Part shown: piece after piece, positions 1 through 64,000 of the stretch | How the letters are laid out: each line of letters opens with the position of its first letter | Numbering within the stretch: the stretch's first letter is position 1 | Assembly (NCBI RefSeq): GCF_035953295.1 | Contig: NZ_CP108370.1 | Coordinates: forward strand, 3,687,001 to 3,751,000 | Reading direction: 5' to 3' | Length of the DNA stretch: 64,000 nucleotides | Origin: Streptomyces sp. NBC_01335 | Lineage (GTDB): Bacteria > Actinomycetota > Actinomycetes > Streptomycetales > Streptomycetaceae | Notes under the pieces: generated by a model | The model's database searches: none | Told to the model about the DNA's origin: nothing | What the model saw: only the letters and a program-made list of their open reading frames with translations | Program-made: the position numbers and the translations under genes

Positions 1-65
1 AGTCCGCCGCCTCGGCACGGCTGCTCGACATCCTGCTGGAAGGACTGCGTTCACGGCCCGCGTGA
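1..65 (+). CDS. C-terminal tail of a probable TetR-family regulator (partial)
   Basis: The third frame reads SAASARLLDILLEGLRSRPA and then stops at 63-65; the rest of the gene lies before the window. An amphipathic LLDILLEGL helix followed by a short basic tail is how many TetR/AcrR ligand-binding domains end. With only about 20 residues visible this is a resemblance, not a family assignment. The next gene begins about 125 bases downstream on the same strand. Confidence 0.45.
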   Translation, partial: SAASARLLDILLEGLRSRPA

Positions 66-190
66 AGGTGACGGTGAGCGGAAGCGTGAGTGGACCCGTC
101 CCGTTCGGATGACCTCTCGCGCTCCCATTCGGTCGGACACCCCGGACGAGTGGAAGGTGGGGCTGAACCAGCGCGCAGCGCAAGGGCCGT

Positions 191-2473
191 GTGGCAGTGT
201 TGCCCGGAATCGGGTTCACGCCAGGTACGGGGGCTTCCGCGATGAGCGGTGACGGCACACGGGAAGAGCCGCTCGACGGCGTCTCGGCCGAGGGCGGCGC
301 CGAGGAAGGGACGGTCCCCTCACCGCGCCGGGCCCAGGTTCCCCCGCCGGGCGGCACGGACAGGCTGTCCGGCAGCGGCCCGTCGGGGACCGGCCCCTCG
401 GACAACGGCCCCTCGGGCAAGAGTTCGTCGGGCAGCGGCTCGTCGGTGACGGGATCTCCCGGCGCGGGGTCGGCCACGGACGCGGGCGTGCCAGTCGCAC
501 GGCGGGAGCCGGGAGTACCGGGAGTACCGGGAGTACCGGCTCTGCCGGAGCACGGTGAGGAGCCTCCGGCGGCGAGCGGTGGCGGTACGGTGCTGCCCGG
601 CCCCTGGTCCGTACCCTCGCAGCGCACGGGGCGGGGGGCCGCGACGGGGCTCACCGTGTCGGACGCCGAGCTGATCAGAGGCATGCGCTCCGGTGACGAC
701 CGGGCGTACGAGGAGCTGTTCCGGCGCCACTCCGGCGCCGTCCGACGCTACGCGCGCACCTGCTGCCGGGACGCGCACACTGCGGACGACCTGACGGCCG
801 AGGTGTTCACCCGGACCCTTCAGGCGGTACGTGGCGGAAAGGGGCCCGAAGAAGCGGTCCGCGCCTATCTGATGACCGCGGTCCGGCACGTCGCCGCCGC
901 CTGGACGAAGAGCGCGAGGCGCGAGCATCTGGTCGACGACTTCGCGGTGTTCGCCGCCGGGGCGGCGCGTACCTCCGAGCTGTCCGATGACGACACCCTC
1001 GACCCGGGCGCCGACGTCCGCGCGATGCACGAGGCCGAGCAGTCCATGGCCCTGCAGGCGTTCCGCAGTCTGCCGGAGCGCTGGCAGGCCGTGCTCTGGC
1101 ACACCACCGTGGAGGAGGAGTCGCCGAGCGAGATCGCCCCGCTCTTCGGGCTGTCCGCCAACGCCACGGCGGTGCTCGCCGGCCGGGCCCGGGAGGGGCT
1201 GAAGCAGGCCTACCTCCAGGCACACGTCAGCCAGGCCCTGGTGGCGGGCGGGGACTGCGCGCGGTACGCCGACCGGCTCGGTGCGTACGCCCGGGGCGGC
1301 CTGCGGACGCGGGCGGAACGCGGACTCCGCAAGCACCTGGACGAGTGCGCCAAGTGCCGAGTGGCCGCCGGGGAGTTGCAGCAGGTCAACGCGGGGATTC
1401 CCGCGCTGCTGCCGATCGCCGTCATCGGCTGGTTCGCCGCCGCGTACTCGCTCAAGGCGGCGGGGGTCGCGGCGGGCGGAACGCTGGGCCTCGCCGGGGC
1501 CGGGGCGGCAGCCGCCGCGACCGGGACCGGCACGGCGGCCACCGGCGCGGCCTCGGCGGGAGGTGCGGCGGCGGGAGGCGCCGGTGGTGGTTCGGCGGCC
1601 GGAGGCGCTGTCGCGGAGGGGCTCGGCGCCCCCGTCAAGGTGGGCGTCGCGGCCACGGTGGCCATCGCGGCGGCGGCCGGACTGGTGTGGGCCCTGGCCG
1701 GCGACGACCAGCCGGAGCCGGTGGCGAAGCCCCCGGTGGCGGTGGCCTCGGTCCCGTCCGTCGCGCCCCCGCCCGAGCCGCCCTCGCCGACGCCGCCGCC
1801 CCCCGCGCCCTCGCCGTCCGTCACGCCGGAGCCGACCCCGGCGGCCGCGCCGCCGCCCTCGCCGTCCCCGCCCGCCCCGAAGCCCTCCGCCCCGGCCGTT
1901 CCGCGTACGCCGTCGCCCACCCCGCCCGCCGAGGAGCCACCCGCCCCGGGGCCCTCCCCCGCTCCCACCGAGGAACCCGCACCGAAGGCACCCGCGCCCG
2001 AGGTCCACCGGTTCAGCGAGCTGCGCTACGACCTCCTGGGGGACGGGTCCGGACCCACGGTGGAGCTGCGCGGGAGCAGCCCGATCTGGCAGCGCCGGAG
2101 CCTGTCGATCGCCTCCACCCCGTACGCGCACGGGGTGACGGTGGGCGGCCGTTCGTCGGTGGTCGTCCGGCTGGACGGGCGCTGCACCCGCTACGAGGCG
2201 ATGGCCGGCATCGACGACCTGGCGCTGGGCCTGGGCGCGGTGCGCTTCTCCGTCCTCAGCGGCGCAGGCGGCGAAAGCGGCGGTGCGGGAGGCGGAGACG
2301 GCGGGGGCGCGGTGCTGTGGACCTCCGGGACCGTGCGGGCGGGCTCCCCCGCCGTACCGGTGAGCGTTCCGCTGGACGGACTGTTGGCGGTGCGCCTGGT
2401 CGTCGAGTCCGCCCGGCCGTTCGGCGGGGTGACGATGGCCGACTGGGCCGATTCCCGGTTCACCTGCCGGTAG
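191..2473 (+). CDS. Membrane-tethered ECF sigma factor with zinc-finger, transmembrane and NPCBM-like C-terminal domains
   Basis: The first ~155 residues are a low-complexity Gly/Ser/Pro leader, so the true start may be later than this GTG (an ATG lies at 241). Sigma-70 region 2 follows at about 158-225 (SDAELIRGMRSGDD, DDLTAEVFTRTLQAV) and region 4 at about 293-342 (LPERWQAVLWHTTVEEESP). Next comes a zinc-finger anti-sigma-like motif, HLDECAKC, near 382-389. Hydrophobic segments at about 402-424 and 489-507 and a Pro-rich linker lead to a C-terminal domain (605-760) that resembles NPCBM carbohydrate-binding domains (STPYAHGV, VVVRLDGRC, VRFSV). The layout suggests a sigma factor with its own built-in anti-sigma and sensor, held at the membrane and perhaps reading cell-wall sugars. 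ECF groups with such extensions are known in actinobacteria. Two hydrophobic segments leave the side of the membrane on which the tail sits unresolved. Confidence 0.8.
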   Translation: MAVLPGIGFTPGTGASAMSGDGTREEPLDGVSAEGGAEEGTVPSPRRAQVPPPGGTDRLSGSGPSGTGPSDNGPSGKSSSGSGSSVTGSPGAGSATDAGVPVARREPGVPGVPGVPALPEHGEEPPAASGGGTVLPGPWSVPSQRTGRGAATGLTVSDAELIRGMRSGDDRAYEELFRRHSGAVRRYARTCCRDAHTADDLTAEVFTRTLQAVRGGKGPEEAVRAYLMTAVRHVAAAWTKSARREHLVDDFAVFAAGAARTSELSDDDTLDPGADVRAMHEAEQSMALQAFRSLPERWQAVLWHTTVEEESPSEIAPLFGLSANATAVLAGRAREGLKQAYLQAHVSQALVAGGDCARYADRLGAYARGGLRTRAERGLRKHLDECAKCRVAAGELQQVNAGIPALLPIAVIGWFAAAYSLKAAGVAAGGTLGLAGAGAAAAATGTGTAATGAASAGGAAAGGAGGGSAAGGAVAEGLGAPVKVGVAATVAIAAAAGLVWALAGDDQPEPVAKPPVAVASVPSVAPPPEPPSPTPPPPAPSPSVTPEPTPAAAPPPSPSPPAPKPSAPAVPRTPSPTPPAEEPPAPGPSPAPTEEPAPKAPAPEVHRFSELRYDLLGDGSGPTVELRGSSPIWQRRSLSIASTPYAHGVTVGGRSSVVVRLDGRCTRYEAMAGIDDLALGLGAVRFSVLSGAGGESGGAGGGDGGGAVLWTSGTVRAGSPAVPVSVPLDGLLAVRLVVESARPFGGVTMADWADSRFTCR

Positions 2474-2622
2474 CGGACCGGGGCTCGGGACAGCGCTTAC
2501 GAGGCGCTGCCTGCGGGACAGGGCCTGCGGGACACCGCTTACGCGACACCACCGCCCGAGGGCCGGCGCACGAAAGCCGCTGCACGAGGGCCGTCCCGCG
2601 ACGGAGCCGCCGCACGAAGAAT

Positions 2623-2742
2623 GCCGCCGCACCAGCACCGCCCCGCAACAGGGCCGCCGCACCAGCACCGTCCCGCGACGGAGCCGCCGCACCAGCACCG
2701 TCCCGCGACGGAGCCGCCGCACCAGCACCGTCCCGCGACGGA
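2623..2742. repeat. Four tandem copies of a 30-bp repeat
   Basis: A 30-bp unit starting GCCGCCGCACCAGCACC repeats at 2623, 2653, 2683 and 2713. The last three copies are identical, the first has a few changes, and a degenerate copy precedes them at about 2593. It fills the gap between the converging sigma-factor and asparagine-synthase-like genes. The period is a multiple of three but no coding function is supported. Confidence 0.85.
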
Positions 2743-2753
2743 GCCGGCGGCCC

Positions 2754-4895
2754 TCACGCCTGGAGCGAGCGGCGCGCGACCGGGAGGACGCCTCCCGCGA
2801 CGGCCCGGCTGCGCGGTGCCGCCGTCCCGGTCCAGCAGGTGCCCCGGCGGACCATCAGGCGGCGGAGCCAGAGCTCCGTGGAGGCGAGGTCCGCGAGCCC
2901 GTCGAGCGGCAGCGGTTCCCCGGCGGCGGCCGCGCGCAGCGCCTTGCGGACCACGCGGGCCTCGATCAGTCCGGCGTCGGCGAGCAGCGGGGCGTCGAAC
3001 AGGTCCATCAACTCGGGGAGCGCCAGGCGGATTCCGGTGCGGTTCGCCTCCGTCGACCGCGCCAGCGACGGGGCGCCCCAGCCGGTGGGGAGTTCGTGGA
3101 TGCCCGCGCCCGACAGGACCCGCCGCAGAATCGCGGCGCGCGCGCCCGGCTGGACCCGGAGCGACTCGGGCAGGGCACGGGCCGCCCGGACGACCTGGTT
3201 GTCGAGGAAGGGCGCGTGCAGCCGCTGGCCGCGGATGTCGGCGGCCTGCTCCAGGATGCGGTGGCCGGCGGCGGCGCGGGCGAGGGCCGCGCCCGCCCTG
3301 GCCTGGCCCGGGCGCTGCGCGGTGGCGGGGCGGATCGCCGCCTCCTGGAGCCGGACCGCCACCTGGGCGAGCGCCTCCCCGGTGAGCCAGCGGGCGGCAG
3401 GTCCGGGCCGGGACCAGGTGAGGGCGGCCAGCGAGGCGTCGGCGGGGGTGCTGCCGCGGCCGGTGGCGTCGAGGCCGGCCGGGTACCGGTTGGCCTCGGG
3501 CAGCAGTCCGGCGGCCGTCTCCAGGCCGGTGCGGTAGGAGGTGCGGGCCAGTCGGCGGGCGGCCCGGTAGACCGCGAGCGGGACGAACAGCGAGTGCGCG
3601 GAGGCGCCTTCGGCGCGGGTGAGCGCCGCGACGGGTCTCATCAGGTCGCGGCGACGGCGGTCCATGAGGAGGTCGGCCAGGCGGGCGGGGTGGGCGTCGA
3701 GCACCTGCCGGGCGCCGTACCCGACGAGGTGGTCCGCGCTGCCGGCGGCGAGTCGGCGGCGGTGGCGTTCGGCGACGACGAGGGAGGGCGCCGGCTCGTC
3801 GGTGATCACCGCGTTCTCCACCGAGAGGTCCGCGTAGGGGAGGGCTTCCTCGCCCGCGGGGACCACCACGTGGTGCAGGCGCGGGTTGGCGGCGATGGCG
3901 CGGGCGCGGGCGAGTTCGTCCTCGTCGCCGCGGGTGGTGAGGTCGTTGAAGGTGACGGCGAGGAGCCGCTCCCCCGCACCGGTGCCGTGGCCGAGGACCG
4001 TACCGGGGAGGCCGGGCAGTCCGGCGGCGAGGAGGGCGAGGGTCGCGGAGGCGCTGCCGCCGGAGAGGTCGGCCCCGATGCCGGGTACCGGCCCCCGGCC
4101 CCGGGCGGCGCGGCGGTCGGCGGGCCCCATGCCGGGGACGGGCCCGGGGTCCTGCGGCCCGGTTTCCGGGGCGTGGCGGGGAGCGGTGAGCCGGGCGCGT
4201 ACGGCTTCGACGAGGGCGTCCCGTACGCCTTCCACCGCGTGGACGGGGTCGGCCTGCGGGGCGGCGACGGCGAGGGAGGCGACGGGCTCGTACCCGGTGA
4301 TCTCGCGGGAGCCCTCCCGGAGGATGAGGGCGTGGCCGGGCGGGATGCGCTTCACCCCTTCGTACGGGGTGCCGTCGCCGAGTGCCTCCGGGGTCTCGGG
4401 GCAGGCCAGCAGGGCGGCCAGGTGCCCGATGTCGAGCTGGGCCTCGATGAGGTCGGCGAGCGGCAGCGCGGCGGTGGCGTACGCGGTGCCGCCGGCCCAC
4501 GGGGTGTGGAAGACGGGGCGGGCGCCGGCGAGGTCCCCGGCGACGGTGATGCGCCGTCCTATCTGCACGACGACCGTGTAACTGCCGGGCCAGGCGGTGA
4601 GATGGCGCAGGGCGCCGCCGCGCGCGGAGAGGAGTCCGACGCGCAGTTGCTCGTCGGTCGCCCCGCAGCAGCCGAGTACCGCGAGCCGGGTGGTGGGTGC
4701 GCCTACCGTGGTCGCGGCGTCGATGAGCCGGATCTCGTCGGGGCGCCAGTCGCCGACCGCCCACAGCGGATCGGGGTCTCCCCACAGGAGTTGGGAGCCC
4801 ACCGGATGGACCGTGCGCCCCTCGCCGCCCGCGCCGGCCCCGCCCACCGTGCCGAAGCTCGCGGCGATACTGCTCCACCCCACCAACCAACGCAT
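2754..4895 (-). CDS. Asparagine-synthase-like protein (713 aa) with a degenerate ATP site
   Basis: An N-terminal glutaminase-like fold (MRWLVGWSSIAASFG..., AVLGCCGATDEQL, GDLAGARPVFHTP) is followed by a C-terminal synthetase-like region. This is the layout of asparagine synthase B, beta-lactam synthetase and lasso-peptide cyclases. The chosen ATG at 4895 has GGAGG five bases upstream; a longer frame exists but lacks such a site. There is no Cys at position 2, so glutamine hydrolysis is not expected. The PP-loop near residues 277-283 reads LSGGSASA where active members have SGGxDS. Either the protein uses another substrate or it is catalytically weak. No precursor peptide or maturation partner is next to it. 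It faces the gene-free stretch 4896-5921. Confidence 0.7.
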   Translation of the reverse strand: MRWLVGWSSIAASFGTVGGAGAGGEGRTVHPVGSQLLWGDPDPLWAVGDWRPDEIRLIDAATTVGAPTTRLAVLGCCGATDEQLRVGLLSARGGALRHLTAWPGSYTVVVQIGRRITVAGDLAGARPVFHTPWAGGTAYATAALPLADLIEAQLDIGHLAALLACPETPEALGDGTPYEGVKRIPPGHALILREGSREITGYEPVASLAVAAPQADPVHAVEGVRDALVEAVRARLTAPRHAPETGPQDPGPVPGMGPADRRAARGRGPVPGIGADLSGGSASATLALLAAGLPGLPGTVLGHGTGAGERLLAVTFNDLTTRGDEDELARARAIAANPRLHHVVVPAGEEALPYADLSVENAVITDEPAPSLVVAERHRRRLAAGSADHLVGYGARQVLDAHPARLADLLMDRRRRDLMRPVAALTRAEGASAHSLFVPLAVYRAARRLARTSYRTGLETAAGLLPEANRYPAGLDATGRGSTPADASLAALTWSRPGPAARWLTGEALAQVAVRLQEAAIRPATAQRPGQARAGAALARAAAGHRILEQAADIRGQRLHAPFLDNQVVRAARALPESLRVQPGARAAILRRVLSGAGIHELPTGWGAPSLARSTEANRTGIRLALPELMDLFDAPLLADAGLIEARVVRKALRAAAAGEPLPLDGLADLASTELWLRRLMVRRGTCWTGTAAPRSRAVAGGVLPVARRSLQA

Positions 4896-5921
4896 CGCCG
4901 CCTCCACAGGCTGTGGACTGACGGCGCACATGGTCCGTTGGAACGCCGCTGCGGGACATGCTGCCACGACTGCGACGGCCGGGAGGGGGTACGCGCGGCG
5001 CACGCCGGAAGAGCATGCGCCCCTGGCATGAGCCGGGGGGCCTCGGGCGGAGCCGCCCCTGCCAACGGAAGTATGGCTTCCGTTTGTTGGGGATCCGTTG
5101 GCGCAACCACCGGCGTCTCGACCGCACCCACCCCACCCCGCACCCGCCGCCGCGCGGCTTCGCGCCCCCCGCGCGCCCCCTGCGGGCGCCGCCCACCAGG
5201 TCGCCAGGACGGTTCCGCCGCCGTACCCTCAGGCGCAATCAAGCCACCGGAGGAGCGCTCTCGCGGCGGATTCCAACGGATCAGCGACCGTCGATAATCA
5301 GCCATTCTTCGCTGACGGGACATCGGCACCGCCCCGCGCCCGCCCCCACGCCCCGCCGTTCCGCGCCCCGGCCGGGCGCGCGTTCCCGGCGCGCGCCCGG
5401 AGGTTCCACGCGTCGCCCGCGCCCGGCGGCCGGCCCCCGAGGGCCCCGTCCGGCGCTCGGCCCGGGAGATGGCGCGCACCTCCCGGGCCGGTCCGCCGCC
5501 CGCGGGGAATGGGGCGGCAGTGTCCCCCAGCCCGCCGAGTCCAGTGCGGCGGGCCGACCCACGCAGGGTCCATGGAAGCGCTTCGACAGCGGCCCGGCGA
5601 GAGCGCACGGCCGGGCGCACGGCCACACGGCCGGGGCACATCCGGCACCCTTCCCCGCCGCCGCCGGCCCCCCGGGCAGCCACCGCACGACCCCCGGCGC
5701 GGGCCACAATCCCGCCATCCGAACCCATGCCCCTTAACGGTAGGGATGCGGAGAACTACGCTGGGTTTACCGATGGTCTCAGCACGGCGGCATATTCCTC
5801 GGGGTTCGGCCACATGCGTGTGCGCCCGGCCTCGGAAGTCCGCCGCGAGGAGGTCTCCGGTACGAATGCCGCGCGCCGCCCCCGGTGACGCGGCGGCTGT
5901 CTGTGTGTCGAGGGGTGGCGC
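4896..5921. other. About 1 kb without a supported gene; holds a strong hairpin
   Basis: This is the divergent promoter region of the asparagine-synthase-like and regulator genes. Reading frames here are GC-bias artefacts without ribosome binding sites or recognisable domains. The clearest structure is an inverted repeat at 5064-5084, AACGGAAG / CTTCCGTT around a 5-base loop. It lies about 170 bases from one start and 840 from the other and has no T-run, so it looks more like an operator or RNA structure than a terminator. Confidence 0.5.
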
Positions 5922-7466
5922 ATGTCCAGGGAGCAACGCGGGCCGAACGAGAAGCTCGGCACGGTTCTCGCCCTCGCGGGAATCAGCAACGCCGGGCTCG
6001 CCCGGCGGGTCAACGACCTCGGAGCACAGCGCGGTCTGACACTTCGCTACGACAAGACCTCGGTGGCCCGATGGGTCGCCAAGGGCATGGTGCCGCAGGG
6101 CGCGGCGCCGCATCTCATCGCCGCCGCGATCGGGGCCAAGCTGGGCCGGCCTGTCCCGCTGCACGAGATCGGTCTCGCCGACGCGGACCCGGCGCCCGAG
6201 GTCGGCCTCGCCTTCCCGCGCGACGTGGGCGAGGCGGTGCGCTCCGCCACGGAGCTGTACCGCCTGGACCTCGCCGGGCGCCGCGGCGGCAACGGCATCT
6301 GGCAGTCGCTGGCGGGTTCCTTCTCGGTGAGCGCCTACGCGACGCCCGCCTCGCGCTGGCTGATAACCCCTGCCGACCCCTCGGTCGCCCGGGACTCCGC
6401 GGCGGCGCGGACCGCGCTCCTCGGCGGCCCGTCGGCGGCCCGTCCGGCGCCCGCCGCGGCTCCGTCGCCGAGCGGCCCGCTGCTGCCCGGCGGGCACGGG
6501 ACGGTCCCGGTGCAGCCGGGTCCCGAGTCCGTGGCGGACGCCTCGCCGCTTCGGGTCGGCCACAGCGACGTCGCCAAACTGCGCGAGGCGGCCCAGGACG
6601 CGCGCCGCTGGGACTCCAAATACGGCGGCGGGGACTGGCGTTCGTCGATGGTCCCGGAGTGCTTACGGGTGGACGCGGCGCCGCTGCTGCTCGGTTCGTA
6701 CAGCGACGAGGTGGGGCGTGCGCTGTTCGGCGCCTCCGCCGAACTGACCCGGCTGGCCGGGTGGATGGCCTTCGACACCGGCCAGCAGGAGGCCGCCCAG
6801 CGGTACTACATCCAGGCGCTGCGGCTCGCCCGGGCCGCCGCCGACGTCCCGCTCGGCGGGTACGTCCTGGCGTCGATGTCGCTCCAGGCGACGTACCGGG
6901 GCTTCGCCGACGAGGGGGTCGATCTCGCGCAGGCGGCGGTCGAGCGCAACCGGGGTCTGGCGACGGCCCGGACGATGAGCTTCTTCCGGCTGGTGGAGGC
7001 GCGCGCCCACGCGAAGGCCGGGGACGCCCCGGCGGCCGGGGCGGCGCTGCGCGGGGCGGAGAGCTGGCTGGAGCGGTCGCGGCCGGGGGACGCCGATCCC
7101 TCGTGGCTCGGCTTCTACTCGTACGACCGGTTCGCCGCCGACGCCGCCGAGTGCTACCGCGACCTCAAGGCGCCCCGCCAGGTGCGCAGGTTCACGGAGC
7201 TGGCGCTGTCGAAGCCCACCGAGGAGTTCGTCCGCTCGCACGGGCTGCGGCTCGTCGTCTCGGCCGTCGCCGAGCTGGAGTCGGGCAACCTCGACGCCGC
7301 CTGCGCCGCCGGGACCCGCGCGGTGGAGGTCGCGGGGCGGATCTCCTCCGCCCGGACCACCGAGTACGTGCGCGATCTGCTGCACCGCCTCGAACCGTAC
7401 GGGGACGAGCCGCGCGTCGCCGAGCTGCGCGAGCGGGCCCGGCCCCTGCTGGTGGCCCCCGCCTGA
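5922..7466 (+). CDS. NsdA/sporulation-associated-type regulatory protein with N-terminal HTH-like region
   Basis: Residues 1-85 ([40 protein letters not shown]) read as an HTH domain that contacts DNA through a cassette built on an Asn-Ala-Gly-Leu-Ala helix. The rest is an alanine-rich all-helical region with TPR-like stretches ([24 protein letters not shown] style, residues ~270-500). This matches a Streptomyces family annotated as sporulation-associated, related to NsdA, a negative regulator of antibiotic production and sporulation. The ATG at 5922 follows a GAGGGG-type binding site. A Pro/Ala-rich linker lies at about 165-210. It appears monocistronic, with a roughly 1-kb upstream region that could house complex control. 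The precise role is inferred from family resemblance only. Confidence 0.65.
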
Positions 7467-7599
7467 CGGCTCGGTTCGGGCCCCGTCGGGGGCTCGTCTT
7501 CGGGGCTGCCCACCACGACCCGCGCCACGTCCCCGCCCCGTCCGGGGTTTGATCCGGTTGTCAGCGGGTCAGTGCACTATCGGGGTGGGAGGTGGCGTG

Positions 7600-8985
7600 A
7601 TGAGGACGCACGCGGACTACGACTACGACTGCGACGTGCTGGTGATCGGCGGCGGGATCGTCGGTCTGTCGACGGCGTACGCGCTCACGCGCGCGGCGCC
7701 GGGCACCCGGGTCACGGTGCTGGAGGAGGCGCACGACCCCGCCGAGCACCTCGCGGGACCGGGCGGCGGGCTGATCCACAGCGGTGTCCACCACCGCCGG
7801 AGCTCCCTCACAGCCCGGTTCGCCGCGCGCGGCGGCGGCGAGATGACCGAGTTCTGCGCCCGGCACGGCATCGCCCACACCGTCGCCGGGAAGCTGATCG
7901 TGGCCACCGACCGCTCCGAGCTCCCCCGGCTGCACGCCCTGGCGCAGCGCGGCCGGGAGCACGGGCTGCCGGTGCGCGAGCTGGGCCCGGCGCAGATCGC
8001 GGAGTACGAGCCCGGGGTGCGCGGGCAGGCGGCGATCCGGGTCTCCACCACCGGGGTCTGCGACGCGGCGGGGGTCCTCGCGGCGCTCGCGGGCGAGGTC
8101 GTCGCCGCCGGGTCGGTCGTCCGGTGCGCGGCACGGGTGACCGCCGTGGACCGGCGGCCCTGGGGCGTCGCGGCCCGCACGGCGGACGGGACGGTGGTCC
8201 GCGCCCGGGCCCTGGTCAACGCCGCGGGCCCGGGGAGCGACCGGGTGGCCCGGCTCGCGGGCGACGAACCGGGCGTACGCGTCGTACCCGTCCGGGACAC
8301 GTACGTCGAACTGCGCAGGCCGGAGCTGGTACGCGGAGTGGTCCATCCGGTGCCGCACCCGGGGCACCCGTTCCTCGGGGCGCAGCTGGTCCGGGGCATC
8401 GTCCGGTCCGTCGACGGCACGGTCCACGTGGGGCCGGTCGGCGCGACGGCGCCCGGGCGGCCCGTGCCGCCCGTCCACCCCGGCGGACTGCTCTCCGCGC
8501 TGACCCGGCCCGCCTCCTGGCGGACCGCGCGCCGGCCGGAGGGGTACGCACGGGACGGGGCGCGCCTCGTCGGGGCCGGTGCGGTGCTGTCGGCGGAGCG
8601 GACGGACGTGAGCGGGCGGACCGATCGGGACGGGCGCCCCTGGCAGGCCGGTCGGAGCGGTCGGGATGTCCGGGACGTCCGGTCGGACTCGACGGGGGCG
8701 GTGGTGACGGCCGCGCTGCGGCGGCTGCTGCCCGACGTGACCGAGGAGGACCTGGGCCCGGCGCGCACCACCGTGCGCGCCCAGGCGGTGCACGGCGACG
8801 GCACTCCGGTCGAGGACTTCCTGATCCGTGAGGCCCCGCACACCGTGCACGTGCTCCACGCCCCCGCGGACGCCGCGCTGGCCACGGCGTTGCCGGTGGG
8901 GCGGGAGATCGCCCGGCGGGTGCTGGCTCCGGCGCAGGGGGCGGGGTGGAGGCCGCCCGCCGTAGAATCGGGGCATTGTGTCTGA
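7600..8985 (+). CDS. lhgO: FAD-dependent oxidoreductase, L-2-hydroxyglutarate oxidase-like
   Basis: The N-terminus carries a dinucleotide-binding fold, DVLVIGGGIVGLSTAYAL (GxGxxG), followed by an acidic strand end (VTVLEEA). GGGLIHSGVHH is the substrate/FAD-side motif typical of LhgO proteins, and LVNAAGPGSDRVARLAGDE is a second FAD contact. LhgO oxidises L-2-hydroxyglutarate, a side product of central metabolism, to 2-oxoglutarate at the membrane. I chose the ATG at 7600 because GGAGG lies 7 bases upstream; GTG at 7597 and a longer TTG start are alternatives. A low-complexity insertion (about residues 335-370, rich in Gly/Arg/Asp) is strain-like. The stop overlaps the trmB start by 8 bases. 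Confidence 0.75.
   Translation: MRTHADYDYDCDVLVIGGGIVGLSTAYALTRAAPGTRVTVLEEAHDPAEHLAGPGGGLIHSGVHHRRSSLTARFAARGGGEMTEFCARHGIAHTVAGKLIVATDRSELPRLHALAQRGREHGLPVRELGPAQIAEYEPGVRGQAAIRVSTTGVCDAAGVLAALAGEVVAAGSVVRCAARVTAVDRRPWGVAARTADGTVVRARALVNAAGPGSDRVARLAGDEPGVRVVPVRDTYVELRRPELVRGVVHPVPHPGHPFLGAQLVRGIVRSVDGTVHVGPVGATAPGRPVPPVHPGGLLSALTRPASWRTARRPEGYARDGARLVGAGAVLSAERTDVSGRTDRDGRPWQAGRSGRDVRDVRSDSTGAVVTAALRRLLPDVTEEDLGPARTTVRAQAVHGDGTPVEDFLIREAPHTVHVLHAPADAALATALPVGREIARRVLAPAQGAGWRPPAVESGHCV
8963..8968 (+). promoter_or_regulatory. Predicted -10 box for leaderless trmB transcript
   Basis: TAGAAT lies 9 bases before the GTG of trmB, within the end of the oxidase gene. The spacing puts the transcription start at or within a few bases of the start codon, as in many Streptomyces leaderless mRNAs. 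No clear -35 is visible. Confidence 0.45.
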
Positions 8986-9937
8986 GCAGCCCCTGAACCC
9001 CAGCACGGAGCCCGGCGCGCACGACGAGACCGCCGAGACCCCCGCCATGAACGCAGCCGCGACCGCGGATGTGACCGCGGACGTCGACGCGGCCGCGAGC
9101 ACCACCGAGGACCCGGACGACGTGGCGGCCTCCGCCGCGGAAGCCTCCGACGCGGAAGCGGCCGACGCCGCCGCCCGCCGGGCCGCCTCCTTCGACCGGC
9201 AGCGCCGGTTGCGCCAGGAGCCGCGTTTCCCCGGCGGCCCGGCCGCCGACCCGGCCGGCTCGCACCACGAGCGCCGCATCCGCAGCTTCCAGCCGCGCCG
9301 CAGCCGGGTCACGGTGGGCCAGCAGGACGCGCTGGAGCGTCTCTGGCCGCAGTGGGGCTTCGACATCGACGGCCTGAGCGTGCTCGACCTGGACCAGGTG
9401 TTCGGCGGGCTGCCGGTCGTGCTGGAGATCGGGTTCGGCATGGGCGAGGCCACCGCCCGGATGGCGGCGGACGACCCGGCCACGGGCATCCTCGCCGTCG
9501 ACGTGCACACCCCGGGCCAGGGCAACCTCCTGCGCCTCGCCGACCAGGCCGGCTCGACCAACGTGCGGGTCGCCAACGGCGACGCGATCATCCTGCTCCG
9601 CGAGATGCTGAAGCCGGAGTCCCTCGACGGCCTGCGGGTGTACTTCCCCGACCCGTGGCCCAAGGTCCGCCACCACAAGCGGCGGCTCATCCAGCCGGAC
9701 TTCCTGGACCTGGTGGCGGGGCGGATGAAGCCGGGCGCGGTGATCCACTGCGCGACCGACTGGGAGCCGTACGCGGAGCAGATGCTGGAGGTGCTGACCG
9801 CGCACCCCCGGTTCGAGAACACCCGGCCCGACGGCGGCTACGCCCCGCGTCCCGCGTTCCGGCCGCTGACCCGGTTCGAGGGGCAGGGCCTGGACAAGGG
9901 CCACGTCGTGCACGACCTGCTGTTCGCCAGGGTCTGA
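8978..9937 (+). CDS. trmB: tRNA (guanine-N7-)-methyltransferase
   Basis: TrmB puts the 7-methyl group on G46 in the variable loop of many tRNAs, using SAM. The SAM motif VLEIGFGMGEATA sits near residue 148. The family signature VYFPDPWPKVRHHKRRL is at about 220-236 and a TRFEGQGLDKGH C-terminal motif is present. An N-terminal extension of about 60 Ala/Asp/Thr-rich residues precedes the conserved part (ASFDRQRRLRQEPRF), so translation could also begin at the internal ATG. The GTG overlaps the upstream oxidase gene by 8 bases and a TAGAAT box just ahead suggests a separate leaderless transcript. Confidence 0.92.
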   Translation: MSEQPLNPSTEPGAHDETAETPAMNAAATADVTADVDAAASTTEDPDDVAASAAEASDAEAADAAARRAASFDRQRRLRQEPRFPGGPAADPAGSHHERRIRSFQPRRSRVTVGQQDALERLWPQWGFDIDGLSVLDLDQVFGGLPVVLEIGFGMGEATARMAADDPATGILAVDVHTPGQGNLLRLADQAGSTNVRVANGDAIILLREMLKPESLDGLRVYFPDPWPKVRHHKRRLIQPDFLDLVAGRMKPGAVIHCATDWEPYAEQMLEVLTAHPRFENTRPDGGYAPRPAFRPLTRFEGQGLDKGHVVHDLLFARV

Positions 9938-9949
9938 GCGGTCCGGTAG

Positions 9950-9981
9950 CCCGCCGGCCCCGCGACCGGGGGCCGGGCGGG
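9950..9981. terminator. GC-rich hairpin after trmB
   Basis: CCCGCCGGCCCC pairs with GGGGCCGGGCGGG (one bulged G) around a 6-base loop, 13 bases after the trmB stop. There is no T-run, as is common for Streptomyces terminators. Confidence 0.5.
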
Positions 9982-10012
9982 AACCTCCTGGTCGTTTGTC
10001 GGTCCCGCTCGT

Positions 10013-10018
10013 TAGGGT
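10013..10018 (+). promoter_or_regulatory. Predicted -10 box for leaderless prsW-like transcript
   Basis: TAGGGT (TANNNT) lies 6 bases before the ATG at 10025, and no ribosome binding site is seen between them. This is the arrangement of a leaderless actinobacterial gene. Confidence 0.5.
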
Positions 10019-10024
10019 CGGGAC

Positions 10025-11620
<1,596 letters not shown>

Positions 11621-11646
11621 CGCCTCTCGTCCGGGTCGGGCTGGGT

Positions 11647-12594
11647 TCAGGCGGAGGCTTCGGTGAGCCGGTCCAGGTCCTCGTCGGTCAGCGTGAGGTC
11701 GGCGACCGCGAGCAGTGCGGGGAGCTGTCCGGGCGTACGGGCCGAGGCGATCGGCGCCACGACCGTGGGGCGGGACGCGAGCCAGGCCAGCGCGACCGTG
11801 GCGATCTCGGCCCCGTGCGCCTCGGCGACGGCGTCGAGCGCGCTCAGCACCTTCTGCCCCCGCTCGGATTCCAGGTGCGCTCCGGCCTTCTCGGCGCGGG
11901 CGCTCTCCACCCGCGTACCGGGCCGGTACTTGCCGGTGAGGAAGCCGGATGCCAGCGCGAAGTACGGGACCGCGCCGAGACCGGTCTCGGCGGCGAGGTC
12001 CTGCGCGGGGCCCTCGTAGGTGTCGCGGGAGACCAGGTTGTAGTGCGGCTGGAGGGCGACGTAGCGGGCCAGTCCCTCGCGCTCGGAGAACGCGAGCGAG
12101 GCGCGCAGGCGCTCGGGGCTGATGTTGGAGGCGCCGATCTCGCGGACCTTGCCCTCCTTCACCAGCTGGTCGAGGGTGGTGACGATCTCCTCCACCGGGA
12201 CGCTCTCGTCGTCGTAGTGCGTGTAGTAGAGGTCGATGTAGTCGGTGTCGAGCCGCCGCAGGGACTCCTCCACCGCGCTCTTGACCGTGCCGGTGGCGAG
12301 CCCCCGGTACTCGGGGTGGGCACCGACCTTGGTGGCGACGACGACGTCGGCGCGGTTGCCGCGGGCCTTGAGCCACTTGCCGATCAGCGTCTCGGACTCG
12401 CCGCCCTGATTGCCGGGGACCCAGGCCGAGTACGCGTCGGCGGTGTCGACGAAGTTGCCGCCGGCCGCGGTGTAGGCGTCGAGGACCGCGAAGGACTGGG
12501 CCTCGTCGGCGGTCCAGCCGAAGACGTTGCCGCCGAGGGCGAGGGGGAAGACCTCGATGCCGGACGTTCCGAGCTTGCGGAGAGAAGAAGTCAT
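11647..12594 (-). CDS. Aldo/keto reductase
   Basis: An NAD(P)H-dependent (beta/alpha)8 oxidoreductase of about the usual 315 residues. The catalytic tetrad is intact: Asp50, Tyr55 (NFVDTADAYS), Lys89 (VVATKVG) and His126 (YTHYDDE). The nucleotide site motif IASARTPGQLPALL lies near the C-terminus. The upstream region has no obvious ribosome binding site before ATG 12594. Substrate cannot be deduced. It is followed by the converging prsW-like gene. Confidence 0.88.
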   Translation of the reverse strand: MTSSLRKLGTSGIEVFPLALGGNVFGWTADEAQSFAVLDAYTAAGGNFVDTADAYSAWVPGNQGGESETLIGKWLKARGNRADVVVATKVGAHPEYRGLATGTVKSAVEESLRRLDTDYIDLYYTHYDDESVPVEEIVTTLDQLVKEGKVREIGASNISPERLRASLAFSEREGLARYVALQPHYNLVSRDTYEGPAQDLAAETGLGAVPYFALASGFLTGKYRPGTRVESARAEKAGAHLESERGQKVLSALDAVAEAHGAEIATVALAWLASRPTVVAPIASARTPGQLPALLAVADLTLTDEDLDRLTEASA

Positions 12595-12837
12595 GAAGGG
12601 TTCAACGGTGCGGGCGGAGGGCCGTATTCCGGCCAGGGGCTCCGATCGCGGCCGCCACCGCCCGGGGCTCGCTCCTCGCGCGCCGTCGACGGCCCCGCCC
12701 GGGTCGCGCTCCTCGCGCGCACTGCGCGTCCGTGCTCCGGGTGGAAGGAGAACCGTGGGTGGAGAGAGAACCGGCAGCCCTGACGCCCTGGGGGGGGTAG
12801 AGCGTCGAGGCTGCCGGGGTTCGGGGGACGCGGAGCG

Positions 12838-13893
12838 TCAGATCGTGAGGCCCTTGTCGGTCAGCCAGGTCATCGGGTCGATGCCGGTGCCGTCCGGGGT
12901 GTGGACTTCGAGGTGGAGGTGCGGGCCGGTGACGTTGCCGGTGGCTCCGACGCGGCCGATGGTGTCGCCCGTGCTGACCTGCTGGCCGACGACCACGTCC
13001 ATGGAGGACTGGTGGCAGTACCAGATCTCCGTACCGTCGTCGAGCTCCAGAACCGTGCGGTAGCCGTACGAGCCCGACCAGCCCGCGGACTTGACCGTAC
13101 CGCCGTGCACGGCCTTGACCGGAGTGCCGGTCGGCGCGGCGAAGTCCAGCCCGGTGTGCTGCCCGGAGGCCCACATCGTGCCGGCCTCGCCGAAGGTGGA
13201 GGTGATCGTGTACGAGGAGGTGGGGAGCGAGTAACTGGCGGCGAGCTTGGCGAGCCGCTCGGCCTCGGCCTTCTTCGCCGCGGCCTCCTCGGCCGCCTTC
13301 TTCTCCGCGGCGGCCTTCGCCTCCGCCTCGTCCTGCTGCTTCTTCGCCTCGGTGGCGGCCTTGGTGGCGGCCGCCGCCTCCTCGGCCGCCTTCGCGTCCG
13401 CGTCGGCGGCGGACTGCTGCTGCTCGGCCTGCTGGAGGATGCGGGCGCGCAGGGCCTCGCCCGCGTCGGTGGCACCCTGCTCGGTCTCGGCCGTGGTGAG
13501 CCCGGCCGTGGTGAACGGCGCGGCCGCCGCCACCGGCTCGGGGGTGTTGTCGGACTCGACCGCGGTGATCAGTGCGCCCAGCCCGGGAACGGACTTGGCG
13601 TCGGGAAGGTTGTCCGCGAGCGAATCGGGAAGAGAGATGGAGACCGGCGGCTTGCTCTGCGCGGTGGCCATGCCGCCCGCACCGACGGCCGCGATGACGC
13701 CGACCCCGAGGACGGTGGAACTACGCGCGAGACCGCGCTGCTTGGCCACGCGGTGCCGGCCGCGTACGGGGCGGAGGGAATCCTCGGTGGGGTTCCATTC
13801 CTCCCACGCCTTGTCGGAGTCGCCGGGGGACCCGAAACCGTCGAGGGTGGCAAAAGGTGACGGGGCTTCGGGGGCAGGCTGGTTGGACGCCAC
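12838..13893 (-). CDS. Secreted or membrane-anchored M23 peptidase (cell-wall endopeptidase)
   Basis: The C-terminal ~125 residues are a LytM/M23 zinc endopeptidase: GQHTGLDFAAPTGTP supplies the H-x3-D ligands and GPHLHLEVH the HxH pair. Such enzymes cut peptidoglycan cross-bridges. Before it lies a hydrophobic segment (STVLGVGVIAAVGAGGMATA, about 60-80), which is an internal anchor or signal, and a long Ala/Glu/Lys coiled coil (about 150-225). I chose GTG 13893 (VASNQPAPEAP) because AAGGAG lies 9 bases upstream and because the longer frame from 14007 would run through the riboswitch. Control by c-di-AMP links wall remodelling to spore germination or growth, as for rpfA in this genus. Confidence 0.9.
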   Translation of the reverse strand: MASNQPAPEAPSPFATLDGFGSPGDSDKAWEEWNPTEDSLRPVRGRHRVAKQRGLARSSTVLGVGVIAAVGAGGMATAQSKPPVSISLPDSLADNLPDAKSVPGLGALITAVESDNTPEPVAAAAPFTTAGLTTAETEQGATDAGEALRARILQQAEQQQSAADADAKAAEEAAAATKAATEAKKQQDEAEAKAAAEKKAAEEAAAKKAEAERLAKLAASYSLPTSSYTITSTFGEAGTMWASGQHTGLDFAAPTGTPVKAVHGGTVKSAGWSGSYGYRTVLELDDGTEIWYCHQSSMDVVVGQQVSTGDTIGRVGATGNVTGPHLHLEVHTPDGTGIDPMTWLTDKGLTI

Positions 13894-13919
13894 GGAGGCG
13901 CACTCCTTTCCTTCCTTCT

Positions 13920-14047
13920 CGCCTACCGGGTTAGCTGACGGGTTCGGAGCAGGAAGGTCTCCTACGGGCTCCTGGCGTCTCCGAGGAGACACAGGTGTCC
14001 GATTCACCCCAAGAAGTGGTTCCCCGGTTCCCTTGCGGAATTCGGCG
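13920..14047 (-). promoter_or_regulatory. ydaO-type c-di-AMP riboswitch
   Basis: On the minus strand the leader carries the hallmarks of the ydaO/yuaA class: CGCCGAA at the 5' edge, AAGGGAACCGGGGAACCA, TTGGGGTGAATCGGACAC, and ACCCGTCAGCTAACCCGGTA just before the closing GGCG. CGCC (14047-14044) pairs with GGCG (13923-13920) as the terminal stem. The element ends 26 bases before the GTG of the M23 peptidase. Members of this class turn expression off when c-di-AMP is high, and in Streptomyces they lie upstream of cell-wall hydrolases. Confidence 0.9.
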
Positions 14048-14361
14048 CTCGCGCACGGCGCCGTCTCTGACGACGGCTGGGACGACCGCGCTGCGTTATC
14101 GAACGTTAATAGACAGACGGCTCCGATTCCAAGCCGTTCCCCTTGATCATTCCCGCTTGAGGGCGGGATTTACCAGGGCATATCACCACTCATCAGGGCG
14201 ACTTGCGGACAGTCGGTGCGCCCATCCTTTTCTGACGGTGTGTCATATGTTATCGAGCGGCACCGGTCTGCTACGGACCGTCGTCGCATCCGCCCGACGG
14301 GCCCGGGCGCACTCCGGGCAGGCTCGGGGGAACCTCGGGGGCGATGCCCCGCGGACCCGCG

Positions 14362-15519
14362 TCAGCCCCTCCCCCGGCCCACGATCGGCACGGTGGTCCG
14401 GCGCTCCGGCTGGTCCTCCGCCGGCCGGGCGACCGCGAGCAGCGCCAGGTCGTCCGTGGAGCGGCCACCGGTGTGCAGCCGGACGTCGTCGGTGAGCGCC
14501 GTCAGCAGCTCGTCGGGCCCCGGGAAGATCCGCCCGCGCAGCCGCTGGGCCGGGTCGTAGAACACGCCCGCCCGGTCGCGTGCCTCGGAGAGCCCGTCCG
14601 TGTAGGTCAGCAGGGTCGCACCCGGCGGGAGGTCCCACTCGTCCACCTGGTCCGGCCAGGCGCCCAGCGCCATGCCGAGGGGCAGCGCGGGCATGCTCGG
14701 CCGCAGCACGTCCAGCGCCCCTCCGGCATGGAGCAGCAACGGTTCGGGGTGGCCCCGGTTGACGATCCGCAAGGTCGCGGCGCCCTCCGGGATCTCGGCG
14801 AGCACCGCGGTCACGAACCCCTCCACCGGGTCCAGTCCCCCGCGCCGTGCGGCGTCCCTGGCCAGCGCCCGTTCCAGCCGCTGCGCCACCCCCTCCAGCG
14901 ACTCCTCCTGCTCGGCCGCCTCCCGGAAGGCGCCGATGATCACCGCCACCGCCTCGACCGCGTCGAGCCCCTTGCCCCGTACGTCGCCGAGCACGAGGCG
15001 TACGCCGTACGGGGTGTCCGCGACGGCGAAGAGGTCGCCGCCGACGTACTCGTCCGCCTGCGCCGCCTCGTACCGCGCGGCGACATGGAGCCCGCCGACC
15101 CGCTCGGCCGGGACGGGCAGCACCGCACGCATGGCGGTCTCCGCGATGATCCGGGCGGAGGCGAGCTGCTCGTTGCCGCGCCGTACGACTCCGTTGATGA
15201 CGAGCGCCAGCACGGCCGTGGTGAAGACGGTGAGCGTCTCGATGATCGGGACGATCTGCCCGATGGTGCCCACGTAGACCCGCATCGCGATGACGGCGGA
15301 GAGCGAGGCGACACCGATCCGGATGGTGCCGGCCCGGGAGGCGAACGGCGCGGCGATCAGGGGGGCGGCGACGAACAGGGGCACCGCCGTGAAGCGGGGC
15401 GGTGAGGCGATGTCGAAGACGAGTCCGCCGGCGATGAGCAGGGCAGGCAGCATCCGTACGAAACGCCGGGCGCCCACACCCCCGGCCATCCAGCCATGCC
15501 CGTACAGCGGTTTCCCCAC
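14362..15519 (-). CDS. Membrane-anchored SpoIIE/PP2C-type serine phosphatase
   Basis: The N-terminal ~110 residues hold four or so hydrophobic segments (LPALLIAGGLVFDIA; TAVPLFVAAPLIAAPF; VFTTAVLALVING). The C-terminal ~240 residues form a PP2C_SIG domain: DEYVGGDLFAVADTPYG and LVLGDVRGKGLDAV carry metal-binding Asp residues, and YTDGLSEARD and GRSTDDLALLAV the later ones. Such phosphatases usually dephosphorylate anti-anti-sigma proteins. No anti-sigma partner is adjacent. I chose GTG 15519 (VGKPLYGHGWMAGG), which has AGGAG about 10 bases upstream; ATG 15489 is possible, and the longer frame from 15780 has no support. Confidence 0.82.
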   Translation of the reverse strand: MGKPLYGHGWMAGGVGARRFVRMLPALLIAGGLVFDIASPPRFTAVPLFVAAPLIAAPFASRAGTIRIGVASLSAVIAMRVYVGTIGQIVPIIETLTVFTTAVLALVINGVVRRGNEQLASARIIAETAMRAVLPVPAERVGGLHVAARYEAAQADEYVGGDLFAVADTPYGVRLVLGDVRGKGLDAVEAVAVIIGAFREAAEQEESLEGVAQRLERALARDAARRGGLDPVEGFVTAVLAEIPEGAATLRIVNRGHPEPLLLHAGGALDVLRPSMPALPLGMALGAWPDQVDEWDLPPGATLLTYTDGLSEARDRAGVFYDPAQRLRGRIFPGPDELLTALTDDVRLHTGGRSTDDLALLAVARPAEDQPERRTTVPIVGRGRG

Positions 15520-15941
15520 CTCTGCGCTTCTCCTGCCCTGTCCCGCCACGGGTGCGGAACCTACCGCGCCCTGCCCAGGCTGGCCCGAACCGCGCCGCGC
15601 GGCGACTCCTCGTCGTCCATAGGGGGGAGCGCACGACTCCCCTTCGAGCGCCCCCACCGCCGGCGTACGCCGGGTGGTCAGGACCGGCGAAGCGATGAGT
15701 TCCGCGCCGCGCGGCGACCCCTGCGCGCCGCGCACGGAAACGGCGGAGCGGCTGCCCCGGACGCCCGGGCGCCCGTCCACACGTTCGACCGAACGGCACG
15801 GACCGCGCAGGCGTGCGAGACATTTCCTGGATGGACCAGTTCATGCCCGGTACGACAGATCGTTATGCCCAGGGATCGCGTCCGCGCCCGCACGCGGGAC
15901 CGGGCGGGCGACGAGCCCGCACGCACACGCAGAAACGACTC
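15520..15941. other. Gene-free stretch between phosphatase and tRNA-fMet
   Basis: About 420 bases with no supported gene. Reading frames on both strands lack ribosome binding sites and recognisable products. It contains the promoter of the phosphatase gene somewhere near 15520-15620, but I cannot pick boxes with confidence. Confidence 0.5.
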
Positions 15942-15970
15942 GGGCCCGGCACGCTGTGCGTGCCGGGCCC
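15942..15970 (-). terminator. Terminator of initiator tRNA gene
   Basis: GGGCCCGGCACG pairs perfectly with CGTGCCGGGCCC around a 5-base loop, 11 bases after the tRNA 3' end on the minus strand. A short T-rich stretch follows. Confidence 0.85.
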
Positions 15971-15980
15971 GGGCCTTCAG

Positions 15981-16054
15981 TAGCGGGGACAGGATTTGAA
16001 CCTGCGACCTCTGGGTTATGAGCCCAGCGAGCTACCGAGCTGCTCCACCCCGCG
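15981..16054 (-). tRNA. Initiator tRNA-fMet (CAT)
   Basis: The 74-base cloverleaf begins CGCGGGGTGG and ends CCCCGCTA; CCA is not encoded. The anticodon loop is CTCATAA in a stem with three consecutive G-C pairs (GGG/CCC). Position 1 (C) does not pair with position 72 (T). Both are features of initiator rather than elongator tRNA-Met. Confidence 0.95.
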
Positions 16055-16486
16055 TCGATGAACACAACTCTACGCCATCCTGAACGGGCTTCTGACCACC
16101 CCCGGCGTACCGCCGTCCGGGAAGCCGGCCACACCACCTCCGCCACGTGCGCCGGCAGGAGCGGACCAGCCGCCGGCGGACCGCGGAAAACACCGGCAAC
16201 CACCCTCTCCGCACAGCCGGTTCGCCCCGCGAAGGCGTGGGCGCGACACCATCGCAAGTGCAGAGCACCACAGTTGGGCCCAAAACATCGCAGTGCAGGG
16301 CTCAACGGTGCTTTTGCATCAGGCAGTTGCCACACGTGCGCTTCTGGCCAAGGATATGGCTGCATCCCCCAGAACCGGCGGGCTGCTCGTGAGGACGCGT
16401 GCCCCCGAGGTGGCGGTTCCGCCCTGCCCCGGCGTCGGCCACGCGCCCCCGGTCCCGCATCGCAGCCCCTCCTGGAGGACTCCGCC
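16055..16486. other. Gene-free stretch before small membrane protein gene
   Basis: About 430 bases with no supported gene. It should hold the promoters of tRNA-fMet (minus) and of the small membrane protein gene (plus). I could not identify convincing boxes. Confidence 0.45.
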
Positions 16487-16915
16487 ATGACCACCTCTGC
16501 CACTCCCGCCCCTTCCGCCCCGTCGGACACATCGCTCGGGGCCCGGGTACGCACCTCGGCGGCGAGCGCGATCATCGGCGGAATCGCCGGGGCCGTGATG
16601 AGCGCGGTGGTGGTCTACTTCCTCATCGGCATGCCGGACGGCGCGGGCGCCAACGCCCTGAACAACGCGATATCCGGCCTGATCAGCGGCTTCCTGGCGG
16701 GCTTCATCGGACTGATGATCCACCAGAGCAAGGCTGCGTCGGCGACCCGGGCGGCCGCGGCCGAAGCCGCCGCGACGGCCGGCGCGACGGCGGATGCGGC
16801 GAGACCGGCGGCTGCCGCCGAGGCAGTCGCCACCGAGGCCGTCACCAGCGAGGCGGTCACCACCAAGGCGGTCACCACCGAGGCGGCCGAGGCCAAGGCC
16901 CCGACCGTCGCCTGA
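16487..16915 (+). CDS. Small membrane protein with repetitive Ala/Glu/Thr tail
   Basis: A 142-residue protein of no recognised family. Two hydrophobic segments (ASAIIGGIAGAVMSAVVVYFLI at ~25-46 and ISGLISGFLAGFIGLMIHQ at ~60-80) form a hairpin. The tail is a charged, Ala-rich stretch with a degenerate 5-residue repeat, TEAVT/SEAVT/TKAVT/TEAAE, probably coiled-coil or disordered. GGAGG lies 8 bases before the ATG. Codon bias matches the core genome, so it is probably native. Confidence 0.65.
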   Translation: MTTSATPAPSAPSDTSLGARVRTSAASAIIGGIAGAVMSAVVVYFLIGMPDGAGANALNNAISGLISGFLAGFIGLMIHQSKAASATRAAAAEAAATAGATADAARPAAAAEAVATEAVTSEAVTTKAVTTEAAEAKAPTVA

Positions 16916-17136
16916 CCCATCCCGGACCGCGAAGCACCCCGCCCCCGCCCGGCCACACGGCCCGGCGGGGGCGGCGTCACGTCCGGGCCCGTACGGCATA
17001 CGACGGCAGGGCGGCAGACGACGGACGCCGGAGAACAGGCACCGGAGTACAGGCGCCGGAGGACAGGGCGGCACGCCGCGAACTCCCCGCGTTCCGGGGC
17101 CCGTTCGGCGGCGGCCCGGCGCCCCCGGGACTCCGC

Positions 17137-17898
17137 CTACGCCCGCTGCTCGACGGCGATCTCGTACGCGATCTCCCACCGAACGTCCGGCACCACGATG
17201 TCCGCGGTCTCGACCGGGCGGCCGTCGCTGTCGTAGAAGGTGCGCTCCATCTCGGTGATCAGGCCACCGATGCTGATGCCGAGGAGGTTCGCCTGCTCCT
17301 GGTTGGCGCGGGCCGGGCGCGGGATCTCGACGGCGCGCACGACGCGGACGCCGATCGACCGCATCCGTTCGACCACGCCGATCCCGGCGTGCGGGCCCAT
17401 CTCGGGGAGCACGACCGGGGTGTCCCCGGTGATCGCCATCGGCTCCCAGCTCCTGGAGAGCTGGACGGGCAGCCCTTCCATGAGGAACTCGTAGTCGGTG
17501 ACGACGCAGAGGTCACCGGGCTCGATGTCCAGCCGCTCCGCGATGCGCTCGGGCGCCGGCGTCCGGGCGGCGGACCTCGATTCCCATGTCCCCTCGTGGT
17601 CTTGGGCGTTGAGGACGGCACGGTAGGGCGAGGGGCTGTGACTCTCGGGCCGCTTGGTACGGATCATGCGCCCGCGCTCACGCGGCCTGCGGACGTAGGT
17701 ACCGGACCCGGCACGGCCTTCGAGGATGCCCTCGATGGTGAGCCGCTCCATGGCACGCTGCGCGACGGATGCGCCGACCCCGTACTCCTTGGCGATGCGG
17801 GCGCGGCTGGGCAACTTGTCGCCCACGGCCCACTCGCCCGACCGAATGCGGTCACGGAGAGCGTCGGCCACCTGAAGGTAAGGGGTGTCGCGAGGCAT
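17137..17898 (-). CDS. GntR/HutC-family transcriptional regulator
   Basis: Residues ~6-75 are a winged helix: YLQVADALRDRIRSGEWAVGDKLPSRARIAKEYGVGASVAQRAMERL and then a wing (LEGRAGSGTYV). Residues ~95-245 form a UTRA effector domain of the HutC subfamily. Start: ATG 17898 has GGGAG eight bases upstream; GTG 17904 would be too close to it. The regulator is divergent from two small unknown genes, and a perfect inverted repeat lies in the shared intergenic region, which suggests it controls them. Such lone GntR genes with small unknown partners are common in Streptomyces accessory regions. Confidence 0.88.
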   Translation of the reverse strand: MPRDTPYLQVADALRDRIRSGEWAVGDKLPSRARIAKEYGVGASVAQRAMERLTIEGILEGRAGSGTYVRRPRERGRMIRTKRPESHSPSPYRAVLNAQDHEGTWESRSAARTPAPERIAERLDIEPGDLCVVTDYEFLMEGLPVQLSRSWEPMAITGDTPVVLPEMGPHAGIGVVERMRSIGVRVVRAVEIPRPARANQEQANLLGISIGGLITEMERTFYDSDGRPVETADIVVPDVRWEIAYEIAVEQRA

Positions 17899-17956
17899 AT
17901 GCACAGCTCCCAGCCGTGGAAGTCGGACATTGACAAAGCTAACCCATCAGGTCGAA

Positions 17957-17970
17957 GCTGAATGTTCAGC
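17957..17970. promoter_or_regulatory. Inverted repeat, candidate GntR operator
   Basis: GCTGAA and TTCAGC form a perfect 6-bp dyad with a 2-base centre, midway between the divergent GntR gene and the small gene at 18007. Its symmetry and place suit an autoregulatory operator; this is inference. A TTGACA hexamer lies just upstream at 17930-17935 on the plus strand. Confidence 0.45.
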
Positions 17971-18006
17971 ATTACGAACCGTGATGAACTCATCCAGGGG
18001 AGAGCC

Positions 18007-18420
18007 ATGCCCTCTGTGCCGCCGCGCGTTGTTGCCCTTGCGGGCATGCTCGCCGCCGCGACCGGCGCCGAGCCGCAGGTGACCGAGACACCCGGCGCGT
18101 TCCGGGTCGACGCCCCTCTCCCCTCCCCTCTGAGCAGCGCCATCCACAGCACGATCCTCATGACGCTGGCGCACGGCGACCGCTTCGGCCACGAGGCCGG
18201 CGCCGACGGCATCGCCCGGGTGTGGGCCGAGATCGACCACCCCGCTCCGAGACGAAGGAGATCCGACATGCCAGAACCGGCCGGGAGCGCTGCTCCTGGG
18301 GACGCGGAGTACCGCACGCTGATCACGCACACCTCGGAGTGCACGGCCTGCCGCTCGGACCGGGCCGAGTGCGAGGTCGCCGTCCGGCTGAGCCGCGCGT
18401 GGCGGGCGGCCCGCCGGTGA
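18007..18420 (+). CDS. Unknown small protein, possibly two proteins from one frame
   Basis: 137 residues from ATG 18007, which has AGGGGAG five bases upstream. The first half ([22 protein letters not shown]...) has no recognised domain. The second half begins at an in-frame ATG at 18268 that has its own strong AAGGAG site 8 bases ahead, and encodes a 50-residue Cys-bearing protein ([16 protein letters not shown]). Either a lost stop codon has fused two small genes, or translation starts twice in one frame. It overlaps the next small gene by four bases (GTGA), so all are co-translated. The divergent GntR gene is the likely regulator. Confidence 0.6.
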
Positions 18421-18614
18421 TCCCCCTCATCTGTGTCGACTGCGACCGGACCATCACGGGTCCTGCCGTGATCACGGCGGAGGGCCACTCGGCCTCGGGC
18501 GCCCGCCCCGACGCCTACGCCCATCCGCCGGGCTCCCCGGAGTGCCGGCCCCCCGCGCGCAGCCGCGGCCACCGCATCAGGAAGGCGCTCGCGGAGAGCC
18601 GGGTCCGGCACTGA
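18417..18614 (+). CDS. Small Cys-containing protein, unknown
   Basis: A 65-residue product, [18 protein letters not shown]... It starts with a GTG that overlaps the preceding stop as GTGA, so it is translationally coupled. An N-terminal CVDC and a later Cys (PECRPP) suggest a possible metal site, although four Cys in a zinc ribbon are not clear. The C-terminus is basic. No family is recognised. Confidence 0.55.
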
Positions 18615-18853
18615 ACACGGGGCTGAGCACGGCGCTGGACACGGGGCGGATTCAAGTGGCGGCCGGGAGCGACGAGATGGGCGTGCTCGCCCGACGGATC
18701 GGCGCCCGCCGCGCACCGGCTGCGGACGAGACGGACGGCACGGAACATCTCGCCGCCCGGTGCCGTGCGGCACTCCCCGGGACCCTTGAGCGGGCCGGAA
18801 GAATAAAGGATCATGTCCGCTCGTCGCAGTCGTGGAACGAGGAGGAAGACCAA

Positions 18854-19948
18854 GTGGGCGAGCGGGAACCCCGAACGAGGCCGGATCTCGAACTCATACC
18901 CGCCTACCGGCCGGGCCGCTCCGTGAGCTCCTCCGGGGCGAAGCACGAACGCACGTACAAACTCTCCTCCAACGAGAACCCGTTCCCGCCGCTGCCCGGC
19001 GTGGTGGAACGGGCCGTCGCGGCCTCGGCGGGCATCAACCGCTACCCCGACGCGGCGTGCGGGGACCTCGTCCGACAACTCGCCAAGTACCTCGACGTGC
19101 CGGAGTCCCACATCGCGACCGGCACCGGCTCGGTGGGCGTCACCCAGCAGCTGCTCCAGGCGACGGCACAGCCCGGGGACGAAGTCCTCTTCGCCTGGCG
19201 GTCGTTCGAGGCGTACCCGGTGCTCACGCAGATCGCGGGCGCGGACTCCGTCCGGGTCCCGCTCACCGCGCGGGCCGTGCACGACCTCGACGCGATGGCC
19301 GCGGCGATCACCCCGCGCACGAGGCTCGTCTTCGTCTGCAATCCCAACAACCCCACCGGAACCATCGTGCGCCGGGCGGAGTTGGAACGATTCCTGGACC
19401 GGGTCCCCTCCGACGTGCTGGTGGTCCTGGACGAGGCGTACATCGAGTTCGTCCGGGACGACGACTACCCCGACGGCATCGAGATGTACCGGAACCGGCC
19501 CAACGTCTGTGTACTGCGCACCTTTTCGAAGGCGTTCGGGCTCGCGGGGCTGCGGATCGGCTTCGCCGTGGCGCACGAACCCGTCACCGAGGTACTGCGG
19601 AAGACGGCCGTTCCGTTCGGTGTGACCCAGTTCGCCCAGGACGCGGCCGTCGCCTCCCTGGAGTCGGTCGGGCCGATGCTGGAACGGGTGGCCGCGCTCG
19701 TGTCCGAGCGGGACCGGGTGACCGCCGCGCTGACCGCACAGGGGTGGACGGTCCCGCCGTCGCACGCCAACTTCGTGTGGCTCGCCACCCATGAGCGGAC
19801 GACCGCGTTCACGCGCGCCTGCGAGGACGAGGGCATCCTGGTGCGCGCCTTCGACGGCGAGGGCGTCCGGGTCAGCATCGGGGAGCAGGCCGCCAACGAC
19901 CGCTTCCTCCTCGCCGCGGAGCGCTTCCGCACGGAGACCGCCGGCTGA
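18854..19948 (+). CDS. HisC-like PLP aminotransferase (histidinol-phosphate/aromatic type)
   Basis: A fold-type I aminotransferase of 364 residues. [16 protein letters not shown] is the N-terminal signature, CNPNNPTGT and [11 protein letters not shown] hold PLP-ring contacts, and [15 protein letters not shown] carries the Schiff-base lysine. Family members act on histidinol phosphate or on phenylpyruvate and related aromatic keto acids; the sequence alone does not decide which. The gene stands apart from a his operon, which fits an aromatic aminotransferase (Pat-like) better. GTG 18854 has GGAGG about 9 bases upstream; the long 5' frame is not used. A BacA-like enzyme is encoded 3 kb downstream, so a shared pathway is possible but unproven. 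Confidence 0.85.
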
Positions 19949-19988
19949 ACCCTCGGGTCACCGGGCCGCGGGCCGAGTCGGTGCGGAC

Positions 19989-20327
19989 GGGCCGGGCGAA
20001 CTGATCCGCCGCGTGCGCACCGCCGACCTCGCCGGTCCGCGAGGGCTCCGGCAGCCGAGGAACAACGTGCCCGACGACGCCACCGCGGTCTTCTGCCGAC
20101 CCACCGATCGGTGAGCCTCCGGGCTCTTCCGGTATCCGAGCAGTGGCCGACACGCAGCGCGCGTCGGCCACTCGGCGTTCCAGGAGATTCGGGGCTCCGC
20201 GTTTCCCGGTGAGATCGGGGCCCGGCTCCGGGAGCAGCCCGGCGTCGTGGACGCGGTGGTGGAGTTCCGGCCGGTCGCCGGTGGCGAAGCGGTCCTGCCG
20301 GCCCACGTGGTCCGCGTGCGGGCCGGT
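19989..20327 (+). pseudogene. Apparent gene fragments (PP2C-like end and AMP-ligase-like end)
   Basis: Two short stretches look like C-termini without bodies. At 19989-20114 the frame ends LIRRVRTADLAGPRG...NVPDDATAVFCR and a stop, resembling the last motif of a PP2C phosphatase. At 20163-20327 another frame reads IGARLREQPGVVDAVVEFR, which resembles the C-terminal subdomain of AMP-forming ligases. Neither has a start or catalytic core. They lie between an aminotransferase and the MFS gene and may be deletion scars of a larger biosynthetic locus. Confidence 0.3.
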
Positions 20328-21575
20328 TCAGGCGCCGGAGGCTTCCAGGACCCGGCGCCGGACCGGGCCGCCGAGGGCCCACTGCCCGAGGGCCGCGGCA
20401 CCGCACAGCGCGGCGCAGGTGTACCAGAGGACGGGGGCGCCCGCCTCCAGCAGACGGGTGCCGCCGAGGGGCGCGGTGAAGGTTCCGAGCCCCCAGGCAA
20501 GCCCGTACAGGCCGTTGTACCGGCCGCGCAGGTGCGCCGGGGCGAGGTCGGCGACGAGGGTGGAGCCGATCGACGTCAGCAGGACCTCGCCCACCGTCCA
20601 CACGGCGACCGCCGCGCCGTACCCGAGCGTGCCGGACGCCCAGGCGGTGGCCGCGTTGCCGGCGCCCATCAGCACCATGCCGAGCATCAGCCCGTGGTTG
20701 CGGTCGAGCATCCCGAGCCGGTGTCCGAGCAGCGGCTGGAGCACCACGACGGTCAGGCCGTTGACGGCCATCACCAGGCCGTACGAGGACGTGGGCAGAC
20801 CGTTCCTCTCCATGGCGAGCGGCAGCGTGGTGAGGGCCTGGACGAAGACGAAGGCGCACAGGAGGGTCAGGCAGACGAAGGCGACCATCACCCGGTCCCG
20901 CAGGACGTCGGCGACCCGGCCCTGGCTGGTTTTCACCTGTTGAGCGGAGGGTTCCGGCACGCCCCGCCAGACGAGCACCCCGAACAATGCGCAGCTCAGG
21001 GCGTCGATCCAGAACAGGGTGAGGAACCCTTCCCTGGCCAGCGCCCCACCGAGCGCCATGGACAGGGCGAAGCCCAGGTTCACCGCCCAGAGCAGCATGC
21101 CGAAGGCCCGCGGGCGCCCCTCGGCCGGAATCAGGTCGGCGACGATCGCCTGGGACGCGGGCCGGAAGAGGTCCAGGGTGACGCCGAGCAGGAACACCAC
21201 GACCACGGTGACCGGGGTGCTCTCGGCATAACCCAAGGTCAGCATGAGTGCGCCGGTGGCCAGCATCCCCCCGGTCAGCGCCACGCGCCGGCCCCAGCGG
21301 TCCGCGATCACCCCGCCGATCGGCTGGGAGAGCACGCTTCCCACGCCCAGTACGGCGAGAACGACGCCGACTTCGGTGGCCGTGAATCCCCGTTCGAGAC
21401 TGAGATAAAAAGAGAGAAAAGGGATGACCATCGTGCCGAGGCGGTTGACCAGAGTGCCCGCCCAGAGAATCCAGAAAGGCCTGGGCAGCCCGCCGAATCT
21501 AGCCTTGAATATGACCGAAAAGTGCCTTGCGGCACCGGCCTCCTGCTTGGTCCACATGGGCGGGAATCTTTGCAC
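20328..21575 (-). CDS. MFS transporter, drug/product exporter type
   Basis: A 415-residue protein with about 12 hydrophobic segments. The loop-2 motif GGVIADRWGRRVAL is the MFS motif A, and a partly repeated LLGHRLGMLDRN lies in the second half. The N-terminus (IFKARFGGLPRPFWILWAGTLVNRLG) matches DHA1-type exporters. Start could be 21575 (GTG) or the ATG at 21557; neither has a clear ribosome binding site. It diverges from the ATP-grasp gene across 125 bases, which fits a role in exporting that locus's product, as BacE does in bacilysin loci. Confidence 0.85.
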   Translation of the reverse strand: MQRFPPMWTKQEAGAARHFSVIFKARFGGLPRPFWILWAGTLVNRLGTMVIPFLSFYLSLERGFTATEVGVVLAVLGVGSVLSQPIGGVIADRWGRRVALTGGMLATGALMLTLGYAESTPVTVVVVFLLGVTLDLFRPASQAIVADLIPAEGRPRAFGMLLWAVNLGFALSMALGGALAREGFLTLFWIDALSCALFGVLVWRGVPEPSAQQVKTSQGRVADVLRDRVMVAFVCLTLLCAFVFVQALTTLPLAMERNGLPTSSYGLVMAVNGLTVVVLQPLLGHRLGMLDRNHGLMLGMVLMGAGNAATAWASGTLGYGAAVAVWTVGEVLLTSIGSTLVADLAPAHLRGRYNGLYGLAWGLGTFTAPLGGTRLLEAGAPVLWYTCAALCGAAALGQWALGGPVRRRVLEASGA

Positions 21576-21700
21576 GGTAACGGCCGGAATGTCGAGAGGC
21601 GCCTAATGCCGGCCGCAGCCCAGATACTGAGATGCGAGTTGACCGATCGTAATCGCGCCATGAAGGATGTGCGACGCCGCACCATGCGACGGAGGAAACA

Positions 21701-22999
21701 GTGAGCAACAATTCTCCTACGGGAGGGCATTCGCATGTCGTTCTCGTGGACACCTACGAGACGGCCTCGCACGGAGTTCCGCAGACCGCCCGCCACATAG
21801 CGCCCGCATTCATCCGGGCCGGATTCCCGTGCGTGCGCGTCCAGAGCTCTCCCGAACCGCCCGCGGTATACCGGTCGTCCCGGCCGACGCTGGAGAATTA
21901 CGCGGCGAACATCGTGCACGACGGAGACCTCGACCGGACCCTGAAGGAACTGGCCCCCTACCGGCCGACCGCGGTGGTGGCCGGCGGCGAGTACGGCGTC
22001 GCCTTCGCCGACGTCCTCAGCGAGGCCCTCGGGCTCCCCTCCTCCAACGGCACCCGCCTCAGCGAAGCCCGCAGGGACAAGGCCCTGATGACGGAGGCCG
22101 TCAGCGCGGCGGGCCTGCGCACGGCCCGGCAGCTGCGCGTCGAGACCGAGGCCGAACTGGTCGCCTGGCACCAGGAGACCGGCGGCCGGATCGTCGTCAA
22201 GCCGCTGCGCAGCGCGGGCGGCGACGGTGTCTCGTTCTGCGACACCCCGCAGGACTCGGCCGCCGCGTTCCGCCGCCTCATGGGCTCCCCCGACGTCTTC
22301 GCCGCCACCAACACCGCCGTCCTCGCCCAGGAGTACCTGGTGGGTACGGAGTACATCGTCAACACGGCCAGCCTCGACGGACAGCACCACGCCGCCGAGA
22401 TCTGGCGGAGCTCCCGGTACTCGGTGAACGGCGTCACCGACATGTCCGGTGCCTGCTACATCGTGCCGCGCCGGGGCGAGGAGCAGGACGCGCTGGTCGA
22501 GTACGCCTTCGCCGTGCTGGACGCGCTGGACATCCGCAACGGCCCCGCGCACGTGGAACTCAAGATGACCCCGCAGGGCCCCTGTCTCATCGAGGCCGGA
22601 GCCCGCCTTTCGGGTGGCGACCTGCCGTACTACGCGCAGCTGGCCACCGGCGAGTCCCAGCTCGACTGGGCCGTCGACGCCTACCTCCGGCCGCGGCGTT
22701 TCCTCGCCCGCCGGGGCGAGCCCTACGAGATCGACCGGTATTTCGCGTGGGTGGCCTTGATCTCTCCGGTCGAAGGCAAACTTTCGGGATACCGGGACAT
22801 CGAGCGGATTGCCTCGATGGAAAGCTTCCGTGAACTGTGGCAGCTCACCAAGCCCGGGGACCGGATCGTGCCTACCGTGGACGACACGACATATCCCGTG
22901 ATCATCAATCTCATGCATGAAGTGGAAGAGATGGTCATCCGCGACATGGGAACCATCCGATATCTCGACGGAATGGGTTTCTATGAAATCGCGCAGTGA
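21701..22999 (+). CDS. ATP-grasp ligase (amino-acid ligase-like)
   Basis: A 432-residue protein with the ATP-grasp fold. VVKPLRSAGGDGV near residue 165 is the ATP-binding lysine and glycine loop, QEYLVGTEYIVN near 210 the purine side, and HVELKMTPQGPCLIEAGARLSGG near 285-305 the Mg-binding Glu/Asn-type strand. The closest known types are L-amino-acid ligases such as BacD and carnosine synthase, which join amino acids through an acyl phosphate. GTG 21701 has GGAGG 5 bases upstream. It is the first of three co-directional genes; 39 bases separate it from the next. Role: probably peptide-bond or amide formation in a small secondary metabolite. Confidence 0.8.
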   Translation: MSNNSPTGGHSHVVLVDTYETASHGVPQTARHIAPAFIRAGFPCVRVQSSPEPPAVYRSSRPTLENYAANIVHDGDLDRTLKELAPYRPTAVVAGGEYGVAFADVLSEALGLPSSNGTRLSEARRDKALMTEAVSAAGLRTARQLRVETEAELVAWHQETGGRIVVKPLRSAGGDGVSFCDTPQDSAAAFRRLMGSPDVFAATNTAVLAQEYLVGTEYIVNTASLDGQHHAAEIWRSSRYSVNGVTDMSGACYIVPRRGEEQDALVEYAFAVLDALDIRNGPAHVELKMTPQGPCLIEAGARLSGGDLPYYAQLATGESQLDWAVDAYLRPRRFLARRGEPYEIDRYFAWVALISPVEGKLSGYRDIERIASMESFRELWQLTKPGDRIVPTVDDTTYPVIINLMHEVEEMVIRDMGTIRYLDGMGFYEIAQ

Positions 23000-23038
23000 T
23001 CATCCCCTTCCCTTCACGCCGAAGGAGGGGGACCTTTC

Positions 23039-23653
23039 TTGATTACGCAGATCGACACCTATCAGGAGACCGAGGCATTCACCGCTGAGGTCGTCCAGAC
23101 GCCGCGCTACCGCTCGGCAGCCACCCTTGCCGACGACCCCGCGGGCCTGACCTGCAGCGTCACCGTGGGGATGCGCTGGGCCGCGACCGAGGGACGGGCC
23201 GGCCGGCTGTCCGGATATCCCTCGTTCGAGCTCGCCGCCGAGTCGGTGAAGGACGGCCGGCACGACGCACTGCTCGTCGCCGGGGCGTATCCGGAGATCC
23301 GCTCCTTCTTCTTCGACCCGCGTCTGCGCGCCGTCGAGGCATTCGTCAGCGCGCTCCCGGACATGGTCCTGGCCGCTCCCGAGGAACACGCCGCTCTCCG
23401 CCGGTTCGACACCGTCTACTACCACCCGGCGACCAGAGTCCTGTTCGAGAACTCCGTCGAAGGACGGACCGACAGGGCGATCCAGGCCACCTCCAACAGC
23501 ACCGCGTGCCGCGACGCCCTGGAGAACCCGGGCCGGGCCGCAGCCATCACCAACCAGCTCTGCGCGGACCACTACGGCCTGAGGACCCTGGAGGTGCTTT
23601 CGGCCGGCACGCCCATGAGCTTCGTCGTCTTCGAGCGCAAGGACCGGCTGTGA
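23039..23653 (+). CDS. BacA-like protein of the prephenate dehydratase/decarboxylase family
   Basis: About 204 residues. The order of conserved blocks resembles BacA, the prephenate decarboxylase of bacilysin synthesis: DALLVAGAYPEIRSFFFDPRL, then QATSNSTACRDALE, AITNQLCADHYGLRTLEVL, and PMSFVVF at the end. The Thr-Arg-Phe motif of true prephenate dehydratases is not seen, so a non-aromatising decarboxylation or another reaction is more likely than phenylalanine synthesis. The TTG start follows AAGGAGG by about 10 bases; an alternative start is not obvious. The stop overlaps the DUF2000 start (GTGA), so the two are coupled. Assignment rests on my reading of the motifs, not on an alignment. 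Confidence 0.6.
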   Translation: MITQIDTYQETEAFTAEVVQTPRYRSAATLADDPAGLTCSVTVGMRWAATEGRAGRLSGYPSFELAAESVKDGRHDALLVAGAYPEIRSFFFDPRLRAVEAFVSALPDMVLAAPEEHAALRRFDTVYYHPATRVLFENSVEGRTDRAIQATSNSTACRDALENPGRAAAITNQLCADHYGLRTLEVLSAGTPMSFVVFERKDRL

Positions 23654-24066
23654 CGTCCGAACTCCTGCGGACCGCCATCGCGGTCGACAAGTCGCTCGAC
23701 GCCGGAGCGGTCGCCAACGCGTCCGCGATCGTCATGGGACAGCTGGCGCGCCTCGACGACCGCGTCTACGCGGACGACGTGCGCGACTCGGAGGGCTCGC
23801 TCCACGCGGGCATCCGCTTCAACACCATGGTGCTCGCCGGCCGCAGCAGCCACCTGACCGCCCTCGCGGAGGCCGCCCGGGCCGAGAACCTGCCCACCGC
23901 GGTGTTCACCGTCGAGGGCCGGTCCCTCAGCAACTCCTTCGAGGAGTACCGGGACTTGATCGCCCGGTCCGCGCCCGGCGAGCTCACCGTGTGCGCGGTC
24001 GGCGTCCTCGGCGAGCACGAGCTCGTCCGCACCCTCACCAAGCGCTTCAGCGTGTACCGCGGCTGA
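23650..24066 (+). CDS. DUF2000 family protein
   Basis: 138 residues with the DUF2000 pattern: an early LDAGAVANASAIVMGQLA, a central DSEGSLHAGIRFNTMVLAG, and a C-terminal VCAVGVLGEHELVRTLTKRFSVYRG. The fold is related to peptidyl-tRNA hydrolase 2 but no reaction is established. The GTG overlaps the BacA-like stop by 4 bases. Its place as last gene of the ATP-grasp/BacA-like operon suggests a supporting role in that pathway. Confidence 0.75.
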   Translation: MTSELLRTAIAVDKSLDAGAVANASAIVMGQLARLDDRVYADDVRDSEGSLHAGIRFNTMVLAGRSSHLTALAEAARAENLPTAVFTVEGRSLSNSFEEYRDLIARSAPGELTVCAVGVLGEHELVRTLTKRFSVYRG

Positions 24067-24140
24067 GACGGCCTGGAACGGACTGTGCGTGACCTCCCCG
24101 ACCGCGGCACGCGACGCTGTGGTGCGACCCCGGGAAACGA

Positions 24141-24180
24141 CGGAGCGCCCCGACCGGCCGGAGCCTGTCGGGGCGCTTCG
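24141..24180 (-). terminator. Bidirectional hairpin between DUF2000 gene and tRNA-Lys
   Basis: AGCGCCCCGAC (24144-24154) pairs with GTCGGGGCGCT (24167-24177), and the stem can be extended by three flanking pairs. On the minus strand it ends the tRNA-Lys transcript and a TCGTTT stretch follows. It also lies 75 bases after the DUF2000 stop on the plus strand. Confidence 0.75.
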
Positions 24181-24218
24181 CAGCAGGTCGGAGGAGGTCT
24201 CTCCCGCCCTGCGATCGG

Positions 24219-24292
24219 TAGGCCGTGTGGGACTCGAACCCACAACCAACGGATTAAAAGTCCGCTGCTCTGACCAATTGAGCTAACGGCCC
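24219..24292 (-). tRNA. tRNA-Lys (TTT)
   Basis: A 74-base cloverleaf starting GGGCCGTTAGCTCAATTGG. The anticodon loop is CTTTTAA between GCGGA and TCCGT, so the anticodon is TTT. The T-arm is TGTGGGTTCGAGTCCCACA and the acceptor stem closes with a G-T wobble. CCA is not encoded. Confidence 0.95.
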
Positions 24293-24575
24293 CTACCGGA
24301 TCACCCACGAGCATAGCCCGCCCGGACCCGCGAGCCGATCCGGTATCCCTTGACGGGCCGCTGCGCCGGGGAAGCGGACACCACCCGAGGTGTCCGCGCG
24401 GGCGGATCGTGACCTTGTGAACGGCGGTACGGGTACCGGCGACGGGGTCACGGCCGACCCGTCCCGGCGCCCGCGCCCCGAAGTCCGGATGCGGGCCCGG
24501 GCCCCCGCACACCCGTAACGCCGTACACCACCCGTACCGCCGTACACCCCCGTGCCGCTGTACTACCCGTCAACG
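24293..24575. other. Spacer between tRNA-Lys and helicase terminator
   Basis: No gene is supported. The right half holds short degenerate repeats of the CCGTACACC type. The tRNA-Lys promoter should lie here on the minus strand, but I see no convincing boxes. Confidence 0.4.
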
Positions 24576-24622
24576 CGCCAGGGCCCGTACACCACCTCGC
24601 GGTGTGTGTACGGGCCCTGGCG
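24576..24622 (-). terminator. Strong terminator of the DEAD-box helicase gene
   Basis: A perfect 17-bp stem, CGCCAGGGCCCGTACAC with GTGTACGGGCCCTGGCG, around a 13-base loop. It begins 66 bases after the helicase stop on the minus strand. Confidence 0.85.
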
Positions 24623-24687
24623 TCGGATCGGACGGCTCAAGCGGCCGTCAGGTCGCGGGTCCGCCGGTCGGCGGTCCGGACGACCGG

Positions 24688-27018
24688 TCAGCCGTTGCGC
24701 TTCCAGCGGGGCTTGTCGTCGCGGCGGCCGAAGCTGCCGGTGTTCGTACCGGTGTTGCCGCGGTGGTCGTCACGACGGCCCTGCGGGCGGTCGCTGGCGC
24801 CGCCGGAGCGGAAGCCGCCGGCCGGACGGTCGTCACGACGGTCGCGGTTGAACGGACGGTCGCTGCCACCGGAGCGGAAGCCGCCGGAGGGGCGGTCGTC
24901 GCGACGGTCGCCACCGGAGCGGAAGCCGCCCGACGGACGGTCGTCACGACGCTCGAAGGAACGGCCACCACGGTCGCCGCCACGGTCGTCACGACGGTCG
25001 CCACCGGAACGGAAGCCACCGGACGGACGGTCGTCACGACGGTCGCGGTTGAACGACGGACGGTCGTCACGACGCTCGAAGGAACGGCCACCACGGTCGC
25101 CGCCACGGTCGTCACGACGGTCGCCACCGGAACGGAAGCCACCGGACGGACGGTCGTCACGACGGTCGCGGTTGAACGACGGACGGTCGTCACGACGCTC
25201 GAAGGAACGGCCACCACGGTCGCCGCCACGGTCGCCACCGGAGCGGAAGCCGCCCGACGGACGGTCGTCACGACGGTCGTTGCCGCCGCGGTAGCCGCCA
25301 CGGTCGCCACCGCGGTTGTCGCGGCGCTCGTAGTTGCCCCGCTCGTCACGGCGCTCCTCGCGGACCGCCGGCTGCGGCTCCGGCACGGCGACGGCGGCCT
25401 CGACGGCTGCCTCCGCCTCGGCGACGGCCTCGGCCACCGCCTGCTCCGGGTCGTCGCCCCGCTCGCGCGCGGCACGGGCCACCAGGCGGTCGGCCTCCTC
25501 GCGGAGCTCACCGGCGCGGCGCTGCACGTGCTCCAGCTGCTTGGTCAGCTCGGCGACCTCACGCTCGGCCTGCTTGGCGGCGTTGTTCGCGGAGTCGGCC
25601 TGGACCTCGGTGAGCGAACGCGCACCGGTGATCTCGGCGACCTCGGGCTCGAAGACGCCCGCGCCCTGGACGATGTGGCGCGAGGCGTCGACGCCCGCGT
25701 CCTCCATCAGGCGGAAGATCTGGCGACGCTGGTGCGGGAGCGCCAGCGAGACGACGACACCGGACTTGCCGGCACGGGCGGTACGGCCCGAGCGGTGCAG
25801 GTAGTCCTTGTGGTCGCCGGCCGGGTCCACGTTCAGCACCAGGTCGATGCCGTCGACGTGGATGCCTCGGGCGGCGACGTCGGTGGCGACCAGGGCGTTG
25901 ACGTAGCCCTTCTTGAAGTCTTCGAGGACGCGGGTACGGGCACCCTGCGTCATGCCGCCGTGCAGCGCGTCGGCCTTCACGCCGGACTCGATGAGCTGCT
26001 CGGCGATGCGGTCGGCGCCCAGCTGGGTGCGGACGAAGATGATCGTGCGGCCCTTGCGGGCGGCGATGGCGGCCGTGACCGGCGCCTTGTCCTTCGGCTT
26101 CACGACGAGGACGTGGTGCGACATGGTCGAGACGTTGCCCTGGGCGCTGTCGACCTCGTGCGTGACCGGGTTGGTCAGGTAGCGCTTGACCAGGGTGCCG
26201 ATCTCGTTCTCCATGGTGGCGGAGAAGAGCATCCGCTGGCCGCCGCCGGGGATCTGGTCGAGCAGCTCGGTGACCTCGGGCAGGAAGCCCAGGTCGGACA
26301 TCTGGTCGGCCTCGTCGAGGACGGCGACCTGGACGTTCGCGAGCGAGCAGGCGCCGCGGTTGATGATGTCGCGCAGACGGCCCGGGGTGGCGACGAGGAC
26401 GTCGACACCGCGCTCCAGGGCGTAGATCTGGTTGCCCATGGACGTACCGCCGCAGACGACCTTCATCTTGAGGCCGAGCACGTCGCCGTACGGCTGGAGC
26501 GCGTCCGCGACCTGCATCGCGAGCTCACGGGTCGGCGTGAGGATGATCGCGCGGGGCTTCTTCTTCTCGGTGTGCCCGCCGGCCAGCGCGGCCAGGGTCG
26601 GCAGACCGAAGGAGAGGGTCTTGCCGGAGCCGGTGCGGCCGCGGCCCAGGATGTCCTTGCCGGCCAGGGCGTCCGGGATGGTCGCGGCCTGGATCGGGAA
26701 GGGGCTGGTCACGCCGTTCTGCGCCAGCTTGCGGACGATGCCCTCGGGCAGGCCCAGCGAGGCGAAGGTGAGAGTCGGCTCGGCGTCCTCGTCGGAGACG
26801 GGGGCCTCGTCGGAGACGGTCTCGGCGGGCGCTGCGGCCTCGACGGACTCGGTCTCGACGACGGGAGCCGCGACCTCGGCGGCCTTCTCCTCGGTCACCT
26901 CGGCGGCGACGGGAGCTGCCTCGGCCACGACGGCCTCGGCGGCGAGCTCGGCGGTCTGCGCGAGCTCCGTGTCGATGTCTGCGGACATGACGGTGTGGTC
27001 AGAACTGGAAATTGACAT
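24688..27018 (-). CDS. DEAD-box ATP-dependent RNA helicase with RGG/RDD-repeat tail
   Basis: A 776-residue RNA remodelling enzyme. An acidic Ala/Glu-rich leader (1-85) precedes the helicase core: the Q motif region (LTFASLGLPEGIVRKLAQNGVTSPFPIQ), motif I GRTGSGKT, motif II DEAD, motif III SAT, and the C-terminal lobe with ATDVAARGIHVDG and HRSGRTARAG. A coiled-coil-like segment (~500-560) is followed by ~200 residues of RDDRP/GGFRSGG/RGG-type repeats, which bind RNA non-specifically and may drive condensation. Part of the tail is coded by a 123-bp tandem repeat. Start at 27018 is supported by family resemblance; its GGAAGG is rather far (about 13 bases). A TTGCAC-N18-TATGGT promoter lies ~150 bases upstream, giving a long leader typical of cold-inducible helicases. 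Confidence 0.9.
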   Translation of the reverse strand: MSISSSDHTVMSADIDTELAQTAELAAEAVVAEAAPVAAEVTEEKAAEVAAPVVETESVEAAAPAETVSDEAPVSDEDAEPTLTFASLGLPEGIVRKLAQNGVTSPFPIQAATIPDALAGKDILGRGRTGSGKTLSFGLPTLAALAGGHTEKKKPRAIILTPTRELAMQVADALQPYGDVLGLKMKVVCGGTSMGNQIYALERGVDVLVATPGRLRDIINRGACSLANVQVAVLDEADQMSDLGFLPEVTELLDQIPGGGQRMLFSATMENEIGTLVKRYLTNPVTHEVDSAQGNVSTMSHHVLVVKPKDKAPVTAAIAARKGRTIIFVRTQLGADRIAEQLIESGVKADALHGGMTQGARTRVLEDFKKGYVNALVATDVAARGIHVDGIDLVLNVDPAGDHKDYLHRSGRTARAGKSGVVVSLALPHQRRQIFRLMEDAGVDASRHIVQGAGVFEPEVAEITGARSLTEVQADSANNAAKQAEREVAELTKQLEHVQRRAGELREEADRLVARAARERGDDPEQAVAEAVAEAEAAVEAAVAVPEPQPAVREERRDERGNYERRDNRGGDRGGYRGGNDRRDDRPSGGFRSGGDRGGDRGGRSFERRDDRPSFNRDRRDDRPSGGFRSGGDRRDDRGGDRGGRSFERRDDRPSFNRDRRDDRPSGGFRSGGDRRDDRGGDRGGRSFERRDDRPSGGFRSGGDRRDDRPSGGFRSGGSDRPFNRDRRDDRPAGGFRSGGASDRPQGRRDDHRGNTGTNTGSFGRRDDKPRWKRNG
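24961..25235. repeat. 123-bp tandem repeat inside the helicase tail
   Basis: Two essentially identical 123-bp units start at 24961 and 25084, and a partial third starts at 25207. The period is 41 codons, so copy number can change without a frameshift. Each unit codes a block with GGRSFERRDDRPSFNRDRR and GGFRSGGDRRDDRGG. Expansion or contraction would change tail length only. Confidence 0.85.
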
Positions 27019-27176
27019 GCGAAATGCGAAACCTTCCGGAGTCTCGGCACGCGCCCGTAACTCCGTGTTTTCGCAATTTCGACCGCCTCAATGCGGTCCA
27101 GCCACGGCAAGGGAGAGTACGCGCCACACGGCGCTCTTCTGTGTCGGCGCCGGGCAATGGGATCAAACGATCTACT

Positions 27177-27206
27177 ACCATACGCACCCTCCCCCACTTT
27201 GTGCAA
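27177..27206 (-). promoter_or_regulatory. Predicted sigma-HrdB-type promoter of the helicase gene
   Basis: On the minus strand TTGCAC (27206-27201) and TATGGT (27182-27177) are 18 bases apart. Transcription would start near 27170, about 150 bases before the ATG. The leader contains GCGCC-GTGT-GGCGC and GACCGC-ATTGAG-GCGGTC hairpins. Confidence 0.55.
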
Positions 27207-27284
27207 ACCGCCCTTCTTCAGCACCTCGCCATACCGCCTCCGACCTGCGGTGATGCCCAGCATGGGCAGCACCGGCCCGGGCGG

Positions 27285-27809
27285 TCATTCCGCCGGGGAC
27301 GCGGCGGGCGACGACGGCTCCTGGGGCGTGGCCGGCGACTGGGCGGGCTGCCCCGGACCGCCGCCCGCGTCACCGCCCGGGGCCGGTTCGCTGGCGGCCG
27401 GCGGCGTCGGGTCGGGCGTGACGGGCTCGACCGTGACGACCGGGGCACCGGGTCCCGCCGTGATCCCCGGCGGGACCACCACGACCGCACCGCTCCCGCT
27501 GGGCGTCGGCAGGCCGGGGCCCCGGTCCGCCGCCGAGGGGCTGGGCGAGGCGGGATCACCGGAGTGCTTCGGGTCCGGCTTCCCGTCCTCGGCGCGGTCG
27601 GTGTGGTGGCGGCCGCCGGCACCCGGGCCGGAGCGCCCGGACGCACCGGACGCCCCGCTGTCCCGCTCCTCGGCGGCCCCGGCCGCCCCGGCGGACTTCG
27701 TGGGGCGGGGGCCGGACTTCTCCGCGTCCACGCTCACGCATCCGAGGGAGGCGCCCAGCATCAGCGCGGTGAGGACCGCCCAGCGGACGGGAACGGGAAA
27801 CGGGCGCAC
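27285..27809 (-). CDS. Pro/Gly-rich secreted lipoprotein, unknown
   Basis: 174 residues. The N-terminus VRWAVLTALMLGASLGC is a signal peptide with a lipobox (SLGC), so the mature protein would be anchored at the outer face of the membrane. The rest is low-complexity, rich in Gly, Pro, Ser and Asp, with one hydrophobic patch (SGAVVVVPPGITAGPGAPVVTVEPVTP). GTG 27809 has GGAGG six bases upstream. No catalytic domain is seen. It lies between the helicase and crcB genes with spacing that suggests its own promoter. Confidence 0.7.
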   Translation of the reverse strand: MRPFPVPVRWAVLTALMLGASLGCVSVDAEKSGPRPTKSAGAAGAAEERDSGASGASGRSGPGAGGRHHTDRAEDGKPDPKHSGDPASPSPSAADRGPGLPTPSGSGAVVVVPPGITAGPGAPVVTVEPVTPDPTPPAASEPAPGGDAGGGPGQPAQSPATPQEPSSPAASPAE

Positions 27810-27960
27810 GGGGCACCTCCGGGAGGGAACGCGGGAACGGGTGCGTGGTACCCAACTCCCCGGACCCCGCCGGGGACACGCCCGCGGAGCAACCGGTGGG
27901 CGGCCCGGGGGACGACCGGAGGGACGGCCGGTGGGCGCCCCGGGGGACGGCCGGTGGGTG

Positions 27961-28341
27961 TCACCCGCCGAACCCGGCCCCGCCCGCCACCTCCGCGCCG
28001 AGGAACACCGCGCCGAGCCCCATCAGGACCGAGGCCACCACGTTCGCCCCCGCGAGGAAGGCCCGCCCGGTCTCGGCCAGCCGGAGGGTCTCGTACGAGA
28101 AGGTCGAGTACGTCGTCAGCGCCCCGCAGAGCCCCGTACCGAGCAGGGCGTACGCCGGCGCGGAGACGGCGGCCCCGGTCAGCGCCCCGAGCAGCAGGCT
28201 GCCCGCCGCGTTGACCGCGAAGGTGCCCCAGGGAAAGACGTACGGCAGCCCCGCCCCGGGGTACCGCCGCACGAAACGGTCCGTCAGGTACCGCAGCGGG
28301 GCGCCCACCGCACCGCCGACCGCCACCAGCAGCCAGTTCAC
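27961..28341 (-). CDS. crcB: Fluoride channel CrcB/Fluc (second subunit of a pair)
   Basis: 126 residues, four hydrophobic helices. Family motifs are clear: GGAVGAPLRYLTDR near the start, WGTFAVNAAGSLLLG in helix 2 and TTYSTFSYETLRL in helix 3, which line the fluoride pores of the dual-topology dimer. GTG 28341 has GGAGG six bases upstream. It follows another crcB on the same strand 81 bases upstream; paired genes in Gram-positives often make oppositely oriented heterodimers. Role: fluoride export and resistance. No crcB riboswitch was recognised. Confidence 0.93.
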   Translation of the reverse strand: MNWLLVAVGGAVGAPLRYLTDRFVRRYPGAGLPYVFPWGTFAVNAAGSLLLGALTGAAVSAPAYALLGTGLCGALTTYSTFSYETLRLAETGRAFLAGANVVASVLMGLGAVFLGAEVAGGAGFGG

Positions 28342-28422
28342 CGCGCACCTCCGGTCGTCGCCATCATCACCGGCGGCCGGTTCACCGCATGCCCCCGGTC
28401 GTCGCCATCAGCATCGGCCGGT

Positions 28423-28920
28423 TCACCGCGCACCGTCGCGCGCACGCCGCGCACGGTCCACGCACGCCCGCGTGAGGGCGGCCCCCGCCCACACCCCGGC
28501 GAGCGCGGCCACCACCGTGCCGGCCGCGTACGCCAGGGCGGTCGGCACCTCCTGGCGCGCCAGCAGCTTCGCGGCGTCGGTCGCGTACGTGGAGAAGGTG
28601 GTGAAGCCGCCGAGCACGCCGACCCCGAGGAACGGGCGCACCAGGGGGCGGGTGACCGCGGACCGTTCGACGGTCAGCACCATGAGGACGCCGATCAGCG
28701 CGCAGCCGACGGCGTTGACGACGAAGACCGTCCAGGGGAAGGCCCCCGCGGCGGTCGGCCAGGCCAGGGTCGCGGCGTAACGGGCCAGCGTGCCGAGCAC
28801 CCCGCCGGCCGCGACCACCCCGAGCACCGCCGCCTCGCGCGGCCCGGACCGCGCGGGGACCGCCCCGGCCGGAGCGGTCCCGCCCGTCCCTTCCGACACA
28901 CCCGCACCGGAACCGCTCAC
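28423..28920 (-). CDS. crcB: Fluoride channel CrcB/Fluc (first subunit of a pair)
   Basis: 165 residues; the first ~35 are a Gly/Ala-rich leader before the channel core. Motifs match the family: GGVLGTLARYAATLAW, WTVFVVNAVGCALIG and GGFTTFSTYATDAAKLL. The GTG start overlaps the stop of the upstream metallopeptidase gene as GTGA, so translation is coupled. The longer upstream reading frame is a shadow of that gene. It probably works with the next crcB as a heterodimer. Confidence 0.9.
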   Translation of the reverse strand: MSGSGAGVSEGTGGTAPAGAVPARSGPREAAVLGVVAAGGVLGTLARYAATLAWPTAAGAFPWTVFVVNAVGCALIGVLMVLTVERSAVTRPLVRPFLGVGVLGGFTTFSTYATDAAKLLARQEVPTALAYAAGTVVAALAGVWAGAALTRACVDRARRARDGAR

Positions 28921-29267
28921 GCGTACCCCAGGGCGTGCAGCCGCGCGTCGTCGATGCCGAAGTGGTGGGCGATCTCGTGGACCACGGTGATCTCCGTCTC
29001 CGCGACGACGTCCTCGCGGGTCTCGCACATCCGCAGCGTCGGCCCCCGGTAGACGGTGATCCGGTCCGGCAGGACGCCCGCGTACCACTCGCCCCGGTCG
29101 GTGAGCGGGGTTCCCTCGTAGAGCCCGAGCAACTCGGGGTCGCCCGGGTCCGGTTCGTCCTCGACGAACACCGCGACGTTGTCCATCAGCCGCGTCAGTT
29201 CCGGCGGAATCCGGTCGAGCGCCTCGCTCACCAGCTCTTCGAACTGCTCGCGCGTCATCTCCAGCAC
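28917..29267 (-). CDS. Minimal zincin-like metallopeptidase family protein
   Basis: About 116 residues. TEITVVHEIAHHFGIDDARLHALGY holds the HExxH zinc motif and the downstream Asp/His area of the small metallopeptidase family PF06262. The function of this family is unknown. GTG 29267 lies 6 bases after a GACAAT box (minus strand), suggesting a leaderless transcript; ATG 29258 (MTREQFEELV) is the alternative. Coupling to crcB by a GTGA overlap puts it in the fluoride-channel operon, but I see no functional reason for the link. Confidence 0.75.
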   Translation of the reverse strand: MLEMTREQFEELVSEALDRIPPELTRLMDNVAVFVEDEPDPGDPELLGLYEGTPLTDRGEWYAGVLPDRITVYRGPTLRMCETREDVVAETEITVVHEIAHHFGIDDARLHALGYA

Positions 29268-29437
29268 CCCGCCATTGTCACGCACCCCCGCCCCGGCGCA
29301 CCCGCCCGGCCGACACCCGCCCCGTACGCCCCCGTAAGCCCCGAAGCGTCCTCGGCCGCCTCCGGGGCGCGTCCCCGTACGCGGGCAGGCACCGGCCCCG
29401 CCGCATGTCCGGAGCGCGGACCGGGCATACGGGTCCA

Positions 29438-31168
29438 ATGGCGCGCGTCCCGTTCCGTCCGTTCCGTTCCGCCCGTGTCCGCCAGAACCAGAACCAGAGC
29501 CAGAGCCAGAGCCAGGGCCAAGGCCGGAGCCGAGGCCGAAGCAGAAGCCACAGCCGCAGCACCCGGACGGCCCCGATGCCGGTGCCCGTGCTCGCCGGGG
29601 CCCGGCCGCATCCGCTGGTGCGGGTGCTCGTGATGCTCGCGGTGGTGGTGCTGGGTGCCTGGCTCGGGCTGCTGGTCGTGGGGGACGTGAAGACGCCCGT
29701 CGGCCCCATGGACACCACGATGGCCCTGCGCCCCTCGCTCACCGGGGGCACCCGGGTGGACGTCTCCCCGCTCGGCGCGCTGGAGCTGGACTCGCACGTC
29801 GCGCCGGTCCGCCTCGACGTGGACGTGGACCGCCTCGACCCCGAGCGCTCCCAGCGCCTGGTGGAGCAGCCCGAACGTTTCTCCGGGCTCCAGGACGAGG
29901 TCACCCGGGACGTCGCGGACGGCGCCCGGGAGCTGGCGGTGCGGTCGGTGGTGGCCGTGCTGACCGGGGCGACCGCGCTCGGGCTGATCGTCTACCGGCG
30001 CCCCCGCCCGGCCCTGGCCGCCGGCGGGCTCGCGCTGGTGCTGCTGGCCGGATCCGGCGTCAGCGCGTACGCCACCTGGAACCCGAAGTCGGTGCTGGAG
30101 CCCAAGTTCTCCGGGCTGCTCTCCAGCGCCCCCTCGGTGGTCGGCGACGCCCGCTCGATCGTCACCGAGTTCGACGTCTACCAGCAGGAGCTGGCCCGGC
30201 TGGTCACCAACGTCACCCGGCTGTACGACGCCACCTCCACGCTCCCCGTCTACCAGCCGGACCCGGGCACCCTGCGGGTCCTGCACGTCTCCGACATCCA
30301 CCTCAACCCGGCTTCCTGGCACATCGTCGCCTCGCTCGTGGAGCAGTACGACATCGACGTGATCATCGACTCCGGCGACACCATGGACCACGGCACCACC
30401 ACCGAGAACGGCTTCCTCGACCCGATCCGCGACCTCGGCGCCCCGTACGTCTGGGTGCGCGGCAACCACGACTCGAAGGAGACCCAGAAGTACCTCCGGG
30501 GCCTCAAGAACACGCACGTCCTGGACGAGGGGAGCGCGGTGACCGTCGCCGGGCTGCGCATCGCGGGCACCGGCGACCCCCAGTTCACCCCCGACCGGAC
30601 GCTGGCCCGGGGCGGTGAGGCGGCGGAGCGGATGGCCGGTCTCCGCCTCGCCTCCGCCCTCCGCGACCAGACCTCGGCCGGCACTCCGGTGGACATCGCG
30701 GTGACGCACGATCCGCAGGCCGCGCGGGAGACGGACGGCACGGTTCCGCTCGTGCTCGCCGGCCATGTCCACCACCGGGTCAACGAGGTGCTCCCGCTCG
30801 GCACCCGGCTGAAGGTGGAGGGCTCCACCGGCGGCGGCGGGCTGCGCGCGGTGCAGAACGAGAAGCCGGAGAAGGTGCGCGCCTCGGTCCTCTACCTGGA
30901 CCGCGCGACCCGGCGGCTCCAGGCCTGGGACGAGATCACGCTGGGCGGACTCGGCCTGACGACGGCCGAGGTGAGCCGCCATCTGCCGGAGGAGAACTCC
31001 CCCGCCACGACCCCGTCACCAACCCCGCCGACCCCACCGGCCTCGTCGGCCGACCCGACGTCCAGCCCGTCGCCGACCCCGGTCGGCGCCCTGCCGGACA
31101 GGTCGCCCGGCACCTCACCCCGTACCTCGCCCGACAGGCCGCCCGGCGCACCCAACCCGTCGCCGTGA
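29438..31168 (+). CDS. Membrane-anchored metallophosphoesterase
   Basis: A calcineurin-like phosphoesterase domain occupies about residues 280-500: VSDIHLNP, IDSGDTMDHG, WVRGNHDS, VTHDPQ and GHVHHR supply the dimetal ligands in the standard order. The first 35 residues are a Gln/Asn/Ser then Arg/Ser-rich stretch coded by a 6-bp repeat. Hydrophobic segments at ~55-80 and two near 170-215 place the enzyme domain on one side of the membrane, probably outside. The C-terminus is Pro/Ser/Thr-rich. I prefer ATG 29438 (MARVPF), with 29405 as the alternative. The substrate is unknown. Confidence 0.85.
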   Translation: MARVPFRPFRSARVRQNQNQSQSQSQGQGRSRGRSRSHSRSTRTAPMPVPVLAGARPHPLVRVLVMLAVVVLGAWLGLLVVGDVKTPVGPMDTTMALRPSLTGGTRVDVSPLGALELDSHVAPVRLDVDVDRLDPERSQRLVEQPERFSGLQDEVTRDVADGARELAVRSVVAVLTGATALGLIVYRRPRPALAAGGLALVLLAGSGVSAYATWNPKSVLEPKFSGLLSSAPSVVGDARSIVTEFDVYQQELARLVTNVTRLYDATSTLPVYQPDPGTLRVLHVSDIHLNPASWHIVASLVEQYDIDVIIDSGDTMDHGTTTENGFLDPIRDLGAPYVWVRGNHDSKETQKYLRGLKNTHVLDEGSAVTVAGLRIAGTGDPQFTPDRTLARGGEAAERMAGLRLASALRDQTSAGTPVDIAVTHDPQAARETDGTVPLVLAGHVHHRVNEVLPLGTRLKVEGSTGGGGLRAVQNEKPEKVRASVLYLDRATRRLQAWDEITLGGLGLTTAEVSRHLPEENSPATTPSPTPPTPPASSADPTSSPSPTPVGALPDRSPGTSPRTSPDRPPGAPNPSP

Positions 31169-31186
31169 CCCGGCCGGGAAACCGTT

Positions 31187-31215
31187 TTGGCGTTAGCTCC
31201 GGCATCACATATGCT
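31187..31215 (+). promoter_or_regulatory. Promoter of the tRNA-Glu/Asp/Phe cluster
   Basis: TTGGCG (31187-31192) and TATGCT (31210-31215) are separated by 17 bases, a good vegetative promoter. Transcription would begin near 31222, 38 bases before tRNA-Glu. Confidence 0.65.
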
Positions 31216-31259
31216 TCTCACGTCCCCGACGCGCTGGAAAGCGAACCGGCGGGCCTTTA

Positions 31260-31332
31260 GCCCTCATCGTCTAGTGGCCCAGGACGCCGCCCTTTCAAGG
31301 CGGTAGCACGGGTTCGAATCCCGTTGGGGGCA
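31260..31332 (+). tRNA. tRNA-Glu (TTC)
   Basis: A 73-base cloverleaf with acceptor GCCCTCA / TGGGGGC and discriminator A. The anticodon loop CTTTCAA gives anticodon TTC. The T-arm to 3' end (from 31309) is repeated at 43549, which marks this gene as one edge of the island. Confidence 0.95.
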
Positions 31333-31336
31333 CGCA
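31309..31336 (+). repeat. Left direct repeat (candidate att site) in tRNA-Glu 3' end
   Basis: 28 bases, from CGGGTTCGAATCCCG in the T-arm through the 3' end and 4 bases beyond. They are identical to 43549-43576. Tyrosine integrases favour exactly this part of tRNA genes. Confidence 0.75.
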
Positions 31337-31375
31337 CAACCTTGCGCATGCGAATTCGTTCGCACACGCAAACAT

Positions 31376-31450
31376 GGTCCTGTGGAGCAGTTTGGAGTGC
31401 TCGCCACCCTGTCAAGGTGGAGGCCGCGGGTTCAAATCCCGTCAGGACCG
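31376..31450 (+). tRNA. tRNA-Asp (GTC), first copy
   Basis: 75 bases from GGTCCTGTGGAGC to the discriminator G. Anticodon loop CTGTCAA gives GTC. The sequence is identical to the copies at 43611 and 49095. Confidence 0.95.
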
Positions 31451-31477
31451 CTTGCAGATCACTTCGGTGAACTGCGT

Positions 31478-31551
31478 GGCTGGGTAGCTCAGTTGGTACG
31501 AGCGATCGCCTGAAAAGCGATAGGTCGCCGGTTCGATCCCGGCCCCAGCCA
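31478..31551 (+). tRNA. tRNA-Phe (GAA), first copy
   Basis: 74 bases from GGCTGGGTAGCTC to discriminator A. Anticodon loop CTGAAAA gives GAA. Here CCA follows (31552-31554); in the otherwise identical copy at 43708 it does not. Confidence 0.95.
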
Positions 31552-31558
31552 CCAGAAA

Positions 31559-31592
31559 CAGAGTCCCGGACGTCATGGCGTCCGGGGCTCTG
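31559..31592 (+). terminator. Terminator after the first tRNA cluster
   Basis: A 14-bp stem (one G-T pair), CAGAGTCCCGGACG with CGTCCGGGGCTCTG, around a 6-base loop, followed by TTGTTGTG. Confidence 0.85.
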
Positions 31593-31660
31593 TTGTTGTG
31601 TGCCCCAGCAAAGAATCTGGTCTGACAGCAATCGGCTCCAGAGCCCTACCGATGCTGACA

Positions 31661-31682
31661 CGGTGCTGACATGTCAGCACCG
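31661..31682. repeat. Perfect palindrome at the left end of the island
   Basis: A 22-bp perfect palindrome with half-site CGGTGCTGACA. Nineteen of its bases recur with one change at 43429-43447 near the right end. Candidate recombinase arm site or operator; also just 150 bases before the helicase gene. Confidence 0.55.
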
Positions 31683-31832
31683 GAATGGCACCGTTTAGGG
31701 CTCTCGCACCCCTCTCGCTCCCGCGCAGAACCCGTGCTTCTCCAGAACCGCGCCACATGCTGCCCCATGCGGCAAACAGCAGAGTTACAGTGCACGCGCA
31801 AGTAGGCCAATGCCAGGAGTGGGGAGCCAAAG

Positions 31833-34800
31833 ATGTCTGAGCGGGCCCGGCTCAGCCTCGGTGATCTGACTGCAGGGCGTGCCGTGTCGGGCATTGTCAC
31901 CGGCGGCGACGTCACAGTGGTCGCTGTACAGATGTTCGGGCCGGCGGCGGCGCAGGTGACGTATCGGCGCCCCGACGGCACTGTGGAGGAGCGAATCCTC
32001 TACGAGGAGGATGCTGCGCGACTCGCTGAGGTGGCCTGCGGCTCGGTAGGCAGCGGTTTCGACGCGGATCCTGGCTTGTTCCGGCTGGCGGCCGAAGCGT
32101 TGCGGATCCGGATGGCTGCGCGCGGCGACGCAATGCTGGCGGTGTCCACCAGTCTCCTCGATCCGCTGCCCCACCAGATCCAGGCTGTCTACAACGAGCT
32201 GCTGCCGCGGACCCCGCTGCGTTTCCTCCTCGCTGACGACCCCGGTGCAGGGAAGACCATCATGGCCGGGCTTTACATCAAGGAGCTGGCGCTCCGCGGT
32301 GATCTGGAGCGCTGTCTCATCGTCGTGCCGGGAGGACTAGTCGAACAGTGGCAGGACGAGCTGCTCGAGAAGTTCGGCCTCGACTTCACCCTCCTCACCC
32401 GGCAGCTGACCGACGCGACGATCGAGGGCAACGTCTTCGATCGTCATCCCCGGCTCATCGCTCGCATGGACGCGTTGGCGCGCTCCGAGGATATGCAGCG
32501 GCTGCTCGGGGAGAGCGGGTGGGACCTGGTCGTCGTGGACGAGGCCCACCGGATGAGCGCTAGTTACTTCGGCACGGAGCTGAAGACCACGAAGCGCTAC
32601 GAGCTTGGTCGCCTCCTTGGTCGCCTCACTCGCCACCTGCTCCTGATGACCGCCACCCCACACGCAGGCAAGGAGGAGGACTTTCAGCTGTTCATGACGC
32701 TGCTGGACAGCGACCGGTTCAGCGGCCGCTATCGGGCAGGTATCCACCGGCACGATGTCTCCGGCCTGATGCGACGCATGATCAAGGAGGACCTGCTCAC
32801 CTTCGATGGCAAGCAACTGTTCCCAGAGCGCCGCGCTTACACCGTGCCGTACGAACTGTCGCCTGCTGAGTATGACCTGTACGAGCAGGTCACGGAGTAC
32901 GTCCGCCAGGAGATGAACCGGGCGGAGCGGTTGGACGGCCGACGAGGCAACCAGGTCGGTTTCGCGCTTACCGTCCTCCAGCGTCGCCTCGCCTCCAGCC
33001 CAGCGGCGATCCACCGGTCCCTAGAACGCAGGCGGATGCGACTGGAGACCCGACGTCAGGAGATGTTGTCGGATCAGACCGTGGCGAACTTGGCCCTTGA
33101 GTCCGCACCGTCCATCCCCGTCGAGGACGAGTTGGACGACTTGACCGGTGGCGAGTTGGAGGATCTCGAGGAGCAGGTCGTCGATGCGGCGACCGCCGCC
33201 CGCACCCTCCAAGAGCTGGAGCTGGAGATCGCCGCGCTGAGCGAGCTGGAGCGGCTCGCCGCACGGGTACTGGCCTCCGGCGACGACCGCAAGTGGCGGG
33301 AGTTGTCGGGGCTGCTCCAGGATGACCCGCTGTTGCGGGATGAGAGAGGGCTGCCGCGCAAGCTGATCATTTTCACCGAGCATCGCGACACTCTTGAGTA
33401 CCTGTCCCGCCGCATCAGGAATCTGATCGGACGCCCCGAGGGAGTCGTCGCCATCCATGGCGGCACCCCACGCCCACAGCGCCGTGACATCCGCGATGCC
33501 TTCAACCAGGACCCCGAAGTTCGCGTTCTTGTCGCTACCGACGCAGCCGGCGAGGGCCTCAACCTCCAGCGCGCTCACCTCATGGTCAACTACGACCTGC
33601 CGTGGAACCCCAATCGAATCGAGCAGCGCTTCGGCCGGATCCACCGCATCGGCCAGACCGAGGTTTGCCACCTGTGGAATCTGATTGCCGCCGACACTCG
33701 AGAGGGGCAGGTCTTCCAACGACTCCTCGACAAGATCGAGCAGCAGTCGAGAGCATACGACGGCAAGGTCTACAACGTCCTGGGTGAGCTCTTCGAGGGC
33801 GAGCCGTTGCGAGGCTTGCTCTTGGAGGCAATCCGCTACGGCGACCGACCTGAGGTCAAGAGCCGCCTGGATCAGGTCATCGACGCCCGGGTAGGTGAGC
33901 GGGCAGTGGAGCTGATCAAGGGGCTCGCACTCGACACCCATGTCATGGGGTTGGAGGACGTCGAGGCGGTACGGCTGCGTATGGAGGAGGCTCAAGCCAA
34001 GCGGTTGCATCCGCACTACGTACGAGCCTTCTTTCGTGACGCCTTTGACCGTCTCGGTGGTCACCTCAGGGCGCGAGAAAACGGCCGTTTCGAGATCACT
34101 CATATTCCGTCCCTCCTGCGCGATACGGGCCGCTTTGGGCTCGGCCTGGGCGGAGTCGTGCAGCGCCGCTATGAACGGGTGTGCTTCGACCGCGAGCGCG
34201 TCACTGTGCCTGGCGCCGCCCGGGCCGACCTCATCGCCCCTGGGCACCCGCTCTTCGACGCGGTTCTGGAAGAGACGGTTCACCGGCACGGGGACCTACT
34301 CACGCGAGGCGCGGTTCTGATCGACGCCTCCGATGCAGGGACCACCCCCCGACTGTTGACCGCGCTGGTCCAAGAGGTCGTCGATGGGCACGGACGGTCA
34401 GTGGACCGTTCCTTTGCGTTCGTGGAGCTGAATCCCGACGGAACGGCCCACGACGCGGGCCCTGCTCCCTATCTGGACTATCGCCCGCCCACGCCCCGGG
34501 AGGCCGAGGCGGCAGGGGCGCTACTCACGGATGAGTGGCTCCGAGATGGGGGGCCCGCCCGTGCCATGGACTGGGCCGTGCGGGAGGCCGTCCCGCAGCA
34601 CCTGAACCGCACCCGGGAACGACTGCTGCCCGTCATCGAGCGTACTCGTGCCCAGGTCGAGCAGCGGCTGCGGCAGGAGATCAGCTTCTGGCATGCGCAG
34701 GCCGGAAAACTCGAACTGGATGTTGCCGAGGGCAAGAAAGTCCGTCACCGTCCGGAAACCGCGCGTGCTTGGGCTGAGGACCTTGAGCGCCGCCGTGAGC

Positions 34801-35348
34801 AACGTTTGGCCGTGCTCGACAAAGACCAGGCTCTTCAGGCCCGCCCGCCAGTAGTGGCGGGCTGCGCGCTCGTTGTACCTGTGGGCTGGCTGGTCAGACA
34901 CCTTGGCCCTGCCGAGACCCCGGTAGAGAGGGCTGTACTCGCTGCCATGCATGCGGCCGACGGCTACGAGACCGACCGGCGGGCTGTGGCTGCGGTACTC
35001 GGCGCCGAGCGTGGCCTTGGGCGCGTCCCTGAAGAGATGGCCCACAACAATCCCGGCTACGACATCCGATCGCTTAGTCTTAACGGTCACCTCGTGCACA
35101 TCGAGGTGAAGGGTCGCCGAGAGGGCGCAGAGCACTTCTACGTCAGCCGAAACGAGGTCCTCGTCGCCAAGAATCGCGGCGCGCAGCATCGTCTCGCCCT
35201 GGTCTCCGTCAGTCCGCGGGGGGCGGAGCACGACGAGATCCGCTACTTGACCGACGCCTTCGCCGACACCGACTTCGGCGACCTGCAGACCGAGGGTGTG
35301 CTGCTGTCCTGGCAGGACGCCTGGAACAAGGGAGGAACCCCGCAGTGA
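31833..35348 (+). CDS. SNF2-type helicase with C-terminal DUF3883 nuclease-like domain (Hma-type defence)
   Basis: A 1171-residue superfamily 2 translocase. Motif I DDPGAGKTIMAG (~134-145), DEAH (~236), TATPHAG (~270), then the second lobe with IIFTEHRDTLEYL (~510), VLVATDAAGEGLNLQ (~566) and the SNF2 hallmark QRFGRIHRIGQT (~600). The C-terminus (~1070-1150) reads NNPGYDIRSL...VHIEVKGRREGAEHFYVSRNE, a DUF3883 domain whose D...ExK arrangement fits a restriction-endonuclease-like fold. The enzyme probably moves on DNA and may cut it. ATG 31833 follows GGGGAG by 7 bases. The stop overlaps the methyltransferase start (GTGA). With the DUF1156 and DUF499 genes this is the set called Hma (helicase, methylase, ATPase), as I recall the name. 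Codon usage is clearly less GC-biased than the flanks. Confidence 0.85.
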   Translation: MSERARLSLGDLTAGRAVSGIVTGGDVTVVAVQMFGPAAAQVTYRRPDGTVEERILYEEDAARLAEVACGSVGSGFDADPGLFRLAAEALRIRMAARGDAMLAVSTSLLDPLPHQIQAVYNELLPRTPLRFLLADDPGAGKTIMAGLYIKELALRGDLERCLIVVPGGLVEQWQDELLEKFGLDFTLLTRQLTDATIEGNVFDRHPRLIARMDALARSEDMQRLLGESGWDLVVVDEAHRMSASYFGTELKTTKRYELGRLLGRLTRHLLLMTATPHAGKEEDFQLFMTLLDSDRFSGRYRAGIHRHDVSGLMRRMIKEDLLTFDGKQLFPERRAYTVPYELSPAEYDLYEQVTEYVRQEMNRAERLDGRRGNQVGFALTVLQRRLASSPAAIHRSLERRRMRLETRRQEMLSDQTVANLALESAPSIPVEDELDDLTGGELEDLEEQVVDAATAARTLQELELEIAALSELERLAARVLASGDDRKWRELSGLLQDDPLLRDERGLPRKLIIFTEHRDTLEYLSRRIRNLIGRPEGVVAIHGGTPRPQRRDIRDAFNQDPEVRVLVATDAAGEGLNLQRAHLMVNYDLPWNPNRIEQRFGRIHRIGQTEVCHLWNLIAADTREGQVFQRLLDKIEQQSRAYDGKVYNVLGELFEGEPLRGLLLEAIRYGDRPEVKSRLDQVIDARVGERAVELIKGLALDTHVMGLEDVEAVRLRMEEAQAKRLHPHYVRAFFRDAFDRLGGHLRARENGRFEITHIPSLLRDTGRFGLGLGGVVQRRYERVCFDRERVTVPGAARADLIAPGHPLFDAVLEETVHRHGDLLTRGAVLIDASDAGTTPRLLTALVQEVVDGHGRSVDRSFAFVELNPDGTAHDAGPAPYLDYRPPTPREAEAAGALLTDEWLRDGGPARAMDWAVREAVPQHLNRTRERLLPVIERTRAQVEQRLRQEISFWHAQAGKLELDVAEGKKVRHRPETARAWAEDLERRREQRLAVLDKDQALQARPPVVAGCALVVPVGWLVRHLGPAETPVERAVLAAMHAADGYETDRRAVAAVLGAERGLGRVPEEMAHNNPGYDIRSLSLNGHLVHIEVKGRREGAEHFYVSRNEVLVAKNRGAQHRLALVSVSPRGAEHDEIRYLTDAFADTDFGDLQTEGVLLSWQDAWNKGGTPQ

Positions 35349-38146
35349 GCGGTGCAACCGAAGACACGGCCTCTGCTCCGGAGCGCCGCACCAAGCTCAT
35401 CGAGGTATCCCTCCCTCTGGAGGCGATCAACAGGGAGTCGGCTCGGGAGAAGTCCATCCGGCACGGGCACCCGTCCACGCTCCACCTGTGGTGGGCGCGC
35501 CGGCCGTTGGCGGCTGCGCGTGCGATGCTCTTCGCTCAGCTCGTGGACGACCCGGCTTCGCGGCCTGATCTGTATCCGGGGCTGGAGGAGCAGAAGGCCG
35601 AGCGGCAGCGATTGTTCGACCTCATCGAGGAGATGGTGCCTTGGGAGGCCACGCGCGATGAGCGGATCATGCGCAAGGTTCGGGAGAAGATCGCCGAGTC
35701 GCATGGTGACGGTCCACTTCCGCCTGTCCTTGACCCCTTCGCCGGCGGTGGGACGATTCCGCTGGAGGCGCACCGGCTGGGGCTTGAGGCTCATGCCAGT
35801 GACCTGAATCCGGTGCCGGTTGTCATCAACAAAGCGTTGATCGAGATCCCGCCCAAGTGGGCTGGGTGCAAGCCGGTGTCCCCGACTGCAGAACTGCGCC
35901 ACGAGGGGAGCTGGCGGGGAGCGAGCGGGCTTGCGGAGGATGTTCGACAATACGGCCGGTGGATGCGGGAGCGGGCATACGCCAAGATCGGCAACCACTA
36001 TCCGAAGGCCAAACTGGATGATGGGAGCGAGGCAGCAGTCATTGCCTGGCTTTGGGCTCGGACGGTGGCCTGCCCTGACCCGGCTTGTGGGGCCGAGATG
36101 CCCTTGGTGAGGTCGTTCTGGCTGAGCAAGAAGAAGGACCGGCCCTGCTATGTCGTCGCTGAACCAGTGGACGGGCGGGTGACGTTTACCATAGGCGGTC
36201 CCGAGGGCAAGCCCCGGGAGGGGACTGTAGACGGCAAGGGCGCCGAGTGCCTGATGTGTGGAAACCGGGCCACGCTGAAGTACGTCCGATCCGAGGGCGT
36301 GGCTGGGCGGATGGGCGCAATGATGATGGCCGTGGTCGCGGAGGGGAAGCGGCGGCGGGTGTATTCGGCGCCTACGGCGGAGCATGTGGGGGCAGCTGAC
36401 GTAGCGCGACCTGCTGATGTCCCTGAGTCCGAACTGCCCGATCAGGCCCTCGGCTTCAGGGTGCAGGGGTACGGCATGCGGAAGCATGCAGACCTATTCA
36501 CCAACCGGCAGCTGATTGCCCTGACGACGTTCAGCGATCTTGTGGGTGAGGCTCGCGAGAAGGTCGAGCAGGATGCGCGGGACGCGGGCTTGGAGGCAGC
36601 CGCGGCAGCTGACTACGGCAAGGCAGTGGCAACATATCTCGGTTTCGCCGTTAGCCGGATGTCCGACTACGCGTCGACCATCACCACTTGGGCTAGCAAT
36701 CCGCAGATGGAGATCCTTCGTGGCACCTTTGCTCGCCAAACCCTCTCGATGACTTGGGATTTTGCTGAAGGCAACGTGTTTGGCCCATCCTCGGGCACCT
36801 TGGAGATCATGCTGGCTGCGATCGGTAAGACTCTGGACGCTCTGCCTGCTCAAGACATACAGGGTCACGTCAGCCAAGCGGACGCGAGCCACCGCTCCTA
36901 CGAGAATTACGTCATCAACACCGATCCCCCCTACTACGACAACATCGGTTACGCCGACCTCGCCGACTTCTTCTATGTCTGGCTTCGCCGCTCACTAGGC
37001 GACATCTATCCCGAGGTCATGAGCACGATCCTCACCCCCAAAGAGCCGGAACTCATCGCCACCCCCTACCGCCACGGCGGGAACTGGGAGGCAGCCGAGA
37101 AGCACTTCGAACGCGGCTTCGTCGAGACCTTTACGCACATGCGCGCAGGCCACCACCCGGACTACCCGCTCACGGTCTACTACGCGTTTAAGCAGGCGGA
37201 GACCGACGCCGAGGACGGCACGGCCTCGACCGGCTGGGAGACGCTGCTCAGCGGCATGATCGAGGCTGGCTGGTCGGTCACCGGCACATGGCCGGTGCGT
37301 ACCGAGCGAACCGGCCGTTCCCGTGACATCGGCTCCAACGCCCTCGCGTCCTCCGTAGTCCTAGCTTGCCGCCCCCGCCACGTCACCGCCGGCTCAACCG
37401 ACCGTCGTGGCTTCCTTCGTGCCCTGCGCAGTGAACTCCCAGACAAGCTGCGGAAGCTGCAGGAGGGCAATCTCGCCCCCGTCGACCTCCCTCAGTCCGC
37501 GATCGGCCCCGGTATCGCGGTGTTCTCGCGATACTCGAAGGTCACCGAGCCCGACGGCACTCCCATGCGCGTACGCACTGCACTCGGACTCATCAACGAC
37601 GTCCTCGCCGACGTGCTGAACGAACAAGAGGGCGAGTTCGACCAGGACACCCGGTGGGCGATCCGCTGGTTCGAGCAGTTCCAGTGGAGTAAGGGCACCT
37701 TCGGGGACGCCGAGACGCTTGCAAAGGCGTACAACGTGTCCGTAAAAGGGCTCCAGGACGCCCACATCACTGCCTCCGGCGACAGCAAGGTATGGCTCAT
37801 GGCCCCGGCCGACCTGCCGGAGTCGTACGACCCAGAGACGGACAGCCGTATCTCCGTGTGGGAAGCCGCCATGCACCTGTCCCGGGTGCTGGACGGAAAG
37901 GGCGCACAGTCCGGCGTAGGGCCGGCCGGTGAGCTGCTCGCCGGGATCCGGGCGCGCGGGGAATTCGACGAGGATGCCATCCGTGACCTCGCCCACCTGC
38001 TCTACAGCATCTGCGACCGACGGCGCTGGTCTGAGAGTGGCCAGCGGTTCAACAACCTCGCCAGTGCCTGGTCCGACCTCCAGACCGAGGCCCGTAACTC
38101 CGAGAAGCGCGGCCCGCGCAAACCCCAGCACCAGCCCCTCTTCTGA
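35345..38146 (+). CDS. DUF1156 adenine/cytosine-N4-type DNA methyltransferase (Hma-type defence)
   Basis: 933 residues. DUF1156 begins near residue 17 (KLIEVSLPLEAINRESAREKSIRHGHPSTLH.WWARRPL). The SAM loop DPFAGGGTIPLEA is near 129 and the catalytic TDPPYYDN near 525, so the DPPY-type amino-methyltransferase core is present and intact. Cys pairs CPDPAC (~243) and CLMC (~302) form a zinc-ribbon-like insertion. By analogy with BREX and DISARM it would mark host DNA so that partner proteins can recognise unmarked invaders; the target sequence is unknown. GTG 35345 overlaps the helicase stop. The C-terminal 200 residues are helical and unassigned. Confidence 0.87.
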   Translation: MSGATEDTASAPERRTKLIEVSLPLEAINRESAREKSIRHGHPSTLHLWWARRPLAAARAMLFAQLVDDPASRPDLYPGLEEQKAERQRLFDLIEEMVPWEATRDERIMRKVREKIAESHGDGPLPPVLDPFAGGGTIPLEAHRLGLEAHASDLNPVPVVINKALIEIPPKWAGCKPVSPTAELRHEGSWRGASGLAEDVRQYGRWMRERAYAKIGNHYPKAKLDDGSEAAVIAWLWARTVACPDPACGAEMPLVRSFWLSKKKDRPCYVVAEPVDGRVTFTIGGPEGKPREGTVDGKGAECLMCGNRATLKYVRSEGVAGRMGAMMMAVVAEGKRRRVYSAPTAEHVGAADVARPADVPESELPDQALGFRVQGYGMRKHADLFTNRQLIALTTFSDLVGEAREKVEQDARDAGLEAAAAADYGKAVATYLGFAVSRMSDYASTITTWASNPQMEILRGTFARQTLSMTWDFAEGNVFGPSSGTLEIMLAAIGKTLDALPAQDIQGHVSQADASHRSYENYVINTDPPYYDNIGYADLADFFYVWLRRSLGDIYPEVMSTILTPKEPELIATPYRHGGNWEAAEKHFERGFVETFTHMRAGHHPDYPLTVYYAFKQAETDAEDGTASTGWETLLSGMIEAGWSVTGTWPVRTERTGRSRDIGSNALASSVVLACRPRHVTAGSTDRRGFLRALRSELPDKLRKLQEGNLAPVDLPQSAIGPGIAVFSRYSKVTEPDGTPMRVRTALGLINDVLADVLNEQEGEFDQDTRWAIRWFEQFQWSKGTFGDAETLAKAYNVSVKGLQDAHITASGDSKVWLMAPADLPESYDPETDSRISVWEAAMHLSRVLDGKGAQSGVGPAGELLAGIRARGEFDEDAIRDLAHLLYSICDRRRWSESGQRFNNLASAWSDLQTEARNSEKRGPRKPQHQPLF

Positions 38147-38193
38147 ACGCCCGTCCCACTCACAGGCACCCGGAAAGGCAGGACACCCGCACC

Positions 38194-41100
38194 ATGGCGG
38201 TGAACAACCGAGACCGTATCAACCGCATGATCGACATCCTCGGGGAGGGCCTGCTGCCCTTCCTGGAGAGGGAAATGATCAAGCGGCAGGGCGACAACTG
38301 GTTCGAGGACGCGGAGAGCGAGGCTCGAGGGCAAGGGAAGCAGATCGGCAGGACCGATCCGCAATTCCTGCTGAACCTCCTCCAGCGATACTGGAGCACC
38401 TACTTCCGGCATCTTCTCCCGGCGAGCGCCCGCGGATTCGCCAGTGAGCTGAACGCCGTGCGCAACCAGTGGGCACACAACGAGAAGTTCACCGCGGACG
38501 ACACCCTGCGCGCGCTGGACACGGCGGAGCGACTGCTGCGGGCCGTGCACGCGGATCCCGTCCTGGTCGAGGAGGTCCGCGAGTCCCGGCAGACGCTGCA
38601 CCGGCAGGTAACAGAGGAAGAGACGAAGAAGGCGGCTCGCCGCGCGCGTGCCGTGCCGAGCGTGGCCGCTGAGGGGCTGCGGCCCTGGCGTGACGTGCTC
38701 ACCCCGCACGAGGACGTGGCGCGTGGTGACTTCAACGCCTCCGAGTTCGCCGCCGACCTATGGCGGGTGGCACGCGGCGAGGGCGCCGCGGAGTACACCG
38801 AACCCGAGGAGTTCTTCCAGCGGACATACCTCACCGAGGGCCTCGAAGAACTGCTTTCCAAGTCACTGCGCCGGATCAGCGGTGACCCGAACGCCGCCCC
38901 CGTCATCAACCTCCAGACCAACTTCGGCGGCGGCAAGACACACTCCATGATGGCGCTGTACCACCTGTACGCGCCGGGCCTGAAGATGAACCGGCTGCCG
39001 CAGGACCTTCAGGAGTTGATCGCCGTCGCGCCCGGCGGTGGGCTGCCTGGCGGGACAGTGCACCGGGCCGTGCTGGTCGGTAACGAGCTGGGTATCGGGC
39101 AGGCCGACGTCAAGCCCGATGGCACCGTCGTCAACACCATGTGGGGCCAACTCGCCTGGGGGCTCGGCAAGAGGCAGGCATACGACATCATCGCCGAGGC
39201 CGACCGCACCAGCACCAGCCCCGGCACCGCACTGCTCCAGGACCTGATCGCCGCCTACGCGCCCTGCGTAATCCTCATCGACGAGTGGGTTCAGTACGCC
39301 GGTCCGCTGCTCGGCAACGACAACCTGCCTGCCGGGTCCTTCGAGACACACTTCTCCTTCGCCCAGTCCCTCACCGAGGCCGTCGCCTCCGTCGACGGGG
39401 CTCAGTTGCTGGTCTCCATCCCGGCTTCCGCGACTGGCGAGATCAGCGCCGCCGACCAGTACGACATCGGCGGCGAGAACAACCGCACCGCGCTGGAGCG
39501 ACTCCAGAACGTCGTCCACCGCAAGGCCGACGCTTGGCGCCCCGCCAGCTCCGACGAGTCCTTCGAGATCGTGCGCCGTCGTCTCTTCCAGACCCCCACC
39601 AGTGAGGTCCAAGCCGAGATCAACAAGGTGGCGCGGCTGTACACGCAGTTCTACGGCACTGAGAAGCGCGAGTTCCCGGCCGGCTGCGACACCATGGACT
39701 ACGAGCGGCGAATCAAGTCGACCTACCCGATCCACCCGGAGCTGTTCGCCCGACTGTACGAAGACTGGTCCACGCTGCCCAGGTTCCAGCGCACCCGAGG
39801 TGTGCTGCGGCTGATGAGCACGGTCATTCACGCGCTGTGGCGGGACCAGAACCAGAGTCCCATGATCATGCCCGGTGACGTGCCCATACACGACACCCGC
39901 GTCAACCAGGAGCTGACGTACTACCTAGAGGACCGCTGGAAGCCGATCATCGACGCCGACGTCGACGGACCGGACTCCACGCCGGCCTCCGTCGATGCCG
40001 AGAAGCCCGTGCTCGGGCAACGTGGCATGAGCCGCCGCGTGGCCAGGACCGTCTTCATGGGCTCCGCGCCCCGCGTGCACGCCGCTCGTAAGGGCCTGTC
40101 CGAGCCGCACATCCGCCTTGGCATGGCTATCCCCGGCGAGCCGCTGGGTAACTTCCGCACGGCTCTCAACGCCCTCGCCGACCGCTCCACGTACCTCTAC
40201 GGCGACGGCGAACGCCACTGGTACGACACCCACGCCAACATCACGCGTACGGCCAAGGACGAGGCGAACAAGCTCATCGAGGACCCCGACAGGGTGTGGG
40301 CGGACGTGGTGCGCCGACTGAGTGTGGTCCAGGGGGTACGCGGCCAGTTCAGCGCCGTCCACGCAGCGCCGCTGCCCGCGAGCGACATTCCGGATAACGA
40401 CAACGCGCGCCTGGTGCTGCTACACCCCCGCTTCACGCACCGTAGCGCCCGTGACGTGCCCGACACTGAGGCCCTGAGCTTCGCCCAGGAGGCCCTTGAC
40501 CAATACCGCTCCAGCACCCGGCAACACCGCAACGCCCTCGTCTTCCTCGCCCCCGACCGCAAGGAGATGGAGGAGGTCGCCGAGGCTGTCCGCGAGTACC
40601 TGGGCTGGAAGCAAGTCCTCACACAACACGTCCAGCTCGATCTGACGGAGAACCAGAGGACGCAGGCGAGGACCCGGATGGAAAAGGCTGACGAGACAGT
40701 CAGCCTTCGCCTCGGCAAGGCCTACCGGTGGGTCCTTGTTCCCGAGCAGACCCCCGGCACCAAGATCGAATGGGTCAACTTCAAGGTCGACCTGCAAGCC
40801 ATTGATGACGCGGCCATCCAGGTCGGTGATCGTCTGAAGCGTCAGGGCATGCTTTACGTCCTACAGGCTCCTGCCGTCCTGCACCAGCGGATCAACGACG
40901 CCCTGAGCCAGGAGTGGAACCGGGACGGCCACATCTCCGTCGGTCGCCTGTGGGAACTGCACACCAAGTACCCGTACATGAATCGTCTGCGTGACCGCTC
41001 AGTCCTAGACCGAGGTATCGAGGACGTCCTGTCCCACGTCACCTGGGAGACGGATGGCTTCGCCCTCTCCACCAGCCATGATCCCGAGGCCGGCCGCTAT

Positions 41101-41589
41101 CTGGGACTTGTCCTGCCCTGCCGCAATGTGTCCTTCGGTCAGATCACCGACAGCACGCTGCTGGTACGAGCCGACGTTGCCATCGCTCAGGAGACCGCGG
41201 ATCTGGCGGCCGCCGCCCAGCACCAGAAGCAAGCCAATCAGGTCCATGATGCCGACGACGGCACAGGCAGCGCGGCCGAGCAGAGCGCTGGTGGTTCGTC
41301 GGCGTCACTACGCCCGGCGCCTGGCGCCCCGGTCCCGGCGCCGACTCCGTTGCCGCGCGTCCCGACCCGCTTCTATGCCCACGCCCGGCTGGACACCGAG
41401 CAATACAGCAAGCACGCCACAAAGTACGCCTTCGAAATCCTCCAGCACCTCGAAGCCATCGGGGCGGACGTCGAGGTCACGGTCGAGATCCAAGCGACCG
41501 CGCCCGGCGGTTTCCCCGCGGACAAGGTTCGCACCCTCACGGAAAACGCCAACACCCTCAAACTGCAGGCCCAGTTCGAGGAGGAATAG
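38194..41589 (+). CDS. DUF499 ATPase with N-terminal Swt1-type HEPN domain (Hma-type defence)
   Basis: 1131 residues. The N-terminal ~115 residues (INRMIDILGEGLLPFLE... then ELNAVRNQWAHNEKF) match the Swt1-like HEPN domain; R90-N-Q-W-A-H95 is the Rx4H motif that forms the active site in HEPN RNases. The DUF499 P-loop ATPase follows: INLQTNFGGGKTHSMMALY (~240) and CVILIDEW (~359). The C-terminal ~75 residues (TRFYAHARLD...EVTVEIQA) are typical of DUF499, after a Pro/Ala linker. The gene begins 47 bases after the methyltransferase. It is probably the sensor or effector hub of the system; whether the HEPN domain cuts RNA or only pairs proteins cannot be told from sequence. Confidence 0.85.
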   Translation: MAVNNRDRINRMIDILGEGLLPFLEREMIKRQGDNWFEDAESEARGQGKQIGRTDPQFLLNLLQRYWSTYFRHLLPASARGFASELNAVRNQWAHNEKFTADDTLRALDTAERLLRAVHADPVLVEEVRESRQTLHRQVTEEETKKAARRARAVPSVAAEGLRPWRDVLTPHEDVARGDFNASEFAADLWRVARGEGAAEYTEPEEFFQRTYLTEGLEELLSKSLRRISGDPNAAPVINLQTNFGGGKTHSMMALYHLYAPGLKMNRLPQDLQELIAVAPGGGLPGGTVHRAVLVGNELGIGQADVKPDGTVVNTMWGQLAWGLGKRQAYDIIAEADRTSTSPGTALLQDLIAAYAPCVILIDEWVQYAGPLLGNDNLPAGSFETHFSFAQSLTEAVASVDGAQLLVSIPASATGEISAADQYDIGGENNRTALERLQNVVHRKADAWRPASSDESFEIVRRRLFQTPTSEVQAEINKVARLYTQFYGTEKREFPAGCDTMDYERRIKSTYPIHPELFARLYEDWSTLPRFQRTRGVLRLMSTVIHALWRDQNQSPMIMPGDVPIHDTRVNQELTYYLEDRWKPIIDADVDGPDSTPASVDAEKPVLGQRGMSRRVARTVFMGSAPRVHAARKGLSEPHIRLGMAIPGEPLGNFRTALNALADRSTYLYGDGERHWYDTHANITRTAKDEANKLIEDPDRVWADVVRRLSVVQGVRGQFSAVHAAPLPASDIPDNDNARLVLLHPRFTHRSARDVPDTEALSFAQEALDQYRSSTRQHRNALVFLAPDRKEMEEVAEAVREYLGWKQVLTQHVQLDLTENQRTQARTRMEKADETVSLRLGKAYRWVLVPEQTPGTKIEWVNFKVDLQAIDDAAIQVGDRLKRQGMLYVLQAPAVLHQRINDALSQEWNRDGHISVGRLWELHTKYPYMNRLRDRSVLDRGIEDVLSHVTWETDGFALSTSHDPEAGRYLGLVLPCRNVSFGQITDSTLLVRADVAIAQETADLAAAAQHQKQANQVHDADDGTGSAAEQSAGGSSASLRPAPGAPVPAPTPLPRVPTRFYAHARLDTEQYSKHATKYAFEILQHLEAIGADVEVTVEIQATAPGGFPADKVRTLTENANTLKLQAQFEEE

Positions 41590-41718
41590 TGTCGGGCCGC
41601 GGGCCTGGTGATCCTCACAGGACCCGGGCCTGATCGTTTCGGCTGTCAACGCACTCGATAGGTTGTCAGATCCTGGTAGACCGACTTCGTCCGAGAACAC
41701 TACGGGGGGACCGCAGGC

Positions 41719-42693
41719 ATGGCCGCACGCAACCGGGACAGAATCGTCCATTTCTATGAGATCGCAGACGCCGACGCTCCCGACGGTGCCCGTCTGCCCC
41801 ACCGGGATTGGGCAGAGCACATCCGTCGTCTGTGCGCCCAGCCACTGGCCAGGCGCACCGTGCCCGCGGGGGAGGACATCTTGATCGGTGCCGTCGATCC
41901 CCATCAGACGGCTCCGCACTTGCTCCTTGCCAAGTCTCGCCAGGACGTACCGCAGCTCATTAATCACGTCGACGGCACCCTCAGTCGGCTCCAGCTTGCC
42001 GCCGACAAGGAATTGGTTGACGTTACAACCGTGTACTTCCTGCCCTTCGGCAACGTCGTTGCAACCATGGCCGGCGGCATCTCGGCCCCCCGCGCGCAGG
42101 CGCTCAAGCGCTGGCTGGAGGGCATCCGCGTCGCAGCTCCGGACGTCCGCAACCTCGTGCTGCGGCCGGTGGTTAACGCCCGATCCCGGGAGAAACTCCA
42201 GCATGCCGTGGCCATCGAGAAACTCACGGTGAAGATCGCTCCCGAGCCCGCTGACAGCCCCTCCACTCTGCGCGCCAGCTCCGACCTCGGCACAGCCATC
42301 AGCCGCATGCACACGGACAACCCGGACATGGTCATCACTCTGACCCTGGAGGTCCCGAAGAAGTCGGGCATCCTGTCGACGCGCCGCCGGGCCCGTGGTC
42401 ACAACCAACTCCTCGGCTCAACAAGGGTTTTCGCGAGTGACATCGAGGACTGGCTGGACAACTCTGACGTCGTTGACACGGCTGCCGCGCAGGCCCGCAT
42501 GGAGGCCTGGCACAGCGAGGCTGATGACGAGAAGATCGACTTCGTGAGCGAGCGCATCACTGCAAAATGCGTCGTCCCCTTCTCCTCTGGCAATGGCCAC
42601 GCCATCGACCTGCAGGTGGCCCTGAACAAGCTGGAGGGGGTCTCCCTGGAGAACGAAAGGGTGCTACGGGCCGCTGTCAGTGCCGACATCTAG
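41719..42693 (+). CDS. Island protein of unknown function (324 aa)
   Basis: I do not recognise a family. The protein starts MAARNRDRIVHFYEIADAD and is soluble and mixed alpha/beta. It has a mid-region VTTVYFLPFGNVVATMAGGISAPRAQALKRWL and ends KIDFVSERITAKCVVPFSSGNGHAIDLQVALNKLEG. No catalytic motif stands out. It begins 129 bases after the DUF499 ATPase stop and is followed within 60 bases by a membrane protein gene on the same strand. Start ATG 41719 has GGGGG about 8 bases upstream. The short common opening NRDRI shared with the DUF499 protein is probably chance. A sensor, antitoxin or regulator for the neighbouring membrane protein are options. Confidence 0.7.
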   Translation: MAARNRDRIVHFYEIADADAPDGARLPHRDWAEHIRRLCAQPLARRTVPAGEDILIGAVDPHQTAPHLLLAKSRQDVPQLINHVDGTLSRLQLAADKELVDVTTVYFLPFGNVVATMAGGISAPRAQALKRWLEGIRVAAPDVRNLVLRPVVNARSREKLQHAVAIEKLTVKIAPEPADSPSTLRASSDLGTAISRMHTDNPDMVITLTLEVPKKSGILSTRRRARGHNQLLGSTRVFASDIEDWLDNSDVVDTAAAQARMEAWHSEADDEKIDFVSERITAKCVVPFSSGNGHAIDLQVALNKLEGVSLENERVLRAAVSADI

Positions 42694-42752
42694 CCTGGAG
42701 GGTAACTGGGGCGAAAGCCCTGGTCGGGGCGCGCGGGGGGGGAGATGCGGCA

Positions 42753-43289
42753 ATGCCGAGCCTTGTGGAAGCGGTTCGCCGGGTTCTTAACGGTTGGCGA
42801 TCCCGTCCGGTGACGGACTGGCTACTGACGGCAGCTCTCCTCGGCGGGCACGGTTTGCTGGTTGCCCTAACCGGACGCGGTGACATCCTCGGTGCGCCTG
42901 AGCGCGAACAACGCTTGACGATGTATACGACTGGCGCCACCGTCGTCGCAGTGGTCGGGAGCTTCGTCACTGCCGCCATTGCTCAGTACGCTTCGGCGAG
43001 CGGCCGCCGGATGCGAGTTCTGCGTACCGCGCCTCACTTGGCCTCACAATTCCGGCGGAACTGGGTGAGTGTCCTATCAGCCACTCTGCTCATCTCTGGT
43101 ACGTGTCTCCTTGCAACCGCCCTCGACACCAAAAGTGACCCGGGCGATGTGCACTGGGCCGTGGAAGGCGCTCTGATCCTCGGTGTCGCTCGGTCCTATC
43201 GCCTGCTATGGCTGTTCAACGCTGTCATCCAGGCATCAGATAAAGATCTTGCAGATCTCCCTCAGACAACGGTGCAAGGCCCTCGCTAG
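42753..43289 (+). CDS. Small island membrane protein with about four helices
   Basis: 178 residues with four hydrophobic segments: DWLLTAALLGGHGLLVALTG, YTTGATVVAVVGSFVTAAIAQYA, WVSVLSATLLISGTCLLATAL and VEGALILGVARSYRLLWLFNAVI. A basic stretch (ASGRRMRVLRTAPHLASQFRRNW) lies between helices 2 and 3. ATG 42753 is preceded by a G-rich run with GGGGGAG; the longer reading frame upstream has no support. It is next to the unknown 324-residue gene and at the end of the defence cassette. Small membrane proteins in that position are often effectors that permeabilise the cell; that is inference. Confidence 0.65.
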   Translation: MPSLVEAVRRVLNGWRSRPVTDWLLTAALLGGHGLLVALTGRGDILGAPEREQRLTMYTTGATVVAVVGSFVTAAIAQYASASGRRMRVLRTAPHLASQFRRNWVSVLSATLLISGTCLLATALDTKSDPGDVHWAVEGALILGVARSYRLLWLFNAVIQASDKDLADLPQTTVQGPR

Positions 43290-43316
43290 CTTGCGGCGGG
43301 GTTGCAGCACACAGAC

Positions 43317-43350
43317 GGCTGACACTCGTAGCGCGCTCCGCGTGTCAGCC
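43317..43350. repeat. Inverted repeat after the last island gene
   Basis: GGCTGACAC and GTGTCAGCC, 16 bases apart, 28 bases after the membrane protein stop. It shares the GCTGACA core with the palindromes near both island ends; it could also act as a terminator. Confidence 0.5.
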
Positions 43351-43428
43351 CCGCTGCGCCTCGACCAGCTGGACCTGGTATCGCGCTGAAACGTTCGAAA
43401 CGGTCGCACCTGCAATCGCCCTGCCGAT

Positions 43429-43447
43429 GTGCTGACGTGTCAGCACC
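43429..43447. repeat. Palindrome at the right end of the island
   Basis: GTGCTGAC and GTCAGCAC separated by two bases. Eighteen of 19 bases match the left-end palindrome within 31661-31682. It sits 102 bases before the right tRNA-Glu repeat. Confidence 0.55.
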
Positions 43448-43548
43448 AGAACAGAGGTCCAGATGGATCGAACTGGATCCAGGCGGACGTTAACGACGCT
43501 TTTGCCCCGCCTTCCCAGTTCTCTTGCAGGTCAGCAAGGTAACGATTT

Positions 43549-43576
43549 CGGGTTCGAATCCCGTTGGGGGCACGCA
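43549..43576 (+). repeat. Right direct repeat (tRNA-Glu 3' fragment, candidate att site)
   Basis: 28 bases identical to 31309-31336. The upstream part of tRNA-Glu is missing, so this is a fragment and not a functional gene. Confidence 0.8.
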
Positions 43577-43610
43577 TTACCGTGTGCGAGACTTGTCTCG
43601 CACATTGCTT

Positions 43611-43685
43611 GGTCCTGTGGAGCAGTTTGGAGTGCTCGCCACCCTGTCAAGGTGGAGGCCGCGGGTTCAAATCCCGTCAGGACCG
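43611..43685 (+). tRNA. tRNA-Asp (GTC), second copy
   Basis: 75 bases, identical to the copy at 31376. The spacer to the tRNA-Glu fragment differs from that in the first cluster. Confidence 0.95.
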
Positions 43686-43707
43686 CTGCAGTTCTCAGGA
43701 GCTGCGT

Positions 43708-43781
43708 GGCTGGGTAGCTCAGTTGGTACGAGCGATCGCCTGAAAAGCGATAGGTCGCCGGTTCGATCCCGGCCCCAGCCA
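43708..43781 (+). tRNA. tRNA-Phe (GAA), second copy
   Basis: 74 bases, identical to the copy at 31478 but without an encoded CCA. Its promoter, if separate from read-through, is not obvious. Confidence 0.95.
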
Positions 43782-43788
43782 CCTCCCG

Positions 43789-43816
43789 GAAGCCCCATCC
43801 CCACGGATGGGGCTTC
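43789..43816. terminator. Bidirectional terminator between tRNA-Phe and dsbA-like gene
   Basis: GAAGCCCCATCC pairs with GGATGGGGCTTC around a 4-base loop, followed by TGCCGTTTC. It serves the tRNA cluster on the plus strand and the converging dsbA-like gene on the minus strand. Confidence 0.85.
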
Positions 43817-43823
43817 TGCCGTT

Positions 43824-44612
43824 TCAGCCGACGTCCGGCGTCACCCCGGCCGGGTTCCCCACCGGGGTGACGCTCTCCGTCGGGGCGGCGCTGCCGGTAC
43901 GGGCCACCTCGGCGGCCTCCTCGATGGCCGAGGTGAAGGTCGCGTCGGGCTGGGCGCCCGCGAGCGGGCGGCCGTTGACGAGGAAGGACGGGGTGGCGGT
44001 GGCGCCGAGCCCGTACGCCTCGGCCTGGTCCCTGCTGACCGACTCCGACGCCTGCACGCTGTCGAGGTCGGCGCGGAACTTGTCGAGGTCCTTCACCCCG
44101 GCCTCCTTCGCGAGGGCGGTGAGCCGGTCGGGGCCGAACCCCTTCTCCTTGGCACCCTTGGCGTACGCGGCCCGGTGGAACTCCCAGAAGCGCTTCTGGC
44201 GGCCCGCGGCCCAGGCGGCGCGGGCGGCGGCCTCGGACTCCGCTCCGGAGATCGGGAAGTTGCGCCATTCGATGCGCAGGGTGCCGTCGGCGACGTAGGC
44301 GTCGATCAGGTCCGGCTCGGTGTCCCGGGCGAACGTGCCGCAGTAACCGCACTGGAAGTCGCCGTACTCGACGAGGACGACGAGCGCGTCCGTACGGCCG
44401 AGGGCCAGCGGGTCGCCGGGTTCGCGGCGGGCGAGCTTCGCGGTCTCCTCGTACTCCCCCGCGTCGGGCCGGGCCGACACGCCGGCCGCGGCGGGGGACG
44501 GGCCGGGGGCGGTGGCCCGGTAGGAGGCGTAACCGAGCAGGGCTGCGGCGAGCACCACGACGGAGCCGTACAGCAGGGGCTTCTTCGACCGGCTCTTCTG
44601 GGGCAGGGGCAT
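43824..44612 (-). CDS. DsbA-like membrane-anchored thiol oxidoreductase
   Basis: 262 residues. A basic N-terminus and one hydrophobic segment (LLYGSVVVLAAALLGYA, ~13-29) anchor the protein, with the thioredoxin-like domain outside. The redox site is C88-G-Y-C91 (YGDFQCGYCGTF) and the cis-proline loop is GATATPSFLVNG. It probably forms or isomerises disulfides in exported proteins, or supports cytochrome maturation. ATG 44612 has GGAG six bases upstream. It is the first native gene to the right of the island. Confidence 0.88.
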   Translation of the reverse strand: MPLPQKSRSKKPLLYGSVVVLAAALLGYASYRATAPGPSPAAAGVSARPDAGEYEETAKLARREPGDPLALGRTDALVVLVEYGDFQCGYCGTFARDTEPDLIDAYVADGTLRIEWRNFPISGAESEAAARAAWAAGRQKRFWEFHRAAYAKGAKEKGFGPDRLTALAKEAGVKDLDKFRADLDSVQASESVSRDQAEAYGLGATATPSFLVNGRPLAGAQPDATFTSAIEEAAEVARTGSAAPTESVTPVGNPAGVTPDVG

Positions 44613-45016
44613 GCGGCACTCCGGGAGCGTCGTACGGATGCGGGGTGGCGGGAGAAGGGGGGGCCTGCGCGCGGGACGGCGGCTCTACCGGCCGGGCTCG
44701 CGGCGGACGGCGGCTATTCGCCTGCCGGAACCGCCGAAGCCAACGGGCCCACCCCAACCGCCGGAGCCGTACCCGCGAGAAGCGGGCCGGGGGGCCGGAC
44801 ATGCCGTACGGGACAAGGCGCGGGCCCCTTCCCGGACGGACTCGGTGGTCGACTGCCGGAAATGCTAGGCCGTGTCCGACAACGCCGCGAGGTGGCGTGC
44901 CGAGCGCTGCGGTGCCGGGTGCCGGGGCATCCGCCACGCCCGTGCCCGGCCCGGGGCGTGGCGGATGCGAAATCGGTTCGCCACTCTTCGGGCGCGGGTG
45001 AGATCCTGGGATCCGT
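44613..45016. other. Divergent promoter region of dsbA-like gene and hrpA
   Basis: About 400 bases without a supported gene. It contains the hairpin at 44927-44968 ahead of hrpA. A stretch near 44868 resembles the CTAG-flanked end of some Streptomyces insertion sequences but has no partner. Confidence 0.45.
44927..44968 (+). promoter_or_regulatory. Strong hairpin in the hrpA leader
   Basis: GCATCCGCCACGCCC and GGGCGTGGCGGATGC form a perfect 15-bp stem around 12 bases, ending 48 bases before hrpA. Bases GTGGCG at 44892 could pair with the CGCCAC of the stem instead, so two forms are possible, as in attenuators. There is no T-run. Confidence 0.45.
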
Positions 45017-48000
45017 ATGTCTACTTCCTTCGCTGATCTCCAGTCCCAGCTCGGACAGCTCTCGCTCCGTGACGCGCACCGGCTCGGCCGGCGTCTCGAA
45101 GGAGCGCGCCGCATCCGCAAGCCCGAGGCCCGTCAGTCCGTCGTGGACGAGATCGCGGCCGAAGCGGGCAAGGCCGCCGAACGGCTCGCCGCGCGCGCCT
45201 CCCGGCTGCCCACCGTGTCGTATCCGGACCAGCTTCCGGTCAGCCAGAAGAAGGACGTGATCCTGGAGGCGATACGCGACCACCAGGTCGTGATCGTCGC
45301 GGGCGAGACCGGCTCCGGCAAGACCACCCAGATCCCGAAGATCTGCATGGAGCTGGGGCGCGGGGTGCGCGGCATGATCGGCCACACCCAGCCCCGCCGG
45401 ATCGCGGCCCGCACGGTCGCGGAGCGCGTCGCGGAGGAGCTGGACACACCGCTCGGCGAGACCGTCGGCTGGAAGGTCCGCTTCACCGACCAGGTGAACC
45501 CCGAGTCGACCTTCGTGAAGCTGATGACGGACGGCATCCTGCTGGCCGAGATCCAGACGGACCGCGAGCTGCTCGCGTACGACACGATCATCATCGACGA
45601 GGCGCACGAGCGGTCGCTCAACATCGACTTCCTCCTCGGCTACCTCGCCCGGCTGCTGCCGAAGCGCCCGGACCTGAAGGTCGTCATCACCTCGGCGACG
45701 ATCGACCCCGAGCGGTTCGCCCGGCACTTCGGGGACGCCCCGATCGTCGAGGTCAGCGGACGCACCTATCCGGTGGAGGTCCGCTACCGCCCGCTCCTCG
45801 AAGAGGGCGGCGAGGACGCCGACCGCGACCAGATCACCGCGATCTGCGAGGCGGTGGACGAGCTCCAGTCCGCCGGCCCCGGCGACGTCCTGGTCTTCCT
45901 CTCCGGCGAGCGCGAGATCCGCGACACCGCCGACGCGCTCGGCAAACGCAACCTCCGCCACACCGAGGTGCTCCCCCTCTACGCGCGCCTCTCCCACGCC
46001 GAGCAGCACCGGGTGTTCCAGCGGACCCCCAGCGGCATCAGCCGCCGCATCGTGCTGGCGACCAACGTCGCCGAGACCTCGCTGACCGTCCCCGGCATCA
46101 AGTACGTGATCGACCCGGGCAACGCCCGCATCTCCCGCTACAGCCACCGCACCAAGGTGCAGCGGCTGCCGATCGAGGCGATCTCGCAGGCCAGCGCCAA
46201 CCAGCGCAAGGGCCGCTGCGGCCGTACCTCGGACGGCATCTGCATCCGGCTGTACTCCGAGGACGACTTCCTCACCCGGCCGGAGTTCACCGACGCCGAG
46301 ATCCTGCGGACCAACCTCGCCTCCGTCATCCTCCAGATGACCGCGGCCGGGCTCGGCGACATCGAGAAGTTCCCCTTCATCGACCCGCCGGACCACCGCA
46401 ACATCCGCGACGGTGTGCAGCTGCTCCAGGAGCTGGGGGCGCTGGACCCGGAGGAGAAGGACGCGCGCAAGCGGCTGACCCCGCTCGGCCGCAAGCTCTC
46501 GCAGCTCCCGGTGGACCCGCGCCTCGCCCGTATGGTCATCGAGGCCGACCGCAACGGCTGTGCCCGCGAGGTCATGGTCATCGCCGCCGCGCTCTCCATC
46601 CAGGACCCGCGCGAGCGGCCCTCGGACAAGCAGACGCAGGCCGACCAGCAGCACGCCCGGTTCAAGGACGAGACCTCGGACTTCCTGGCGTACCTGAAGC
46701 TCTGGGAGTACGTCCGCGAGCAGCAGCGGGAGCGCGGCTCCTCCAGCTTCCGCCGGATGTGCAAGCAGGAGTACCTGAACTTCCTGCGCATCCGCGAGTG
46801 GCAGGACATCTACTCCCAACTCCGCACGGTCGCACGGCAGATGGACATCAAGGTCGAGGAGCCGGTGGCGGACGCGGGCATCCCCGAGCAGGCGGTGCAC
46901 ACCTCGCTGCTGGCCGGCCTGCTCTCGCACATCGGCCTCAAGGACACCGAGAAGAACGAGTACCTGGGCGCGCGCAGCGCCAAGTTCGCGATCTTCCCGG
47001 GCTCCTCACTCTTCAAGAAGCAGCCCCGGTTCGTGATGTCGGCCGAGTTGGTGGAGACCTCGCGGCTCTGGGCGCGCGTCAACGCGAAGGTCGAGCCGGA
47101 GTGGATCGAGCCGGTCGCCCAGCACCTGCTGAAGCGCACCTACAGCGAGCCGCACTGGGAGAAGGACCAGGCGGCGGTGATGGCGTACGAGCGGGTCACA
47201 CTCTACGGGGTACCGATCATCGCCCAGCGCAAGATCAATTTCGGCCGAATCGACCAGGAGGCGTCCCGGGACCTCTTCATCCGGAACGCGCTCGTCGAGG
47301 GCGACTGGCGGACGCACCACCAGTTCTTCCACGACAACCGCAAACTCCTCGGCGAGGTCGAGGAGTTGGAGCACCGCGCCCGGCGCCGCGACATCCTCGT
47401 GGACGACGAGACGCTCTTCGACTTCTACGACCAGCGCATCCCCGAGCACATCGTCTCGGGCGCGCACTTCGACTCGTGGTGGAAGCACAAGCGCCGGGAC
47501 GAGCCGGAGGCCCTGGACTTCGAGCGCTCCATGCTCATCAACGAGAAAGCCGGGGCCGTCACCAAGGACGACTACCCGGACTCCTGGCGGCAGGGGAAGC
47601 TCAAGTTCAAGGTGACGTACCAGTTCGAGCCCGGCGCGGACGCGGACGGCGTGACCGTCCACATCCCGCTCCAGGTGCTCAACCAGGTCACCTCCGAGGG
47701 CTTCGACTGGCAGATCCCGGGCCTGCGCGAGGAGGTCGTCACCGAGCTGATCCGCTCGCTGCCCAAGGCGATCCGCCGCCACTACGTACCGGCCCCGAAC
47801 TACGCGGAGAAGTTCCTGGACCGGGCCGTCCCGCTCCAGGAGCCGCTGCCCGCCACGCTCGCCCGCGAGCTCCAGCGGATGGTCGGGGTGCCGGTCACCG
47901 CGGACGACTTCGACCTGGGGCGCGTACCGGAACACCTGAAGATCACGTTCCGGATCGTCGACGAGCGGCGCCGCAAGGTCGCCGAGGACAAGGACCTGGA

Positions 48001-48958
48001 GGCGCTCAAGCTCCGGCTGCGCCCCAAGGCCCGCCAGGCGCTCTCCCAGGCCGCCGCGGCCACCGCCGGGCCCTCCGGCGTCTCCATCGAGCGTTCGGGG
48101 CTCACCAGCTGGTCCATCGGCACGCTGGAGCGCGTCTTCGAGACCCGGCGGGCCGGGCAGCCGGTCAAGGCGTACCCGGCACTGGTGGACCAGGGCGAGA
48201 CGGTCGCCGTCCGGCTCTTCGACACCGAGGCCGAGCAGCAGCAGGCGATGTGGCGCGGCACCCGGAAGCTGATCCTGCTGAACATCCCGGTGAACCCCGC
48301 GAAGTTCGCCTCGGACAAGCTCACCAACCAGCAGAAGCTGGCCCTGTCGCGCAATCCGCACGGCTCGGTGCAGGCGCTCTTCGAGGACTGCGCCACCGCC
48401 GCCGCCGACCGCCTGATCGCCGCCCACGGCGGCCCCGCCTGGGACGAGGCGGCCTTCAAGACCCTGTACGACAAGGTCCGCGCCGACCTGGTGGACCTCA
48501 CGGTCCGCACGGTCGGCCAGGTCCAGCAGATCCTGGCCGCCTGGCAGGCCTGCGAGCGCCGTCTGAAGGCCACCAACAGCCTGACGCTGATGAACAACGT
48601 CGCCGACGTGACGGACCAGCTGGCGCGCCTCGTGCCGGCCGGGTTCGTCACCGCGACCGGACTGCGCAGGCTGCCCGACCTGATGCGCTACCTCGTCGCG
48701 GCTGACCGCCGGCTCCAGCAGATGCCGACCTCCGTCCAGCGCGACACCACGCGCATGGAGAAGGTCCACGAGATGCAGGACGAGTACGCCTGGCTGCTGG
48801 AGCAGCTGCCGCAGGGGCGGCCGGTGCCGCAGGAGGTCCTGGACATCCGCTGGATGATCGAGGAGCTGCGGGTGAGCTACTTCGCGCACGCGCTGGGGAC
48901 GGCTTTCCCGGTGTCGGACAAGCGGATCGTGAAGGCGATCGACGCCGCCGCACCGTAG
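45017..48958 (+). CDS. hrpA: ATP-dependent RNA helicase HrpA
   Basis: 1313 residues, the usual HrpA length. The DEAH/RHA core is complete: GETGSGKTTQIPK (~96), IIIDEAHERSLNIDFLLG (~194), TSATIDPERFARHF, FLSGEREI, TNVAETSLTVPGIKYVIDPG and QRKGRCGRTSDGIC. A winged-helix and ratchet region follow, an OB-fold (FAIFPGSSLFKKQPRFVM) and the long DUF3418 C-terminal domain found only in bacterial HrpA. In E. coli it rescues stalled or collided ribosomes. ATG 45017 is preceded by GGGATCC rather than a good binding site. A strong terminator follows the stop. Confidence 0.95.
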   Translation: MSTSFADLQSQLGQLSLRDAHRLGRRLEGARRIRKPEARQSVVDEIAAEAGKAAERLAARASRLPTVSYPDQLPVSQKKDVILEAIRDHQVVIVAGETGSGKTTQIPKICMELGRGVRGMIGHTQPRRIAARTVAERVAEELDTPLGETVGWKVRFTDQVNPESTFVKLMTDGILLAEIQTDRELLAYDTIIIDEAHERSLNIDFLLGYLARLLPKRPDLKVVITSATIDPERFARHFGDAPIVEVSGRTYPVEVRYRPLLEEGGEDADRDQITAICEAVDELQSAGPGDVLVFLSGEREIRDTADALGKRNLRHTEVLPLYARLSHAEQHRVFQRTPSGISRRIVLATNVAETSLTVPGIKYVIDPGNARISRYSHRTKVQRLPIEAISQASANQRKGRCGRTSDGICIRLYSEDDFLTRPEFTDAEILRTNLASVILQMTAAGLGDIEKFPFIDPPDHRNIRDGVQLLQELGALDPEEKDARKRLTPLGRKLSQLPVDPRLARMVIEADRNGCAREVMVIAAALSIQDPRERPSDKQTQADQQHARFKDETSDFLAYLKLWEYVREQQRERGSSSFRRMCKQEYLNFLRIREWQDIYSQLRTVARQMDIKVEEPVADAGIPEQAVHTSLLAGLLSHIGLKDTEKNEYLGARSAKFAIFPGSSLFKKQPRFVMSAELVETSRLWARVNAKVEPEWIEPVAQHLLKRTYSEPHWEKDQAAVMAYERVTLYGVPIIAQRKINFGRIDQEASRDLFIRNALVEGDWRTHHQFFHDNRKLLGEVEELEHRARRRDILVDDETLFDFYDQRIPEHIVSGAHFDSWWKHKRRDEPEALDFERSMLINEKAGAVTKDDYPDSWRQGKLKFKVTYQFEPGADADGVTVHIPLQVLNQVTSEGFDWQIPGLREEVVTELIRSLPKAIRRHYVPAPNYAEKFLDRAVPLQEPLPATLARELQRMVGVPVTADDFDLGRVPEHLKITFRIVDERRRKVAEDKDLEALKLRLRPKARQALSQAAAATAGPSGVSIERSGLTSWSIGTLERVFETRRAGQPVKAYPALVDQGETVAVRLFDTEAEQQQAMWRGTRKLILLNIPVNPAKFASDKLTNQQKLALSRNPHGSVQALFEDCATAAADRLIAAHGGPAWDEAAFKTLYDKVRADLVDLTVRTVGQVQQILAAWQACERRLKATNSLTLMNNVADVTDQLARLVPAGFVTATGLRRLPDLMRYLVAADRRLQQMPTSVQRDTTRMEKVHEMQDEYAWLLEQLPQGRPVPQEVLDIRWMIEELRVSYFAHALGTAFPVSDKRIVKAIDAAAP

Positions 48959-48962
48959 GAGA

Positions 48963-49003
48963 ACGCCCTGCTCACACCCCTCGCCGAGGTGTGAGCAGGG
49001 CGT
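48963..49003 (+). terminator. Terminator of hrpA
   Basis: ACGCCCTGCTCACACC pairs perfectly with GGTGTGAGCAGGGCGT around a 9-base loop, 5 bases after the stop. Confidence 0.9.
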
Positions 49004-49016
49004 CACCCCGAGTGAA

Positions 49017-49047
49017 TTCGACCTGGCCCGCCAACCTCCTGTACAGT
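49017..49047 (+). promoter_or_regulatory. Probable promoter of the third tRNA-Asp
   Basis: TTCGAC (49017-49022) and TACAGT (49042-49047), 19 bases apart, about 48 bases before the tRNA. The spacing is slightly long. Confidence 0.45.
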
Positions 49048-49094
49048 CCTGTTTCGCAGCCGGACGAGAGTACGGAAGCGAAGAACAACAGCAA

Positions 49095-49169
49095 GGTCCT
49101 GTGGAGCAGTTTGGAGTGCTCGCCACCCTGTCAAGGTGGAGGCCGCGGGTTCAAATCCCGTCAGGACCG
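49095..49169 (+). tRNA. tRNA-Asp (GTC), third copy
   Basis: 75 bases identical to the copies at 31376 and 43611. Anticodon loop CTGTCAA. It has its own promoter and terminator and stands alone. Confidence 0.95.
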
Positions 49170-49177
49170 CAGCAGTC

Positions 49178-49208
49178 GAAAGCCCGGATCATCTCGATCC
49201 GGGCTTTC
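49178..49208 (+). terminator. Terminator of the third tRNA-Asp
   Basis: GAAAGCCCGGAT pairs with ATCCGGGCTTTC around a 7-base loop, 9 bases after the tRNA. Confidence 0.9.
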
Positions 49209-49220
49209 ACGCGTTCCGGG

Positions 49221-49304
49221 GGCGCTTCCACCGGGGCGCTTCCACCGGGGCGCTTCCACCGGGGCGCTTCCACCGGAGCTCTTCCACCGGAGCGCTTCGC
49301 CCGG
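49221..49304. repeat. Six tandem copies of a 14-bp repeat
   Basis: The unit GGCGCTTCCACCGG occurs four times exactly (49221-49276), then twice with changes. A 14-base period cannot be coding. It follows the tRNA-Asp terminator. Confidence 0.85.
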
Positions 49305-50285
49305 GGCGGCGGCCGGACGCTCCCGTGGTGCGTGGGCCGGTTTCCGCGGCGTTGCGGGCACGGAACGAACGGCTCCGGAACGAACGGGGCATGCCGTTCC
49401 CTTCGCGGCCGTTCCCTTCGCCGGCCGAGGCCGTCCCGCCACGGCCCGGGCGTTCGCCGCCCCCGCCCGACCGCCCCCACCGGTCACCGCCCGCCCGCTC
49501 GCGCCCCACGAGTGCCCCGACGGACACCTGGCGGGCGCTCCGGCCCCCGGGGCCCGCAGAGCCCCCCGGAGACGCTCCGGAGCGGGGGAGCGGCCCGGAA
49601 CGGCCCCTCAACGCCCGCCGGGGGTCGCCGGGCCCGCGAGAGCACCCTCCGAGGGGCCGCACGGGCACCCGGCCCGCACCGGCGGGTCCGCGCGGCGGCC
49701 ACCGCGGTGCCCTCCGGGCCCCCGGGGAGGGCGCGGTGGCCACCCGGGCCAAGGGCGAAAGTCCCCACGGCCCGTGACCATCGGCGGAGTTCCCCGGCTT
49801 CCCGCAGTGGCAGGCTGGATGTTGGCAAGCGGCAGGGAGTGTGACGGGAGTCACCGAACCAGTTTTTGGACAGTGTGGCTTTACCCTCTCCATACAACGG
49901 CCGAATTTAATATGTGCAATTGCACCTCCCCCGGGCACTCTCCTGGAATCCATCCCTCCGGTTTCTCCCCACCCGTACGGGTAGCTCCCCCGCCTCCGGA
50001 CAGACTCCTTCACCGGGTCACACAGAGAACCCCACACCTGCCCACACCCCCCGCCCGCACCGGTCGCGGGAGCCGCGTGGCAGGCTGTACGGAGAAACCC
50101 GGGAAGCGGCCGGAAAGCGCCTCGGCGAGGCGCCCGGCGCCCGCCGGAGCGGGGACGGCGCCCCGTACCGGCCGCACCCGCCGGCCGCACGTTCCGGGCG
50201 CACACCCCGGTCGGCCATGACGGCCGCACATGCCTCCCACCCGTGCCACCAGGGCTTTCACCGGGGCCCCCAGGGCGCTCGGGCA
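49305..50285. other. About 1 kb without a supported gene
   Basis: Reading frames here are compositional artefacts. A comparatively AT-rich patch at 49850-49930 includes the perfect 12-bp palindrome GTGCAATTGCAC at 49914-49925 and an AATTTAATAT run; it looks like a regulatory site but no gene is attached to it. Confidence 0.45.
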
Positions 50286-50329
50286 CAAAAAAAGATCGCG
50301 CTGGACCCGGCGGAGTCCAGCGCGATCTT
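50286..50329 (-). terminator. Rho-independent terminator downstream of bldC
   Basis: On the minus strand a perfect 15-bp stem with AAGATCGCGCTGGAC and GTCCAGCGCGATCTT is followed by seven T. It is the most classical terminator in the window, 129 bases after the bldC stop. Confidence 0.92.
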
Positions 50330-50457
50330 CACGACGTACCCGCATCGCACAGGTATGGCGCCCGTTGGGGCGGGCGCCCGTCGTATGGAGCTATGGGTGA
50401 GCGGCTGCGGTTGGGGGGCCGTCAGCTGCCCGGTCGTGATGCGGCGACAGGGGTTCT

Positions 50458-50664
50458 TCAGGCCTCGCTGCGCTGCTGCGGAATACCCGCAAGCAGTGCG
50501 CGGACCTCTGCCTCGCGGTATCGGCGATGTCCACCGAGCGTGCGGATGGACGTGAGCTTGCCAGCCTTGGCCCAACGGGTGACCGTCTTCGGGTCCACGC
50601 GGAACATCGTGGCAACCTCAGCCGGGGTCAGCAGCGGCTCGGCATCAGGGGTGCGAGCGGTCAT
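50458..50664 (-). CDS. bldC: Developmental regulator BldC
   Basis: 68 residues, exactly the length of BldC, starting MTARTPDAEPLLTPAEVATM. It is a MerR-like winged helix (AEVATMFRVDPKTVTRWAKAGKLTSIRTLGGHRRY) without an effector domain. BldC binds AT-rich direct repeats head-to-tail and holds off sporulation during vegetative growth. ATG 50664 has GAGGAGG six bases upstream; the longer frame to 50730 is not used. An inverted repeat lies directly upstream of the binding site. The gene stands alone with about 1 kb of non-coding DNA upstream. Confidence 0.97.
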   Translation of the reverse strand: MTARTPDAEPLLTPAEVATMFRVDPKTVTRWAKAGKLTSIRTLGGHRRYREAEVRALLAGIPQQRSEA

Positions 50665-50680
50665 GAGCGGCCTCCTCGGG

Positions 50681-50702
50681 AGAACCGAACCATCTCGGTT
50701 CT
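50681..50702 (-). promoter_or_regulatory. Inverted repeat just upstream of the bldC ribosome binding site
   Basis: AGAACCGA and TCGGTTCT form a perfect 8-bp dyad around 6 bases, ending 16 bases before the bldC ATG. In RNA it would form a stem beside the ribosome binding site; in DNA it is a candidate operator. Confidence 0.5.
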
Positions 50703-51660
50703 TTCCTCTAAATTCTGCACCTTGGCCCACGTTGCCCGAAATGGCGGACGGGGGCCGAGTCGGTTATAGGACGAACGGCTTGTCCTCGGCACTACAACTA
50801 CACCATCCGTCCAGCCACGTCGGCCAAACCGATGGAATTGCCCTCCCAGGTGTTCATCAGCGACGGAAGCCGATGGACCATGCCATAGCGGACAGTCACG
50901 CGTCAGTAACGATCAGTCACAGAGCGATCAGGAGTCACTAGACCCCCCATAGCGTGCAATGCAGAGCAATCCGCCCATAGTTGGACGGACAGAGTCCTCC
51001 CCGGACTCCTTGTCCTATTTTGGCACGAGGGGTAGGGATGGACGCAAGGGCGCCCTTAGTGCCGTCCGTCACGCTTGCGGCCATTGGACCGGTTCAGGAC
51101 GTAAGACCTAGGCCGGAGGACGTAGCCCCCCGTCCCGCCAATCCCGCACGTCACAGGAGACGCATCCCACGGGCCGTCAGCCGGGCCTGGGAGCCCGCCC
51201 GGCCCGCACCGGATCACGTCCCGGTCCGGCACCTCTCGACCCGCCCCGTGGGTTCGCGTGCGTGCTCGCACGTCTCCTCGGCGATCATCGGCTTCCTCAA
51301 CTCCCTTCCCGGTCACGGCCGCCCGTCCGGGCCGGCCTTCCTGGCGAAGGAGGCGGTTGGCGCGCCTTGGCACGATTCCATCCGATTGGCCTGCTTGCGA
51401 CCGCCTCGGCATGAGGTTGCCCCGGTTCGGACCTTTCATGCCACCGTGGTCCGATTCGCATCCATTGGTGGTGCGGTGCGCCGACACATGTTGACGCCGG
51501 ACAGCCCTCTCCCCGTTCACTTCACGAAGCCGCGGCACCCGGCCCCCTGCACGAAGCGCACCCCCACGGCGCCAGGACCGGGGGCCGCCCGCGCCCCCGG
51601 GCGCCCGGACCGGTGCGCGCCCGCGACCCCGGGCACCTCCGTCGGCGGGCCGCTCGCCCG
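50703..51660. other. Long gene-free region upstream of bldC
   Basis: About 950 bases with lower GC than the genes around it, particularly 50703-50960. No reading frame has a recognisable product. It must contain the bldC promoter on the minus strand; a CAGAATTTA stretch near 50710 may be part of it. Confidence 0.45.
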
Positions 51661-52506
51661 TCAGTTGGCGGACCGGAGGTCCCGCACCGCCCGCCAGCGC
51701 TCCGCCAGCCGCCCGTACGCCTCCGCGGCGCGGTCGTTGTCGCCCGCGCGCAGCGCCGCGAGGCCCTCGGCCACGTCCGCCGCCGACCGGTCACCGGCGA
51801 GCCGGGCCGCCGGCACCGCGTGCACCAGTCCCCCGTAGTCCAGTTCGACCAGCGAACGGGGGTGGAACTCCTCCAGCCAGCGGCCCACGTCGACCAGCCC
51901 GTCCGCCAACGGGCCGTCGTCCACGGTCTCGCGCAGGGTCCGCAACCCGCGCGCCAGCCTGCGCCGCGCCTGCACCATGGGCGTCCGGTACCGCAGCGCG
52001 GCCGGTCCGCCCGCGCCGTCCGGCGCCCCGTACTCACGCTCCTCGTCGGTGAAGAGCACGAACCAGCGGACCGGTACGTGCCACACCGCCGTCCTGATCC
52101 AGGGCCGCGCGTCGGGGTTCCGGCGCTGCCACCGCTCGTGGTCGGCGGTCTGCTGCTCCCGGACCACCGGAGGCAGCACCGCGTCCAGCACATTGGCCGG
52201 AAACAGCCCCCCGAGCTCCTCCAGGGCCAGCCATCCGCGCAGCCGGGTCCGCCACGGGCAGACGCAGACCACCCCGTCGAGCTCCGCGACGAAGGCGTCC
52301 GCGCTCTCGTGGGGGCTCACCCCGACCGGCGGCGTGGGCACCAAGTCGGCCAGCGCGCGGCGGAGTTCGTCCTGCGCCGTGGGGAACTCGGTGCGTTGCG
52401 CGTAACGCGCCCAGTGCGCGCGCTCGGCCTCCGGGAAGGCGGCGAGGGGCTCGTACACCCGCAGATAGGACGTGTAAGGGACGAGCACTGAAGACACCAC
52501 CGACAT
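51661..52506 (-). CDS. Conserved actinobacterial protein of unknown function (281 aa)
   Basis: The frame from ATG 52506 reads [37 protein letters not shown] and continues as a soluble, Trp/Arg-rich helical protein ([34 protein letters not shown]). The pair CVC is its only clustered Cys motif. I recognise no enzyme family. Position between bldC and vdh is typical of Streptomyces. The very long upstream frame to 53916 runs antisense to vdh and is not used. No good binding site precedes the start, so GTG at SVLVP or a leaderless message are possible. Confidence 0.7.
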
Positions 52507-52680
52507 GAAGCTGATCGTGTCACGCCCGTACTCCCTCAGGGGGTGATCCCCGGCAGAGAGGCGATCCGCCGCGGGAGCAGCGCCTACGCTCTGAACCGGA
52601 CGGGCCGGTCCGCCGGTCCGCCGGGGGCTTCCCACCCGCAGAAGTCCCCTTCCGCCGCTTCGTACTTGGGAGTCACCACC

Positions 52681-53781
52681 GTGACCGATGTGACCGGCGC
52701 ACCCGTCGACGTGCTGCGCACCCTGTTCCACTCGGACCAGGGTGGACACGAGCAGCTCGTCGTCTGCCAGGACCGGGCCAGCGGCCTCAAGGCCGTCATC
52801 GCCCTCCACTCCACCGCCCTGGGCCCCGCCCTTGGCGGTACCCGCTTCCACCCGTACGCCACCGAGGCGGAGGCCGTCGCCGACGCGCTGAACCTCGCGC
52901 GCGGGATGTCGTACAAGAACGCCATGGCCGGGCTGGACCACGGCGGCGGCAAGGCCGTCGTCATCGGCGACCCGGACCTCGTGAAGACCGAGGAACTCCT
53001 GCTCGCCTACGGCCGGTTCGTGGCCTCGCTCGGCGGACGGTACGTCACCGCCTGCGACGTCGGGACGTACGTCGAGGACATGGACGTCGTCGCCCGCGAG
53101 TGCCGCTGGACCACCGGCCGCTCCCCCGAGAACGGCGGCGCCGGGGACTCGTCGGTGCTCACCGCGTTCGGTGTCTTCCAGGGGATGCGGGCCTCGGCCC
53201 AGCACCTGTGGGGCGACCCGACCCTGCGCGGCCGGAAGGTCGGCGTCGCGGGCGTCGGGAAGGTCGGCCGGCACCTGGTCCGGCACCTGCTGGAGGACGG
53301 GGCGCAGGTCGTCGTCACGGACGTGCGCGAGGAGTCGGTGCGCCGGATCACCGACGCCCACCCCGAGGTCACCGTCGTGGCGGACACCGACGCGCTGATC
53401 CGCACCGAGGGGCTCGACATCTACGCCCCCTGCGCGCTCGGCGGCGCGCTGGACGACACCACGGTGCCGGTGCTCACGGCGAAGGTGGTGTGCGGCGCGG
53501 CCAACAACCAGCTCGCGCACCCGGGGGTGGAGAAGGACCTCGCGGACCGCGCGATCCTCTACGCCCCGGACTACGTGGTGAACGCCGGCGGGGTGATCCA
53601 GGTCGCCGAGGAGCTGCACGGCTTCGACTTCGAGCGGGCCAGGGCGAAGACGGCGAAGATCTTCGACACCACGCTGGAATTGTTCGCACTCGCGAAGGCG
53701 GACGGGGTTCCGCCGGCCGCCGCCGCGGACCGGATCGCCGAGCGGCGGATGGCCGGAGCAGCTCGCTCCCCGCGCGCCTGA
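52681..53781 (+). CDS. vdh: Valine (branched-chain amino acid) dehydrogenase
   Basis: 366 residues of the Glu/Leu/Phe/Val dehydrogenase family, very close to Streptomyces Vdh. The catalytic region is [42 protein letters not shown], with the substrate and proton-transfer lysines. The NAD fold is [28 protein letters not shown]. The enzyme oxidatively deaminates valine, leucine and isoleucine, feeding branched starter units to fatty acid and polyketide synthesis. GTG 52681 has GGGAG eight bases upstream. It diverges from the unknown gene at 51661-52506. Confidence 0.93.
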
Positions 53782-54129
53782 CCGGGACGGCCCGCCCGCC
53801 GGCCGGAGCGGAGGGAACCGTTCCGGAGTCTCGCTCTCCGGGACGGTTCCGGCCGGTGGGAGGGCGCACGGAACCTGCGAGACAAGACTCACGCCGGTCG
53901 GCGGGTCGTACGCCAAGAAGAGGTTAAAATCGCAGTTGACCAGCGAGGACGGAGCTCCTCATTGGTCCTGTACCGGGGCGCAAGACGCGGGCGGCGTACC
54001 GTATGGCCACGGAAGCAGGTACCGTTGAAGCTCTACGGGCACGGACTCTCATCCGAGAGGCCGTCCCGAAACATGAACGCGTGTCAAGACTCTGGGGCCG
54101 TCGAGCCCCGTCACCGAGGGGGTCGAGCC
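53782..54129. other. Spacer between vdh and the DUF3073 gene
   Basis: Just after vdh, GGAACCGTTCCGGAG and CTCCGGGACGGTTCC (about 53815-53852) form an imperfect hairpin that probably ends vdh transcription. The rest, with an AT-rich TTAAAATCG at about 53924, should hold the promoter of the DUF3073 gene. No gene is supported. Confidence 0.5.
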
Positions 54130-54381
54130 ATGGGGCGCGGCCGGGCAAAGGCCAAGCAGACAAAGGTCGCCCGCCAGCTGAAGTACAGCAGCGGCGGAAC
54201 CGACCTCACACGTCTGGCCAATGAGCTGGGCGCATCACCTTCGAGTCAGCCACCGAACGCCGAGCCGTTCGAGGACGACGACGAGGACGATGACCCGTAC
54301 GCACAGTACGCGGATCTTTACAACGACGACGAGGACGAGGACGACGAGTCCGGTCCCTCGTCCCAGCGCCGCGGCGCTTGA
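54130..54381 (+). CDS. DUF3073 protein
   Basis: 83 residues. The conserved basic N-terminus MGRGRAKAKQTKVARQLKYSS is followed by a highly acidic tail (EDDDEDDDPYAQYADLYNDDEDEDDE). This small family is nearly universal in actinobacteria and lies close to purM; its function is unknown. The charge layout suggests a nucleic-acid or ribosome contact. GAGGGGG lies about 7 bases before the ATG. A terminator follows. Confidence 0.92.
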   Translation: MGRGRAKAKQTKVARQLKYSSGGTDLTRLANELGASPSSQPPNAEPFEDDDEDDDPYAQYADLYNDDEDEDDESGPSSQRRGA

Positions 54382-54398
54382 CCTCGCGCTGACACAAC

Positions 54399-54429
54399 AA
54401 CCCGGTCCGGGCCTGTCCCGGACCGGGTT
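54399..54429 (+). terminator. Terminator of the DUF3073 gene
   Basis: AACCCGGTCCGGG pairs perfectly with CCCGGACCGGGTT around a 5-base loop, followed by CTGTGCTGTCC. Confidence 0.9.
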
Positions 54430-54663
54430 CTGTGCTGTCCGGTCACGGTCGGGCCGTGGTGTTCGGGTCCATGGTGCACGGGGCCGCGATGTTCCGGGCC
54501 GTGGTGTCCGGCGTTGCCCACGCCCGGTCCGGCCCGGGCCGACGCGACGGCACCGCCAGGTTCCCGCCGGGTGGCCGCATCCGCCGTGCGGACCCCGCCG
54601 GCGGGCGGGCGGACGATCCCCGAGTCGCCCCGCCCCGCCCGGTCCCGGCGGTTTCGCGTGTGA

Positions 54664-55737
54664 TCAGCGGGCGTAGTCGCCGGTCAGCTCGGCGCCCGTG
54701 GCGTGGTCGCCGCGGTCGGTGATCTCGCCGGCTACCCAGGAGTCGACCCCGCGGTCGGCCAGCGTCGTCAGGGCCACGTCCACGGAGTCGGCCGGGACGA
54801 TCGCGATCATGCCGACGCCCATGTTCAGCGTCTTCTCCAGCTCCAGCCGCTCGACCTTGCCGGCCTTGCCGACCAGGTCGAACACCGCGCCCGGGGTCCA
54901 GGTGGACCGGTCCACGGTGGCGTGCAGCCCGTCCGGGACGACCCGGGCCAGGTTGTTCGCCAGGCCGCCGCCGGTGACGTGGCTGAAGCCGTGCACCTCG
55001 GTCGTACGGGTGAGGGCGAGGCAGTCCAGCGAGTAGATCCGGGTGGGCTCCAGAAGCTCCTCGCCGAGGGTCCGGCCGAACTCCTCCACCTGGCGGTCCA
55101 GGGTCCAGCCGGCCCGGTCGAACACCACGTGGCGCACGAGCGAGTACCCGTTGGAGTGAAGACCGGACGAGGCCATGGCGATGACCGCGTCACCCTTACG
55201 GATGCGCTCGGGGCCGAGCAGGCGGTCGGCCTCGACCACGCCCGTACCCGCGCCGGCGACGTCGAAGTCGTCCGGGCCGAGAAGCCCCGGGTGCTCGGCC
55301 GTCTCGCCGCCGACCAGGGAGCAGCCGGCGAGGACGCAGCCCTCGGCGATGCCCTTCACGATCGCCGCGACACGCTCGGGGTGCACCTTGCCGACGCAGA
55401 TGTAGTCGGTCATGAAGAGCGGTTCGGCGCCGCAGACCACGAGGTCGTCGACGACCATGCCCACCAGGTCGTGGCCGATGGTGTCGTAGACGCCCATCTG
55501 CCGCGCCAGGTCGACCTTCGTGCCGACGCCGTCGGTCGCGGAGGCCAGCAGCGGGCGCTCGTAGCGCTTGAGGGCGGAGGCGTCGAAGAGTCCGGCGAAA
55601 CCGCCGAGCCCGCCGAGACCCTCGGTCTCGGGGCGCTTCGTCTTCTTCACCCACTGCTTCATCAGCTCGACCGCGCGGTCGCCGGCCTCGATGTCGACGC
55701 CGGCCGCCGCGTAGGAAGCACCTGTTGTCTCAGACAT
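54664..55737 (-). CDS. purM: Phosphoribosylformylglycinamidine cyclo-ligase
   Basis: PurM closes the imidazole ring, turning FGAM into AIR with ATP in purine synthesis. The 357-residue protein has the family signatures SYAAAGVDIEAGDRAVELMK, LLASATDGVGTKVDLA, VGMVVDDLVVCGAEPLFMTDYICVG and FSHVTGGGLANNLAR. It follows purF by 57 bases on the same strand and is probably co-transcribed with it. The ATG at 55737 begins MSETTGASYAAAG. Confidence 0.97.
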   Translation of the reverse strand: MSETTGASYAAAGVDIEAGDRAVELMKQWVKKTKRPETEGLGGLGGFAGLFDASALKRYERPLLASATDGVGTKVDLARQMGVYDTIGHDLVGMVVDDLVVCGAEPLFMTDYICVGKVHPERVAAIVKGIAEGCVLAGCSLVGGETAEHPGLLGPDDFDVAGAGTGVVEADRLLGPERIRKGDAVIAMASSGLHSNGYSLVRHVVFDRAGWTLDRQVEEFGRTLGEELLEPTRIYSLDCLALTRTTEVHGFSHVTGGGLANNLARVVPDGLHATVDRSTWTPGAVFDLVGKAGKVERLELEKTLNMGVGMIAIVPADSVDVALTTLADRGVDSWVAGEITDRGDHATGAELTGDYAR

Positions 55738-55794
55738 TGCCCGGGATCTTTCGTGTGGGAATACGGGGCTGGAAGAAACGCCGGTCGGTCCGGA

Positions 55795-57321
55795 TCACGG
55801 ACGCCGCAGCGCGTCGGCCGCCGCGGTGGCGGCGGGGCCGGCGGCCAGCTCGGTCTCCAGCAGCTGCTTGCCGAGCAGCTCCGGGTCCGGAAGCTCCATC
55901 GGGTATTCACCGTCGAAGCAGGCGCGGCAGAGGTTGGGCTTCTGGATCGTCGTCGCCTCGATCATCCCGTCGAGCGAGATGTACGAGAGCGAGTCGGCAC
56001 CCAGCGACGTGGCGATCTCGTCGACGGACATGCCGTTGGCGATGAGCTCGGCGCGGGTCGCGAAGTCGATGCCGAAGAAGCAGGGCCACTTGACCGGCGG
56101 GGACGAGATCCGGATGTGGATCTCGGCGGCACCGGCCTCGCGGAGCATCCGGACCAGCGCGCGCTGGGTGTTGCCGCGGACGATCGAGTCGTCGACGACC
56201 ACCAGGCGCTTGCCCTTGATGACTTCCTTGAGCGGGTTCAGCTTCAGACGGATGCCCAGCTGACGGATGGTCTGCGAGGGCTGGATGAAGGTCCGGCCGA
56301 CGTAGGCGTTCTTGACCAGACCGGCGCCGAACGGGATACCGCTGGCCTCGGCGTAACCGATCGCGGCGGGGGTGCCGGACTCCGGTGTCGCTATGACCAG
56401 GTCCGCCTCGACGGGGGACTCGGCGGCGAGGCGCCGGCCCATCTCGACGCGGGAGAGGTAGACGTTCCGCCCGGCGATGTCGGTGTCGGGGCGTGCCAGG
56501 TAGACGTACTCGAAGACGCAGCCCTTGGGCTTCGCTTCCGCGAAGCGGGAGGTGCGCAGACCGTTCTGGTCGATGGCGACGAGTTCGCCCGGCTCGATCT
56601 CGCGGACGTAGCTGGCGCCGCAGATGTCGAGGGCGGCGGACTCCGACGCGACGACCCAGCCGCGCTCCAGGCGGCCGAGGACGAGCGGGCGGATGCCCTG
56701 CGGGTCCCGGGCGGCGTAGAGGGTGTGTTCGTCCATGAAGACGAGCGAGAAGGCGCCGCGGACCTGGGGAAGCACCTTGGTGGCGGCTTCCTCGATCGTG
56801 AGCGGATTGCCCTCCTCGTCGGTCTGCCCGGCGAGCAGCGCGGTCACGAGGTCGGTGTCGTTGGTCGCGGCGACCTGGGTGGCGCGGCCGTCCTTGCGCG
56901 GCAGGTCGGCGACCATCTCCGCGAGCTGGGCCGTGTTGACCAGGTTGCCGTTGTGGCCGAGGGCGATCGAGCCGTGCGCGGTGGCACGGAACGTCGGCTG
57001 CGCGTTCTCCCACACCGAGGCACCGGTGGTGGAGTAGCGGGCATGACCGACCGCGATATGGCCCTGGAGCGACCCCAGAGACGTTTCGTCGAAGACCTGC
57101 GAGACCAGTCCCATGTCCTTGAAGACCAGGATCTGGGACCCGTTGCTCACTGCGATGCCCGCGGACTCCTGTCCACGGTGCTGCAGGGCATACAGTCCGA
57201 AATAGGTGAGCTTGGCGACCTCTTCGCCGGGAGCCCAGACACCGAAGACGCCGCAAGCGTCCTGGGGGCCCTTCTCGCCGGGGAGCAGGTCGTGGTTGAG
57301 TCGTCCATCACCACGAGGCAC
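55795..57321 (-). CDS. purF: Amidophosphoribosyltransferase
   Basis: PurF commits PRPP to purine synthesis, using glutamine-derived ammonia to form phosphoribosylamine. From GTG 57321 the protein starts MPRGDGRLNHDLLPGEK; a 22-residue propeptide precedes the catalytic C23 (PQDACGVFG), which is exposed by cleavage. The phosphoribosyltransferase site is KRLVVVDDSIVRGNTQRAL. Cys residues toward the C-terminus (CFFGIDFATR, PNLCRACFDGEYP) match the iron-sulfur type of PurF. A TACACT box 7 bases before the GTG indicates a leaderless transcript, so the longer upstream frame is excluded. Confidence 0.96.
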   Translation of the reverse strand: MPRGDGRLNHDLLPGEKGPQDACGVFGVWAPGEEVAKLTYFGLYALQHRGQESAGIAVSNGSQILVFKDMGLVSQVFDETSLGSLQGHIAVGHARYSTTGASVWENAQPTFRATAHGSIALGHNGNLVNTAQLAEMVADLPRKDGRATQVAATNDTDLVTALLAGQTDEEGNPLTIEEAATKVLPQVRGAFSLVFMDEHTLYAARDPQGIRPLVLGRLERGWVVASESAALDICGASYVREIEPGELVAIDQNGLRTSRFAEAKPKGCVFEYVYLARPDTDIAGRNVYLSRVEMGRRLAAESPVEADLVIATPESGTPAAIGYAEASGIPFGAGLVKNAYVGRTFIQPSQTIRQLGIRLKLNPLKEVIKGKRLVVVDDSIVRGNTQRALVRMLREAGAAEIHIRISSPPVKWPCFFGIDFATRAELIANGMSVDEIATSLGADSLSYISLDGMIEATTIQKPNLCRACFDGEYPMELPDPELLGKQLLETELAAGPAATAAADALRRP

Positions 57322-57328
57322 GCCACCG

Positions 57329-57334
57329 AGTGTA
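57329..57334 (-). promoter_or_regulatory. Predicted -10 box for leaderless purF transcript
   Basis: TACACT on the minus strand, 7 bases before the GTG of purF; a TTCGGAC-like -35 lies about 17 bases upstream. No ribosome binding site is present between box and start. Confidence 0.6.
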
Positions 57335-58212
57335 GGCGAGGTCGACCACTGGTCCGAATTGGGGACGGGCCCCGCACCGGTGGCCGGAGCCGCCCGGACG
57401 TGCGCGGACGCGAAGCGGGAAGTCCGTTTCCGGGGGGTCTCGTTGATCACCGGGAGTGATCATGGGCGGGGGCCGGACGGCGGCCCCCGATCGCCGGGGC
57501 GGCCGGATCCCAGCACTGCGGCCTCTCCCGGCCGGCGGCGGCGCCGGTCGGCCCGTCGGAGGCCGGCCACATCCGTCGCTCTGGGTGAGACGGGCCCGGA
57601 GGCAACCGGAGGCCCCTGCCGACCGCCCGTTCCGTGGCGAGCCTCACACTGCACGGGCCGGGAGACGGGCGCCGAGGGCCGTGCCGACGCTCCGAGCGGC
57701 GCCCCGGGTCCGGATAGCGGTACGCCTGTCCGTACCGCGAGACGATCGTTGACACGGACACGCCCAGGCGGCAGGCTCCTGGGCCATGCAGCCTCTCGGT
57801 GATCTCTCGGTCACGCTCGTGGAGCGCCGCCACGTCGATCTGGGACGCCTGGCGAGCGCCATCTGTCGCTGTTCCTGAGCGCCCGAGCCGCCGAGTTCCT
57901 GAGTCCCCGGGCTCAGGAATGCCTGGCTCGTGAACGCCTGGCTCACGAGTCCCTGGCTCACGAGTCCCTGAGCTCCTGATCCCACCGGCCCGCCGAGCGC
58001 GCCGCCGGTGGCCGCCCGCGCCGGTGGCCGCCCGCGCCGCATGTGCGGGCCCCCGGCCGCGTACCCCCTCTGCGCGGACCCCTTGCCCGGGCCCACCCGT
58101 GCCGTCCGGTCTCCGCCCCGCCCTCCCCCTTGCTTCCCGCCTGCTCCCTCAGGGGTCCGGGTGCGCCTGTGCGCGTCCGGTCGCCCTGCGGGGGCCCGTG
58201 CCCGGAGTCGCC
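57335..58212. other. Gene-free stretch between purF and the sulfatase gene
   Basis: No gene is supported in these ~880 bases. Three copies of a 15-bp repeat (CTGGCTCACGAGTCC in the last two) lie at 57923-57967, with inverted matches nearby. The sulfatase promoter should lie to the right of them. Confidence 0.5.
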
Positions 58213-59724
58213 ATGTCTTCCGCCCCTCGCCCGAACCAGAACCCGACCCAGAACCCCGGCGCCGGTGAGCCCTCCGGTGCGCTCTCCCGCCGCGCCTTCG
58301 GCACCGCCGTCGGCGCGAGCGCCGCCACCGCGGCCGTGGGCCTGTCGGCCGGGACCGCGTCCGCCGCCCCGGCGAGCGCCCCGGCCGCCGCGCCGCAGCG
58401 GGCCGACTTCCGGGAGAGGCCGTTCCGGGCGGCGCGCGGCAAGCACTCCCGCCGCCCGAACATCCTCTTCATCCTCGGCGACGACCTCGGCTGGGCCGAC
58501 CTCTCCTCGTACGGCGCCCCGCACATCAAGACGCCGAACCTGGACCGCCTCGGCCGCCAGGGCGTGCGGTTCACCGACGCGTACGCCGGCTCCGCCACCT
58601 GCTCGCCGACCCGCTTCAGCCTCTACACCGGCCGCTACCCGGGGCGCACCGCCGGCGGGCTCGCGGAGCCGATCGCGGACCGGTCGGTGGGCCTGGAGCC
58701 GACGCACCCGACGCTCGCCTCGCTGCTGCGCTCCACGGGGTACGCCACCGCGCTGATCGGCAAGTGGCACTGCGGGTACCTGCCGGACTACAGCCCCACC
58801 AAGTCGGGTTGGGACGAGTTCTTCGGCAACTTCGGCGGGGCGCTGGAGTACTACTCCAAGCTCGGCCTCGGCGGCGAGTACGACCTCTACGAGGGCGACG
58901 CCGCGTACAAGGACCTCCGCTACTACACGCGCATCCTCACCGAGCGGGCGAGCGAGTACGTCCAGCGCGACCACGACAAGCCGTGGCTGCTGAACCTCAA
59001 CTTCACCACCCCGCACTGGCCGTGGATCGCGGACGGCGACACCGAGGAGAGCGCGGAGGTCGTCCGGAAGATCAAGGCGGGCAATGTGGCCGCCCTGTTC
59101 CACAACGACGGCGGATCGGTCGAGAAGTACAAGGAGATGGTCGAGGACCTCGACCGTTCGGTCGGAAAGGTGCTCGACGCGCTGAGGAAGTCGGGTCAGG
59201 AGGAGGACACCCTGGTCTTCTTCGCCAGCGACAACGGCGGCGAGCGCTTCTCGTACCAGTGGCCGCTCTCCGGCAACAAGAGCTCGCTCCAGGAGGGCGG
59301 CATCCGGGTGCCCGCGGTGCTGCGCTGGCCCGCCAGGATCGATGCCGGGCAGGTCAGCGACCTGCCGGTGTTCTCGCCGGACTGGACCGCGACGCTGCTG
59401 GAGATAGCGGGCGCCCGCCCCGCCCCCGCGTACCCGCTGGACGGCACCAGCCTCGGCGGCTATCTGCTGCGGGGCGAAGAGGTCCCGGAGCGCGACCTGT
59501 TCTGGCGGGTGCGCGGCGAACGCGCGGTGCGCCGGGGCGACTGGAAGTACTACCGGGGCAAGACCGGGGGCGACCAGCTCTTCAACCTGCGCGCGGACCA
59601 GCGCGAGCAGGCGAACCGGGCGGCCGAGGAGCCGGAGTTGCTGGCGGAGCTGCGGGCGTTCTGGGAGCGGACGAACGCGGAGTTGCTGCCGTACCCGGCG
59701 AGCGCGGGCACCTCGCCGTTCTGA
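58213..59724 (+). CDS. Tat-exported sulfatase (arylsulfatase family)
   Basis: 503 residues. The signal peptide has a twin-arginine motif SRRAFG and an Ala/Gly hydrophobic stretch ending TASAA, so it leaves the cell folded. The sulfatase core has NILFILGDDLGWADLSSYGA (metal ligands), GSATCSPTRFSLYTGRYP with C130 as the CxPxR residue converted to formylglycine, and FFASDNGGERF. It hydrolyses sulfate esters, perhaps to scavenge sulfur; the substrate is unknown. The gene lies between purF and purL loci without obvious metabolic link. The formylglycine-generating enzyme is not in this window. Confidence 0.92.
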   Translation: MSSAPRPNQNPTQNPGAGEPSGALSRRAFGTAVGASAATAAVGLSAGTASAAPASAPAAAPQRADFRERPFRAARGKHSRRPNILFILGDDLGWADLSSYGAPHIKTPNLDRLGRQGVRFTDAYAGSATCSPTRFSLYTGRYPGRTAGGLAEPIADRSVGLEPTHPTLASLLRSTGYATALIGKWHCGYLPDYSPTKSGWDEFFGNFGGALEYYSKLGLGGEYDLYEGDAAYKDLRYYTRILTERASEYVQRDHDKPWLLNLNFTTPHWPWIADGDTEESAEVVRKIKAGNVAALFHNDGGSVEKYKEMVEDLDRSVGKVLDALRKSGQEEDTLVFFASDNGGERFSYQWPLSGNKSSLQEGGIRVPAVLRWPARIDAGQVSDLPVFSPDWTATLLEIAGARPAPAYPLDGTSLGGYLLRGEEVPERDLFWRVRGERAVRRGDWKYYRGKTGGDQLFNLRADQREQANRAAEEPELLAELRAFWERTNAELLPYPASAGTSPF

Positions 59725-59751
59725 GCCGCGCCCGCCGCACCTCACAGGACC

Positions 59752-59789
59752 CGTCCCGCCGCCCGTACCTGACACCGGGCGGCGGGACG
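59752..59789. terminator. Bidirectional terminator between sulfatase and isomerase-like genes
   Basis: CGTCCCGCCGCCCG pairs perfectly with CGGGCGGCGGGACG around a 10-base loop. It lies between two converging genes. Confidence 0.85.
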
Positions 59790-59818
59790 TTCCCGCCGCT
59801 CGACCCCTGACCCGCCGC

Positions 59819-60622
59819 TCAGCCCATCAGCGGCAGCAGCCCCGCGAGATCGGCCCGTTCCCCGCTCGCGGAGATCCGCGCCGCGTCCCGCTCCTCGGCC
59901 CAGCCGGCCCGCCCGGTGGCCAGCCGGATCCAGGTGAGCGGGTCGGTCTCCACGACGTTGGGGGGCGTGCCGCGGGTGTGCTGGGGTCCGCCGAGGCACT
60001 GGACCACGGCGAACGGCGGGACCCGCACCTCCACCGACCCGCCGGGCGCCCGCTCGGCGAGGGCGTCCGCGAGGAGCCGGGTGGCGGCGGCCAGGGCCTG
60101 CCGGTCGTACGGGACGTCCAGGCCGGTCGCCGCGTTGAGGTCGTCAGTGTGCGCGACCAGCTCGACGGTCCGGGTGACCAGGTAGTCGCCGAGCCGCATC
60201 GAGCCGGTGCGGGTCGGCAGCAGCCGGTCGGGGTCGGACGGGACCACCACCGCCTCGAAGCGGGCCGTGACCTCTCCGTACAGGGCGGTGATGTCGGGGT
60301 GGGCGGCGGCGAGCGCGCGGACGTCCTCGTCGATCCGCCCGGCCCGCGCCGCCGTCGAGAACGGCCACTGGACCAGGGTCAGTTCCGGCTTCGCGCCGGG
60401 CGGCTCGGGCAGCTCCAGGTTCCGGGAGACGGCCGAGAGCGCCGCCGCGAGATGGACGGCCAGCTCCCGCACGGTCCAGTCGCCGAGCCGGGTGGGCAGC
60501 GCGAGTCGGTCGTCGGTCAGCCCCGCGACCGCCCGCCCGACCAGGGCGAACTGCGCCAGTACGGCGGTGCGGGTGCGGTCGGGGTCGTAGCGGCGGGCGC
60601 GCTTGCGGGTCGTCGGCGGCAT
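59819..60622 (-). CDS. Maleylpyruvate isomerase/DinB-like mycothiol-dependent family protein
   Basis: 267 residues. The N-terminal part (LPTRLGDWTVRELAVHLAAAL, LGDYLVTRTVELVAHTDDLNAATG) is the DinB-like four-helix bundle of mycothiol-dependent enzymes; H residues in VHLA and AHTDD are likely metal ligands. The C-terminal ~90 residues (PPFAVVQCLGGPQHTRGTPPNVVETDPLTWIRLATGR) are the SCP2-like domain often fused to it. Members isomerise or transfer with mycothiol as cofactor; the substrate is not known. ATG 60622 lies 7 bases after a TACGCT box, suggesting a leaderless message. Confidence 0.82.
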   Translation of the reverse strand: MPPTTRKRARRYDPDRTRTAVLAQFALVGRAVAGLTDDRLALPTRLGDWTVRELAVHLAAALSAVSRNLELPEPPGAKPELTLVQWPFSTAARAGRIDEDVRALAAAHPDITALYGEVTARFEAVVVPSDPDRLLPTRTGSMRLGDYLVTRTVELVAHTDDLNAATGLDVPYDRQALAAATRLLADALAERAPGGSVEVRVPPFAVVQCLGGPQHTRGTPPNVVETDPLTWIRLATGRAGWAEERDAARISASGERADLAGLLPLMG

Positions 60623-60629
60623 GCCGTCG

Positions 60630-60635
60630 AGCGTA
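60630..60635 (-). promoter_or_regulatory. Predicted -10 box for leaderless isomerase-like gene
   Basis: TACGCT on the minus strand, 7 bases before the ATG at 60622. No ribosome binding site is visible. Confidence 0.5.
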
Positions 60636-60687
60636 CGGCTCCGAGGGGCGCCGGACACCGGAACCCCGGGCCCGCCCCGGAACAGCG

Positions 60688-60723
60688 CGATGCCCCCGCC
60701 CGGCGGACCGGACGGGGGCATCG
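60688..60723 (-). terminator. Terminator of the purSQL operon
   Basis: CGATGCCCCCG pairs with CGGGGGCATCG around a 14-base loop, 22 bases after the purL stop on the minus strand. Confidence 0.8.
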
Positions 60724-60745
60724 GCGTACGTGCACCGGGAGAGAC

Positions 60746-62995
60746 TCAGGCGAGGAGCGCCGGAATCGTGCTCTCGTGCGCGGTCCGCAGCTCGGTCAGC
60801 GCAATGCTGAACTCGCCCTGGACCTCGATCTCGTCACCGTCGACGACACCGATGCGGGTGACGGGCAGACCCCGTGCGCCGCACATGTCGTTGAAGCGGA
60901 GCTCCTCGCTGCGCGGCACCGAGACGACCGCGCGCCCCGCCGACTCGGAGAAGAGGAAGGTGAACGCGTCCAGACCGTCCGGGACGACCAGCCGGGCACC
61001 CTTCCCGCCGCGCAGGCAGGACTCGGTGACCGCCTGGACGAGACCGCCGTCGGACAGGTCGTGCGCGGCGTCGATCATGCCGTCGCGCGAGGCCGAGATC
61101 AGGATCTCGCCGAGCAGCTTCTCGCGGCCCAGGTCGACCTTGGGCGGCATCCCGCCGAGGTGCTGGTGGACGACCTCGGACCAGGCCGAGCCGCCGAACT
61201 CCTCGTGCGTGTCGCCGAGCAGGTAGAGCAGCTGCCCCTCCTGCGCGAACGCCACCGGGGTGCGCCGGGTGACGTCGTCGATCACACCGAGCACGGCCAC
61301 GACCGGCGTCGGGTGGATCGCGGTGTCACCGGTCTGGTTGTACAGCGAGACGTTGCCGCCGGTGACCGGGGTGCCCAGCTCCAGGCAGCCGTCCGCGAGA
61401 CCGCGGGTGGCCTCGGCGAACTGCCACATGACGTCCGGGTCCTCGGGCGAACCGAAGTTCAGGCAGTCCGAGATCGCGAGCGGCTTCGCGCCGGAGGCGG
61501 CGACGTTGCGGTACGACTCCGCCAGCGCGAGCTGCGCACCGGTGTAGGGGTCGAGCTTCGCGTAGCGGCCGTTGCCGTCGGTCGCCATGGCCACGCCGAG
61601 GTTGGTCTCCTCGTCGATGCGGACCATGCCGGCGTCCTCGGGCATCGCGAGCACGGTGTTGCCCTGCACGAACCGGTCGTACTGGTCCGTGATCCACGTC
61701 TTCGACGCCTGGTTCGGCGAGGAGACGAGCTGGAGGACCTGCGCGCGCAGCTCGGCGCCGTCCGCCGGACGGGCCAGCTTGCCGGCGTCGTCGGCCTGGA
61801 GCGCGTCCTGCCACTCCGGGCGGGCGAACGGGCGGTGGTAGGTCGGGCCCTCGTGGGCGACGGACCGCGGCGGAACGTCCACGATCTGCTCGCCGTGCCA
61901 GAAGATCTCCAGCTGGGAGCCCTCGGTCACCTCACCGATGACGGTGGCGATGACGTCCCACTTCTCGCAGATCTCCAGGAAGCGGTCCACGTGCTGCGGC
62001 TCGACGATCGCGCACATGCGCTCCTGCGACTCGCTCATGAGGATTTCCTCGGGCGAGAGGGAGGAGTCGCGCAGCGGCACGGTGTCCAGCTCGACGCGCA
62101 TGCCGCCGGAACCGGCGGAGGCCAGCTCGGACGTGGCGCAGGAGAGCCCGGCGCCGCCGAGGTCCTGGATGCCCGCGACGAGCTTCTCCTGGAAGATCTC
62201 CAGGGTGCACTCGATGAGGAGCTTCTCCTGGAACGGGTCGCCGACCTGCACCGCGGGGCGCTTGGCCGGGCCGGTGGACTCGAAGGTCTCGGACGCGAGG
62301 ACCGAGACGCCGCCGATGCCGTCGCCGCCGGTGCGGGCTCCGTAGAGGATGACCTTGTTGCCGGGGCCGGAGGCCTGGGCGAGGTGGATGTCCTCGTGCT
62401 TCATCACGCCGATGCAGCCGGCGTTGACGAGCGGGTTGCCCTGGTAGCAGGCGTCGAAGACGACCTCGCCGCCGATGTTCGGCAGGCCGAGGCAGTTGCC
62501 GTAGCCGCCGATGCCCGCGACGACGCCCGGCAGGACGCGCTTGGTGTCGGGGTGGTCGGCCGCGCCGAAGCGCAGCGGGTCGACGACCGCGATCGGGCGG
62601 GCGCCCATGGCGAGGATGTCGCGGACGATGCCGCCGACGCCGGTCGCCGCACCCTGGTAGGGCTCGATGTACGACGGGTGGTTGTGCGACTCGACCTTGA
62701 AGGTGACCGCGTAACCCTGGCCGACGTCGACCACACCGGCGTTCTCGCCGATGCCGACGAGCATCGCGTCGTTGGCGGGGACCTTCTCGCCGAACTGCTT
62801 GAGGTGGACCTTGCTGCTCTTGTAGGAGCAGTGCTCGGACCACATCACGGAGTACATGGCGAGCTCGGCGCCGGTGGGACGGCGGCCCAGGATCTCGCGG
62901 ATGCGGGCGTACTCGTCCTCCTTGAGGCCGAGTTCCTTCCAGGGCTGTTCGGCGTCCGGGGTCTCGGCCGCGTGCTTGACCGTATCCAGGCTCAT
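60746..62995 (-). CDS. purL: Phosphoribosylformylglycinamidine synthase subunit PurL
   Basis: 749 residues, the small-PurL length used with PurQ and PurS. PurL binds FGAR and ATP and forms FGAM with ammonia from PurQ. Signatures seen are [51 protein letters not shown], and in the second half [16 protein letters not shown]. The ATG overlaps the purQ stop as ATGA, so the subunits are made in step. A terminator follows. Confidence 0.98.
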
Positions 62996-63672
62996 GCGTT
63001 GACCAGCTTCTTGATGATCGAGGTGAAGAAACCGAGGCCGTCCGTGCCGCCGGTGCCGATCAGCGGCTCGACCGCGTGCTCGGGGTGCGGCATGAGGCCG
63101 ACGACGTTGCCGGCGGCGTTGCTGATCCCGGCGATGTCACGGAGCGAGCCGTTGGGGTTCACGTCCATGTAGCGGAACGCGACGCGGCCCTCGGCCTCCA
63201 GCTCGTCGAGCGTGCGCTCGTCGGCGGTGTACCGGCCGTCCATGTTCTTCAGCGGTACGGAGATCTCCTGGCCGTCCGCGTAGTCCGCGGTCCAGGCCGT
63301 CCCCGTGTTCTCCACCCGCAGCTTCTGGTCGCGGCAGATGAAGTGGAGGTGGTCGTTGCGCAGCATCGCGCCGGGCAGCAGGTGCGCCTCGGTCAGGATC
63401 TGGAAGCCGTTGCAGATGCCGAGGACCGGCATGCCCGCCTTCGCCTGCTCGATGATGGTCTCCATCACCGGCGAGAAGCGGGAGATGGCTCCGGCCCGCA
63501 GGTAGTCGCCGTAGGAGAAGCCGCCCGCGAGGACGACCGCGTCGACCTGGTGCAGGTCCTTGTCGCGGTGCCACAGCGAGACGGGTTCGGCCCCCGCGAC
63601 CCGGACCGCGCGCAGCGCGTCCTTGTCGTCGAGGGTGCCGGGGAAAGTGACGACGCCGATACGAGCGGTCAC
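62992..63672 (-). CDS. purQ: Phosphoribosylformylglycinamidine synthase glutaminase subunit PurQ
   Basis: 226 residues, class I glutamine amidotransferase. Nucleophile C87 lies in [12 protein letters not shown], and [13 protein letters not shown] carries the His and Glu partners. It supplies ammonia to PurL. The GTG start overlaps the purS stop as GTGA and the stop overlaps the purL start. Confidence 0.98.
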
Positions 63673-63929
63673 TTCGCGGCCTCCTCGGACTCCACCTTCA
63701 CGACGAAGTCCTCGATGACGGTGTTCGCGAGGAAGGTCTCGGCGAGTTCGTTGATCCGGGCCAGGGCGGCGTCGTCGACCGGCCCTTCGACCTGAAGCTC
63801 GAAACGCTTCCCCTGGCGAACGTCGGCGATTCCCTCGAAGCCGAGACGGGGCAGTGCGCGCTGCACCGCCTGTCCCTGCGGGTCGAGGATCTCCGGCTTG
63901 AGCATGACGTCGACTACGACGCGTGCCAC
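63669..63929 (-). CDS. purS: Phosphoribosylformylglycinamidine synthase small subunit PurS
   Basis: 86 residues. PurS bridges PurQ and PurL in the FGAM synthase complex. The sequence [44 protein letters not shown] is characteristic. I chose GTG 63929 (VARVVVDV), with GGGAG about 6 bases upstream, over the TTG at 63941. It is the first gene of the purSQL operon; the promoter lies to the right, near or beyond the window end. Confidence 0.96.
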
Positions 63930-64000
63930 TGGCACTCCCAATGGTGTGGTGCGGCTGGGTCTCCGGGGGGTTCCCCAGACCCCGGCGGGTCCTGTCAGCG

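Follow-up and report, generated by a model that had tools for sequence, protein, structure and literature searches.

A tRNA-Glu-associated island in Streptomyces with a HEPN-containing Hma core and an adjoining RexAB-like gene pair

The window, i.e. the whole 64,000-nucleotide stretch of Streptomyces DNA analysed here, contains three contiguous plus-strand genes, hmaA, hmaB and hmaC, the first two of which overlap by 4 nt. The initial annotation had read them as a contiguous, partly overlapping set of a SNF2-type helicase with a DUF3883 tail, a DUF1156 methyltransferase and a DUF499 ATPase, and had given such a system the name Hma. Both the domains and the name are borne out: the Hma profiles are the best-scoring ones for the proteins of the island in Pfam, PADLOC and NCBIfam, and in PADLOC HmaA matches PDLC00659 with 1403 bits (residues 8-1145), HmaB matches PDLC00660 with 1064 bits (residues 15-923) and HmaC matches PDLC00662 with 863 bits (residues 162-1129). 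The Pfam domains are SNF2-related, Helicase_C and NOV_C (PF13020, residues 1049-1127) in HmaA, DUF1156 in HmaB and DUF499 in HmaC. The three core genes are thus intact and correctly named. The label of HmaC was right but incomplete, since Pfam also places at its N terminus a HEPN_Swt1 domain with an Rx4H motif (residues 11-118), which had been overlooked. Likewise the trio stands as named, but the locus in this Streptomyces lineage has five genes: the conserved row extends past hmaC to position 43289 with two genes, orf4 and orf5, that the initial annotation had not included (Table 1).

Table 1. Positions of the genes and other features of the island, numbered along the window
Feature	Position	Strand	Description
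Left att copy	31309..31335	+	tRNA-Glu 3' end, within tRNA-Glu 31260-31333 plus 2 bases past it; direct repeat
Island-borne tRNA-Asp (31376-31451) and tRNA-Phe (31478-31554)	31376..31554	+	ARAGORN; spacer unlike the native type of 12 relatives
hmaA	31833..35348	+	1171 aa; SNF2-type helicase with C-terminal NOV_C/PD-(D/E)XK-like tail (tail about 34977-35213)
hmaB	35345..38146	+	933 aa, GTG start; DUF1156 DNA methyltransferase, DPPY at residues 527-530
hmaB variable segment	35891..36940	+	Likely target-recognition domain; drop in DNA identity against L033
hmaC	38194..41589	+	1131 aa; DUF499 AAA+ ATPase with N-terminal HEPN_Swt1 domain (about 38224-38547)
orf4	41719..42693	+	324 aa; RexA-like soluble protein
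orf5	42753..43289	+	178 aa; membrane protein of four long helices; position and architecture resemble RexB; chosen start
Right att copy	43549..43575	+	27-bp tRNA-Glu 3' end, rest of the gene absent
Native tRNA-Asp (43611-43686) and tRNA-Phe (43708-43783)	43611..43783	+	Outside the island; ARAGORN

The catalytic motifs were compared between the window and 13 relatives. In all 14 aligned proteins HmaA keeps DDPGAGKT, VDEAH and the tail motif G[YF]D...EVK, which contains the D...ExK arrangement that had been proposed for the helicase tail (D1077 and E1091-V-K1093 in the window). HmaB keeps the SAM motif D[PL]FxGGG and TDPPY, and HmaC keeps the Walker A motif GGGKT and an acidic DE, again in 14 out of 14. 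These kept motifs suggest that the Hma core is active. The Rx4H motif of the HEPN domain, which reads RNQWAH in the window, can be clearly seen in 8 of the 14 HmaC proteins; the stretch differs in five (L112-L116) and falls into a gap in one (L117). A loss of the motif in the L112-L116 clade was suspected and dropped; an Rx6H reading exists there. The genome of the window (8.36 Mb, 4 contigs) has a single full HmaA, and its six other HmaA matches are helicase-domain pieces. Among named relatives, Streptomyces come closest in both the protein and the genome searches. Sequence comparison of HmaB and HmaC with the PDB gave no rows within the limits used.

The description of the locus as a tRNA-flanked island also holds. 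A Glu-Asp-Phe cluster of tRNA genes (31260-31554) lies on one side and an Asp-Phe block (43611-43783) on the other, and 27-bp tRNA-Glu 3' ends are found at 31309 and 43549, i.e. 12,240 bp apart. The exact 27-mer is present in 273 of the 392 genomes of the genus, and according to the per-genome table only two of the 392 (G000 and G097) have it in two copies. All 12 of the single-copy relatives compared show Glu-Asp-Phe and then hrpA 0.1-4.4 kb further on. The native-type spacer is found in the right-hand Asp-Phe block and not in the left-hand one, hence the att-to-att unit seems, from its sequence, to bring its own tRNA-Asp/Phe pair. The GC content of the island is 65%, as against 71-75% in the flanks. 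No integrase was recognised within the island by Pfam, PADLOC or the ORF scan. A codon-bias gene picker found no further ORFs in the island; it also missed orf5, so the island may contain other small genes.

Related arrangements occur elsewhere. In Streptomyces sp. 549 (L033) the Hma unit is followed by a second unit with a nucleotidyltransferase/HepT-like pair (L033:11831-15597); both units terminate in a tRNA-Glu 3' end, tRNA-Asp and tRNA-Phe, i.e. they are tandem units at one tRNA site. G097 carries 34.6 kb of other cargo between its two tRNA-Glu 3' end copies, before hrpA (L126:1594 to L127:17373). A third tRNA-Asp of the window (49095-49170), after hrpA, is present in 10 of the 12 relatives, the stretches of the other two ending earlier, and is therefore not part of the island.

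The distribution of variability along the island was investigated by calculating the DNA identity between the window and L033 in 150-base blocks. The identity is 93-99% over 31841-35890, only 57-83% in the segment of hmaB listed in Table 1, and 91-99% again at 36941-37690; the blocks after 37690 are at 83-99%, with the minimum at the right end of the island. The same course is seen in the HmaB protein, where residues 401-500 are 52% identical, residues 1-200 94-98% and residues 551-933 94-100%. A hypervariable segment in an otherwise near-identical operon fits the expectation for an exchangeable target-recognition domain, and we consider this the likely nature of the segment. The window and L033 thereby form a natural pair for mapping the specificity of Hma. 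HmaC also has a short hypervariable block near its C terminus (residues 1001-1050; window 40194-41589), possibly a second recognition surface. In L037 and L038, HmaB is 42-43% identical overall, with HmaA at 77%, HmaC at 67%, orf4 at 64% and orf5 at 68-73%, i.e. a different methyltransferase lineage is found inside the same operon.

It is very improbable, in our judgement, that the island is a decayed or silent remnant whose integrase was lost and whose defence genes are out of use. The lack of a recognisable integrase would agree with such a history, but the five open frames, the kept motifs and, the variable segment apart, the high identity with L033 at the DNA level argue for recent selection.

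The two genes downstream of the core were compared with the family collections. At E 0.001, orf4 matches none in Pfam, PADLOC or NCBIfam; orf5 matches none in the three collections in its longer reading, and none in Pfam at E 5 with the likely start. A hit of orf4 to DUF6731 was discarded as weak (2 of 17 members, best E 0.0055); we found no mention of DUF6731 in the open-access literature searched. The protein searches yielded 67 rows with orf5 and, counting the cluster of orf4 itself, 30 with orf4; the named organisms among them are Streptomyces except for one Kitasatospora (orf5). The pair was also considered as known phage genes and this was rejected, as orf5 and the distant orf4 of L125 have no match in the phage collection. 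In the hydropathy plot of orf5 three helices are clear and the fourth is marginal.

The likeness of the pair to RexAB comes from predicted structure and gene layout. Structure comparison of the predicted model gave orf4 a RexA-type fold; the model is of moderate quality (pLDDT 63.5, the other four models being at about 50), and the PDB fold evidence comes from a VIA-align re-ranking restricted to the candidates of Foldseek itself. RexA is not among the best 50 matches listed for orf4 in the viral-structure library, and the four PDB rows found for orf4 by sequence are at chance level. The Pfam RexA profile (PF15969), with which lambda RexA scores 326.8, has no match to the orf4 of P0004, L049, L051 or L125, which is why we call orf4 RexA-like and not a filed member of the family. 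In hhalign, orf4 and RexA match at a probability of 2%; when the narrower alignment A1 is used, the match covers just 38 columns, at E 0.14. Against CarolAnn gp44, 9 of 100 shuffles score as high as orf4; the corresponding numbers for orf5 are 4 of 100 against RexB and 5 of 100 against CarolAnn gp43, none of them significant. The fold matches of orf5 are generic bundles, and by sequence it has no PDB rows within the limits used. The layout, with one gene coding for a soluble protein and its neighbour for a four-helix membrane protein, is that of RexAB.

How widely the pair goes with Hma was examined at two scales. A scan of the genome collection with the orf4 alignment, which reaches close relatives only, found six loci, all with the order hmaA-hmaB-hmaC-orf4-orf5, making seven with the window. 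Their settings differ: L033 has tRNA-Asp/Phe as in the window, a tRNA-Pro is found nearby in L034 and a tRNA-Thr in L036, and L035, L037 and L038 have no tRNA within their 21 kb. The second scale was a set of 392 genomes from the genus. There, orf4 was found at 19 places in 18 genomes, HmaC matches in 25 genomes (above 800 bits at 10 places in 9 genomes) and PglW, at E 1e-100, in 90 genomes. The orf4 gene adjoins hmaC at four places (G000, G176, G271 and G365), which makes 4 of the 10 HmaC places with high scores; at the remaining six there is no orf4 or orf5 match in 18-19.5 kb. None of the remaining 15 orf4 places has a Hma match. At four of them (G090, G032, G304 and G008) orf4 lies divergent to an adjoining pglW, with gaps of about 290-340 bp given the chosen starts; the other 11 of the 19 have no PglW at E 1e-100 near by on the same contig, some of these stretches being short. 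A view of orf4 as a gene of Hma only was accordingly abandoned. A gene-by-gene check found a complete Pgl set in G090 (PglW, PglX, PglY/BrxC, PglZ, BrxD, BrxHI), and the loci of G032, G304 and G008 were called by PglW only. Orf5 accompanies orf4 at 17 of the 19 places, i.e. at 13 of the 15 non-Hma and at all four Hma-linked ones.

A tree built from 27 orf4 proteins shows the 7 Hma-linked and the 4 Pgl-linked rows as sister groups (99/96), with the 9 unattached rows outside. Seven database rows of no known context group with the Hma part, and there are several long branches, so the eight links may represent only one or two events. A class survey found orf4 matches in 5 of 394 genomes, one of them outside the family (G625); there, three consecutive genes are one with a weak HTH match, one like orf4 and a small hydrophobic one (L125:704-2900). 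Relatives of orf4 at 30-32% occur on five plasmid records. Contig C407 of G271 (L036, L111) bears a second Hma system at a distance of about 13-19 kb from the first, and only one of the two has orf4-orf5; near two unattached pairs there are genes for a Mrr-type endonuclease and a caspase-domain protein (L045:3652-4575; L051:6166-7485).

From these counts it follows that neither part needs the other. One may then ask whether orf4-orf5 is a RexAB-like abortive system in its own right, with only its place on the island in common with a Hma that works alone as in other bacteria and that it neither senses nor supports. We hold this to be possible, if less than probable. The places with neither Hma nor pglW, the plasmid-borne relatives and the HmaC places without the pair all point that way, and the 129 bp before orf4 in the window leave room for a promoter of its own; yet the gene order is kept in seven loci at differing sites despite the replacement or strong divergence of HmaB, and the sister-group tie leads to another BREX-type system. 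Another reading makes the pair a regulator or localiser of the Hma complex (orf4 might, for instance, bind DNA as a regulator and orf5 anchor the complex in the membrane) instead of a killing effector. It is in keeping with RexA, described in the available text of PMC11077077 as binding DNA non-specifically and biasing the lambda switch without RexB. A pure DNA regulator, however, would have no need of the membrane partner that so regularly accompanies orf4, and we regard this reading as unlikely.

The account we favour, with modest confidence, is that of a 12.2-kb defence island in a chromosomal tRNA-Glu gene, in which a HEPN-containing Hma (Type-1 BREX-related) core of restriction-like function is joined by a RexAB-like abortive two-gene module. 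What the sequence itself shows is that the five genes are open, with their families or predicted folds and with motifs kept, that the att site is duplicated and that seven loci share the gene order. HmaB would methylate a specific site of the host DNA, its variable segment setting what is foreign, and the HmaC ATPase may assemble or license the complex. HmaA would then travel on unmarked DNA and cut it with the PD-(D/E)XK-like tail, the HEPN domain serving as a putative RNase back-up. If infection persists despite restriction, or if the core is inhibited, orf4 as a RexA-like sensor that may bind DNA could open a membrane channel formed by orf5; the membrane potential would collapse and the infection be aborted. 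A bolder claim, which we offer as speculative and rather doubtful, makes the sensor/channel pair an effector dedicated to BREX-type systems and swappable among them: it would work with Hma in one Streptomyces lineage and with Pgl (type-2 BREX) in its sister, sense that restriction fails or is inhibited, and in response collapse the membrane potential. If true, the claim would give BREX-type immunity a membrane arm. With a RexAB-like pair conserved next to both Hma and Pgl, RexAB-type modules would move from prophages to restriction loci on chromosomes, and the nuclease effectors catalogued for BREX-type systems in the available part of PMC12839542 would be joined by a membrane effector.

The presence of HmaA, HmaB and HmaC in one locus identifies the system as Hma, which was named in 2021 from 1,638 instances (PMC8565338, text in part). 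The same gene set appears in the available text of PMC12839542 (2026) as a Type-1 BREX-related system homologous to the type-3 BREX core. There the helicase-nuclease is the expected effector, restriction with a HEPN back-up is proposed, and an experimental study is cited as confirming the defence role of the helicase; among 2446 taxa, the HEPN fusion occurs in 1370 and the helicase-nuclease fusion in 1921. The combination of HEPN-DUF499 with a SNF2-DUF3883 helicase had been noted in 2013 (PMC3710099, in the portion available). Neither the three-gene set nor the HEPN fusion is therefore new. The features of such systems include an N-terminal TUDOR of the helicase and a C-terminal RRM of the ATPase. 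The window has the PD-(D/E)XK-tailed helicase, the DUF1156 methyltransferase, the DUF499 ATPase and the HEPN fusion, but in the window a RexAB-like pair follows the core, which the published descriptions, as far as their available text goes, do not mention; the word "transmembrane" has 0 occurrences in the main text of PMC12839542. Because neither a Hma plus RexAB-like arrangement nor any RexAB-type pair tied to Hma or BREX was found in the accessible parts of the open-access literature, supplements excluded, the five-gene arrangement, together with the sister lineage beside Pgl, may be new.

The initial annotation had set the system apart from BREX and DISARM. It was right that the island has no separate-protein matches to PglZ, DUF1998 or PLD partners, the PLD-named rows being matches to the helicase domain of HmaA only, but the homology to the type-3 BREX core cited above makes it BREX-related. 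PADLOC finds no PglZ or BrxC among the five genes, which separates the island from BREX with PglZ, and DrmD of DISARM (NF038317) reaches 375.5 bits against a cut-off of 610. BREX type 2 (Pgl) has the sister lineage of orf4-orf5 beside pglW in four genomes, but PglW, PglX, PglY and PglZ are absent from the island, and PglW was not found in the genome of the window at E 1e-100.

As to RexAB, for CarolAnn the available text of PMC6426606 reports that both genes are required and proposes a channel model; RexAB is also treated in PMC12894663 (text in part). Lambda RexAB and the actinophage pairs CarolAnn gp44/gp43 and Sbash gp30/gp31 likewise consist of a soluble protein and then a small four-helix membrane protein, and CarolAnn gp43 has the same length as orf5 (178 aa). 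Unlike RexAB, orf4 has no Pfam RexA match and orf5 no significant RexB match, and whereas the RexAB pairs lie beside a phage repressor, orf4-orf5 is chromosomal and lies beside Hma or Pgl. The pairing of a restriction system with an abortive back-up is known from PrrC, which accompanies a type I restriction system. In that case the back-up is an RNase, whereas here it would be a membrane module.
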